Below, one piece after another: positions 1-37,958 of a stretch of DNA of 37,958 nucleotides. The stretch is from IMG/VR virus record IMGVR_UViG_3300000364_000204, positions 1 to 37,958 of that record; one strand, written 5' to 3'. The notes under the pieces were generated by a model. The model ran no database searches, had not been told where the DNA came from, and was given only the letters and a program-made list of their open reading frames with translations. The position numbers and the translations under genes are program-made. The stretch is from a virus. Positions within the stretch are counted from its first letter, which is position 1; each line of letters begins with the position of its first letter.

Positions 1-97
1 GGTACGGGGACGGGTACGGGTACGGGAGCGGGTACGGGTACGGGAGCTGGTACGGGTACGGGAGCTGGTACGGGTACGGGTACGGGAGCGGGTACGG
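1..97. repeat. GGTACG hexanucleotide tandem repeat with interspersed GGAGCK units
   Basis: The first ~97 bases are built from the six-base unit GGTACG with GGAGCG or GGAGCT units at intervals (GGTACG GGTACG GGAGCT pattern). The array continues to the left edge, so its full size is unknown. In frame 1 the units give Gly-Thr and Gly-Ala dipeptides. Such arrays change length by slippage. Confidence 0.9.
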
Positions 98-150
98 AAC
101 TGTTAACGCAAACTCGCGACGGAGACGGACTTGAATCAGTACAGGCTTAG
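1..150 (+). CDS. C-terminal end of a Gly-Thr/Gly-Ala repeat protein (partial)
   Basis: The reading frame starting at base 1 is open and ends at TAG 148-150. It encodes about 32 residues of alternating Gly-Thr with Gly-Ala at intervals, then a short tail ending in ESVQA. The start lies left of the window, so the protein is cut. Low-complexity Gly-Thr tails occur in many phage proteins as flexible linkers; no function can be read from this piece. Its last 20 bases overlap the start of the ERF gene, which is typical of coupled phage genes and supports real translation. The alternative is that the repeat is non-coding and the open frame is a by-product of the six-base period. Confidence 0.5.
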   Translation, partial: GTGTGTGTGAGTGTGAGTGTGAGTGTGTGAGTELLTQTRDGDGLESVQA

Positions 151-826
151 CCCAGAGTTCGCTTGTGCATTCGTAAGGGCCCAGGGGCAGATTGAAGGGG
201 CCGTAAAGGGATCCATGAACCCTGCCTTCAGGTCGAAGTATGCAGACCTTGGTGCAGTGTGGGAGGCAATCCGTGAAGCTCTACAGAACAATGGGCTTGC
301 GGTTGCTCAGTTCCCTTGTGAGGCGCCCGCTGGTCACATTGGCCTGGAGACTATCCTGGTCTACGGCAAGACCGGCGAGTGCTTTGGGCGAGTGGCTACT
401 ATCCCTTTCAAGGACCCAACCAATCCCCAGGCCGCGGGGTCTGCATACACATACCTCCGACGGTACGCACTGAGCGCTGTTATGGGAGTGTGTCCCGAGG
501 ACGATGATGGGCAAAAGGCTAGTAGGGAGGTTCCGCGGAGGAATGCAATGCCAACAACTGAGCCACCATCGTTGCCTGAAGTGTCCAAGGACCATTCTAA
601 GAAAAACAATTCATGGGAGCCTGTGCCAGAAAATTATCTATCCGAGGCCATAGATAGGTTCTCTCGGCTGGATACTGTCGACCTCATGAAGGACTATTAC
701 AACAAGGTCAGGACCGGCAGGTTTCCTGAACATCAAAAGACAGAACTTCTCAAGGCCATGGGCAACATGATTACAGAACGAAAGGGCCAGATTGCCCAAG
801 GCATGTCAGGGAATAGCCGCAAATGA
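131..826 (+). CDS. erf: ERF-family single-strand annealing recombinase
   Basis: 231-residue protein of the ERF superfamily, which anneals complementary single strands in phage recombination. Family hallmarks are visible: residues 31-57 contain the PAFRSKYADL...WEAIREAL segment (usual form NxxFKSKYAxLxxv...I...L), and residues 103-127 carry GSAYTYLRRYALSAVMGV followed by an acidic CPEDDDG. The region after about residue 130 is Ser/Pro/Lys-rich and probably a linker before a helical C-terminal domain. Start is TTG at 131 with GGAG seven bases upstream; no ATG fits as well. It overlaps the next gene by four bases (ATGA). SSB and a Cas4-like nuclease lie just downstream, giving an annealase-SSB-exonuclease set. 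The family call is from sequence; biochemical activity is inferred. Confidence 0.92.
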   Translation: MNQYRLSPEFACAFVRAQGQIEGAVKGSMNPAFRSKYADLGAVWEAIREALQNNGLAVAQFPCEAPAGHIGLETILVYGKTGECFGRVATIPFKDPTNPQAAGSAYTYLRRYALSAVMGVCPEDDDGQKASREVPRRNAMPTTEPPSLPEVSKDHSKKNNSWEPVPENYLSEAIDRFSRLDTVDLMKDYYNKVRTGRFPEHQKTELLKAMGNMITERKGQIAQGMSGNSRK

Positions 827-1032
827 GCACATTCAACATCATTATCGGCATATGCCAGGTGGTCTATCCACTGGTTACTGCTTTGCTTTTTCATATCCAC
901 CACAAGCGCATGAATGCGACCAACGATCGAATCGACACGGCCTTTGACTGCATAACAGAGCGTCGAAAGGCACATGACTGCATCAACGAAAGAATCGACT
1001 CCGTAACCAAGTACCTAAGGATTCAAAAATAA
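823..1032 (+). CDS. Small protein with one N-terminal membrane segment
   Basis: 69 residues. Residues 3-25 are hydrophobic (FNIIIGICQVVYPLVTALLF), a probable transmembrane helix, followed by a basic His/Lys/Arg patch (HIHHKR) consistent with a cytoplasmic C-terminus. The rest is polar and helical with a repeated pattern: DRIDTAFDCITERRKAHDC then INERIDSVTKY, so it may form a short coiled coil. It sits between the annealase and SSB with stop-start overlaps on both sides (ATGA at 823, TAATG at 1030-1034), so it belongs to the same transcript. I do not recognise the family. Its placement resembles small membrane proteins of phage recombination operons, but no role can be assigned. Confidence 0.75.
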   Translation: MSTFNIIIGICQVVYPLVTALLFHIHHKRMNATNDRIDTAFDCITERRKAHDCINERIDSVTKYLRIQK

Positions 1033-1406
1033 TGGCTGAGCTCAGCGTTTCTGGATACTGCAACAAGCCCGAGGCCGTCACCTCCAAGGGAGGCCGTGCC
1101 TATAGCAAGTTCACCCTGGCTTCCAAGCAGAAGAACGGTAAGAACTCGGACGGCTCCGAGAAGCCTGCAACCAAGGTCTATTACAACGTCGTGGACTTTG
1201 TGAACTCGAGCCCTCCAGAGGACGGCAGCTACGTCACCGTGAAGGGATGGTTCAAGGTTCAGGAATACACCAACAAGGAAGGCGTCCCAGGTAAGTCCTT
1301 TGAAATCAACGCTAAGGAGCTCACTGTCGCACCACCTTTTGCAGGTTCTGGTAAGCCTTCAGTTGCTAAAGCTAAGGCTGCTTCTGCCGATCCGTGGGAC
1401 GTCTGA
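1032..1406 (+). CDS. ssb: Single-stranded DNA-binding protein (SSB-like, OB fold)
   Basis: 124 residues, about the size of small phage SSBs. The N-terminal ~100 residues follow the OB-fold SSB pattern: a first strand ELSVSGYCNKPE, then KGGRAYSKFTLASKQ (G..x.xFxLA.), YYNVVDFVN, the strand pair SYVTVKGWFKVQEYTNKEG and a last strand SFEINAKELTV. The C-terminal ~25 residues are Ala/Lys/Ser-rich and end in DPWDV, similar to the short acidic-aromatic tip that SSBs use to recruit partners. Translation is coupled to the previous gene (TAATG) and overlaps the next start (TGATG at 1404-1408). It probably coats ssDNA for the adjacent ERF protein. Family assignment comes from pattern only. Confidence 0.8.
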   Translation: MAELSVSGYCNKPEAVTSKGGRAYSKFTLASKQKNGKNSDGSEKPATKVYYNVVDFVNSSPPEDGSYVTVKGWFKVQEYTNKEGVPGKSFEINAKELTVAPPFAGSGKPSVAKAKAASADPWDV

Positions 1407-1609
1407 TGACCATGTTCGAACGCCGCGTGCGGACCAAGCTCAACCACGAACTGGTTGCCGACATCCGTAAGCGCCTGAAGGCCGGAGAGACGCCTACGGA
1501 TATTGCTAAGTCCATGAATCTTAACCGCCAAACGGTGCAAAATATAAAAGCGGGTACAGCGTGGCGCACAATCATCCCGGCAAGCGTCAGGCGCTCCGCG
1601 GTGACGTAG
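1406..1609 (+). CDS. Small helix-turn-helix DNA-binding protein
   Basis: 67 residues starting at ATG 1406, which overlaps the SSB stop; a GTG at 1394 in frame is less likely because it lies inside the SSB tail. The centre reads KLNHELVADIRKRLKAGETP then TDIAKSMNLNRQTVQNIKAG, a helix-turn-helix of the kind found in resolvases and at the C-termini of homing endonucleases. The same arrangement appears in the HNH protein at 36777-37202. The protein has no other domain, so it may be a small regulator or the detached DNA-binding part of an endonuclease. It lies between SSB and the nuclease, whose start follows after 24 bases. Confidence 0.75.
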   Translation: MTMFERRVRTKLNHELVADIRKRLKAGETPTDIAKSMNLNRQTVQNIKAGTAWRTIIPASVRRSAVT

Positions 1610-1633
1610 TCCGTGACAGTACATAGACCATCT

Positions 1634-2620
1634 ATGTCAAAGAGCGCCCTGCTCCTAAGCCCTTGCACGGCATGGTGCAGTCCTGGCGCAAAGCACTACG
1701 ACGAATCACGCATTGACCAGGAGGACACGCGCATGCGCGACAATGGCATAACGTTCCATACCTGGATGGATAACTACAACAAGGACATAGTCACTCCTGA
1801 CCCACCCAAAACCACCGACCAAACCAAGTATCTTGGTATGTTTCAGCATGCCACTGCCTGGTTGGACGAGTTCAGGGTGGACCAGGCCTGGTTACACTCC
1901 GAGCTTGTAGTGGGGGCTGACTGGGTTATCGGAAAGGCAGACGTCTTTCATGAGGCCAAGGACCGGGACTACCCACACATGCCGGGCTACCAGTTTGGCA
2001 CTGCCGACATTGTTGCCAAAAGCGACAGTGGTGTCCTTACCGTAGCCGACTGGAAAACCGGTGGAACCGACGGAGCGGAGCAGCAGCTGCTTACACTTCT
2101 GACTGCCTTTTACTTGGCCTATACGGCCCATGGAGAGGCTTTCACTGGGTATCAGTCTATCTGCCTCCAGGTGAACGAAAGGGGCTGCTGGCCTCACTCT
2201 AGGAGCTACACGGATAACCAGCTAAAGGCGCACGCCTCAACCATGGGCTTCGTGTGGGAGGACCTGGATAAACCCAAGGAGCCAGTGCCTGGGGTTCACT
2301 GCGTAGTGAATTACTGTCCACACCTTGCTTACTGCTCAGCTATATCCGGACAGGTTCTGGATAGTGCCAGTAAGGACGTTGAGGCGGGGCTGAACGGGCC
2401 TGGAGTGCCTTCGAAAGGCTTCATGAAAAATGTAACTGACGACCCTAAGAGCTCGGAGGAGGCCGGCTATACCATGGCCATACTCGCCGCGGCTAAGAGG
2501 CAGATAAAGTACATCGAGTCAGGGGTAAAGAACTACGTCCGCTCAGGCGGCAAAGCTCTTTATGACGGCTATGAGTGGGCCGACGGAAGCACCGGATTCC
2601 GTTGGCGCAAGGCAAAGTAA
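1634..2620 (+). CDS. PD-(D/E)XK nuclease, Cas4/RecB-like with probable Fe-S cluster
   Basis: 328 residues from ATG 1634; an in-frame GTG at 1613 would add 7. The nuclease core is clear: Glu90 in HSELVV, Asp125 in GTADIV and Asp139-x-Lys141 in VADWKTGG form the E...D...DxK motif of RecB/Cas4-type exonucleases. One cysteine near the N-terminus (C15, CTAWCSPGAKH region) and three near the C-terminus (C223, C228, C234 in HCVVNYCPHLAYC) match the split 1+3 arrangement that holds a 4Fe-4S cluster in Cas4, AddB and related enzymes. With ERF and SSB upstream it likely makes single strands for annealing. No SD is obvious before either start. The nuclease call is firm; the cluster is inferred from cysteine spacing. 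Confidence 0.87.
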   Translation: MSKSALLLSPCTAWCSPGAKHYDESRIDQEDTRMRDNGITFHTWMDNYNKDIVTPDPPKTTDQTKYLGMFQHATAWLDEFRVDQAWLHSELVVGADWVIGKADVFHEAKDRDYPHMPGYQFGTADIVAKSDSGVLTVADWKTGGTDGAEQQLLTLLTAFYLAYTAHGEAFTGYQSICLQVNERGCWPHSRSYTDNQLKAHASTMGFVWEDLDKPKEPVPGVHCVVNYCPHLAYCSAISGQVLDSASKDVEAGLNGPGVPSKGFMKNVTDDPKSSEEAGYTMAILAAAKRQIKYIESGVKNYVRSGGKALYDGYEWADGSTGFRWRKAK

Positions 2621-2639
2621 TATAAAGGTGGAAATCCAA

Positions 2640-2837
2640 ATGAATAATGGCAAAAAGGTGGCTTTCGTGGTCGGTGACCTTGTGGACTACAGCATCCGTA
2701 ACCACGCGTACAAGGACAAGATTCATCGCTTTTACAACGATGGCGTAATCTTCCAGCTCGAGTCTGGCTACATCGGACTGGTGAGTCAGCTTGTGCGCTC
2801 TGGCGATAAGGTCCTCTGGAATTGTGACCACACGTAA
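2640..2837 (+). CDS. Hypothetical small phage protein
   Basis: 65 residues from ATG 2640, chosen because AAAGGTGG sits nine bases upstream; the frame is open further left but only over the end of the nuclease gene. The protein alternates short beta-prone stretches (KKVAFVVGDLVDYSI, GVIFQLESGYIGLVSQLV) and may be a small barrel fold, with VGDLVDY and GDKVLW resembling KOW/SH3-like turns. I do not recognise the family. It begins a rightward run of small unknown genes, 19 bases after the nuclease. Confidence 0.7.
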   Translation: MNNGKKVAFVVGDLVDYSIRNHAYKDKIHRFYNDGVIFQLESGYIGLVSQLVRSGDKVLWNCDHT

Positions 2838-2934
2838 ACTACAGCCCGGACATTACACAATCACTGTAAACGGCAAGGTGGTTGATGTGTGGGTCTGCTC
2901 TGCGAAGCTAAGCGCCTGGTCACGAACGAAGTGA
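2824..2934 (+). CDS. Possible very small gene overlapping the previous one
   Basis: An open frame from GTG 2824 to TGA 2932-2934 encodes 36 residues. The middle, GHYTITVNGKVVDVWVCS, has the alternating pattern of a beta hairpin and reads like real protein. AAGG lies about 11 bases before the GTG. It overlaps the previous gene by 14 bases in another frame, and a terminator-like hairpin follows seven bases after its stop. It may be a genuine tiny gene or the decayed end of a longer one. Confidence 0.4.
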   Translation: MTTRKLQPGHYTITVNGKVVDVWVCSAKLSAWSRTK

Positions 2935-2940
2935 ATGGAT

Positions 2941-2975
2941 GGGCTCTCCAGGCTGTACTGGGTGGGCCCTCTTTA
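2941..2975 (+). terminator. Terminator-like hairpin
   Basis: GGGCTC (2941-2946) pairs with GGGCCC (2964-2969) through one G-U, and CCAG (2948-2951) with CTGG (2958-2961), closing a six-base loop; TCTTTA follows. The T tract is short, so termination may be weak. The region from here to 3126 holds no convincing gene; ATGGAT 2935-2940 and ATCCAT 2976-2981 extend the dyad. Confidence 0.45.
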
Positions 2976-3126
2976 ATCCATGTGGGTGGATAATTGTTCA
3001 TCCAACTCAATGTCGCATCACCCAGTGTCTTCAATAACCTCGCTTAGTTACACTCTGCACTGCGTAGCGAAGCTACTAAAGTTCAATGGCACTCGTTGTG
3101 CACTTGTTTATGGAGAGGTGATTGAC

Positions 3127-3303
3127 ATGAAACTGAGCGTTGCAAGTCGAGTCGATTCTTCTGACGTCATGGTAGAGGCCGATACCGTGCCTGACCTGGA
3201 CTGCTACTCAGAACCAGACTCCGAACCCACAATCAAGATTCATAGAGACTCTAGCCTTTGGCAGTCTGCAATGGCGTACGCGGCCAAGGAGTTTTCTCAA
3301 TGA
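3127..3303 (+). CDS. Hypothetical small acidic protein
   Basis: 58 residues from ATG 3127, picked because GGAGAGGTG lies seven bases upstream; the same frame is open to 2980 but the upstream part has poor composition and no SD. The protein is acidic and Ser/Asp-rich (SSDVMVEADTVPDLDCYS) with no recognised motif. Its stop overlaps the next start (ATGA), so the two are translationally coupled. Confidence 0.6.
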   Translation: MKLSVASRVDSSDVMVEADTVPDLDCYSEPDSEPTIKIHRDSSLWQSAMAYAAKEFSQ

Positions 3304-3491
3304 ACGACAGCAAGAATGGCTTCCGGCACCACACATTCGTGGACCTTGATGATGCCTTGCTGGCCTCCAAGAGCGGTCAGTTCTGGGTAGGTGACATGGT
3401 CTCTATCAATGGCTTTGCCTACCGCGTAGGACCCAATCTTGAGCTTGAATTCATCCCTCAGTACTCCAACGGAGATGGTGTCATCCAATGA
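3300..3491 (+). CDS. Hypothetical small protein
   Basis: 63 residues from ATG 3300 with AAGGAG nine bases upstream and a four-base overlap with the previous gene. Sequence features: an N-terminal polar part, then FWVGDMVSINGFAYRVGPN, a beta-rich stretch similar in form to the VGDLVDY segment of the gene at 2640. The two may be distant relatives, but this rests on a short pattern. No known domain. Overlaps the next gene by four bases. Confidence 0.65.
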   Translation: MNDSKNGFRHHTFVDLDDALLASKSGQFWVGDMVSINGFAYRVGPNLELEFIPQYSNGDGVIQ

Positions 3492-3835
3492 TGCGAAAGG
3501 CTCCAGTGTTCCCCAGCGACAAGGATTCTCAGGTCAAAGCCTTCATCGATGCGGCCGACCTCATCGAGCGAGACGGTCTAGCCCATCACTGCATGAGAGT
3601 CGGCAATTCTTACTGCGCTCTTGGGGCGCTCACGGTGTCAATCAATAAAACTCACTGCAGCAGAGATGAGGGGTGGCTATGGTCGGGGGAGCTTCCACGC
3701 ATGGCCTTGTCTGCGCCATTCCTTTCAGGTCGAGGACTGGTCGAGTGGAGTGACAAATCATCCAAGGATGAGGTCGTCGCCGGCCTTCGTGCAATCGCAA
3801 ACGCAATCGAGAAGGGTGGATGGGACAATGAGTAA
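3488..3835 (+). CDS. DUF6197-like protein of unknown function
   Basis: 115 residues, starting at an ATGATG pair at 3488. The N-terminal half contains DAADLIERDGLAHHCMRV followed by GNSYCALGALTVS, the pattern (aad-L-I...G.......CALGAL) that I associate with DUF6197-type proteins of actinobacteria and phages. The C-terminal part has SKDEVVAGLRAIANAIEKGG, a helix common at the end of this family. Function is unknown. Coupled to genes on both sides (overlaps of four and eight bases). Family assignment is from memory of the pattern and needs a profile search. Confidence 0.7.
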   Translation: MMRKAPVFPSDKDSQVKAFIDAADLIERDGLAHHCMRVGNSYCALGALTVSINKTHCSRDEGWLWSGELPRMALSAPFLSGRGLVEWSDKSSKDEVVAGLRAIANAIEKGGWDNE

Positions 3836-4028
3836 CCTCACTCGCAGTCGTCGTGGCGGTAAGATTAAGTGGTCTGACCCCGCAACCAACGCAGATGTGA
3901 TTGGCTACGTGTGTGACATTAGGTCGCATTACGTCATTGCCGCCACTACCGTCCAGAGGGGCGATAGGGAGGTTGGTCGAGCTCTTTACGTGGTGCCTTT
4001 CGATAGCATCAAGGAGCAGGTGTTGTGA
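3828..4028 (+). CDS. Hypothetical small basic protein
   Basis: 66 residues from ATG 3828, eight bases inside the previous gene, with AAGGGTGG about ten bases upstream. The N-terminus is basic (SNLTRSRRGGKIKW) and the remainder beta-rich (GYVCDIRSHYVIAATTVQ, RALYVVPFDSI), suggesting a small DNA- or protein-binding fold. No family recognised. Ends with a GTGA overlap into the next gene. Confidence 0.6.
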   Translation: MSNLTRSRRGGKIKWSDPATNADVIGYVCDIRSHYVIAATTVQRGDREVGRALYVVPFDSIKEQVL

Positions 4029-4234
4029 GTGACTGTACCTACACATGCACACGATGCTTCGGCTCCTTCTGCAAGGACGAGACTGCGTACCTCATTGGCG
4101 CTACCGAATGCCTTTGCGAGGGCTGCTTGGGTGCCGACAAGGAGGAGCATGACAGCGAGCACGCTAACGGTCTACTGAGCTTCGTCGATGAGGATTGTGT
4201 GGAGTTTAGACGCATGTATGAGCATGTACTCTAA
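4025..4234 (+). CDS. Small zinc-ribbon protein
   Basis: 69 residues. Start is GTG 4025, overlapping the previous stop, with AAGGAG nine bases upstream. The cysteine pattern CTYTCTRCFGSFC...CLCEGC gives two CxxC knuckles separated by about 20 residues, a zinc-ribbon layout. The C-terminal half is acidic. It is one of several small cysteine-paired proteins in this genome (others at 8530, 8645, 9416, 9742 and 35373). Role unknown. Confidence 0.65.
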   Translation: MSDCTYTCTRCFGSFCKDETAYLIGATECLCEGCLGADKEEHDSEHANGLLSFVDEDCVEFRRMYEHVL

Positions 4235-4382
4235 GCAATGTCGCAAGCTGAACCACTGCTACAGGCTTCTACTGGCAGTTCAAAGCCCATTGTGGTGCGG
4301 AAACAGGCACTCTATGTGGAGGCATTACTACTCACTTGTGGAGAAGTACGGTGGCATGGTCGGCAGAAACCCTTGGTCTTGA
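4218..4382 (+). CDS. Possible small overlapping gene
   Basis: 54 residues from ATG 4218 (ATGAGCATG), overlapping the previous gene by 17 bases and the next by 32. The protein is basic with several Cys, His and aromatic residues, ending HYYSLVEKYGGMVGRNPWS, which reads like a real C-terminus. A competing frame from ATG 4238 to 4447 (69 residues, beginning MSQAEPLLQASTG) covers the same stretch. I prefer the 4218 frame because it fits the spacing of its neighbours, but neither is strong. Confidence 0.35.
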   Translation: MSMYSKQCRKLNHCYRLLLAVQSPLWCGNRHSMWRHYYSLVEKYGGMVGRNPWS

Positions 4383-4764
4383 GATACTCGGACTCTTCGA
4401 CGAAGCTCAGCAGTGGCTTTTGGACGATGCAGAGCATGGGCTTGTAGTTCGTCACGAAACCAAAAAAGCCAACGAACGTGCCTACTACGCCTCGAGTGCC
4501 GACAGACGTAAGGCTGTAACTGAGAAGGCCTACAGGTGGCAAAGGGAGAACCCTGAGGCCTTTAGGGACATACAAGTCAGGTACAGGGAACGCAGGAGGG
4601 AAAAGCTCCTAAAGGACCATGTGACCGCTCAGCGGTTGAGGGACGAGGCTAGGGTTAGGTCTGCCAGCCGAAGGGCTAAGCTCCGGCTTGACCCTGCTCT
4701 TTGGGCTGAGTTCAAGGAACGTCAAAGAGCTCAACAGGCGGCCAGCAAGGCTAGGCGCACCTAG
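4351..4764 (+). CDS. Hypothetical basic helical protein
   Basis: 137 residues from GTG 4351, chosen over an in-frame TTG at 4336 because GGAG lies seven bases before the GTG. Residues from about 40 onward are almost entirely helical and strongly charged (KKANERAYYASSADRRKAV, RYRERRREKLLKDHV, ASRRAKLRLDPALWAEFKER), suggesting nucleic-acid binding or a long coiled coil. RYRE-type repeats of this kind often precede HNH domains in phage proteins, but no nuclease motif is present. Its stop codon shares bases with the stop of the leftward gene (CTAG 4761-4764). Confidence 0.7.
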   Translation: MAWSAETLGLEILGLFDEAQQWLLDDAEHGLVVRHETKKANERAYYASSADRRKAVTEKAYRWQRENPEAFRDIQVRYRERRREKLLKDHVTAQRLRDEARVRSASRRAKLRLDPALWAEFKERQRAQQAASKARRT

Positions 4765-5111
4765 CTTTTGTAGGTGTTCCTGTAGCGACCCGGGTGGCTG
4801 CTTTGCGGTCTAGTGGACACCATCTCGGTTGCGTATGGGTCTACTGGCTTTATGGTAACCGCCTTCCTGAATCCTGACTGCTTGCGCTTGTAGCCAAGGT
4901 CTGGGCCCATCTTCTCTGACAGGGCAAGAATGAGCTCCGGCGTGACCATCATGCTCCAGTCGGCAAACTTGATACAGGCCAGCTCGTAGATTCGGCTACG
5001 GGACAGGTTGGTGTATTCTGACAGTTCCTCCAGTCTGTCGAACGTAGCCTTGGACATGCTGATTGTGACCTGGATGCGGGACTCGTTGGTGCGTGGGTGG
5101 CTGGAGTTCAT
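4761..5111 (-). CDS. Ribbon-helix-helix transcriptional regulator
   Basis: 116 residues on the minus strand from ATG 5109-5111. Residues 12-50 match the ribbon-helix-helix fold: a strand RIQVTISM, then helices KATFDRLEELSEYTNLSRS and SRIYELACIKFADW. Such proteins bind operators as dimers. The C-terminal half is basic (GYKRKQSGFRKAV) without a known domain. AAGG lies only one base before the ATG, so the start is uncertain; a TTG at 5162 would add 17 residues. It is one of only two convincing leftward genes in the window. Upstream, 5214-5237 carries a tandem 12-bp repeat with an internal palindrome, a plausible operator. A role in switching early transcription is inferred. Confidence 0.75.
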   Translation of the reverse strand: MNSSHPRTNESRIQVTISMSKATFDRLEELSEYTNLSRSRIYELACIKFADWSMMVTPELILALSEKMGPDLGYKRKQSGFRKAVTIKPVDPYATEMVSTRPQSSHPGRYRNTYKS

Positions 5112-5489
5112 GCCTTGGACTAAGCAGGTTCGGTGCCACAACAGCGCGAAACAATGTCCCAATTGCGTTTAGTGCGAAAGTGTCTCGCTTCGCTCCAAAA
5201 GCGTCTCAACACTCAGGTGGAATGCCAGGTGGCATGCACGACGACGCAACGGGTCAAATGGTTGAGTCTTTTTGGTACTACATTGACACACCGATGTAGG
5301 CCCTAAGCACTCATATCGCACCACCAGGATTGGGCTCCATCAGTACTGCTCACTTGGCTGGTGAGGAAAGTGGCCATGGTGATTGGATCCTTTGTGATCC
5401 GTGCCTTGGCACCGCTCGAGATAAGTTCTTGTATTCATTAATATTGTGTAACAAACAGCGATGGCATTAGCCATGCAGGATGTGTTGTC
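5112..5489. promoter_or_regulatory. Non-coding region between divergent genes
   Basis: 378 bases between the leftward regulator and the rightward gene at 5490, so it should hold promoters for both. I see no strong sigma70 pair. A frame open from 5300 to TAG 5468-5470 could use TTG 5330 to give 46 residues with a CDPC knuckle (GDWILCDPCLGTARDK) but has no proper SD; it may be a gene remnant. A 25-residue frame at 5222-5299 is not convincing. The main signal is the tandem repeat at 5214-5237. Confidence 0.5.
5214..5237. repeat. Tandem 12-bp repeat, putative operator
   Basis: CAGGTGGAATGC (5214-5225) is followed directly by CAGGTGGCATGC (5226-5237), 11 of 12 identical. A perfect inverted repeat ATGCC-AGGT-GGCAT (5222-5235) spans the junction. 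It lies about 100 bases upstream of the ribbon-helix-helix gene; proteins of that fold bind exactly such short tandem or inverted repeats. Confidence 0.6.
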
Positions 5490-5765
5490 ATGATTCACTG
5501 GGTTCTCTGCCTCAAGTTCATCGCCACCCTCAGCTCTGGTAACCAGGTCAGTGAGAGCGAGGTGGACTTCAAGTGTTACGAAGTACAGGCACTAGAAGCC
5601 GTAAACGCCTGTAAGGCTCACATTGAGCTCGGTGATAGGTGTCGTTATACCGACCTCAAGCGTGTGGCGTTCAGCGACGACAAGGGTCGAAAGCAGGTCT
5701 GGGATACCCGAGGAGTCATCATCACCGTTGATACAGATCCACTTCACAAGGCATGGGGTTACTGA
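5490..5765 (+). CDS. Hypothetical protein
   Basis: 91 residues from ATG 5490, with a weak AGGATG upstream. The N-terminus IHWVLCLKFIATLSSGNQV is a hydrophobic or beta stretch, followed by SESEVDFKCYEVQALEAVNACKAHI and a region WDTRGVIITVDTDPLHKAWGY. No known domain. Alternating hydrophobic positions suggest a small alpha/beta fold rather than a membrane protein. Its stop overlaps the next start (TGATG). Confidence 0.65.
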   Translation: MIHWVLCLKFIATLSSGNQVSESEVDFKCYEVQALEAVNACKAHIELGDRCRYTDLKRVAFSDDKGRKQVWDTRGVIITVDTDPLHKAWGY

Positions 5766-6223
5766 TGATCGGTGCACGGACGGACAATCCGAGGCGCGAA
5801 GGTCATTCCGATGCCCTTGAGGCGGCAGAGCGGATTTGCAGGGAGCAGATAGAGGAATGGGAGGGCGAAGACCCCAGGGCCGCCGCTAAGGCATGTGCAG
5901 ACGAGATCGCCAGATTCGCAGGTCAGTTCAGGTCGACACCTCCGCAATGCGCAGAGATAGCGGTCCGCGACGGCGAACCAACGGATGCGGAGATGCATGC
6001 GCACGAGGCTAGTTTTCAAAAAAAGCCAGACACGGTGGTTGGGCTTATGTACGCAGAACGCCTACGTGAGTATTCGGTGCTGATGCGCTCACAACTGATG
6101 CCAACCAAGGTGACTAGAGACCTTATCGCCAGTGCCCTAGACCTACTCGCTGACACCGTCGAGTACAACAGGCGTGGATTGGTGTTTAGGACGGACAAGG
6201 CCGAGTTCATCCCGGAGGAGTGA
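5765..6223 (+). CDS. Hypothetical mostly helical protein
   Basis: 152 residues from ATG 5765, which overlaps the previous stop; an in-frame ATG at 5753 would add four residues. The protein is charged and helical: an amphipathic N-terminal helix ALEAAERICREQIEEWEGED, a middle rich in Ala/Glu, and a C-terminal helix DLIASALDLLADTVEYNRRG. The pattern LIASALDLLADTVEYNRRGLVF resembles C-termini of other small phage proteins of unknown function. It ends the rightward early block; a large intergenic region follows. Confidence 0.65.
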   Translation: MIGARTDNPRREGHSDALEAAERICREQIEEWEGEDPRAAAKACADEIARFAGQFRSTPPQCAEIAVRDGEPTDAEMHAHEASFQKKPDTVVGLMYAERLREYSVLMRSQLMPTKVTRDLIASALDLLADTVEYNRRGLVFRTDKAEFIPEE

Positions 6224-6357
6224 CCTACCAGATGTAGTGGTGTATAGCTTCCGCCACACCTACATGTAGTATCACCGCCCGGTGTGAACTTTTGGATACA
6301 CTGTGTCCGTTTGTTCACACTGGGTCAAAACTGACCACGACATTTGAGTCATACCCA

Positions 6358-6375
6358 TATGACATGGATGTCATA
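6358..6375. promoter_or_regulatory. Perfect 18-bp palindrome, putative operator
   Basis: TATGACAT-GG-ATGTCATA, with eight-base arms and a two-base spacer. The heptamer GTCATAC (6348-6354) also precedes it, matching GTCATAC at 6370-6376, so a second half-site may be present. Confidence 0.55.
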
Positions 6376-6384
6376 CTCTGCAAT

Positions 6385-6400
6385 CTTTGCGAGAGCAAAG
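6385..6400. other. Hairpin with GNRA-type tetraloop
   Basis: CTTTGC (6385-6390), loop GAGA, GCAAAG (6395-6400): a perfect six-base stem closing a GNRA tetraloop. Such loops are stable in RNA, suggesting that it acts in a transcript. Confidence 0.45.
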
Positions 6401-6514
6401 CAGCTACACCACATGTAGTTCTCTCCAAGTCTCTCCCCTACCCAGCTCTGTCATGAAGACATAAGCGTTTACTTAGGCAGGGTACGACGTGTAGGCGTGT
6501 GGTGAGGTGTGGTG

Positions 6515-6532
6515 TGGGGGTGAAAGCCCCCA
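6515..6532. other. GC-rich hairpin near the end of the leftward gene
   Basis: TGGGGG (6515-6520), loop TGAAAG, CCCCCA (6527-6532). A second dyad TGGGG 6538-6542 with CCCCA 6570-6574 follows. These lie downstream of the leftward gene (stop at 6581) and could end its transcript, although no T run is present on that strand. Confidence 0.4.
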
Positions 6533-6580
6533 TTGAGTGGGGTTAGACCGGGCCGTAGGCCCCATTATGCCGGAATATAT

Positions 6581-6826
6581 CTAGGGTCTTTTGGACCTGT
6601 AGAGCTTTGTAACCTGGGTCCTGCTCATTTTTGGCAACAATTCAGCCAACATAGAACACTCGTCGTTGGTACAACTGCACTCCTTAACGTAGTTTGCACA
6701 CCAAATTACTGAATCTTTTCCAGTATTACCGTCGTCCAGCACGATATGCCAGCAACAACCTACTGCATGCTTTTTATAAAGCTCCTTAACTATAGGCAAT
6801 ACTTCAGGAACGGTTGGTTTTGTCAT
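6581..6826 (-). CDS. Conserved hypothetical protein (HIVLDDGN type)
   Basis: 81 residues on the minus strand, ATG at 6824-6826 with AGG seven bases upstream. It contains AVGCCWHIVLDDGNTGKDS, then WCANYVKECSCTNDECSMLA and the C-terminal KMSRTQVTKLYRS. The combination GCxxHIVLDDGN ... C..LA..L..MS.TQ is one I associate with a small conserved family found in phages and other mobile DNA, function unknown. Four cysteines could bind a metal. It is transcribed away from the late block, and its promoter should lie in 6827-7067. Codon use is visibly more AT-rich than in its neighbours. Confidence 0.72.
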   Translation of the reverse strand: MTKPTVPEVLPIVKELYKKHAVGCCWHIVLDDGNTGKDSVIWCANYVKECSCTNDECSMLAELLPKMSRTQVTKLYRSKRP

Positions 6827-6859
6827 AAGTGCCTGTATTTGTTGTGTTAGCGCTAGCGA

Positions 6860-6876
6860 TACTCTACTTTAGAGTA
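6860..6876. promoter_or_regulatory. Perfect inverted repeat, putative operator
   Basis: TACTCTA (6860-6866), CTT, TAGAGTA (6870-6876). It sits 34 bases upstream of the leftward gene's start and about 190 bases before the rightward gene at 7068, where a regulator could control either direction. Confidence 0.5.
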
Positions 6877-6890
6877 CACTTCGGGCCTAA

Positions 6891-6981
6891 CTACCCAGGT
6901 ACCGGAACACCGCATTTGTCCTTAGGGGCCTTAGTGGGCCCCGGACGATACCGTCTACTTACCGTAGGTACCATATTTTGA
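6891..6981 (+). repeat. Structured intergenic element, copy A
   Basis: Copy A of an element found again at 33184-33277. Shared parts in order: CTACC-N2-GGTACCG (GGTACCG 6898-6904), a GC-rich hairpin (GGGGCC 6925-6930 with GGCCCC 6937-6942), GGACGA then TACCG (6943-6953), and the 15-mer GGTACCATATTTTGA (6967-6981). The hairpin arms differ in sequence between copies but stay paired. It lies upstream of the late block and may be a terminator-promoter or RNA processing element. Confidence 0.7.
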
Positions 6982-7067
6982 GAAAAAAGTATAGTCGTTT
7001 ACAAAGTGAGAACTAAAGTTCACTAAGTTGAGTGGATTAGAATTCGAAAGCGGAGTACTTTGACCCC

Positions 7068-7757
7068 ATGGATAAAGATGACGGCAAGGTTTGGAAGGGT
7101 GGCTTTTACCGCGATCGAGGTGAGGGGCGTGGGCCGAGGGTGGCTCACTGCAAAATTGACGAGCTTCCTAATATAGATGCAGATAAGGCTGCAGAAAGAT
7201 TAGAGAATCTGAAAAAGAACCAGGATCCACTGAAAACCAGGGTGACAAAGCTCGCGTCAATGTCTATCCCGAGTGACGTTTTGGATGCAGGAGACCCAAG
7301 TTATGCTCGCTGCGTCCGTCAGGCGGCTGTCCTTAGGAAGCAGCTGGCAAGGGAGTTCTACATAGACTTCGGGTTTGTATCTGCTGCCGTCAGTATGCTT
7401 CTAAGCTCATCCGCACTTGCAACTGCGGCATCTCGCTTTTTGTATGAAACATCATCCGGATGCGAGGAGAGCAAAAAGGATGCAAAGGTAAAGATGGCCT
7501 CGAGTCTTTCGGACAGCGCAAGGCAAAATCTTCTGTCTGCCTACGAGCTCTGTGCCAAACAATCGGTAGTGAGGAAGCGCAACGCCACCAATACAGAGGC
7601 GGCGCCATGGCTGGTAAATTACAGTGGGGATGAAAAGAGGCCGAGGGGCAGACCAAGAAAGAACCCGCAGACAGAGGTCCAAAAAAGCCCCTATGGGGAG
7701 CCGAAAGGCCCTATTCTTTCCCTAACCGCTCCAGAGGACAGTAATGCCGGAACCTAA
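7068..7757 (+). CDS. AT-hook protein, possible small terminase subunit
   Basis: 229 residues from ATG 7068 with CGGAG about 14 bases upstream (weak). The N-terminal third is charged; residues 78-165 form a helical core (KQLAREFYIDFGFVSAAVSM, ALATAASRFLYE, SDSARQNLLSAYELCAKQS). Residues 191-199 are RPRGRPRKN, a textbook AT-hook that binds the minor groove of AT-rich DNA. The helical core followed by SARQNLLSAYELCAK resembles small terminase subunits of some short-tailed phages, and the gene starts the late block upstream of the large terminase. That role is inference; a nucleoid-type or regulatory DNA-binding protein is equally open. Overlaps the next gene by 14 bases. Confidence 0.72.
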   Translation: MDKDDGKVWKGGFYRDRGEGRGPRVAHCKIDELPNIDADKAAERLENLKKNQDPLKTRVTKLASMSIPSDVLDAGDPSYARCVRQAAVLRKQLAREFYIDFGFVSAAVSMLLSSSALATAASRFLYETSSGCEESKKDAKVKMASSLSDSARQNLLSAYELCAKQSVVRKRNATNTEAAPWLVNYSGDEKRPRGRPRKNPQTEVQKSPYGEPKGPILSLTAPEDSNAGT

Positions 7758-8502
7758 GGACAAGTACAGCATCCTGACCAATCCTTCAGAGGACCAGAAG
7801 AAGTGGCTCAGGTTCTTGGTGCCAGGGTACGCTCCCACGGAGGCTGCTCTAGACTACGGCGACGCTAGGGAGGCAGCCAAGGCAGAGGCCATAAGGAAGC
7901 TCTCTGGAGGCCAGGAGCCGGTATACAAGCCAGCCAAGGAAGCTGACCTGGTGGAGCAGATTCCCGAGTCGGCCACGGTCAACGGTAAGGCCTATGTGAC
8001 CGAGTCTGACCACTATCCGAACCTGGTCAATGCGGTAGGTCCTGGAGGTGCATGGGAAACTCCAGAAAAGACATCGTACGATCCGCCAGAGACTCAGACA
8101 GGGTCAGTGAAGATTGGTCCAGTAAAGGTGCCTTTCAACAGTCCAACCAGGACGCCAATCATCCCTAGAGGCTCAGCGCTTAGGGCTCCTGTGGAGGCGG
8201 TCGCAGGTATCATGGACCACCCCGACACCAACGAGCCGCTGACACCAGAACAGATTAGGGTCGCCACTGCCGCTAAGCGAGCCCTGGACAAGTTCAAGGC
8301 GGGAGCTGAGACGGTTGCCAAGGCAGTTCCAAAGGCTGCTGTAGAGGCGTCTAAGAAGGCCCTTACGGTGGACATTACTGAACCCGCTCCAGCTGATGGT
8401 GGTGAGGCTGACGCGCTGCAAAGGCAGATAGACACTCTCAAGCACCAAGAGGCTCAAGCCCAGATTGATGACCTTCACCGAAGACTGTCCCAGCAGAACT
8501 AG
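7744..8502 (+). CDS. Hypothetical protein with C-terminal coiled coil
   Basis: 252 residues from ATG 7744 with AGAGGA about seven bases upstream. The N-terminus SILTNPSEDQKKWLRFLVPGYA is followed by a Pro/Thr-rich middle (about 60-150), an Ala/Lys-rich helix (about 180-215, AKRALDKFKAGAETVAKAVP) and a C-terminal coiled coil (DALQRQIDTLKHQEAQAQI then DDLHRRLSQ). The layout suggests a virion or assembly protein. I do not recognise the family. ATA codons occur but are not dominant. It follows the AT-hook gene with a 14-base overlap. Confidence 0.7.
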   Translation: MPEPKDKYSILTNPSEDQKKWLRFLVPGYAPTEAALDYGDAREAAKAEAIRKLSGGQEPVYKPAKEADLVEQIPESATVNGKAYVTESDHYPNLVNAVGPGGAWETPEKTSYDPPETQTGSVKIGPVKVPFNSPTRTPIIPRGSALRAPVEAVAGIMDHPDTNEPLTPEQIRVATAAKRALDKFKAGAETVAKAVPKAAVEASKKALTVDITEPAPADGGEADALQRQIDTLKHQEAQAQIDDLHRRLSQQN

Positions 8503-8529
8503 TTGACTTAGATAGCCGCGGAGGCCAGG

Positions 8530-8844
8530 ATGGACTGCACGTCTATTTTCGTGTGTTCCGAGTGCGGGCAACCGGGGGCTTCATGTCCTAACTGGGACCA
8601 CACTGGATTCTGTCACCCACTATGTGGGGCAAAGAGGTCATTTCTTGAAGGCAAAGGCACCGACGGCATTACCGAAGAACTGCGTGGCACCTCAGGCCCA
8701 AAGGGAAGAGCAACCGGGACTCACCATGGCAGAAGCCATAAGTATCCTGGCCTTTTTGCAGGCTCGAGGCCGCTTGTGTGGTCAATGCGGGCACCGGTTG
8801 GTTACAGGACGCACTCAATACCATCAGCACTGCGACGACTGTAA
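8530..8844 (+). CDS. Small zinc-binding protein, reading frame uncertain at the 3' end
   Basis: Begins at ATG 8530 with GGAGG five bases upstream, one of the best ribosome sites in this part. The first ~40 residues look real: FVCSECGQPGASCPNWDHTG then CHPLCG carry two or three CxxC-type pairs for zinc. After about residue 45 the sequence turns Gly/His/Ser/Arg-rich, the look of a shadow frame, while another frame (gene at 8645) becomes protein-like. Either two genes overlap by 200 bases or a +1 frameshift joins them. As drawn the protein has 104 residues. Confidence 0.5.
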   Translation: MDCTSIFVCSECGQPGASCPNWDHTGFCHPLCGAKRSFLEGKGTDGITEELRGTSGPKGRATGTHHGRSHKYPGLFAGSRPLVWSMRAPVGYRTHSIPSALRRL

Positions 8845-8965
8845 GCTGGTGGACATCAACTACAGCCCAGTGAAGGAGGGATCTGAAATTGAAGGCCTTT
8901 TGTGCAGACGTCTCCAGTGTTGGGTCAACCACGTCCTTGCGTCTGAAGGCAAAGGGAACGGATAG
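8645..8965 (+). CDS. Zinc-ribbon protein
   Basis: 106 residues from TTG 8645 with AGAGG eight bases upstream; ATG 8726 is an alternative giving 79 residues. The sequence AEAISILAFLQARGRLCGQC then CGHRLVTG and HCDDCKLVD shows a CxxC-x15-CxxC zinc ribbon, followed by IEGLLCRRLQCWVNHVL. The GLLC segment recalls the end of endonuclease VII/HNH domains, but the His-Asn pair of that active site is absent, so I do not call it a nuclease. Overlaps both neighbours in other frames. Confidence 0.55.
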   Translation: MKAKAPTALPKNCVAPQAQREEQPGLTMAEAISILAFLQARGRLCGQCGHRLVTGRTQYHQHCDDCKLVDINYSPVKEGSEIEGLLCRRLQCWVNHVLASEGKGNG

Positions 8966-9419
8966 GGTCCTACAGGAGCTGCCGATAATCGATGCAAAAG
9001 AAGAGCACCGAAACTACATCATCTCCACCTGGGTCCGAAGCTTCGAGACCATTGCCAGACGGATGGTCGTTTCGTCTGGGGCCTCATTGGTTCATCTTGA
9101 TGCTGCTGGAGCTAAGGCGGGAGAGTCCAGACTCAGTGAGTTTCACTGGGACAAGTCGAAAGTAATTGTAAGCCCAGATGATGACTACACAATTCACGGC
9201 TGGTTTTCCTTTGGAGTCCTTCCTGGAGGCTCACTTTTGGACACTGGTAGTTCTGGCATCAATGGCCTTCTTAGGCACTGTTACGTTTGTCCTAGCTTCC
9301 GTGGCAATGGAATTTGCCGTGTGGTTGTCGAACACTACCTTGGACGAGCATATCGAGTCTCAAAGCCATGGCCCAAGACACCCACCGGACATTATGTAAC
9401 ATGGGATCCGTACCAATGA
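8889..9419 (+). CDS. GNAT-like acetyltransferase-fold protein
   Basis: 176 residues from TTG 8889 with GGAGG nine bases upstream. After ELPIIDAKEEHRNYIISTWV the protein follows the layout of phage GNAT-like proteins found near packaging genes: an N-terminal helix with the ISTWVRSF motif, a central part ending in SPDDDYTIHGWFSFGV, and near residues 129-150 the cofactor-loop pattern HCYVCPSFRGNGICRVVVEH (usual form VYV...FRg.GiA..L). The loop R-G-N-G-I fits Q/RxxGxG/A. Target and activity are unknown; in phage relatives the protein may be virion-associated. Overlaps the previous gene by 77 bases and couples to the next by ATGA. Confidence 0.7.
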   Translation: MKAFCADVSSVGSTTSLRLKAKGTDRVLQELPIIDAKEEHRNYIISTWVRSFETIARRMVVSSGASLVHLDAAGAKAGESRLSEFHWDKSKVIVSPDDDYTIHGWFSFGVLPGGSLLDTGSSGINGLLRHCYVCPSFRGNGICRVVVEHYLGRAYRVSKPWPKTPTGHYVTWDPYQ

Positions 9420-9742
9420 AGCCATGGGAAGAGTCTTGGACAGCTGTAAGTGCCAAGCAATCCGGAAACTGCAATGAGTTACACTATGGAGAAGGCCAGC
9501 ACGGATGTATCCCATGGGGTTACGATGATGATGATTTTGCAAGCGCCAAACTTGCCGCCGCCGCTCCAGAAATGGCGAGAATTATTATCGAAATGGCCTG
9601 CAGTAGGAATTGCGACTACTGCTACCAGAAGATAGACAGGTACGAATCTCCACCGGGCAGCGGGGAACTTATGCCGTATTGGCACTGCCACTCAGACCTG
9701 TGTCCGATTAGGGTTGTTATGGCAAAGGCTGGCATTGATTAA
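9416..9742 (+). CDS. Small cysteine-rich phage protein
   Basis: 108 residues from ATG 9416, overlapping the previous stop. The central SAKLAAAAPEMARIIIEMA matches the A.LiAAAPEMa..L motif seen in many small phage proteins of unknown function. It is followed by CSRNCDYCYQKIDRY and YWHCHSDLCPIRVV, a set of Cys and His likely to bind zinc. No catalytic motif. The TAATG overlap at its end couples it to the next gene. Confidence 0.7.
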   Translation: MKPWEESWTAVSAKQSGNCNELHYGEGQHGCIPWGYDDDDFASAKLAAAAPEMARIIIEMACSRNCDYCYQKIDRYESPPGSGELMPYWHCHSDLCPIRVVMAKAGID

Positions 9743-10098
9743 TGAACCTACGAAACCCAGATAAACAGAAGCTTGTCGCTGCAATCCGTAAGTCCGCAGC
9801 CAATGAGCGAGCGGCAGAGCGTGGTGAAGGGCTATTCCTCCCTGAGGGAACCAGGACCTACCGTTCATGGCCCCTGTGCGGCACATGCGGCCGTGAGGTA
9901 GAGGCTACTGAGCTCAAGAACTGGAATGCTAATGGCGTGGAGATATGGGCCAAGTGCCACGGTGCCGAGGACTGGCAGTTTATTGAGTGGCCAGCGCGCA
10001 TCGACGGAGATCCACTCAAGGACCAGCGAGCCAACGACTGCATACGCACGGCCATGATGACCGCTTGCCTGTTCGACCCAACCAAAATTCTGAAGTAG
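9742..10098 (+). CDS. Hypothetical protein with a CxxC knuckle
   Basis: 118 residues from ATG 9742 (TAATG). The N-terminus is charged and helical (DKQKLVAAIRKSAANERAAE). A single CGTCGREVEATELKNW knuckle is followed by WAKCHGAED, so a Cys3-His zinc site is possible. The C-terminal helix is DQRANDCIRTAMMTACLFDP. No family recognised. Confidence 0.65.
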   Translation: MNLRNPDKQKLVAAIRKSAANERAAERGEGLFLPEGTRTYRSWPLCGTCGREVEATELKNWNANGVEIWAKCHGAEDWQFIEWPARIDGDPLKDQRANDCIRTAMMTACLFDPTKILK

Positions 10099-10108
10099 AA
10101 TTACAGCC

Positions 10109-10627
10109 ATGGCGGACACCGAGCAGCATCTTTGGCCTACCGAATCGAACCTTCCACTGGACACTAGGGGCTATGCGATTGATCCTTCATCTCCTGTACA
10201 GGCTTCTGTTGACCATCCTTCACTCATTGGAGAAGTCCAGGCTCCTGGATCCAAGGCTAACTCGCCTTCGTCGGCATCAGCTGCGGGCATCGGTGGCACG
10301 GAAGTACGCCCTCAAGCTGCACAAGGGGCCTCTCAGGCGTCTTCGCGTCAACTAACGCCAGACGAGCTTATGGCATGGGCTAACGCTCAGGAACAACACT
10401 TCCTGAACCAGCGTCAGGACATGTCCACCGCGGTCGACCCGGCATTGCTCAGGACTGGTGGGGCCCAATACGTTCAGCAGCCAAAGCCGATTGGTTCTGA
10501 GGTGCCAGAGTGGCTCCACAGCTACATGCATCAACCGTCTGCGGTGGACGAGCTCCACGCTAAGCACTCGGCAGAGCGGTCCAACATGCTGGCCATGCGG
10601 GACGCCACCAACCGCAACGGACATTAG
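10109..10627 (+). CDS. Hypothetical Ser/Ala/Gln-rich protein
   Basis: 172 residues from ATG 10109; no clear SD. Low-complexity N-terminal half (Ser, Pro, Gln, Ala), then TPDELMAWANAQEQHFLNQR and a C-terminal HAKHSAERSNMLAMRDA helix. The peptide GIGGTEV is encoded here by a 20-base stretch (10286-10305) that is identical to 34594-34613 in an unrelated small gene. Composition suggests a disordered virion or assembly factor. It is the last gene before the tRNA pair and the terminase. Confidence 0.6.
   Translation: MADTEQHLWPTESNLPLDTRGYAIDPSSPVQASVDHPSLIGEVQAPGSKANSPSSASAAGIGGTEVRPQAAQGASQASSRQLTPDELMAWANAQEQHFLNQRQDMSTAVDPALLRTGGAQYVQQPKPIGSEVPEWLHSYMHQPSAVDELHAKHSAERSNMLAMRDATNRNGH
10286..10305. 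repeat. 20-bp exact repeat, copy 1 (copy 2 at 34594-34613)
   Basis: The 20 bases starting GGCATCGGTGG and ending CGGAAGT are identical at 34594-34613. Both copies are read in the same codon phase and encode GIGGTEV, in proteins otherwise unlike each other. Confidence 0.85.
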
Positions 10628-10675
10628 ACTATTGTTTGCGCGTAACCAATGCGGCAGGTCGGGGTTACTTAAATG

Positions 10676-10693
10676 ACCGGAACACCGTCTACT
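10676..10693. repeat. Fragment similar to structured element copy A
   Basis: ACCGGAACACCG (10676-10687) equals 6901-6912, and ACCGTCTACT (10684-10693) equals 6950-6959. In copy A these two pieces flank the hairpin; here they are joined at the shared ACCG, as expected if the hairpin had been deleted. The rest of 10628-10720 has no gene. GCAGGTCG 10654-10661 can pair with CGGCCTGC 10721-10728, the first strand of the tRNA. Confidence 0.4.
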
Positions 10694-10720
10694 CGGAAAC
10701 GGCGGCGCGATCAGTAGATA

Positions 10721-10791
10721 CGGCCTGCATCCGGTAGAGCTAGAATCCTTATAAGGTTCAAAAGGTGGTTCAACTCCACCCAGGCCGACCA
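10721..10791 (+). tRNA. tRNA-Ile(UAU)-like gene with truncated D-arm
   Basis: Acceptor strands CGGCCTG (10721-10727) and CAGGCCG (10781-10787) pair perfectly, with discriminator A and encoded CCA. The T-arm GGTGG-TTCAACT-CCACC is perfect. The anticodon stem GAATC/GGTTC (one G-U) closes the seven-base loop CTTATAA, giving U33 and anticodon UAU for AUA codons. Only 15 bases separate acceptor and anticodon stems (about 19 expected): GGTAGAGC is present but the 5' D-strand is missing. It may be a variant or a decayed tRNA. AUA codons are common in the tail genes. Confidence 0.68.
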
Positions 10792-10792
10792 T

Positions 10793-10865
10793 CCCGGGGT
10801 AGCTTAGTGGTAAAGCATTCGGTAGCTAACCGTACCAATCGGAGGTTCGATTCCTCCTCCTGGGG
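10793..10865 (+). tRNA. tRNA-like gene, isotype uncertain (anticodon position GCU)
   Basis: Acceptor CCCGGGG (10793-10799) pairs with TCCTGGG (10858-10864) with two G-U. D-arm GCTT-AGTGGTA-AAGC and T-arm GGAGG-TTCGATT-CCTCC are perfect. The anticodon arm TTCGG-TAGCTAA-CCGTA has one mismatch, and the loop carries A instead of the near-universal U33; by position the anticodon is GCU (Ser), but the variable loop is short, unlike tRNA-Ser. CCA is not encoded (CAA follows). One base separates it from the previous tRNA and three from the terminase ATG. Confidence 0.65.
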
Positions 10866-10868
10866 CAA

Positions 10869-12497
10869 ATGAAAAAAGCTCAAGTACTCCCTTTTCACCA
10901 ATTCTGTAGCCAAGTACTAAAGCTCAAGCTTACGCCTGGTCAGGAGGTCATAGCCAAGGTGGCCTTTGGTCCATACAACCCTGACGACCTGAAGGGTGAG
11001 GAGCGCGCGCTGGCCAGGGAGATGTTTGGCGGGCTCGAGCAGGTGGACGAATCCGCTCGTAAGTATATCTGCCTCATGCTCGGTCGAGGTTCGGGCAAGA
11101 CGACACTCTGTAGCGCCTTCGCCCTGTACGAAGCTGTTACCCACGACATAGCCAAGTGTGGCCCTGGCGACGTTCCTTATGTTGTCGTAATTGCCCCGGA
11201 CAAGGTCACCGCCGCTCTCTCTATCCGCATGTGCAGGGAGATGGTCAGATCTCAGCCTGCCTTGGAACGGCTTATCACGGCAGACACGGCCATGATGCTC
11301 CAGATGCAGAGGCCAGACGGTCGCATGGTGCGCATAGAGGCCTTTGCCGCTTCTAGGGGTGGCGCAGCTGTCCGCGGCAGAACCATCATTGCCTTCATCT
11401 TGGATGAGGCCGCGTTTTTCACATCTAACCAGGACGGCGGCAGAGACTTCGCGGTCAACGACAAGGACATCTTCCGGGCCTTGAAACCCAGACTACTGCC
11501 ATCCGGTAAGGGGATGCTTATCTCCACCCCGTGGCCCACCGAGTCCCTGTTCATGGAGCTATTCGACCAAAACTGGGGTAGGTGCAAGACCGCTACCGCA
11601 ATCAAGGCATCCACGCTCATGGTCCGCGGGGATGATCCGGACATCCGCAAAATGGTGGAGGAGGAGTCAGACAAGGACCCAGACAACGCCAGGCGAGAAT
11701 TCTACTGCGAGGTAGACGGTAACCTTGGCGGTGAGTTCTTCGACATCAACGCACTGTCGATGTGCCTAGATGACCAGGCCGACATCCTGGGAAAGTCCAA
11801 TCCTGATTACCCAATCGCCATAGGGGCAGACCTGGGCTTCGTGAGAGATAGCTCAGCCATAGCGGTGGTACAGTTCACCGGTAGGCACTACCAGACCTTG
11901 CATCTGGAGGAGTTCAAGCCTTCCCCAGGAAAACCACTAAAGCCCTCCGATGTGATGTCCAAGTTTGCTGCCATCACGAAGTCCTATAAGGCCTCAGGAG
12001 TGGTCGCAGACAGCTTCTATAGGGAAAGCCTCAAGGAGGCACTGCAAAGCTCAGGACTGGTCGTATACGCGGCCCCTGAGGGTGTAAAGGGCAAGGCTGA
12101 TGTCTTCCACCGAACCAGGTCAGTTCTGCATGAGGGACTGGTACAGGTGCCCGACGTGGCCGCTGGCCGCAGACTCATCCAGCAGTGCAAGCTAGTTACC
12201 TCCAAGCCGTCTCCTGGTGGCACCACGACCATCAGGGTCCCCAGGAAGCTCGGGTATGGTCACGGTGACCTTTGTTCGGCCTGGGTGCTGGCCATCAACG
12301 ATCTTGCCTATCGAGTCGTAGACTCCAAGAAGATTCAGTACGAGCCAGGTTCGCCGGCCTGGAAGGCAGAATTCGACCGAAGGGTCCAGTCTGCGGACCA
12401 GAAGAAGCAGGACGATTACCTAAAGAGAGTTTCAAAGGAAGTGAGGTCTAAGATGGATGAGAAGGCGTACCGGCGGAGCTTTGTGGACCGACAATGA
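10869..12497 (+). CDS. terL: Terminase large subunit (packaging ATPase and nuclease)
   Basis: 542 residues, the usual TerL length. ATPase: Walker A GRGSGKTT at 72-79, Walker B IIAFILDEAAF at 173-183 with the Asp-Glu pair at 179-180, and the coupling motif LISTPW at 217-222. Nuclease (RNase H fold): Asp321 in IGADLGFVRDSSA, Asp381 in GVVADSFYRE and Asp467 in GYGHGDLCSAW, the three metal-binding acids. It drives genome packaging into the prohead through the portal encoded at 13003. The ATG follows the second tRNA after three bases and has no usual ribosome site, so after tRNA processing the mRNA would be leaderless. The downstream gene overlaps by four bases. Confidence 0.97.
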   Translation: MKKAQVLPFHQFCSQVLKLKLTPGQEVIAKVAFGPYNPDDLKGEERALAREMFGGLEQVDESARKYICLMLGRGSGKTTLCSAFALYEAVTHDIAKCGPGDVPYVVVIAPDKVTAALSIRMCREMVRSQPALERLITADTAMMLQMQRPDGRMVRIEAFAASRGGAAVRGRTIIAFILDEAAFFTSNQDGGRDFAVNDKDIFRALKPRLLPSGKGMLISTPWPTESLFMELFDQNWGRCKTATAIKASTLMVRGDDPDIRKMVEEESDKDPDNARREFYCEVDGNLGGEFFDINALSMCLDDQADILGKSNPDYPIAIGADLGFVRDSSAIAVVQFTGRHYQTLHLEEFKPSPGKPLKPSDVMSKFAAITKSYKASGVVADSFYRESLKEALQSSGLVVYAAPEGVKGKADVFHRTRSVLHEGLVQVPDVAAGRRLIQQCKLVTSKPSPGGTTTIRVPRKLGYGHGDLCSAWVLAINDLAYRVVDSKKIQYEPGSPAWKAEFDRRVQSADQKKQDDYLKRVSKEVRSKMDEKAYRRSFVDRQ

Positions 12498-12757
12498 AGG
12501 CCGTTCTTTGCTGGAATGACGGCAGGCGCACCAAGACTAACTATGGCGGTGCCCTTTTCATAATTTACCCCTGGATGAGTTCTGAAAGGTGCATGCAGAC
12601 CACGTTTGAAGCGTCAGAAGCGGTGCATGCAAAAGATGGCTGGGAATACCTTGAACGGTCGACCGAAGACGTCACGGAAAGAATGGCAGAGGCCCAGGAA
12701 GAGAACGATAAGAGAGTCTGGAAATATTTGCGCAAGGGATGGGAGTTGGAGGATTGA
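12494..12757 (+). CDS. Hypothetical protein
   Basis: 87 residues from ATG 12494, overlapping the terminase stop. The N-terminal half is beta-like with several aromatic residues (CWNDGRRTKTNYGGALFIIY); the C-terminal half is a charged helix (EDVTERMAEAQEENDKRVW). No known domain. Set between terminase and portal, it could assist packaging, but nothing in the sequence shows this. Confidence 0.7.
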   Translation: MKAVLCWNDGRRTKTNYGGALFIIYPWMSSERCMQTTFEASEAVHAKDGWEYLERSTEDVTERMAEAQEENDKRVWKYLRKGWELED

Positions 12758-12985
12758 GTGGTAGATACGCGCATATGTTTGAAGACCGCCGGTCGTAGAC
12801 GCCTGGTTGCAGAGGGTCTCACCGACAAGGCCCAGACCGACCTTCAGGACGCCATATCCTGCATCAACGCAGCTGCCGACTCTGACCGCGCAGACTACCT
12901 ACTGGCATGCGCGGAGGAGTTCATGCGTTGCAGCATGGCCAAAATGAGACTGGCAATTGTAGCCGCTAGACTCACACCAGAATAG
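12758..12985 (+). CDS. Hypothetical small helical protein
   Basis: 75 residues from GTG 12758, directly after the previous stop and five bases after GGAGG. Helical throughout: GLTDKAQTDLQDAISCINAA and LACAEEFMRCSMAKMRLAIV. No recognised motif. Position between terminase and portal suggests a packaging accessory or simply a passenger gene. Confidence 0.65.
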   Translation: MVDTRICLKTAGRRRLVAEGLTDKAQTDLQDAISCINAAADSDRADYLLACAEEFMRCSMAKMRLAIVAARLTPE

Positions 12986-13002
12986 GGTGTAGTTTTGGGC
13001 TA

Positions 13003-15105
13003 ATGGCCCAATATAATAGCCCTTCTAGTTCTGGTGAGCTTCCTGACCAGGACGAGTCTGAGGACGAGAAGCCAGAGTCAAAAAAGGGAAAGAAGAAGGA
13101 GTCGACCAAACCGAAGCTGACCACTACCCAGTGGTGGCGTTCGGAGGAGTTCGACAAGAAGCCACACCAGATTCTGGACGGAATGGTCAAGTCCATGGAG
13201 GACGACCAGTCTGGTAGGTACGCGGCATATAAGGAATACGAACGTCTGTTTGGTTCCGCAGAGACGTCCTATGGGGACGATAGCTTTCGCGGCATAGCCA
13301 CTGACGACCTTTCCCAAAACGAGCTTCAGAACACGATAGAGACCCTATGGGCCCAGGTGTTCAAGAACCGGATTGTCCCTGCTGTCTCTGTAAACGAGGC
13401 CGATTGGGATGAATGGGACAGGGCCAAGTCCTACAGCCGCTGGCTAGAAGGCGCGCTGGACGAGGCTGAGGCCTATGAGTGCGCCATCCCTCAGGCCGGC
13501 ATCTACAGCCTAGTGCACGGGACGGGGCCAATAAAGGTCGGCTGGAAGGAAATAGACTGTTCTGGTCCAAAGCCAGTTGCTCAGATTACGGTCACCGCCA
13601 AAAACCCGCGCTACCTGCTTGTTGACCGAATCGAGGCAAAGCATGGCTTCCCGCGCAATTTTTACGAAAAGGACCACGTAGACCGCTGGGTACTCTTCGA
13701 TGCCTACAAGGAAGAGTCTGAAGGGTTCTACGGCACAGTAGAGGACAGGCTAGCGGGTATAGAGCGCTGTACGGCCAATGATGACTTGGAGCTCGGGTCC
13801 CAAAACACTGGCAAGTGCGACATGCTCACGCTCAGGGAGGCCTGGCACCTTCCCAGCGGCCCAGACTCGGACGACGGCAAACACGTCATCTGGATAAACG
13901 GCTGCACACTTGTATGTGAGGAGTTCAGCTGGGACACATTCCCATATGTCTTCATTCGCTTTGGGCCCAAGCTTGAGGGCTTCTGGGGCGAATCGGCCGT
14001 TCGAAGGCTGGCTCCTAGCCAGAAGAACCTGGACAAGCTCAACCGTAAACTGGACGAGGCCCAGTCGGTGATGGGCGTCCCTCGCATCATTATTGGCAAC
14101 AACGCCAACGTGAAGCTTGGGCACGTCGATGACATTCCTGGTGGAATCATCCTTTGCGACCGTCCAGACCAAATCAGGGAATGGAATGCCCAGTGTGCAA
14201 CCCCAGAGTTATACAACGACAGGGATAGCCTTCCTCGCAAGATGAAGTCCCTGCTTGGTATCTCGGACTTCGAGGCCACTCAGCAGATTCCGCAAAGCAT
14301 GCGCGATGTGTCCGGGGCCATGCTTGAGCGGTGGACGGGACAGGGTCCGGCCAGACACGCCATGTTCCATGGTGAATACGAAAACGCCATCCCCAAGCTG
14401 GCCTACCTGATGATGCGTCAGGCAGAGGACCTGCAGGCAATGGGCTACGACGTGGTGGTTAGGAGCCCAGCAGGTTCGCACAACAAGTCGGCTATTGAGC
14501 AACTGTCTTTCAAGGACGTCCACGTAGACCGGAGTCGCCTGAAAGTAAAGGTCCAGTCCATGAGTGACCTTCCTCAGACCTTCGCCGGCAAGGTGGATGC
14601 CCTGGAGAAGATGAAGAATGCCAATGTGGCCATATCGCAGCAGGCCGCAATGAGAATGCTGGAGATTCCTGATGTCCAGGGGGCCCAGGATGAGCTTGTT
14701 TCTGACGAAGAGATAATCTTCAAAAACCTCACTCACATGTGCAAAACTGGCGAGTATCTTTCGCCACTGCCTTTTGATAACCATGACCTGATAATTCAGA
14801 TGGCCACCAGGTACATCAATAAGTACCGGGTTCGCAACGATGCGGATGGGGATGTGGTTGCCCTTTTGGCCCAATATATAGATGACGCCATAGCGATGAA
14901 GAGAGGACCTGGCTCAAGTGACCCCAACGCACCGCCGCCATCAACCCTTGCTGCTGTGGGAGGTGGTCCTATTGGGATGCCTCCGATGGGTCCGCAAATG
15001 GGCTCTATGCCCCAAGGCCTTCCGCCAATGGCTGGCCCGGCGGGAGTTGGAGTGGCTACTGCGCCAGATGGCCAAGTCCCTGGGGGATCCGCATTAGGCA
15101 TGTAA
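13003..15105 (+). CDS. Portal protein
   Basis: 700 residues, in the range of podovirus portals. Residues 1-40 are charged and disordered (Glu/Lys/Ser). The body shows portal features: NELQNTIETLWAQVFKNRIV and a stretch of helices including WSRWLEGALDEAEAYE-like segments, GTGPIKVGWKE, YLLVDRIEAKHG, then LAPSQKNLDKLNRKLDEAQS and VPRIIIGNN near 330-370, the region that forms the clip and stem in related portals. The C-terminal 60 residues are Pro/Gly/Met-rich. It forms the dodecameric ring at the packaging vertex. Location right after TerL and before a scaffold and capsid gene supports the call. Confidence 0.9.
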   Translation: MAQYNSPSSSGELPDQDESEDEKPESKKGKKKESTKPKLTTTQWWRSEEFDKKPHQILDGMVKSMEDDQSGRYAAYKEYERLFGSAETSYGDDSFRGIATDDLSQNELQNTIETLWAQVFKNRIVPAVSVNEADWDEWDRAKSYSRWLEGALDEAEAYECAIPQAGIYSLVHGTGPIKVGWKEIDCSGPKPVAQITVTAKNPRYLLVDRIEAKHGFPRNFYEKDHVDRWVLFDAYKEESEGFYGTVEDRLAGIERCTANDDLELGSQNTGKCDMLTLREAWHLPSGPDSDDGKHVIWINGCTLVCEEFSWDTFPYVFIRFGPKLEGFWGESAVRRLAPSQKNLDKLNRKLDEAQSVMGVPRIIIGNNANVKLGHVDDIPGGIILCDRPDQIREWNAQCATPELYNDRDSLPRKMKSLLGISDFEATQQIPQSMRDVSGAMLERWTGQGPARHAMFHGEYENAIPKLAYLMMRQAEDLQAMGYDVVVRSPAGSHNKSAIEQLSFKDVHVDRSRLKVKVQSMSDLPQTFAGKVDALEKMKNANVAISQQAAMRMLEIPDVQGAQDELVSDEEIIFKNLTHMCKTGEYLSPLPFDNHDLIIQMATRYINKYRVRNDADGDVVALLAQYIDDAIAMKRGPGSSDPNAPPPSTLAAVGGGPIGMPPMGPQMGSMPQGLPPMAGPAGVGVATAPDGQVPGGSALGM

Positions 15106-15234
15106 CCGCTGTCGCTCGCAGAGCAGCCTCTTCGCCATGCATGGTGGTTATACTTAGGTCTGTTACGTGTTACGTATAACGTACAACAGGATTGTGCGTA
15201 AGTGTGTGTATATATTAAGCAAAAGGATTAGCTT
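15106..15234. promoter_or_regulatory. Intergenic leader before the scaffold gene
   Basis: 129 bases without a gene. It contains a perfect tandem heptamer GTTACGT (15162-15168 and 15169-15175), followed by AT-rich TATATATTA around 15210-15219, which may be a -10-like element. AAAGGA (15223-15229 region) precedes the scaffold ATG at 15235. A promoter for the head genes is plausible. Confidence 0.4.
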
Positions 15235-16461
15235 ATGAGTGAAGAGCAAGCAGAGGTCACCTTTGTTGGTGGCAAGGCAATCGAGCAGACAGAGGCCCTG
15301 GAGTCGGCACTCCCCACGGATGAGCGCGAAGCTGCCATAAAGGCAGTCCGGGAGGCTATGAACCCTAAGAAGGCCGAGAAAGAGGCCAGGGTAGCCAAAG
15401 CCAAGGAGACGGCCCAGGAGATAGGTGAGGAAGTCGCAGAGGACGCCGATGATATCGCTGACCGGGTTTCGGACCCAGGTGGGGTAAACAAGTTCCGAAA
15501 GTCAGAGAAAGCCAAGGAAGAGCTTGAGGCTCCGGAGCGCGGCCCTGACGGCAAGTTCCTCCCCAGGGACGGCAAAACCGACTCTAAGGCCCCTAGCAGC
15601 CCCAAGGACGACGTTTCGGATGAGGACCTGGACCTAGACAAGGCCTCCGTCAAACAGCTCCTGAAGGCCCGTGAGAGGGTCGCAAACCTCAAGCGCACCG
15701 CTGCGGAGATGACCAAGGAGCAACAGAAGTTCCAAGAGGAGTCCCGCAAGATTCATGATGTGTGGGCCCAGATACAGGCTCGTGAGGCCAAGCTGAAGGC
15801 GGATGAGGCTCGTTGGAATAAGCTCCAGCAGAACCCGTCAGAGGCCGTCCGTGCTCTTGGTTTGGACCCAGAGGCCTTCATTATGAACCTGGCCAGGGAG
15901 GGCACCCCAGAGGGCGCTATGGAACGCAGGTTCCGTGAGCTCGAACAAAAGCTGTCTGAGGCCAATTCCTGGAAGGAGCAACAGGCCGAGCAGCAACGCC
16001 AGTATCAGGAACACCTTCAGCAGCAGCACATAGTCCAGGCCCGACAGAATGCCGTACAGGAGTTTACTAAGCTCGGAATGGACGAAGAGAAGTTCCCCCA
16101 TGTGTCGGCCTTCTATAAGGGCCGTGAGCGGGCTCTTGTTGCCGAGGGCGACCTTACGGCAGAGGAGTTTAGAAACCTTACAGGTCGAGAGGGCACTTAC
16201 GAGCAAATACTTGAATACATTGAGGACGAACTTGCAGACAGGGCAAAGGCCTGGTATTCAAAAGTAGGAGCTAAGAAGGAATCCAGCTCTAATGTAACTA
16301 AGGCAGCACCTCCTAAGGCAAAAGGTAAGAGCATCAGTCCGGATATGTCAGGTGAACGCAGGAGCGCATCCCCTAAAGACCTAAAGGACTTGAGCCCAGA
16401 GGACCGGATCGAGGTAGCACGACAAGCGGTTGCAGCAGCCATGGCCGGGGCCAAACGATAG
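15235..16461 (+). CDS. Scaffolding protein
   Basis: 408 residues with AAGGA upstream of ATG 15235. Strongly charged and almost wholly helical: acidic N-terminus, an Ala/Glu/Lys-rich coiled coil at about 130-280 (LLKARERVANLKRTAAEMTK; EQQAEQQRQYQEHLQQQHIV) and a basic C-terminal part (AAPPKAKGKSISPD; VAAAMAGAKR). Position just before the major capsid gene and composition match internal scaffolds of short-tailed phages, which shape the prohead and leave before maturation. The C-terminal basic helix probably contacts the capsid protein. Confidence 0.87.
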   Translation: MSEEQAEVTFVGGKAIEQTEALESALPTDEREAAIKAVREAMNPKKAEKEARVAKAKETAQEIGEEVAEDADDIADRVSDPGGVNKFRKSEKAKEELEAPERGPDGKFLPRDGKTDSKAPSSPKDDVSDEDLDLDKASVKQLLKARERVANLKRTAAEMTKEQQKFQEESRKIHDVWAQIQAREAKLKADEARWNKLQQNPSEAVRALGLDPEAFIMNLAREGTPEGAMERRFRELEQKLSEANSWKEQQAEQQRQYQEHLQQQHIVQARQNAVQEFTKLGMDEEKFPHVSAFYKGRERALVAEGDLTAEEFRNLTGREGTYEQILEYIEDELADRAKAWYSKVGAKKESSSNVTKAAPPKAKGKSISPDMSGERRSASPKDLKDLSPEDRIEVARQAVAAAMAGAKR

Positions 16462-16594
16462 AGATTGCATAGTTGATAGCAGGTACACCAGACCTTCGAT
16501 GCCGCGAGGCAAAGAGAACAACGATACGCAAAATCGACTAGCGCTTACGTAGACTTAGCTTTCTTATCTTTTCTTTCTCTTAGAGGTATTCAGT
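16462..16594. promoter_or_regulatory. Leader of the capsid gene
   Basis: 133 bases without a gene. A hairpin TGCC-GCGA-GGCA (16500-16511) has a GNRA tetraloop. A pyrimidine tract (about 16557-16580, CTTTCTTATCTTTTCTTTCT) precedes TTAGAGG, the ribosome site eight bases before ATG 16595. The leader may help high capsid expression. Confidence 0.45.
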
Positions 16595-17842
16595 ATGACA
16601 GCGACTCTTGCAGGGTCACAGGCCGCACTCAAGGTCCTGTACCCGGACGGTGAACTCCCGAAGTCCATCAATGAAATGTTCAACTTCACCAATCGGTTGA
16701 AGAAGGACACTTCGTTCGTTGGCGAGCTTGCTTACGTCCCTATCCAGAACGCCAACCCCCAGGGCTCCTCGGCGGACCTTGCTACTGCGCAGACTGCGGT
16801 CTTCCAGGGCAGCTACCTTCGCTTTGCGCTTACCCGTCGAAGCCACTTCGGTGTTGCTCGAGTCACGGGCGAGGCGGCTGAGGCTGCGGTCAAGTCCGAG
16901 GGCGCGATGGTCGACCTCTGGGACAACGAAACCCGCGGCATTGCCACCACTGAGAAGTCGGTCCAAGAGACCTACGCCTTCGGTACTGGCGACGCGACGC
17001 TCGGCACGATGGGTGGAACTGGTTCGGTTACGGCCACCACGGTCACTTTGGCCGCTGGCACGAACATGAACTACTTCGAGCTGAACATGCTCCTGGGCAT
17101 GGTTTCGGCTGTTGGTCTCTCTCCCACCATCCGAGCCGGCTCTATCCGAGTCACTGGTATCGACCGTAAGAACCGTACGCTTACCTTTGCGGCGAACCTG
17201 GACTCTGGGTCGACCACTGGTATCACCTCTCCGGCCAATACGGACCACTTCGTCCGCTACGGCGACGCGGCCACGGCTAGCCCAACGGTCATCAATGGCC
17301 TTGGCAGCTACGTTGTTGGCGGCACGGCCCCCGGTACGCTCGACGGCCTGAACCGCAACACGGACCCGGTTCGTCTTGCTGGCCAGACCAATGACTACCA
17401 GGGTGTCGCGGGTGAGGATGCGGTTGTCGACGCCTCGAGCCTCGCTGGCTTCCAGGGCATTGGCTACCCCAACGTCCTGGTCTGCAACAACATCGAAGCT
17501 GCGACCATGAAGAAGTCTCTTGCTGGCAAGATGGTTTACAACCGTCCTGGCAGCACGGCCGCTCAGTACAGCTTTAGTGACATCAGCATCGAGGGCGAGA
17601 ACGGGTCGATTGAGGTTCTCACGAGCCCCTTCTGCCCCCGCAACAAGGCATGGCTCATCAAGCTGGACCAGTTCAGCATGTTTAGCCTCAAGGCGGCCCC
17701 TCACCTTGCCGACTTCGATGGAATCAAGTTCCTTCGTCGGCCGGATGCGGACGCGTACGAAGTTCGCTTCGTGTTCTACGGCAACATGAAGTGCAAGAAC
17801 CCGGGCCCGCACGTCGCGCTCACCAACTTCTGCGTGCCGTAA
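16595..17842 (+). CDS. Major capsid protein
   Basis: 415 residues of a HK97-fold type capsid protein as found in podovirus-like phages. Recognisable parts: SINEMFNFTNRLKKDTSFVG, then FALTRRSHFGVARVTGEAAE and AMVDLWDNETRGIATTEKS, and a C-terminal GIKFLRRPDADAYEVRF. Codon use is strongly selected: none of its 15 Ile codons is ATA, and Arg codons are CGN throughout where I checked, unlike the tail genes. This fits the most abundant virion protein. The gene follows the scaffold and has a strong ribosome site. Confidence 0.93.
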   Translation: MTATLAGSQAALKVLYPDGELPKSINEMFNFTNRLKKDTSFVGELAYVPIQNANPQGSSADLATAQTAVFQGSYLRFALTRRSHFGVARVTGEAAEAAVKSEGAMVDLWDNETRGIATTEKSVQETYAFGTGDATLGTMGGTGSVTATTVTLAAGTNMNYFELNMLLGMVSAVGLSPTIRAGSIRVTGIDRKNRTLTFAANLDSGSTTGITSPANTDHFVRYGDAATASPTVINGLGSYVVGGTAPGTLDGLNRNTDPVRLAGQTNDYQGVAGEDAVVDASSLAGFQGIGYPNVLVCNNIEAATMKKSLAGKMVYNRPGSTAAQYSFSDISIEGENGSIEVLTSPFCPRNKAWLIKLDQFSMFSLKAAPHLADFDGIKFLRRPDADAYEVRFVFYGNMKCKNPGPHVALTNFCVP

Positions 17843-17851
17843 GGAGCCAAC

Positions 17852-18076
17852 ATGGCAATCTCAGCACTCGCTACGGAAGCCAAGGCCACTGCACTTATCG
17901 CGGAATGCCGCCGGTGCCTCAAGCTTGGCGTTCCTCTTCAGGGTCAGTACCTCCTGGACATTATTGACCAGTTGGAGTCTGCCACGGTGAACGACCTCTC
18001 TGGTCGAACCAACGTTTCCCCAAACAGCACCATCGATGGCCGCAATGCTGCCGATGCTACTACTGCGGGTGGGTAA
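17852..18076 (+). CDS. Hypothetical small protein after the capsid gene
   Basis: 74 residues with AAGGAG six bases before ATG 17852. N-terminal helix ALATEAKATALIAECRRCL, then LLDIIDQLESATVNDLSG and a Thr/Asn/Ala tail. Such small genes after the capsid gene may encode head accessory proteins; no motif confirms it. TAATG overlap with the next gene. Confidence 0.65.
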   Translation: MAISALATEAKATALIAECRRCLKLGVPLQGQYLLDIIDQLESATVNDLSGRTNVSPNSTIDGRNAADATTAGG

Positions 18077-18459
18077 TGCTTGGTAACCTGAAACCGCAAA
18101 GGGCAACGGACCGAATAGTCCAATACTTCTCCCAGTGGACCATAGGCGCATCTGGAGCGCACACAAAGACCACTGGTGTACCTGGCACTGGATTCGCGTC
18201 TGTAGCCGAGACAGCTGCTGGCAAATATACGATAACGTTTAGCGATGTAGCCATCGGTGGACTTATCGGCCTTCAGCTTATCCACTGGCCCGCTGCCGAC
18301 GCGGAACCTCTGATTCTGGCTCCAACCGACGATGTGTACAGCGCATCTGCAAAGACGGCCAAGTACGAGGCTTGGGCGATTGATGAAACTGCGGCGCAGA
18401 CCGAAATCCCCTCTGGGGACAAGGTCACCATCATCGCCACGTTCCTCGAAACCAAGTAA
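18076..18459 (+). CDS. Putative head-associated beta-rich protein
   Basis: 127 residues from ATG 18076. Beta-rich, with TAAGKYTITFSDVAIGGLIG, LILAPTDDVYSASA and GDKVTIIATFLETK. The size, position and IgG- or jelly-roll-like alternation fit a capsid decoration or head completion protein, but no specific family is recognised. A strong hairpin follows its stop at 18473-18515, closing the head transcript. Confidence 0.65.
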   Translation: MLGNLKPQRATDRIVQYFSQWTIGASGAHTKTTGVPGTGFASVAETAAGKYTITFSDVAIGGLIGLQLIHWPAADAEPLILAPTDDVYSASAKTAKYEAWAIDETAAQTEIPSGDKVTIIATFLETK

Positions 18460-18472
18460 CCAAAGCAACCTT

Positions 18473-18520
18473 CCAACCATTGGGGCCAGCTAGCTAACAA
18501 GGCTGGTTGGCCCCATTCCT
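18473..18520 (+). terminator. Hairpin with two alternative stems, probable terminator or attenuator
   Basis: Two stems compete for one strand: CCAACCA (18473-18479) can pair with TGGTTGG (18504-18510), or TGGGGCC-AGC (18481-18490) with GCTGG-TTGG-CCCCA (18502-18515) with a four-base bulge. TTCCTTT follows. It separates the head genes from the adaptor gene, whose AGGA ribosome site begins just after it. Confidence 0.55.
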
Positions 18521-18533
18521 TTAGGAAACTCTC

Positions 18534-19232
18534 ATGTCTAGGTCTGTAACGAGGGGTGCTCTTCGAGATAGGTTGTCCCAGATTACGGACACCGAAAACG
18601 ACAACCATGTCCTCAACGATGAGAAGGACGCGATTCTCAATTCGGCCATGGCCGAAACCTGGGACGCTATTGTCGATGCCGGTCTGGCTGAGAAGTTCGT
18701 AAAAAGCAACACCTTCAACACGGCTGCCGGAACCCAGGAGTACCCCCTAAACACGGTGGCTGGCTCAGACTTCTACCGGGTCCACCAGGTCTATGCCAAC
18801 GAGGGCAACGGACAGCTGAGGGCTCTGCAGCATATCAACCCCGCCGAGATGCTGAACTTCAGGGCGCCCACGTCTGCGGTTCCCATGAAGATTTACTACA
18901 TCCCCTGCTGCCCGGTCATAACCATCGGTGCCGGTGGGGACAGCGCCACTTTCGATGGTATCGACGGCTGGGAGGAGCACACGCTAATGACGGCCGCTTG
19001 TGCGATAAAGCTCAAGAAGCAGGAGAGCTACGCGCCGTATGCAGCAAGGAAGGCGGAACTTGAGCAGCGGATAGGCTCGCTGGGGATAGTAGACTTCGGT
19101 GACCCGCCAAGGGTGTCCAGGAAGCGCAAGCCGGTCGGCTATACCTATTACCCGTACTTCAGCCAAATAAACGCCTACCTACTCAGGGGAGACAAGATAG
19201 AGCTCTTCTATAGCTATCCATGGGTTCGGTAG
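18534..19232 (+). CDS. Head-tail adaptor protein
   Basis: 232 residues, ATG 18534 preceded by AGGA. The layout is that of podovirus adaptors (gp4-like or tail-tubular-A type): N-terminal helix SVTRGALRDRLSQITDTEND, central beta part GTQEYPLNTVAGSDFYRVHQ and PAEMLNFRAPTSAVPMKIYY, then FDGIDGWEEHTLMTAACAIK, a helix typical of these connectors (DGIDGWEEy.i..aA). The C-terminus is Tyr/Pro-rich. It joins the portal to the tail nozzle encoded further downstream. Family call is by pattern and position. Confidence 0.8.
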   Translation: MSRSVTRGALRDRLSQITDTENDNHVLNDEKDAILNSAMAETWDAIVDAGLAEKFVKSNTFNTAAGTQEYPLNTVAGSDFYRVHQVYANEGNGQLRALQHINPAEMLNFRAPTSAVPMKIYYIPCCPVITIGAGGDSATFDGIDGWEEHTLMTAACAIKLKKQESYAPYAARKAELEQRIGSLGIVDFGDPPRVSRKRKPVGYTYYPYFSQINAYLLRGDKIELFYSYPWVR

Positions 19233-19661
19233 GTGAGGTTCATAGATAACAACGGGAGCCAGGCCAAGGGCAGGAGGCAGTATTCTGGACACGAGAATAT
19301 CCAGACTACCGACGTTCAGAACCCGACCAGGCTTCTCACCATCATCAAGAACTTCCTTACCAGGCTCTCCAGGGTAGAGTCGGAGCGCCCACCAGACTCG
19401 GTGGAGTTTGAGGTGGACTACACCACGTCGGGAGCCCCTACGGTCATCTTCAACCACGGCATATCTGGCCCGGTAAGGTGGTACATAACAAGCCTACAGG
19501 TTGCCTCACCGCCGGCCGCTACGCCTGCCCTGGTGTCGTTTGCCACTTCGTTCGACATAGACGGTCAGACCAGCCTCAGGTGGTCCGCTTCAGCCACTGT
19601 AACCGGAAGAGCGGTGGTACGCTTTGAGTCCAGCCAGTTTGGCACACGGAGACCTGTGTAG
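19233..19661 (+). CDS. Hypothetical neck or tail protein
   Basis: 142 residues from GTG 19233 immediately after the adaptor stop. The N-terminus is basic; then NPTRLLTIIKNFLTRLSRVE and a beta-rich C-terminal half (VEFEVDYTTSGAPTVIFNHG, RWSASATVTGRAVVRFESS). Found between adaptor and nozzle, it is probably part of the tail or head-tail joint. No family recognised. Confidence 0.7.
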   Translation: MRFIDNNGSQAKGRRQYSGHENIQTTDVQNPTRLLTIIKNFLTRLSRVESERPPDSVEFEVDYTTSGAPTVIFNHGISGPVRWYITSLQVASPPAATPALVSFATSFDIDGQTSLRWSASATVTGRAVVRFESSQFGTRRPV

Positions 19662-20651
19662 ATGAGCAACGAGCCCGGGGTGGTGGACAAGTCGCAGGTA
19701 GATATAAACCTGCAGGGGGGAATCGACGAGTCCCTTCCGGAGTACGGCACCGATTGGACCAAGCGGCTACTGGTCGCTGACAATGTCCTGGTCGAGGGGC
19801 CCATGCTGAAGTCCAGGCTTGGAGCCGGCAAGGATTCCCTGGTGCCAACTGGTCATAGTCCAATCTTTAGGGTGGTGCCGACCGATAACGGCATCGCCAC
19901 TATCGCTGGCCCAAACTTCACTCTTCAGCAGCGAATTGAGACCCAGGACGCAACCAGCACATCCAGGCTAGAGCACAAGGGCCGCATGCCGGAGTTCTCG
20001 GTTAGGACCATCAAGTCTGGGTCCGACGTAGGCGGGGACATAAGCACCACTGAGGACACCTTTGCCACCAACGGCGTAGCCACTGGTGTGATAGGCGTAG
20101 CAGAGACCTCCAAGTACTACTGCATAGCCTACAACATAAGGCCAACTGACCTGGGTGACCTGATAGTCGGAACAAGCTCCGCCACCAAGCTCCGCCATAT
20201 GGCGCTGGATATCATCGACAAGAACAGCGAGAACGTCGTTGTGTCGTACCGGGCCGTGACTGCTGAGGGGGGGCTATGGTCCATGGTGGGTGTGGACGAT
20301 AGGTACCTGCACCTGTACCTGGGGAATATGACGATCTCCAAGCCGTCCGTTTACGTCATAGACACGGAGAGCGCCAGCTTCCCACCAACTGGACTGGACA
20401 CAACCATACAGGCCGGCACGTCCCTGACGGTCTGCAATGTGGCCGATGTTATCGCCGGAGTTGTTCCAATCGCCGGGGCCTCCGTGGCCATCACCAGGGG
20501 CGACAACGGGTCGATAAACATCAACAAGATTGTAAAGGTCAACAATAGCCAGGTGGTCACCGCATCTGCGACGGTCTCAGGATTCAATGCCGTATCTGGG
20601 ATAGACACGGACGGGACCAGCTTTTGGATAGTCGGAACCGCGGTACCGTAG
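19662..20651 (+). CDS. Tail nozzle/hub protein, N-terminal part
   Basis: 329 residues. The start INLQGGIDESLPEYGTDWTK followed by LLVADNVLVEGPMLKSRLG is typical of the first blades of podovirus tail nozzle proteins (pattern lqGGvd...p......l..a.Nvv...G.l.kR.G). The rest is beta-rich with repeated V..D..Y / GT... elements, consistent with a propeller. It ends with SFWIVGTAVP at TAG, and the next gene starts nine bases later in the same kind of beta sequence, so the two ORFs look like one nozzle protein split in two. At least eleven ATA codons were counted. Confidence 0.75.
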   Translation: MSNEPGVVDKSQVDINLQGGIDESLPEYGTDWTKRLLVADNVLVEGPMLKSRLGAGKDSLVPTGHSPIFRVVPTDNGIATIAGPNFTLQQRIETQDATSTSRLEHKGRMPEFSVRTIKSGSDVGGDISTTEDTFATNGVATGVIGVAETSKYYCIAYNIRPTDLGDLIVGTSSATKLRHMALDIIDKNSENVVVSYRAVTAEGGLWSMVGVDDRYLHLYLGNMTISKPSVYVIDTESASFPPTGLDTTIQAGTSLTVCNVADVIAGVVPIAGASVAITRGDNGSININKIVKVNNSQVVTASATVSGFNAVSGIDTDGTSFWIVGTAVP

Positions 20652-20660
20652 GAGCCTATC

Positions 20661-23255
20661 ATGGCAAACGCATTCAACTATCGACTGGCTAAGTGGAGCT
20701 CGGCCTTTGCTGAGGTTTCTTCTGTCACCGCTACCGTGGTCAACATCATGGAGCACGGTGGTGGCGTCTACGTAGCTCAGGACGATGACCCCACACTCCG
20801 GGTTGCGGTAAATCCAACCACCCAGGACTGCCGCATAGTCGTCTGGAGCAGGCTTAGCCTGGCCGCCAGCGGTGGAACCAACCAGACCGCAACATCTACA
20901 CTGGCTGGCGTATATCGGTGCAATCTGACCACTGATACGGACTTCACCACGGTGGCATTCCACACTAACGTATATGAGGCCACGCAGCCCATGTACGACA
21001 CCACCATGGGCAGGTTCTATACCGGATTCGTAACCATCAACGATTCCACCGCATCCTCCGTAGCACTTGCAAAAGGACTGCTTACCGAGGCCTTCAGGGT
21101 GGGTCTTGCGTACACGCTGTACGACATAACAGAACCAACCCTGTTTGCCGGCAGGGGCGACGGGTTTGGTCGTGATGGGTGGGCCCTCAGGTCTTACTCG
21201 GCGGCCCTAAACACAGATACGCTTCGATGGGGTAGGGTTAGGCATAGGCCGGTGGCCGTGTTCGGCGACTACTCGATAGACTGCTCGGCCACCACGTACA
21301 ACCTTCACTTTGGATCGTATACAGGCTCCCTTTCTGTAGAGTTTCTTGGTGACGGCACGTTCAATCGAGGCCAGTCTCCTGCCCATCGCATTCACAAGTC
21401 GGCCAGCGGACAGCTTGTAACTGGGTACGGAAAGATATCGTTCAACCGCTCCAGGTCCTACGAGCTAGGAGTTATGAAGAAGCGCGACCCCAGCGTCATT
21501 CACTTCGATGCGGGGAACCACTCTGGTGGTCTAGTTGGCCTATACGACGGCTTCGCCCCATACGAGGCTGGCTTCGTGTCCGCTCCCAGCGTCATGGCCG
21601 CTGAGAGCCCTGGCGGCACAGCGCAATCCTACAACTACTGCGCTCTATGGGTCAAAAAGGACTGGAAGGGTCACACGACGGTCTCCAGAGTCTCTGATGT
21701 GGTCAACGTCAAGATTACTGACATAACTTCAACAGGCCTAGACGTCTATGTGTCTATACCCACCCTTACTGCCTATGAGGGCGAGATAGAGGTTCAGCTC
21801 TACCGTACCGAGAACGGGGGAACTCAGTTTCACCTACTGGACACATTTATTACAGGCGGTGAGCCACTCAACGCAATCGGAGACAGCCTCCGCATAGGGG
21901 CCTTCTCGGACATCACCAGCTACGCGTTCCACAAGTTTCACGACCAAAAGGCAGATGTGGCCAGCAATGCGGGCCTGTCCTCCACCCCTCTGCTCTTCCG
22001 GCAACCGGGCACGCCAAACACCCCGCTTGACCGCACCAATGCCCTAAACGCAGCTCACATCTGTACGCACAAGGATAGGGTCTTTTACTGCAACCAGGAG
22101 TCAGTACATTACACTGGAGCCTCCATTGACGGTGAAGCGCCATGGTTCAGTCCGGCCTTTGCCTTTGAGGTCCCAGGAGGAAGCGGAGACATAATCGCAC
22201 TGGCCTCCATGGACGGCGTATTGGTCGTATTCAAAAAAGATGCGGTCTTCCTTGTCGATGGCGACGGGCCGCCAGACAACGGGGGTAATGGGACCGAATT
22301 TAGTCCGCCTCGGCGCATTCAGGCCGAGCATGGGTGCATAGACGCCAGAACACTGGTTAGCACCCCAATCGGGCTCATGTATCGAAGCGCGCATGGTATC
22401 GAGCTTCTTGAGCGCGGGTTCAACGTAAAGTTTATTGGTGCCCCAATCAAGCGCACCACTGGGCTATACCCATATTCTGGCGGGGCCACATTCGACCACG
22501 TTCGCAACCTGGTCATGTTCCCAATGGGGCAGCATCAGGACGCGTCCTACGTAAACCTATTCCCTGTCACCTCTGGCACGGTGGTGAGTGGTAAAACGGT
22601 AGCGGGTCAGAGCAACGGCATAGTGGCCGTATACAGCATTCAGTTCGACTCCTGGACCACCGCGTCATACCAGCGGGCCTTTACCAACGGCGGCAGCGAC
22701 CTTGGGCTAAGTCAGAGGTCGGTACAGGACCTTTGCTTTGCCTACGGGACCTCCAACAGCATTCAGGCGGGATACGTATATCACGGATGGGATAAGACTC
22801 TGTACGTAGAGAGCCCGAGCATCACTAACGCGTGGCTAGACTACGAGGACAGGGACGCTGCCACGATTATCGCACCGTGGACCCTTCAGACTGGATGGGT
22901 AAAGGGACCGAGCTTCGCAGACAGGATACGAGTATCCGATGTGTGGCTACTGGCAAACTCCTACAGCAACCATGACCTCAATGTGAGCTTTTATGCGGAC
23001 TACAACCGTTCGAGTCTCACATCAATAAAGACCTTCGCCAGCCCTGTAGTTACCGCAGCGGACCTGGAGTTTTTCCAGTTTCAGCCCAGCAAGGAGTCGG
23101 CAACCAGTATGTCCTTCAAGATAACAACTGCCACCCCTACGGGCGCAGATGCGGGCCTATTGGAAACCGGAAGGCAATTGGAACTATCGGCAATCACTGT
23201 TAGACTTGGCGTGAAACCGGCTGGGGCAATGCTTCCGGTGACTCAAAAGGGGTAA
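20661..23255 (+). CDS. Tail nozzle/hub protein, C-terminal part
   Basis: 864 residues, ATG 20661 with AGGAG seven bases upstream. Long beta-propeller-like protein: repeated stretches such as GGGVYVAQDDDPTLRVAV, DGVLVVFKKDAVFLVDGDG, RTLVSTPIGLMYRSAHGIEL and DRIRVSDVWLLANSY, the latter half resembling gp10/tail-hub nozzle proteins where FLVDGDG and GLMYRS-type blades are common. It should form the distal conduit for DNA. With the preceding 329 residues the total is about 1190, close to large nozzle proteins. It carries many ATA codons. Confidence 0.8.
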   Translation: MANAFNYRLAKWSSAFAEVSSVTATVVNIMEHGGGVYVAQDDDPTLRVAVNPTTQDCRIVVWSRLSLAASGGTNQTATSTLAGVYRCNLTTDTDFTTVAFHTNVYEATQPMYDTTMGRFYTGFVTINDSTASSVALAKGLLTEAFRVGLAYTLYDITEPTLFAGRGDGFGRDGWALRSYSAALNTDTLRWGRVRHRPVAVFGDYSIDCSATTYNLHFGSYTGSLSVEFLGDGTFNRGQSPAHRIHKSASGQLVTGYGKISFNRSRSYELGVMKKRDPSVIHFDAGNHSGGLVGLYDGFAPYEAGFVSAPSVMAAESPGGTAQSYNYCALWVKKDWKGHTTVSRVSDVVNVKITDITSTGLDVYVSIPTLTAYEGEIEVQLYRTENGGTQFHLLDTFITGGEPLNAIGDSLRIGAFSDITSYAFHKFHDQKADVASNAGLSSTPLLFRQPGTPNTPLDRTNALNAAHICTHKDRVFYCNQESVHYTGASIDGEAPWFSPAFAFEVPGGSGDIIALASMDGVLVVFKKDAVFLVDGDGPPDNGGNGTEFSPPRRIQAEHGCIDARTLVSTPIGLMYRSAHGIELLERGFNVKFIGAPIKRTTGLYPYSGGATFDHVRNLVMFPMGQHQDASYVNLFPVTSGTVVSGKTVAGQSNGIVAVYSIQFDSWTTASYQRAFTNGGSDLGLSQRSVQDLCFAYGTSNSIQAGYVYHGWDKTLYVESPSITNAWLDYEDRDAATIIAPWTLQTGWVKGPSFADRIRVSDVWLLANSYSNHDLNVSFYADYNRSSLTSIKTFASPVVTAADLEFFQFQPSKESATSMSFKITTATPTGADAGLLETGRQLELSAITVRLGVKPAGAMLPVTQKG

Positions 23256-23257
23256 TC

Positions 23258-24079
23258 ATGGGCTTCGGCAACTTTCTAGGCGGGATACCGGTATTCGGTG
23301 GGGTGGCTAAGGGCGCATACGACGCGGTCGGAGGGGTCGCCAGCGACATAGGTGACCTTCCTGGCGACTATATGTCTGCCGGCACCAACAGATACCGAGA
23401 GCCTGGGTATTCTCAGAATCCTGGACTGGAGCAGGGCGCGGCAGCTGGGCAGGCGGCAAACCAGGGCTACCAGGATCAGGCCTTCCAGGGCTTCCAGCAG
23501 GGGTACGGCCTGTCACCACAGCAGACCGCAGACCAAACCCAAGCACTTGGTCTCATGAGAAACGCAGCTATGGGCAATGCGCCTTCGGTAGCAGCAATCC
23601 AGCAGCAGCAGGGTCTGAACCAGGCCTTAGCCAATCAAACCTCCCTTGCCGGCTCTGCCAGGGGTGGGGCAGGCATAGCGCTGGCCGGTGCCAATTCCGG
23701 AGGAAACGCTGCGGCCATGCAACAGAACGCCTTTGTTCAGGCCGGAATGCTCCGAGCTCAGGAGATGGCTCAGGCTCGTGGGGACTACGGCCAGATGGGC
23801 AATGCCCTCCGCGGCCAAGACATCCAGAATGCGGGCAACGACATCCAGTATCGCCTTGGTGCTGGGAACGTGGCCAATGCCTATGGTCAGACCGGGCTTG
23901 GGTACATGGCTCAGCGTAACCAGCTCGAAGGTCAGCGCGCGGACATGTACAACGCTCAGCAGGACCGGGCCTCTGGAATCATGGGAGCCAATGCCCAGAA
24001 CAAGCTCCAGAACCGCAACAAGATCATCGATATGGGCACTGGCCTTGGTAAGACCATAGGCGGAATGGCTGGTGGCTAA
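23258..24079 (+). CDS. Putative internal virion / ejection protein (Gly-Gln-Ala rich)
   Basis: 273 residues, ATG 23258 two bases after the nozzle stop. The N-terminus GFGNFLGGIPVFGGVAKGAY and GAYDAVGGVASDIGDLPGD is hydrophobic and Gly-rich, possibly membrane-active. The middle is Gln/Ala-rich (AAIQQQQGLNQALANQTSLA, GGAGIALAGANSGGNAAAM) and helical. This composition is typical of podovirus proteins carried in the head and ejected to form a channel. The next genes encode larger proteins of similar nature. Function inferred from composition and position. Confidence 0.7.
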   Translation: MGFGNFLGGIPVFGGVAKGAYDAVGGVASDIGDLPGDYMSAGTNRYREPGYSQNPGLEQGAAAGQAANQGYQDQAFQGFQQGYGLSPQQTADQTQALGLMRNAAMGNAPSVAAIQQQQGLNQALANQTSLAGSARGGAGIALAGANSGGNAAAMQQNAFVQAGMLRAQEMAQARGDYGQMGNALRGQDIQNAGNDIQYRLGAGNVANAYGQTGLGYMAQRNQLEGQRADMYNAQQDRASGIMGANAQNKLQNRNKIIDMGTGLGKTIGGMAGG

Positions 24080-24375
24080 TGTATGGCTCTATTCGACAGG
24101 GTCTTATGGGTACCCAGATGGATAACGCCTACGGGACGAACTATGGGACACCGGACCACAGCGCCATGGCTGCAGCCCCTATGGCCGACCAATCCCAGCC
24201 TCAACAACACATGGGCAATGCAGGACCTGGCATGTCCGCAAGCGCATCATTCAACCCATTCAACCCACTGGGCTCTATCCAGGCCACTAACAAGTACGTC
24301 CAGTCTGGCGGGTACGACCACTCGTTCGGTCACATGATGCCCAACAGTCATAACGTTGGAGCTGGAATATTCTAA
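24079..24375 (+). CDS. Hypothetical Met/Gly/Asn-rich small protein
   Basis: 98 residues from ATG 24079 (TAATG with previous stop). Rich in Met, Gly, Asn, Gln and His, e.g. SFNPFNPLGSIQATNKYVQS and SFGHMMPNSHNVGAGIF. Low complexity, no known domain. Likely a small virion component of the ejection group. Confidence 0.65.
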   Translation: MYGSIRQGLMGTQMDNAYGTNYGTPDHSAMAAAPMADQSQPQQHMGNAGPGMSASASFNPFNPLGSIQATNKYVQSGGYDHSFGHMMPNSHNVGAGIF

Positions 24376-24957
24376 ATGCATGCCAACCTTGGTCGTTACC
24401 AGACCAACCTGAGCCGCTTCTACCACCCATCCAGTGCTCCGCAATCGAGCCCAGACGATGTTCCGGATGGTGCGGCCGGGTCTGGGTCCAGTCTGGCCAA
24501 AGCCGGTTATGGGTCAAACCAGGGCACTCCAGACCCATACAAGGGAGCCAGGGTGTTTGGTCGTAAAACCCACATTCCGCCTCCTAATGCAATCCAGGAA
24601 CTGGACGCCAGGCTGGCAAAGGGCCCAGACGGACCAAACCAGGACTACTCACCTATGTCCATTCCAAGTGACCGTAATGATTCGAAACTGGACGCAGTTC
24701 GTTATGGAGAGGCCTTGCCGGCTGCTCCGCCTGTACCTCGCGCAGCCCAGCAGGACATGAAGAACCTTTATGACCAGATTGGGCAAAACCAGAAGGCAGA
24801 AGAGGCTCGCTTTGGTGGGGTCTACAGCCCCCAAGGATTGCAAAAAGCAAGCAACAACGCCACTTTGGATGCAGCAGATAAACAACTTCTTAGAAACCAG
24901 CTCATTGGTGCACGTGGCATAGGTGGCCAGTACGCGGTTGGACCAGGGGTGTACTAG
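24376..24957 (+). CDS. Hypothetical Pro/Gly-rich virion-region protein
   Basis: 193 residues starting directly after the previous stop. Disordered Pro/Ser/Gly-rich N-terminal half, then short helices DMKNLYDQIGQNQKAEEARF and LDAADKQLLRNQLIGARG. It shares the low-complexity style of its neighbours, so it likely belongs to the ejection set. No family recognised. The stop overlaps the next GTG start (TAGTG). Confidence 0.65.
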   Translation: MHANLGRYQTNLSRFYHPSSAPQSSPDDVPDGAAGSGSSLAKAGYGSNQGTPDPYKGARVFGRKTHIPPPNAIQELDARLAKGPDGPNQDYSPMSIPSDRNDSKLDAVRYGEALPAAPPVPRAAQQDMKNLYDQIGQNQKAEEARFGGVYSPQGLQKASNNATLDAADKQLLRNQLIGARGIGGQYAVGPGVY

Positions 24958-26867
24958 TGGCTAATCCGTATACATTCGAGGGCAGTAAGTACAATCCAAT
25001 CGTCCTCCCTCCAGGTGTCCAGCCCAATCCAAATAGGGATCCTCTTGCCGACTTCGTTAAGCCAGATGTCCCTGAGGTTGCTCCACCCGACTTCTCTGGC
25101 GGCGTTCCGGATGCGGCTTCGGTACCTGCAATTAGGGAGGCCGGCAGCGAGGGTGTCAACGCGGCTCAGGCCGAGGACCAATACACCAAGGATATTACCC
25201 CCAACTTCGGCGGCATGCCTGGCCCATCGGGTCCGACTGTACTTCCAGGCGGCGTTCGAATGGCCAACCTTGGGGTCAATGGCGAGGAGGGTGAGCGGAA
25301 TTATCGCGGAGCCACGGACCCGTCAGTGGTGGCCGAGGGCATCAACTCGGAATCCGACGCAGAGACCCAATACGGCAACCAAAAAGCCAACATCCTTGGC
25401 CGTCTTCAGCAAGACCAGGCTCATGAGTACGCCACCCTCAAAGAGCGCCAGCAGCAACGGCAGATGGAGATTGATGCCAAGCAGCAGGCGGTAGAGCAGG
25501 CGACCTCTCGCTACACCGCGGACCTAGCTGACCGTGGCCAGTTTTGGCGCAATCCTGGCAACATCTTTGCTGCCCTCGCTACCGCCATGATGCCCCTTGG
25601 CAATACCTCCGCCAAGGACGCCATGCACATGATCGATAGTGCGGTTCAGGCAGACTGGAAGCAGCGCAAAGACCTGGCCGACACGAGCCTTGGACACATG
25701 AAGTCCAATCTTGCTGCGTACAGGCAGATTGCTGGCGACAAGGACCTTGGTGACACCATGGCTCTCAAGCACAGCTATGACGTGGCCCAGATGGAGCTAC
25801 AGCGCCTGTCTGCCCAATTTCAGGGGCCGCTTGCCAAGGCCAAGGCTCAACAGGTCATTGCTGAGCTCAAGATGAAGTCCAGCCTTCTAGCGGGTGAGCT
25901 AGCCAACAAGTACCTGGCCAATAAGCCAGAAGTCATGAACAAGGCCCTTGCTGGTGCGTATCAAAAAGAGGCCAAGTCTGGCGTCAAGGGGGCCTGGAGT
26001 CCACTGGTCGGCAACAGGCCGGAGGTCTCGTCTACTGGCGGGGCTGGACCAGGTATGACAGTTCCTGGCGGCGGCCCGGCTACTGGTTCGATTTCGGCAC
26101 CAAAACCCAATGATGCCATGCGTCTGGCAAACGGAGGCAGACCAACCACAGTGGATAAGGTGGTCGATAACGAGCCCCTTTACAACATCCGCAACCCTGG
26201 CTCTAAGGAGCTGGTGGATACGTTCAAGAACCAGATTGCTCACGAAGCCATCGTTGCCATGGGCCCCAATGCCACCTCAGACAGGCTTGCTCGTAAGGCT
26301 CAGGAAATTATAGAAAAAGACAAGGAGATGACCTCCAAGGTGGCTGGTGAGGCCAGGGAGAAAGCCGCCAATATGAAGTCTTGGCAAAACTTCTCCAACG
26401 ACGTCAACTCGGTTGAGGCCATAGCCAGGTCTTCCCATCAAGACCCGCAGGAATTCCTTGGGGACATGCGCAACCTTGCCCCTGCCAAGTGGGCCCTAAA
26501 GATAAACCAGCTGCGTGACGCCTATGGCTCCAGCAACTCTCCGGAGGCCAGACAGTTCAAGGCCAACCTGGAGGCCAGTGAGCGGTTCCACCAGGTCCTA
26601 GCCAAGCAGCTAATCAACTACTACCACGGCGAGGGTGGCTCCAAGATGAGCGACTCGGTCAAGGACGCCTTTGGACAGGTAATCTCTCCCGCGAGCACCT
26701 GGAATCAGATAAAGGGCTTTGCCGATGGCCAGTCCCAGTCTGCGGCAGCCGATTGGATGTCTATGGCCGCTCAGGCTGGGCCACGTCCAGCTGCCATATT
26801 GGCTATCCGCTACGGCGTAAACAACCCCAGACTCAACACCAAGGGCGTCCCCGAAAGAGGGAAGTAG
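24957..26867 (+). CDS. Putative internal virion (ejection) protein, coiled coil
   Basis: 636 residues from GTG 24957 with AGGGG upstream. Residues 1-130 are Pro/Gly-rich and disordered. A long helical section runs from about 140 to 330 (LKERQQQRQMEIDAKQQAVE, ADWKQRKDLADTSLGHMKSN, VAQMELQRLSAQFQGPLAKA). Near residue 190 a hydrophobic stretch NIFAALATAMMPLG might touch membrane. A Gly/Pro linker (about 350-390) leads to a second helical domain. The make-up and place fit the large inner-core proteins of short-tailed phages that leave the head ahead of the DNA. No lytic transglycosylase motif was seen. Confidence 0.75.
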   Translation: MANPYTFEGSKYNPIVLPPGVQPNPNRDPLADFVKPDVPEVAPPDFSGGVPDAASVPAIREAGSEGVNAAQAEDQYTKDITPNFGGMPGPSGPTVLPGGVRMANLGVNGEEGERNYRGATDPSVVAEGINSESDAETQYGNQKANILGRLQQDQAHEYATLKERQQQRQMEIDAKQQAVEQATSRYTADLADRGQFWRNPGNIFAALATAMMPLGNTSAKDAMHMIDSAVQADWKQRKDLADTSLGHMKSNLAAYRQIAGDKDLGDTMALKHSYDVAQMELQRLSAQFQGPLAKAKAQQVIAELKMKSSLLAGELANKYLANKPEVMNKALAGAYQKEAKSGVKGAWSPLVGNRPEVSSTGGAGPGMTVPGGGPATGSISAPKPNDAMRLANGGRPTTVDKVVDNEPLYNIRNPGSKELVDTFKNQIAHEAIVAMGPNATSDRLARKAQEIIEKDKEMTSKVAGEAREKAANMKSWQNFSNDVNSVEAIARSSHQDPQEFLGDMRNLAPAKWALKINQLRDAYGSSNSPEARQFKANLEASERFHQVLAKQLINYYHGEGGSKMSDSVKDAFGQVISPASTWNQIKGFADGQSQSAAADWMSMAAQAGPRPAAILAIRYGVNNPRLNTKGVPERGK

Positions 26868-29126
26868 ATGGCTGATGTTCCTGTAAGGGACATAACTGGT
26901 AGAGCCGTAAACGCTACTCCAGATCAGGCAGAGGCTATGCTTGAGGGTGGCAAGGCCCAGGCCTTGTCTCCGGAGCAGGCTCAGGAGTCTACCAATGCCC
27001 AGGCCAACCTAAACTATGTAGACCAAAACTGGGGCACTGCCGGCAAGCTGGGCATGGGTCTGGCCTCAGGGCTTAGCCTTGGGCTCGCTCCTGGTCTTAT
27101 GGCCAAGGCTGGCATCGTAGACCCTGGCCACGTACACGCCGCCGAGCTTAGTCCGTGGTACACCGCTGGCGACATTGCTGGCATGGTCCTACCTGCTGTG
27201 GCAACTGGTGGCGAGGGGCTGCTTGCGAAGGGACTTAGTCTCACCCCGGCCGGCGTCATGTCGGGAGCTGGCGGCATTGCCGAAAGGGTGGTCGGTGGGA
27301 CTCTTGGGGAGAACGCTGGCCTGCTTGGTCGTCTCGCTCTCAAGCCTGCCCAAATGGCCTCCAGGGGGGCTGTAGATGGTGCCCTAATCGGTCTTGGCCA
27401 CAACACTGGCGAGAACCTCCTATACAACAAGCCGCTTGCTGCTGAGGCGCTGGCTGCCATGGGCCAGGGAGCCCTTTGGGGTGGCCTCATTGGTGGTGGA
27501 ATGGGCGTGGTTGGCACTCTGGGTGACCTGGCCGTCGATTCGGCATCTGCGTACGCCAAGGCAAAAGGACCCGGTCTAATTGCCAAAAAGCTCGGCGAAA
27601 CCAGCGGTGAGGGTGGATATGAGAGTCTTGTGGGTAAGCTCAAGGAGCAGGGCTCTATCCTGGAAGAGGGTGGTGCAAGGATATCTGACTCCACCGAGAA
27701 GCTCGCCAATACTGTCACCAAGCAAAAGGCAGTCTATAAGGCCCTTAGGTCTGAGGTGGTGGACGCCTTGGACGAGACCGCTCAGGATGTTCAGCCAAAC
27801 TTTGGTCGTATAAGGGCTCGCCTAAAGAGCCTGGTTGCCGCGCCTCGAGCCGGTACCATCGAGATTGGGGACAGCCTGAAGGCCATAGATGACTTTTGGG
27901 GTTCTTTCCATGAAGGCAAGGGTCCTTCGTCCTGGAATGGTCTCATCAAGTCCAGGGACATGTACGCCAAGGGGGTGGCTGGCAATCCGCTCAAAGGCGA
28001 GATTCTCAACGCTCTGGATTCGGAGATAAAGACCCACATCGCCTCGGTGGACCCTGCCCTGGCCGAGAAGTTTGGGGCCGCCACTACCAAGCTCGACATT
28101 GCCACCAGGATGGAAGCCAATCTTGGCAAAAAGGCAGCTGATGAGCTTATAAGGGGCTCCGGGGACCAGTCTGGTGGGCTGACCAAAGGTAACTACGTCA
28201 ATGCCGGGCTCAGTTTCGCCTATGGGCACCCTTTGACCGGGGCAGCTATGTTGGGGTCCAAGGTGGTCAAAAACGCTCTTGCGGGCGCCGTAGAGCCAGC
28301 AATGACCAAGTTTGCTTACGACTCCCTAATTGGGGCCAAGGCGGCCGCAGCCACGTCCAAGGTCAAGGAGCGGATAGGTAAGGCCCTCCAGGCCACATTC
28401 TCCACTCCCTCCAAAGCCGCTTCAGTCGAAGCCGTGCGCAGGACCAAGTCTACGGGCAATAGTCGTAAGGACTACGAGACGGAGGTGTCCAAGGTCGAGA
28501 ACTTGCTGTCGGCCAATCACCAGGACCGCGTAAGGCGTTACGCAGCTCAGGTAGAAAGCCAGGGTTATCCTGACCTGGCCAAGGAAATCATGGAGTCCAA
28601 CCAAAGGGCATCCATGTACCTGATGAACAACATGCCTCCAAGGCAGGGGGCAAAACAGGCAAAAAGCCTGACCAAGGTTCCTATCTCCAAGGGGCTAGAG
28701 ATGAAGGAGCTTCAGTTCAAGAGGCTCATGAAGGTTCACAAGGACCCATTGAGTGTTTTGGACGACCTGGAGGCCGGCAAAGTGTCTAGGGATGCCGTAG
28801 CTGCACTCAAGTACAGTTTTCCTGCAATTCACCAGGAGATTGTCTCTCAGGCCACCAGGATGGTCTACGAAGCTAAGGCTAGTGGCAAAACGCTTCCATA
28901 TGGCAAGGTGAATCAGCTTGGCCTGGTTCTTGACAGCCCAATTCACTACTCCCAGGAACCATACTATATTAGTGCAGTCCAGACCGCTCTAACGATGCCA
29001 GCGCCCCAAGGAAGCCAGCCACAAGGGCAATCCCACACCAGTATGCCAGCCCCTCTAGGTCCTCAAAACCAAGCAATTCAATCGTCTTCATTCATGACCC
29101 CACTTCAGAAGGTTCAGTTAGGATAG
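26868..29126 (+). CDS. Putative large internal virion (ejection channel) protein
   Basis: 752 residues, ATG 26868 right after the previous stop with GAGGGAAG upstream. Residues about 60-230 hold several Gly/Ala-rich hydrophobic segments: LGMGLASGLSLGLAPGLMAK, IAGMVLPAVATGGEGLLAKG, LAAMGQGALWGGLIGGGMGV. These could insert into the host envelope. The remainder is helical and charged, ending in a Gln/Pro/Ser-rich tail. Channel-forming ejection proteins of podoviruses have this two-part form. No enzymatic motif seen. Together with 23258-26867 it makes a full ejection set. Confidence 0.75.
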   Translation: MADVPVRDITGRAVNATPDQAEAMLEGGKAQALSPEQAQESTNAQANLNYVDQNWGTAGKLGMGLASGLSLGLAPGLMAKAGIVDPGHVHAAELSPWYTAGDIAGMVLPAVATGGEGLLAKGLSLTPAGVMSGAGGIAERVVGGTLGENAGLLGRLALKPAQMASRGAVDGALIGLGHNTGENLLYNKPLAAEALAAMGQGALWGGLIGGGMGVVGTLGDLAVDSASAYAKAKGPGLIAKKLGETSGEGGYESLVGKLKEQGSILEEGGARISDSTEKLANTVTKQKAVYKALRSEVVDALDETAQDVQPNFGRIRARLKSLVAAPRAGTIEIGDSLKAIDDFWGSFHEGKGPSSWNGLIKSRDMYAKGVAGNPLKGEILNALDSEIKTHIASVDPALAEKFGAATTKLDIATRMEANLGKKAADELIRGSGDQSGGLTKGNYVNAGLSFAYGHPLTGAAMLGSKVVKNALAGAVEPAMTKFAYDSLIGAKAAAATSKVKERIGKALQATFSTPSKAASVEAVRRTKSTGNSRKDYETEVSKVENLLSANHQDRVRRYAAQVESQGYPDLAKEIMESNQRASMYLMNNMPPRQGAKQAKSLTKVPISKGLEMKELQFKRLMKVHKDPLSVLDDLEAGKVSRDAVAALKYSFPAIHQEIVSQATRMVYEAKASGKTLPYGKVNQLGLVLDSPIHYSQEPYYISAVQTALTMPAPQGSQPQGQSHTSMPAPLGPQNQAIQSSSFMTPLQKVQLG

Positions 29127-29130
29127 AACT

Positions 29131-29514
29131 ATGTCACTCCAGGAAGACCAGTTTTTCGGCATCTGCCCACCTACGGTTAGCACTGTAGACGCCAAGCACC
29201 AGGTGCTTTCCACGTCCACATCGGGTACCGCAGCCAATTATGACTGGGTTACGGCCCTTGGTACGGCTGCTCCCGAAGGATCCGTAATGCTTCTTCTGGA
29301 GGCATCTACGACTGACTGCTGGGTCAGATTCAAGCCAACCACGGCAGCTGCTGGTACCACGGTAACCAACGGGCTCCTGGTCAAGGCTGGCCAGCCCGGT
29401 CGAGTGTTCTTGGTGAGCCCCATCAGCCACAAGGTGTTGGACGTCATCGCTACCGGTGCCGGGACCATCCAGGTTCAAGTGGCCTCTATGCCCGGGGCCC
29501 GGGTAAACCTGTAA
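29131..29514 (+). CDS. Hypothetical small beta-rich virion protein
   Basis: 127 residues, ATG 29131 preceded by AGGA. Thr/Ala/Val-rich beta sequence: GSVMLLLEASTTDCWVRFKP, TTVTNGLLVKAGQPGRVFLV, LDVIATGAGTIQVQVASM. This alternation suggests a jelly-roll or tail-associated small protein. It precedes the lectin-like and tailspike genes, so it may be a tail component. TAATG overlap with the next gene. Confidence 0.7.
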   Translation: MSLQEDQFFGICPPTVSTVDAKHQVLSTSTSGTAANYDWVTALGTAAPEGSVMLLLEASTTDCWVRFKPTTAAAGTTVTNGLLVKAGQPGRVFLVSPISHKVLDVIATGAGTIQVQVASMPGARVNL

Positions 29515-30257
29515 TGGGCAGGACGGTCAACAGGACGCATCGAAGCATGCTGGAGGACTCGTATTACGGGTCTACGGCTGCCCCCATTCTCAATCCTGCT
29601 GACCTTAGTCTTACCGGGTGGTGGAGGGGTAGCTTTGCATCGGTACCATGGGCCGGGACTGCGTCAGCCGGGTCCAGCGGCTCTCGTCCATTGGACCTGG
29701 GTACCGCATCGGTAGGTAGCGCTCTAAATAGTCTGGACGCAGCCAGCTTCAATGGAACCAGCCAAAGTCTCACCTGCAGCACGGTAACCGCGGACGGATT
29801 TCTGTCCACCACCGGGTACAGGCTCTCATTCCTGGTTCTAATAAACAGCCTAGCCGCGCCATCTGGAACCATTTATGCAGACAAGGGCCTCCTGACCGAG
29901 AGTGGCGGCAACTGGGGCATCGTGGCCAATACGGACGGAGTCAATTGTTTCCACCATGACGGGGCATATAAGGTGGCCGTAAAGTCAATTACCGCAGGGG
30001 CATGGCACGCGGTGGACATCATTTACAACGGTACCAATCTGATTGTCTCTGTTGATGGCACTGCCGGAACGCCCGTGGCCGCGGGAACGCTGAGCTCCAT
30101 AACCGGGGCTACGTTCAGGATATGCGACAACCTATTCGGCTCTGGCAAGCTCGGCTGTCAGATAGAGGACTTGGCTGTGGCAAATACCGCTCTCGCGACC
30201 ACCACCGCCTCGGCATTCAAGGCCTACTACAACTCTCGTTACGCATTGAGTCTATAA
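29514..30257 (+). CDS. Concanavalin A/LamG-like lectin-fold protein
   Basis: 247 residues. After a basic N-terminus, residues about 75-235 follow the LamG-like jelly roll: SLDAASFNGTSQSLTCST, LSFLVLINSLAAPSGTIYAD, AGAWHAVDIIYNGTNLIVSV followed by DGTAG, and QIEDLAVANTALATTTASAF with YYNSRYAL at the end. This is the familiar phage lectin pattern (sFnGtsq.l...f.v.......g.w..v.i.y.g..l.lyvDG...i.el.v....ls........Y...rY). Likely a receptor- or glycan-binding tail or head fibre. The tailspike gene follows one base later. Confidence 0.82.
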   Translation: MGRTVNRTHRSMLEDSYYGSTAAPILNPADLSLTGWWRGSFASVPWAGTASAGSSGSRPLDLGTASVGSALNSLDAASFNGTSQSLTCSTVTADGFLSTTGYRLSFLVLINSLAAPSGTIYADKGLLTESGGNWGIVANTDGVNCFHHDGAYKVAVKSITAGAWHAVDIIYNGTNLIVSVDGTAGTPVAAGTLSSITGATFRICDNLFGSGKLGCQIEDLAVANTALATTTASAFKAYYNSRYALSL

Positions 30258-30258
30258 G

Positions 30259-32829
30259 ATGACACATCCCATAGAGATATTCTCTGGCCAGAATGGCGTG
30301 GTTTTTATTTCACCAACAGGGGAACTGCATTCGTCCATAGGTGAACCTGGGCAGGCGGTTGTCACCAGTGCGGACGGGCAGAGCCTGGAGTGGGTGGATA
30401 GCCTGGGCCCTGGAGGAGCACTGCCGGATGGGTGGTTTGACCCGACAACGTACGGGGCCAGGCTGGACGGGGTCCACGATGACCTGAGCGCATTCAATGA
30501 CATGATTGCGGACATGCCAGACGAGGGTGGAGTTATCTACATTGGCGAAGGGGTGGCTTGGCTTTCGGATACGCTTCACGTCTACAAGCCGGTCCACATT
30601 GTGGGGTGCGGTGGTCGGTCTAGGGGCTTCTCCGGCTTCACTGTGGCTCCAGGCAAAACTTGTCTTTCTATAGACTTTGCAGTCATTGGACCTACAACCA
30701 CATCGGCACAGGGTGCCAGGGTTGAGCGCCTGACTCTGCGAAGTCAGATTCTGGTACATGGGACCGCGGACGGTAGCGCGCTTGGTTTTGGCATAAATAA
30801 CCAGTTTGCCGCGGGTGATACTGTAAAGCTTGGAGATTGCTATATAAGGGCCTCCAACGCCTCCCCGACCAGGTTTTTTAGGGCCACCTCCTTTACCGCA
30901 CTTGGGGCAACAGTAGGTTCATTTGGTCTAACCATCCCATCGTGGTCGGACACCCTGGGCTCCACGGTCACCGATAGCGGCATAGTATGGACCACTGAGG
31001 CCTTCCCAACCGTCAGGCAAAATTCCCATGCCTATGCAGTTGGTGATAGGGTCTATGCCAGCCTGGACAACAGGCTCATCTTTGAATGTGTTGCGGCCGG
31101 TACGTCTGCGGGCTCGCCCCCAACTGAGATGGCTGGTGGTGACGAGGCGCCAGGGGTCACCGTGCTAGATACGTTTACCGACGGTGGGGTGACGTGGCTC
31201 ACCACCTTCGTAACCGGCATGTACATCAATGCTCCATTCTGTGAGTTCCACTATCTTTACATAGAGGGATTCACCGGGGCAGCAGCGATGATATGGGCTG
31301 GGTTAGGCATCGACGCTAGAGGTCAGACCAATGCTGACTTTGCCAGAATAAGGGAACTAAATGCACAGTATTGCGGCCTTGGCATAGCCATTGCCGGTGA
31401 TGACGCCAGCGCTTGGACGATTGATGGCCTGTCAGTCCTCAACATGGGGACACTGCAGCCCACTCCAAATACAGTAATTGCTGCTGGTTATACTGACCTG
31501 GCTGGCCATGCAATTCATGACCATTCCCTCGGAAGCGGGACGGTTTCCAACCTTTACATACAGACATCGTCGGGCCGACCAATTTTGAAAAATGGCCTTG
31601 GCCGAATGGTGTGCCTTACGTGTAACCAGGAAGTTCCATTGGCTGCTCTTGCGAGCGGCGGTAGCCCAGTTTTGGATCTTGGTGGAGACCTCACCTGGAC
31701 CGATACCAGCACAGTAACGCATATTGACCCCAGTGGAGGAAGGGGGTTTAGCGAGGTCGGATTCGTTGGTGGTGGCACAACCATGCGGGTCACGCTTTCT
31801 GACCAAAACGCAACTGGTTCCAATGGTTTCTACCAGTTCAAAATCAATCACCCTGGCGACGTAAACTTCTGGTCATACAAGTACGCCTCCTCTACTCCGA
31901 TCGGTTGGGTAGGGTTTCAGCACGGAAACCAAAGCAGCCAGAATGCCTACGTCCTTTCGACCACTCAGGCCGGTCTAGACATAGGAGCCGGTTGGCTTGG
32001 TTTTGAAACCGGGTACATGCTTGGTGCCCCAGACTCGGTTACCCCGCTTTTTGATGGTCATCTGGCGTCCATGGCCAATGACAGGCTTCGCAGTGCCCTC
32101 AGGAAACAGGGAGACCGCTTTAGGGACAACGTCTCTAACATCAATATCCTAGAGGATGGATACAGGACCAACTCGTGGACAGCCAACCAGACTGTTGATG
32201 TTGGGTACGCACCCTGGGCCTTTCCTGCGGTTTATGTGACCCCTACGGCCACTCCGAAGGATAGAGCCGGTCTTAGGCAGGTGTGGAAGTGCACAACGGC
32301 AGGCACCACTCATGCGACCACCGAGCCCACATGGCCAGCCTCGCCAACGATTGGTGTAACCACCCAGTCTGACGGTACTGCCACATGGACTTTCCATGGC
32401 TATTCACCAGCCTATGAAGTGGTTCAGCTAAATTCGGCAAAGGCCCAGTCGCCATACCGAACCGCAGCTATCCAAACCACTACCGCTACCGCTTCCCAGG
32501 TCATCCACGACGGCGGGATAGTGGACGGTATAGACCTTGTGCTGCCCGACAATGCCATGTCGGCGGTTAGGGACGAGATAGTGGTCCACAAGGCCTCAAC
32601 GGCTAACGGTGGCAGCATCACCATAGAGAGCACTTGGGTACGTAACGGTGGGGCTCCAACCCAGATTGGAAGCAGCCTAATCACGTACAACCTTTCAGGT
32701 TCCACCCTGGACGGCACCACCGTAGCTCATGTGGCCAATGGCAACAGGATTGAACTTCAGGCCTCACCAGAGTCTGCGGATACTCTGAACTGGCGTGTGT
32801 TTAGACGGCACTTTGAAGGAAGGGACTAG
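30259..32829 (+). CDS. Tailspike/tail fibre with pectate-lyase-like beta-helix
   Basis: 856 residues. Residues 1-50 are a short particle-binding domain. FDPTTYGARLDGVHDDLSAF at 60-79 and GGVIYIGEGVAWLSDTL start a right-handed beta-helix of the pectate-lyase-3 type found in phage depolymerases; the helix seems to resume around 340-560 (MIWAGLGIDARGQTNADFAR, IAIAGDDASAWTIDGLSV). Three copies of a small module with AGTS...P.W...G....DG...W pattern occur near 206-247, 274-316 and 674-715. The C-terminus (GSITIESTWVRNGGAPTQIG) is a beta-rich tip, perhaps for trimerisation. It should bind and perhaps degrade a surface polysaccharide. The catalytic residues cannot be placed. Confidence 0.87.
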   Translation: MTHPIEIFSGQNGVVFISPTGELHSSIGEPGQAVVTSADGQSLEWVDSLGPGGALPDGWFDPTTYGARLDGVHDDLSAFNDMIADMPDEGGVIYIGEGVAWLSDTLHVYKPVHIVGCGGRSRGFSGFTVAPGKTCLSIDFAVIGPTTTSAQGARVERLTLRSQILVHGTADGSALGFGINNQFAAGDTVKLGDCYIRASNASPTRFFRATSFTALGATVGSFGLTIPSWSDTLGSTVTDSGIVWTTEAFPTVRQNSHAYAVGDRVYASLDNRLIFECVAAGTSAGSPPTEMAGGDEAPGVTVLDTFTDGGVTWLTTFVTGMYINAPFCEFHYLYIEGFTGAAAMIWAGLGIDARGQTNADFARIRELNAQYCGLGIAIAGDDASAWTIDGLSVLNMGTLQPTPNTVIAAGYTDLAGHAIHDHSLGSGTVSNLYIQTSSGRPILKNGLGRMVCLTCNQEVPLAALASGGSPVLDLGGDLTWTDTSTVTHIDPSGGRGFSEVGFVGGGTTMRVTLSDQNATGSNGFYQFKINHPGDVNFWSYKYASSTPIGWVGFQHGNQSSQNAYVLSTTQAGLDIGAGWLGFETGYMLGAPDSVTPLFDGHLASMANDRLRSALRKQGDRFRDNVSNINILEDGYRTNSWTANQTVDVGYAPWAFPAVYVTPTATPKDRAGLRQVWKCTTAGTTHATTEPTWPASPTIGVTTQSDGTATWTFHGYSPAYEVVQLNSAKAQSPYRTAAIQTTTATASQVIHDGGIVDGIDLVLPDNAMSAVRDEIVVHKASTANGGSITIESTWVRNGGAPTQIGSSLITYNLSGSTLDGTTVAHVANGNRIELQASPESADTLNWRVFRRHFEGRD

Positions 32830-32857
32830 CTTCGCTAGAAAGGGCTAAAAGGAAAGT

Positions 32858-33154
32858 ATGAGTGTAGCTTCTGTGGCTGACGCAGATTATGCGTCTGTAA
32901 TCAATACGATACGTAGACACTTGGCCAACGGCACTTCGCCATCCGCTGCTGAGCTTAGGCTTGCTGCTGCAGTGGTCAAAAAGGCCGTGGCTAACTACTC
33001 CACCATGGCCACCCAGTTTGCCATCCTCAATGCCTTTACTGGTGCTTCTGCAGCCCAGGACATCGTTGATGCTATTGCGGTTGCTGACGGTGTTCGTCCA
33101 ACAGTGCCAACTTATGCTGCATCTACGGGTGCAGACGGGGACGGGTACGAATAA
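32858..33154 (+). CDS. Hypothetical small Ala-rich helical protein
   Basis: 98 residues, ATG 32858 with AAAGGAAAG just upstream. Helical and Ala/Val-rich: YASVINTIRRHLANGTSPSA, LRLAAAVVKKAVANYSTMAT. It ends in GADGDGYE. No membrane segment and no known domain. It lies after the tailspike and before the second structured element; a tail accessory or chaperone role is possible but unshown. Confidence 0.68.
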   Translation: MSVASVADADYASVINTIRRHLANGTSPSAAELRLAAAVVKKAVANYSTMATQFAILNAFTGASAAQDIVDAIAVADGVRPTVPTYAASTGADGDGYE

Positions 33155-33183
33155 ACCGTAGTTATTACACTACGCAGCTCAGT

Positions 33184-33277
33184 CTACCTCGGTACCGACT
33201 CTTGTTCCTGGTTAAGGGAGACACTTACGGTCTCCCGGACAAGTACCGAATACAGGCTCTTCGGTACCATATTTTGA
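33184..33277 (+). repeat. Structured intergenic element, copy B
   Basis: Second copy of the element at 6891-6981. CTACC-N2-GGTACCG (GGTACCG 33191-33197), hairpin GGGAGAC 33216-33222 with GTCTCCC 33230-33236, GGACAAG-TACCG (33237-33248), a second stem GTACCGAA 33243-33250 with TTCGGTAC 33260-33267, and GGTACCATATTTTGA 33263-33277. Distance between the two GGTACC boxes is 72 bases (69 in copy A). It lies upstream of the lysis block. Confidence 0.72.
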
Positions 33278-33301
33278 CTTTTCTTTCAAACACACGGCTT
33301 C

Positions 33302-33310
33302 TGTTACAAT
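33302..33310 (+). promoter_or_regulatory. Extended -10 promoter element
   Basis: TGTTACAAT (33302-33310) fits the extended -10 form TGnTATAAT with one change. A CTTTCA at 33283-33288, 16 bases upstream, is a weak -35. The predicted start point, about 33317, falls three bases before the ATG at 33320, and no ribosome site precedes that ATG, so the transcript would be leaderless. Confidence 0.45.
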
Positions 33311-33319
33311 TGGTTTCAC

Positions 33320-34018
33320 ATGAATTTCAACAGCTTGGCTTCTAAACTTTTTTTCGGTGTTTTTATACTTACGAGTGCAGGTTGTGCCGTCCTTCCAGCA
33401 CGGAGCCCAACCATAGCCCTTCATGGGGACAGGCTTTTTACGGCAGAGGAGCGCACGTGCCTCAACGATTCCGCCAAGCAATGGTCGGAGCAAACCTCGG
33501 GACTTGTTGAAATCACTATAGATTACGACTACAACAGCTCTAAGCCGCTCGAAATGGCCCTTGCCCAAGCCGAGGACCATATCGTCCGATGGACGTCGAC
33601 CACGGAGCAGGTTGTGGAATACGAGGCCTATATGCGGGCCAAGGAGCACACCGATTCATGGACGCTCCTGGGCCAAGTAAACGGCAGTATTCATACGCTT
33701 CCTAGGTTCCCTCTCGAGATGCGCATGGTGCAGGACCGGCTCACTGACCCACATCGCTGCCGACTCACTGCTATCCACGAGATGGGCCACCTGCTTGGGC
33801 TTAAGCACTCGGGTGACAAGGCCGACATTATGTATCCGTCGGTAAACGAAAGTCGTCAGGAGTGCCTCAAGCAGACGGACTTGTTTCAATTCTGCATCTT
33901 CAACAATTGCGGAAATGTGCCAATGAAGCCGTGCGAGCTCAGCCCGACCGAGAAGCTGCTCGAATCACCAGAGGAAGACAATGCCGGAGCCTACGGATTC
34001 AACACCGACAACCTCTAG
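33320..34018 (+). CDS. Matrixin-like zinc metalloprotease, lipoprotein
   Basis: 232 residues. The N-terminus NFNSLASKLFFGVFILTSAG followed by Cys22 is a secretion signal with a lipobox-like end (TSAGC), so the protein should be membrane-anchored outside the cytoplasm. Residues 153-163 read HEMGHLLGLKH, the complete HExxHxxGxxH zinc site of metzincins, and DIMYPSV at 169-175 supplies the Met-turn. This is a matrixin/M10-type catalytic core. Such proteases are rare in phage lysis regions. It may cleave envelope or host proteins during lysis or entry; the target is unknown. It overlaps the next gene by 38 bases. Confidence 0.87.
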   Translation: MNFNSLASKLFFGVFILTSAGCAVLPARSPTIALHGDRLFTAEERTCLNDSAKQWSEQTSGLVEITIDYDYNSSKPLEMALAQAEDHIVRWTSTTEQVVEYEAYMRAKEHTDSWTLLGQVNGSIHTLPRFPLEMRMVQDRLTDPHRCRLTAIHEMGHLLGLKHSGDKADIMYPSVNESRQECLKQTDLFQFCIFNNCGNVPMKPCELSPTEKLLESPEEDNAGAYGFNTDNL

Positions 34019-34193
34019 CCTGAAGGCCCGCATTGCCGCACTGGCTTCCGGTCAGGACACGGTGCTTTGGGCCGTTGGATTCATTGGGGTTTGTGTGCTT
34101 ACTGGTATGGGAAAGCTCGACCAGGAAGTCCTAAAGTGCATGGTTTTTGCCCTCGCCGGCAAGGCTGCTATGGCGGCCAGAAAGGAACCTTAG
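33981..34193 (+). CDS. Putative holin
   Basis: 70 residues, ATG 33981 with GAGGAAG upstream. Residues 27-45 (TVLWAVGFIGVCVLTGMG) form a transmembrane helix and VLKCMVFALAGKAAMAA a weaker second one, leaving a short polar N-terminus and basic C-terminus (ARKEP). Size, topology and place beside an endolysin fit a small holin. It overlaps the protease gene, and the next gene starts nine bases later. The call rests on topology and context. Confidence 0.6.
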   Translation: MPEPTDSTPTTSSLKARIAALASGQDTVLWAVGFIGVCVLTGMGKLDQEVLKCMVFALAGKAAMAARKEP

Positions 34194-34202
34194 GGTATTG
34201 GA

Positions 34203-34460
34203 ATGAAACACGTTTTTCATGTCGGCGGAGTGCTTCTGGCTGCGGTTCTGTTCGGTAAATGCCACGTGGGATGCAAGCCTGCGGATGGGCCGGCTGTATC
34301 GGAAGCGGTCTATACTGCAGAGCTATTGTCTTGCGTGGATAGGTGGCAGACCAAGATAGAGCGCGATGTATGCCGGGTAGATGTCAACCGTAAGTGGGGC
34401 CTTTGCGCTACGGATGGCGGCGTGGACGTGTACCCAAGCCTGAACCTCTGCGGGCACTAG
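34203..34460 (+). CDS. Small lipoprotein, possible outer-membrane spanin-like or inhibitor
   Basis: 85 residues. KHVFHVGGVLLAAVLFGKCH then VGCKPADG is a signal peptide with two candidate lipobox cysteines (FGKC20, HVGC24). The mature part holds four further cysteines (SCVDRWQ, VCRVDV, LCATDG, LCGH), so disulfides are likely in the periplasm. SEAVYTAELLSCVDRW resembles small lipoproteins found next to endolysins in other phages. An o-spanin role is possible but there is no Pro-rich stretch and no clear inner-membrane partner. Confidence 0.6.
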   Translation: MKHVFHVGGVLLAAVLFGKCHVGCKPADGPAVSEAVYTAELLSCVDRWQTKIERDVCRVDVNRKWGLCATDGGVDVYPSLNLCGH

Positions 34461-34461
34461 A

Positions 34462-34635
34462 ATGCCCTGGAAGTCACGAGCTCAGGCGGCGTTTATGCAT
34501 ATCCATCATCCGGATATTGCTAAGGAATTCGACGAAGCTACAACTAATGGTAAGAGGCTTCCATACAAGGTGAAGAAAAAGAAACGCCCTAAAGGCATCG
34601 GTGGCACGGAAGTGGGCGCGGAGAAGGGGGACTAG
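34462..34635 (+). CDS. Small basic phage protein (MPWKS type)
   Basis: 57 residues from ATG 34462 to TAG 34633-34635. It begins MPWKSRAQAAFMHIHHPDIA and continues KEFDEATTNGKRLPYKVKKK, a pattern I recognise from short, widespread phage proteins of unknown function (mPwKSkaQ...h......eF...T..g..LP..v). The tail carries GIGGTEV, encoded by the 20-base repeat also present at 10286-10305. No SD is obvious, but the start falls two bases after the previous stop. Basic character suggests nucleic-acid binding. Confidence 0.72.
   Translation: MPWKSRAQAAFMHIHHPDIAKEFDEATTNGKRLPYKVKKKKRPKGIGGTEVGAEKGD
34594..34613. repeat. 20-bp exact repeat, copy 2
   Basis: Identical to 10286-10305 and in the same codon phase; see that entry. 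Chance identity of 20 bases in a genome of this size is very unlikely. Confidence 0.85.
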
Positions 34636-34636
34636 G

Positions 34637-34819
34637 ATGAACGGTTTGGACGCAGCAGCGGTCACAATGCTTGTGGAGGCTCTCCTCAACGCCATCCTTG
34701 ATGTGGTAGACAGGCAAACGGCCAAGACGATGCTCGACCAGCTCGCGGTTCGCAGGGCCAATTCAATCGCGGACATAGCCAGTGCAGCCAAGGATGCTGC
34801 GGAAGCTCTAAAAAAATAG
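34637..34819 (+). CDS. Hypothetical small helical protein
   Basis: 60 residues from ATG 34637 with GAAGGGGG about ten bases upstream; upstream in-frame starts lie inside the previous gene. Helical and Ala-rich: AAAVTMLVEALLNAILDVVD and SIADIASAAKDAAEALKK. The first helix is hydrophobic on one side, perhaps peripheral to membrane. No known domain. Found between lysis-type genes. Confidence 0.62.
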   Translation: MNGLDAAAVTMLVEALLNAILDVVDRQTAKTMLDQLAVRRANSIADIASAAKDAAEALKK

Positions 34820-34867
34820 TTCTGAAGTTCACTTGACCGACTCGCAAGTCCAGAGCAGGATGGCTCA

Positions 34868-35050
34868 ATGGCGACGAGGAAAGTCAAAAAAGCCCGCAAA
34901 AAGAAGCCTGATGACGCAGATGTCGCAGGTTTGATGTGCAGGCCAGACTACGAAGAGTATGCCAGGGAGCAGGAGAAGAGACTTAGGGAGCTCGAGGATG
35001 AGCTTTCAGGTGACTCCATGCGTAACCCTCCGGACAAGGACTACACTTGA
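34868..35050 (+). CDS. Hypothetical small charged protein
   Basis: 60 residues from ATG 34868 with AGGATGG upstream. Basic N-terminus (TRKVKKARKKKPDD) and an acidic helical middle (YEEYAREQEKRLRELEDELS) that should form a short coiled coil. No family recognised. ACTTG 34831-34835 and CAAGT 34845-34849 form a small dyad in the preceding gap. Overlaps the next start (TTGA). Confidence 0.62.
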   Translation: MATRKVKKARKKKPDDADVAGLMCRPDYEEYAREQEKRLRELEDELSGDSMRNPPDKDYT

Positions 35051-35376
35051 GCAGCCTTGGTCTTTTTCAGGAAGCTACAGAAGTAGAGCCTGAAAAGGGT
35101 GAGGCTCTTCCGCTTGAGCAAGCCTGCGACCAGTACAGGGAAGGCTCCTTTGCGACCACCGAGTACGTGTCCAAGCACTGGGGTCATAAGGTTCAGGAAA
35201 AGGCCAATGCCGAGACCTTCAGAATCACGGTAAGAGGCGAGTGGTCCTTCCTGGAGGAGCTTAGGCACGGGAAGGGTGGACCGGCGTATCACTGGTCTGG
35301 GCTGATGTACCTAACCGAGAACCAGCACGAGTTGACCGGAGTGATGGTAAAAGCATCGAGGGGATTAGCAAAATGA
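35047..35376 (+). CDS. Hypothetical protein
   Basis: 109 residues from TTG 35047, which overlaps the previous stop and has AAGGA seven bases upstream. Mixed alpha/beta composition with TTEYVSKHWGHKVQEKANAE, TFRITVRGEWSFLEELRHG and YLTENQHELTGVMVKASRG. No cysteine pairs or known motif. ATGA overlap with the next gene. Confidence 0.6.
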   Translation: MSSLGLFQEATEVEPEKGEALPLEQACDQYREGSFATTEYVSKHWGHKVQEKANAETFRITVRGEWSFLEELRHGKGGPAYHWSGLMYLTENQHELTGVMVKASRGLAK

Positions 35377-35780
35377 CAGTAGACAAGACAAGAATTGGAT
35401 TCCGTAGCTCAGGCCCATGGACTGACTATGACTCTAGGCTTGTGGAGACCTGGCTTCTGACCGGTACTGAGCGCCTTGAGGAGTGGTTGAAAGATCACAC
35501 TTCCGATAACGAGGCCATCTATTGGCCCAATCTTCCGGGCGATGTGAAGGAGAAGCTCTGGCCTGGCTCCACAACGTCCACACGACAGACTGGCGCGACC
35601 ATTACCGGGTCTATAGCAGCGATCAAGAAAGCCTGGGGGGCCGAGTTTATCGCAGAATGCCACAAGCCAAACCAGAGGTCAGTCAAAATTGGTTACAACT
35701 GCTGTAAGTGTAAAGAGTACAACGAGTATGCTGCGTCCAACCGATCGGACGGTACCTATGTGTGCTACTCCTGCCGCTGA
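35373..35780 (+). CDS. Hypothetical protein with C-terminal zinc ribbon
   Basis: 135 residues from ATG 35373. The N-terminal two-thirds are unknown (WTDYDSRLVETWLLTGTERL, IYWPNLPGDVKEKLWPG, TGSIAAIKKAWGAEFIAECH). The last 30 residues are a zinc ribbon, NCCKCKEYNEYAASNRSDGT then VCYSCR. The frame stays open after its TGA stop to 36020, which is odd (see separate entry). Confidence 0.68.
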   Translation: MTVDKTRIGFRSSGPWTDYDSRLVETWLLTGTERLEEWLKDHTSDNEAIYWPNLPGDVKEKLWPGSTTSTRQTGATITGSIAAIKKAWGAEFIAECHKPNQRSVKIGYNCCKCKEYNEYAASNRSDGTYVCYSCR

Positions 35781-35865
35781 CCTGAGAGACAGATTTATCG
35801 TTGCCGAGCTGGTCGTATTCAGCCTGTCGCTAACCTTCTGCGTGTACGTACTGAGCCATTGTTGA
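35758..35865 (+). CDS. Possible tiny single-span membrane protein
   Basis: 35 residues from ATG 35758 to TGA 35863-35865, overlapping the end of the previous gene. FIVAELVVFSLSLTFCVYVL is a convincing membrane helix after a short polar N-terminus. Located before the endolysin, it could be a second holin or antiholin. No good ribosome site. The same bases also belong to other open frames, so this is tentative. Confidence 0.33.
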   Translation: MCATPAADLRDRFIVAELVVFSLSLTFCVYVLSHC

Positions 35866-36020
35866 GCTGCAACTTCTGCGTCGATACCCGAACAGAGCTG
35901 TACGTCTATGTCCTTGGGAAGCTCGTGTGGAAGAGGTATCGAAACCAGGCCGTATCTGCCCTGTTTCAGGTCAGTCCATGTATGACATACTGGGCATCCG
36001 AGGATAGGCTCGAGCCATGA
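35781..36020 (+). other. Open frame continuing past a TGA, with a competing antisense frame
   Basis: After the TGA of the zinc-ribbon gene (35778-35780) the same frame stays open for 79 codons to TGA 36018-36020, which overlaps the endolysin ATG (ATGA). The only sensible starts within it are TTG 35859 and 35862, giving 52-53 residues beginning LSCNFCVDTRTELYVYVL. On the minus strand a 115-residue frame (36026 down to 35679) contains GCPVCHTWTDLKQGRYGLV and also reads like protein, but no ribosome site precedes it and all neighbours run rightward. I cannot choose between them. Confidence 0.35.
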
Positions 36021-36787
36021 ACCCATGGTCTGATGGTCCGGTCAAAGGACTACTCAACGGATTCGACCTCAGCTCGGTCCAGTGGAGCCCAGGTAGACCG
36101 CTCTTGGACTTCGGTAAGGCTTACGATGCTGGATTCAGGTTTGCCTACATCAAAGCGAGTCAGTACAGTTCAGGTAGAGACACTGCTTTCCACGAGCTGG
36201 CGAGTCAACTCCGAGACGCAGGCTTTGCAATCGGTGCGTATCACTTCTGCAGTCATGATTCTGACCCAGAACAGCAGATGGAGCACTTTTACGCAGCATC
36301 TAAGGGCCTTGGGTCTAATCCTGGTGAACTGCCTCCGATGCTTGATTGGGAATACTGCACCCCGTCTAAGTATCAGAATCACCCGCAGCATTGTGTGGAC
36401 TGGCTCGGAAGAGCTTTAGAAAAAGCCGATGACCTCTGGTATCCAAACCAGAGCCCAAGAGTTCCCTGCGTGTACACCTACCCGTACTACGCCAAGCAGC
36501 ACCAACCTGGTCTTGCTTTGCAGTCAACCTTTGGGACAGGTGTCCCGCTGTGTTTGGCGTCGTACACGCCCGGGACCGTACTGGCAAATGCGGAACAGAT
36601 TCCTTCACACCAGGTGCCGAAGCCGTGGCTCAGAGCGACGTTGTGCCAGCACAATGGTAACGATGGCCGAGTTCCTGGCATACCAGGGGCATGCGACATG
36701 CAGGTCGCTTTAATGTCTCAAGGTGAATGGGACGAATTTTTGGGCATAAAAAAACCTCCTGCGCTGGAGACGTTTGATGTTAAGTGA
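36017..36787 (+). CDS. GH25-family muramidase endolysin
   Basis: 256 residues. The GH25 (Chalaropsis-type lysozyme) layout is clear: GFDLSSVQW with Asp17 near the start, GFRFAYIKASQ, FAIGAYHFCSHDSDPEQQ, and the catalytic acidic pair Asp110/Glu112 in PPMLDWEYC. The enzyme cleaves the MurNAc-GlcNAc bond of peptidoglycan. There is no signal peptide, so release would need the holin. The C-terminal part (about 180-256) has no recognisable wall-binding repeat and may just complete the barrel. The next gene overlaps by 11 bases. Confidence 0.92.
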   Translation: MNPWSDGPVKGLLNGFDLSSVQWSPGRPLLDFGKAYDAGFRFAYIKASQYSSGRDTAFHELASQLRDAGFAIGAYHFCSHDSDPEQQMEHFYAASKGLGSNPGELPPMLDWEYCTPSKYQNHPQHCVDWLGRALEKADDLWYPNQSPRVPCVYTYPYYAKQHQPGLALQSTFGTGVPLCLASYTPGTVLANAEQIPSHQVPKPWLRATLCQHNGNDGRVPGIPGACDMQVALMSQGEWDEFLGIKKPPALETFDVK

Positions 36788-37202
36788 ATGCCAAAATTAT
36801 GACGGCGAAATTGGAAACCACGGATACGGTTTGACCAATATTGGTAATCGCAAAGTGCTGACCCATAGATTGGCATGGGCCCTACATAATGGAGCCGACC
36901 CGGCAGGCAAAGTTGTTCGTCACAAGTGTGACAATAGGTCTTGCGTGAATCCTGAGCATCTAGAGATAGGCACACAGGCCGACAACGTAAAAGACATGTT
37001 CGAACGAAAGCGGGCCCCAATAGGGTCACAAAGGTCATCTTCAAAACTGGACGAAAAGAAAGTATCGGAGATAAAGTCCTTATTGGCTGACGGTGGATTT
37101 ACCCAGAAGGAGATAGCCGATATGTATGGCGTTCACCGTTCATCAGTAATGCTTATAAAGCATGGCAAAAACTGGCCTCATGTGAAGGTTACTGATGAGT
37201 AA
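36777..37202 (+). CDS. HNH endonuclease with C-terminal helix-turn-helix
   Basis: 141 residues from ATG 36777 with GGAG seven bases upstream; a TTG at 36774 is less likely. The HNH core: HRLAWALHNGADPAGKVVRH, CDNRSCVNPEHLEIGTQADN, with His49, Cys51/Cys56 and Asn58-Pro-Glu-His61. This is the HNH_3 type of free-standing homing endonucleases. Residues about 95-137 (KVSEIKSLLADGGFTQKEIA then DMYGVHRSSVMLIKHGKNW) are a helix-turn-helix that likely selects the target. It overlaps the endolysin gene by 11 bases, a common insertion place for homing enzymes. Confidence 0.88.
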   Translation: MLSECQNYDGEIGNHGYGLTNIGNRKVLTHRLAWALHNGADPAGKVVRHKCDNRSCVNPEHLEIGTQADNVKDMFERKRAPIGSQRSSSKLDEKKVSEIKSLLADGGFTQKEIADMYGVHRSSVMLIKHGKNWPHVKVTDE

Positions 37203-37542
37203 CGATACCTCCTCACCGACCGGCTCAGGTACCACTACAGACCCTGACAATTTGGCAAAAAGCGTCCTGTATGGCGTGTGGGACCCTACCATGGGCTGGA
37301 TATACGGCCAGACGTGGCATAACGCTGGATGGGACAACGAGAGCTCCGCGGTGGTTGAGACCGAGTTTTTCTACCAACACACGCCGTACTTATTCAATGA
37401 CTACGCAAGAGCTGAGTCGCTCGCCAGGTCCGCCAAGGCTCAGCTTGTGACATTTGACGTTGTTCCGTGTTTGAGGCGTTGGCCACATGAAGAGCAACGG
37501 ACGACCCACGCACACCCCTCTGCCGGAGCAACGGAGAAATGA
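37195..37542 (+). CDS. Hypothetical protein
   Basis: 115 residues from ATG 37195, overlapping the HNH gene by eight bases. Ser/Thr-rich N-terminus, then SVLYGVWDPTMGWIYGQTWH, a Trp/Tyr-rich core, and AESLARSAKAQLVTFDVVP. No known domain. Codon use here is already more GC-rich than in the left part of the window. Confidence 0.65.
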   Translation: MSNDTSSPTGSGTTTDPDNLAKSVLYGVWDPTMGWIYGQTWHNAGWDNESSAVVETEFFYQHTPYLFNDYARAESLARSAKAQLVTFDVVPCLRRWPHEEQRTTHAHPSAGATEK

Positions 37543-37757
37543 CCGAATACACGGACGATGAGAAGCGGCTGGCGGCATCAGTGTGGATGCACCGCGCCCT
37601 GTCCGCAGAAGCCCGCGTCTCGAAGCTGGAAGCTGCGCTCGAAGAGATCGCTGACGGCATGGGCTGCGATTCGAAGTATGGGCCCGGTTGCGACACGCAC
37701 TGCAAGACGATTGCTCGTCGCGCAATGGTGCTGCCCTCCGAAGGTGAGAAGCCGTGA
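37539..37757 (+). CDS. Small conserved-type phage protein
   Basis: 72 residues from ATG 37539 with GGAG just upstream. A coiled N-terminal helix (MHRALSAEARVSKLEAALEE) leads to IADGMGCDSKYGPGCDTHC and KTIARRAM. The form L..aLeeIA.G......C..IA..AL is common in small phage proteins of unknown function. The next gene has a similar arrangement, so they may be tandem paralogues. GTGA overlap downstream. Confidence 0.65.
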   Translation: MTEYTDDEKRLAASVWMHRALSAEARVSKLEAALEEIADGMGCDSKYGPGCDTHCKTIARRAMVLPSEGEKP

Positions 37758-37958
37758 GCTGCGGTCATAAGGGCTCGGACTGGGACAGCCACTATTACTG
37801 CATGCTCTGCAACGAGTTGGTCTCGGCGACGGAGATAGATGCCCTCCGGTCTGCAAACGAGCGGTGCAACCGGTACGAGTCTGCGCTTCGCGAGATCGCT
37901 GCCGGCAAGCTACCCGACGACAACCGGCACCCGCTCGGGCAGTACGCAGCGATGGCCC
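37754..37958 (+). CDS. Small zinc-knuckle phage protein (partial at right edge)
   Basis: Open frame from GTG 37754, overlapping the previous stop, to the end of the window (68 codons). SCGHKGSDWDSHYYCMLCNE gives a Cys-His plus CxxC zinc site, followed by a helix ALRSANERCNRYESALREIA and a segment AAGKLPDDNRHPLGQYAAMA that parallels the previous gene's eeIA.G.......A..AL part. The C-terminus lies outside the window. Confidence 0.65.
   Translation, partial: MSCGHKGSDWDSHYYCMLCNELVSATEIDALRSANERCNRYESALREIAAGKLPDDNRHPLGQYAAMA

Follow-up and report, generated by a model that had tools for sequence, protein, structure and literature searches.

A duplicated intergenic element ahead of the late and lysis blocks of a tailed phage: a candidate late promoter module

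The phage and its relatives

The stretch of DNA analysed here, called the window in the following (37,958 nucleotides), is the whole of the virus record IMGVR_UViG_3300000364_000204 and originates from a tailed phage. Its genes encode among others an Erf-type annealing protein, an exonuclease, an SSB, a terminase, a head-tail adaptor-like protein, a major head protein and an endolysin. The record shows no end repeat and may fall short of a complete genome. Its start (positions 1-100) contains tandem GGTACGGG(A/T)-type repeats, which possibly stem from an assembly end or from a repeat in coding sequence. Besides the 15-mer described below, and leaving the first 200 bases aside, only one exact repeat of at least 15 bp is present, the 20-bp direct repeat GGCATCGGTGGCACGGAAGT at 10286-10305 and 34594-34613.

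The phage belongs to a family which is without isolate and has almost no annotated relative. In IMG/VR 17 related contigs could be identified via MCP alignments; their MCP identity to the window ranges from 40 to 77%, and the gene order is common to most of them. Single-sequence patterns of the terminase and of gene A, the first gene of the late block, retrieved no relatives from viral contigs. No prophage was found in 84,980 genomes and no relative in an MCP search of phage and plasmid records. The hits of a TerL search were limited to 'Virus Rctr16k' (38%) and one remote cyanophage.

The late block runs from gene A through a tRNA-Ser gene to the terminase, head and tail genes. Conservation of gene A extends through the family; the protein is helical by prediction, and the AT-hook-like C terminus is also seen in the closer relatives; no credible structural match was found for its predicted structure (pLDDT 67). 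Upstream of gene A the neighbouring gene (6581-6826, minus strand) appears to be leftward, as are the genes in front of gene A in G001 and G004-G007.

Two related copies of an intergenic element

The preliminary description had claimed a duplicated structured element, one copy of which lies before the late genes and the other one before the lysis genes. Reading of the sequence placed both copies where they had been reported (Table 1), each of them followed by a plus strand block, the late genes from 7068 and the lysis genes from 33320. Copy 1 comprises 91 nt and copy 2 comprises 94 nt. The order of the parts is also the one described, namely CTACC-N2-GGTACCG, a hairpin, GGAC, TACCG and GGTACCATATTTTGA, and the GGTACC boxes start 69 bp apart in copy 1 (6898 and 6967) and 72 bp apart in copy 2 (33191 and 33263). 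Order and spacing agree with that description; the sequence itself departs from it by an extra G in copy 2 (GGACAAGTACCG versus GGACGATACCG). The similarity reaches further upstream than was reported, as TACACT.CG precedes CTACC. From the end of the 15-mer it is 86 bp to the first start codon in copy 1 and 42 bp in copy 2, and only 29 bp separate copy 2 from the preceding stop codon.

Table 1. Coordinates of the two element copies, their parts and the genes that follow them.
Feature	Position	Strand	Description and basis
Copy 1 of the element	6891..6981	+	Intergenic, before gene A (7068-7757); sequence, alignments to copy 2 and G001
5' box, copy 1	6891..6903	+	CTACC-N2-GGTACC with tandem TACC-N4-TACC; motif scan
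Hairpin I, copy 1	6918..6946	+	GTCC / TTA bulge / GGGGCC loop GGCCCC / GGAC; fold, stem scan
3' box, copy 1	6960..6981	+	TACC-N5-TACC in ...TACCGTAGGTACCATATTTTGA; motif scan, 15-mer also syntenic in G001
15-mer, copy 1	6967-6981	+	GGTACCATATTTTGA
Gene A	7068..7757	+	Opens the late block; conserved protein, helical by prediction, C-terminal AT-hook-like RPRGRPRK
Copy 2 of the element	33184..33277	+	Between 32858-33154 and 33320-34018; sequence, alignment
5' box, copy 2	33184..33196	+	CTACC-N2-GGTACC with tandem TACC-N4-TACC; motif scan
Hairpin I, copy 2	33201..33243	+	CTTGTTC / 8-nt bulge / GGGAGAC loop GTCTCCC / GGACAAG; fold, stem scan
Possible hairpin II, copy 2	33243..33267	+	GTACCGAA / TTCGGTAC, overlaps the 3' box; stem scan
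3' box, copy 2	33263..33277	+	GGTACCATATTTTGA; sequence
First gene after copy 2	33320..34018	+	Matrixin-like metallopeptidase, Peptidase_M10 E 2.4e-9; lipoprotein-type N terminus (LTSAGC)

The window contains the 15-mer GGTACCATATTTTGA at two sites, and no further one was found at up to three mismatches. Taken alone it is weak evidence, with 0.44 matches expected per window at that tolerance. Local alignment of the whole elements scored 57, and 2000 dinucleotide shuffles gave a mean of 20.5 (sd 3.2) and a maximum of 41. The likeness of the two copies is not due to chance, and the duplicated intergenic control element is real. The pair was picked from all intergenic pairs, yet the result stands because the margin over the shuffles is large enough.

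A second feature common to both copies is the tetranucleotide TACC. On the plus strand of the window TACC-N4-TACC is present at 6892 and 33185 only, once per copy, and TACC-N5-TACC at 6960 only. The two elements are the densest 91-nt TACC clusters of that strand (5 and 4 sites), and all of the sites have the same orientation. In the related phage G001 (IMGVR_UViG_3300047160_002096) the densest cluster is its own element; the other dense clusters which were looked at in this genome are located inside open frames of 332-772 codons. TACC was chosen after the window alignment had been seen, and G001 is the only independent test of it. The strongest conserved signal is one of primary sequence, consisting of the same-orientation TACC sites and the 15-mer, and judged by its layout the TACC arrangement looks more like an operator array than like a structure-only element.

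The element in related phages

G001 carries an identical 15-mer at the syntenic copy 1 place, upstream of a gene A homologue with 43% identity, and like both window copies it has the box CTACC-N3-GTACC upstream of the 15-mer. Alignment of copy 1 with the G001 element scored 59 (shuffle maximum 40, n=1000), whereas copy 2 reached a score of only 31 with G001, which is marginal as 19 of 1000 shuffles attained it. The remoter G014 and G016 (MCP 66%) have GTACCATATTT at the corresponding site, where TGTACCATATTTCGCC is found about 75 bp before their first rightward gene. By our estimate a match of 11 bases would arise there by chance in a few cases per thousand, allowing for the genomes looked at. 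The remaining relatives do not carry the box. Since most relatives are without it, the element must turn over fast.

Among 41 and 103 otherwise chance-like stretches matched by degenerate DNA patterns, the only carriers of the box were G001 and phages of the G014/G016 type, including the near-identical contig L127; for the 103 stretches the listed loci were checked. A candidate second element in G001 (24630-24706, rightward) was discarded after reading by eye, being placed inside a leftward open frame. In two IMG/VR contigs of an unrelated phage, L120 and L147 (4.8 and 6.4 kb), a 14-bp stem (TAGTTAC.CTGGGGT / ACCCCAG..GTAACTA) and, behind it, GTACCATATTTAGGG precede an ORF. They encode no relative, and the similarity in layout is probably due to chance.

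In G011 (L097-L099) the sequence TATGGTCA is present four times about 50-105 bp before gene A, with three of the repeats reading ACGTATGGTCA. They occupy the copy 1 place and may perhaps be another operator array that serves the same purpose. Repeats before gene A were considered as a trait of the whole family and dismissed, G011 being the only genome clearly above random.

Copy 2 and the rearranged lysis block

Most relatives have a homologue of the metallopeptidase gene behind copy 2 in their lysis region. The element was not found before this homologue in G001, G004, G005 and G007-G012. In G001, G004, G005, G007-G009, G011 and G012 the junction in front of it spans no more than about 10-50 bp as judged by eye; where the homologue of G010 starts is uncertain. 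The endolysin cassette (34868-37202) is encoded on the plus strand in the window and on the minus strand in G001, G004, G005, G007 and G008, and in part in other relatives. The inverted cassette keeps its transcriptional order. Because the lysis block headed by copy 2 is peculiar to this genome and the relatives are without the element, copy 2 is most simply explained as a gain.

Hairpins and the evidence for selected structure

Each copy contains a perfect stem of at least 6 bp, the 3' arm of which ends 25 bp (copy 1) or 27 bp (copy 2) before the 15-mer. With 19 perfect hairpins of at least 6 bp in the window, the probability that this matching placement is a coincidence is roughly 0.0025, as derived from the hairpin counts. 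In a check for two stem-loops, copy 2 formed two perfect hairpins, and of the two in copy 1 one was clear and the other weak. The second hairpin of copy 2 is followed by CATATTTTGACTTTTCTTTC; in an alternative fold of this copy the two GGTACC boxes pair with each other instead.

The preliminary description regarded the hairpin arms as entirely different and took their pairing to mark an RNA or cruciform structure under selection. The first statement is too strong, since both copies share GGG...CCC where the upper stem begins, and in both the GGAC behind the arms forms pairs with a GTCC or GTTCC further upstream. Compensated differences, in which pairing is kept, are confined to the upper 3-4 pairs of the stem. 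The second statement goes beyond these few pairs and the modest folding scores. The two copies have fold z-scores of -2.2 and -3.0, and the G001 element has one of -2.5; when flanks are added, the values of the copies weaken to -1.8 and -1.9. For the family as a whole, regions before gene A from ten genomes fold no better than 250 random regions (pooled p = 0.07). Only the copy 2 region stands out, with a best window z of -4.6 that is reached by 2.4% of random regions.

Conserved flanks are found in G001 only, where the hairpin pairs but sits at a different place, and MAFFT alignment of two or three element sequences leaves the hairpin arms out of register. No Rfam covariance model matched the window at its gathering score except for a tRNA elsewhere, and nothing credible was found by E-value. 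The hairpins are real, and there is modest evidence for a selected structure, which stops short of demonstration.

A late promoter/operator module and its alternatives

The preliminary description offered a paired terminator-promoter, an RNase III site or a phage-specific control RNA. Among these options an element containing a promoter fits best; a canonical terminator was not found at either copy. We favour the interpretation, for which we see about even chances, that each copy is a rightward late promoter/operator module with same-orientation activator sites. A regulator encoded or recruited by the phage would bind TACC half-sites, which are arranged as TACC-N4-TACC in the 5' box and as TACC in or near the 3' box. 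The conserved GGTACCATATTTTGA would mark the core promoter at which the host RNA polymerase starts, so that the hairpin between the boxes would lie upstream of the putative start. It could stop incoming upstream transcripts or keep the two boxes in register. Copy 1 would start the late block and copy 2, gained in this phage, the plus strand lysis block.

Several observations speak for a promoter. Both copies and the G001 element precede a plus strand block in the same orientation, and the gained copy 2 coincides with the endolysin cassette that is turned to the plus strand. The alignments of the copies with each other and of copy 1 with G001, which exceed their shuffles, together with the G001 15-mer, the G014/G016 match and the TACC clusters of the window and of G001, also speak for it. 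Against a promoter count that no sigma-70 -35/-10 hexamers at 16-18 nt spacing were found in 6700-7200 or 33000-33500, and that a search for sigma factors gave none over the cut-off and no regulator was found. PF00940 (single-subunit RNA polymerase) gave no match in a search without a working positive control. The marginal alignment of copy 2 with G001 and the lack of the box in most relatives also count against it, and binding sites alone leave the hairpins at matching positions unexplained.

The main rival, which we consider unlikely, is an RNA element that acts in cis from the 5' end of the late transcripts. The promoter would be located further upstream and the stem-loops would modify RNA polymerase by antitermination or anti-pausing, in analogy to the putRNA of HK022. 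The putRNAs are about 70 nt in length, occur twice per genome and form two stem-loops (PMC9378689). Here, too, two related and possibly structured elements of roughly 70-90 nt are found near block starts, both with hairpin I, its 5' bulge and compensating upper pairs, and copy 2 with a second hairpin. However, the put sites lie downstream of early promoters and have two defined stem-loops, whereas the hairpin architecture of the element varies between copies and relatives, as its different place in G001 indicates, and transcription through it is putative. No promoter-like site was found upstream of the boxes, and the preceding stop codon lies only 29 bp before copy 2. Structure in the family is not above random and the element z-scores are only -2 to -3; what is conserved is an array of direct repeats that resembles DNA-binding sites more closely. 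That the same-orientation TACC array and the hairpin with covarying upper arms together form a new RNA- or cruciform-dependent switch of late and lysis genes appears quite unlikely to us.

A strong GC hairpin in both copies, which in copy 2 directly follows the tail genes and is succeeded by CATATTTTGACTTTTCTTTC after hairpin II, would also suit a terminator or RNase III site between blocks, where incoming transcripts are ended or cut and the boxes are incidental or a separate promoter. This is very unlikely in our view, as no intrinsic terminator (GC stem and T run) or other terminator-like site was found on the plus strand at either copy, and the TACC array and the invariant 15-mer would be left unexplained. 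There is also little to terminate at copy 1, because its upstream neighbour appears to be leftward. Least probable of all is a replication or packaging site, in which an initiator or terminase would bind to an iteron-like array next to a hairpin. Such a site would fit the non-coding location of the direct repeats and their hairpin as well as the G011 repeats at the same place; the copies are, however, 26 kb apart and one of them is absent in relatives, no clear GC-skew switch is seen at the element, and each copy directly precedes a gene block, both facing the same way.

Relation to known control elements

A close model for the favoured promoter/operator module is the late promoters of the P2/P4 type, where several late operons each follow a copy of a short element bound by an activator (Ogr/Delta), the same mode of action as is proposed here (PMC3931495). 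The TGT-N12-ACA which defines P2-type late promoters is absent from both window regions and from the G001 region, and the element is therefore not a promoter of that type. In comparison to P2 it adds a hairpin and a 15-base core box. A check for Ogr-like activators gave a weak zinc-ribbon match for 8624-8965, which is below the curated cut-off. The CII protein of phage lambda activates transcription via a TTGC-N6-TTGC direct repeat. The likeness to CII-type sites consists in direct repeats of a tetranucleotide in the same orientation, but tetranucleotide and spacing differ (TACC with N4 and N5 here), TTGC-N6-TTGC is absent and no CII homologue was found.

The element has a new sequence and is ordinary in kind, belonging to the phage late-gene control elements. 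It provides a testable candidate late promoter motif for a phage family without isolate. The gain of a second copy of a late control element, in front of a lysis block that has been rearranged, would be a small case of transcription-unit rewiring in phages.
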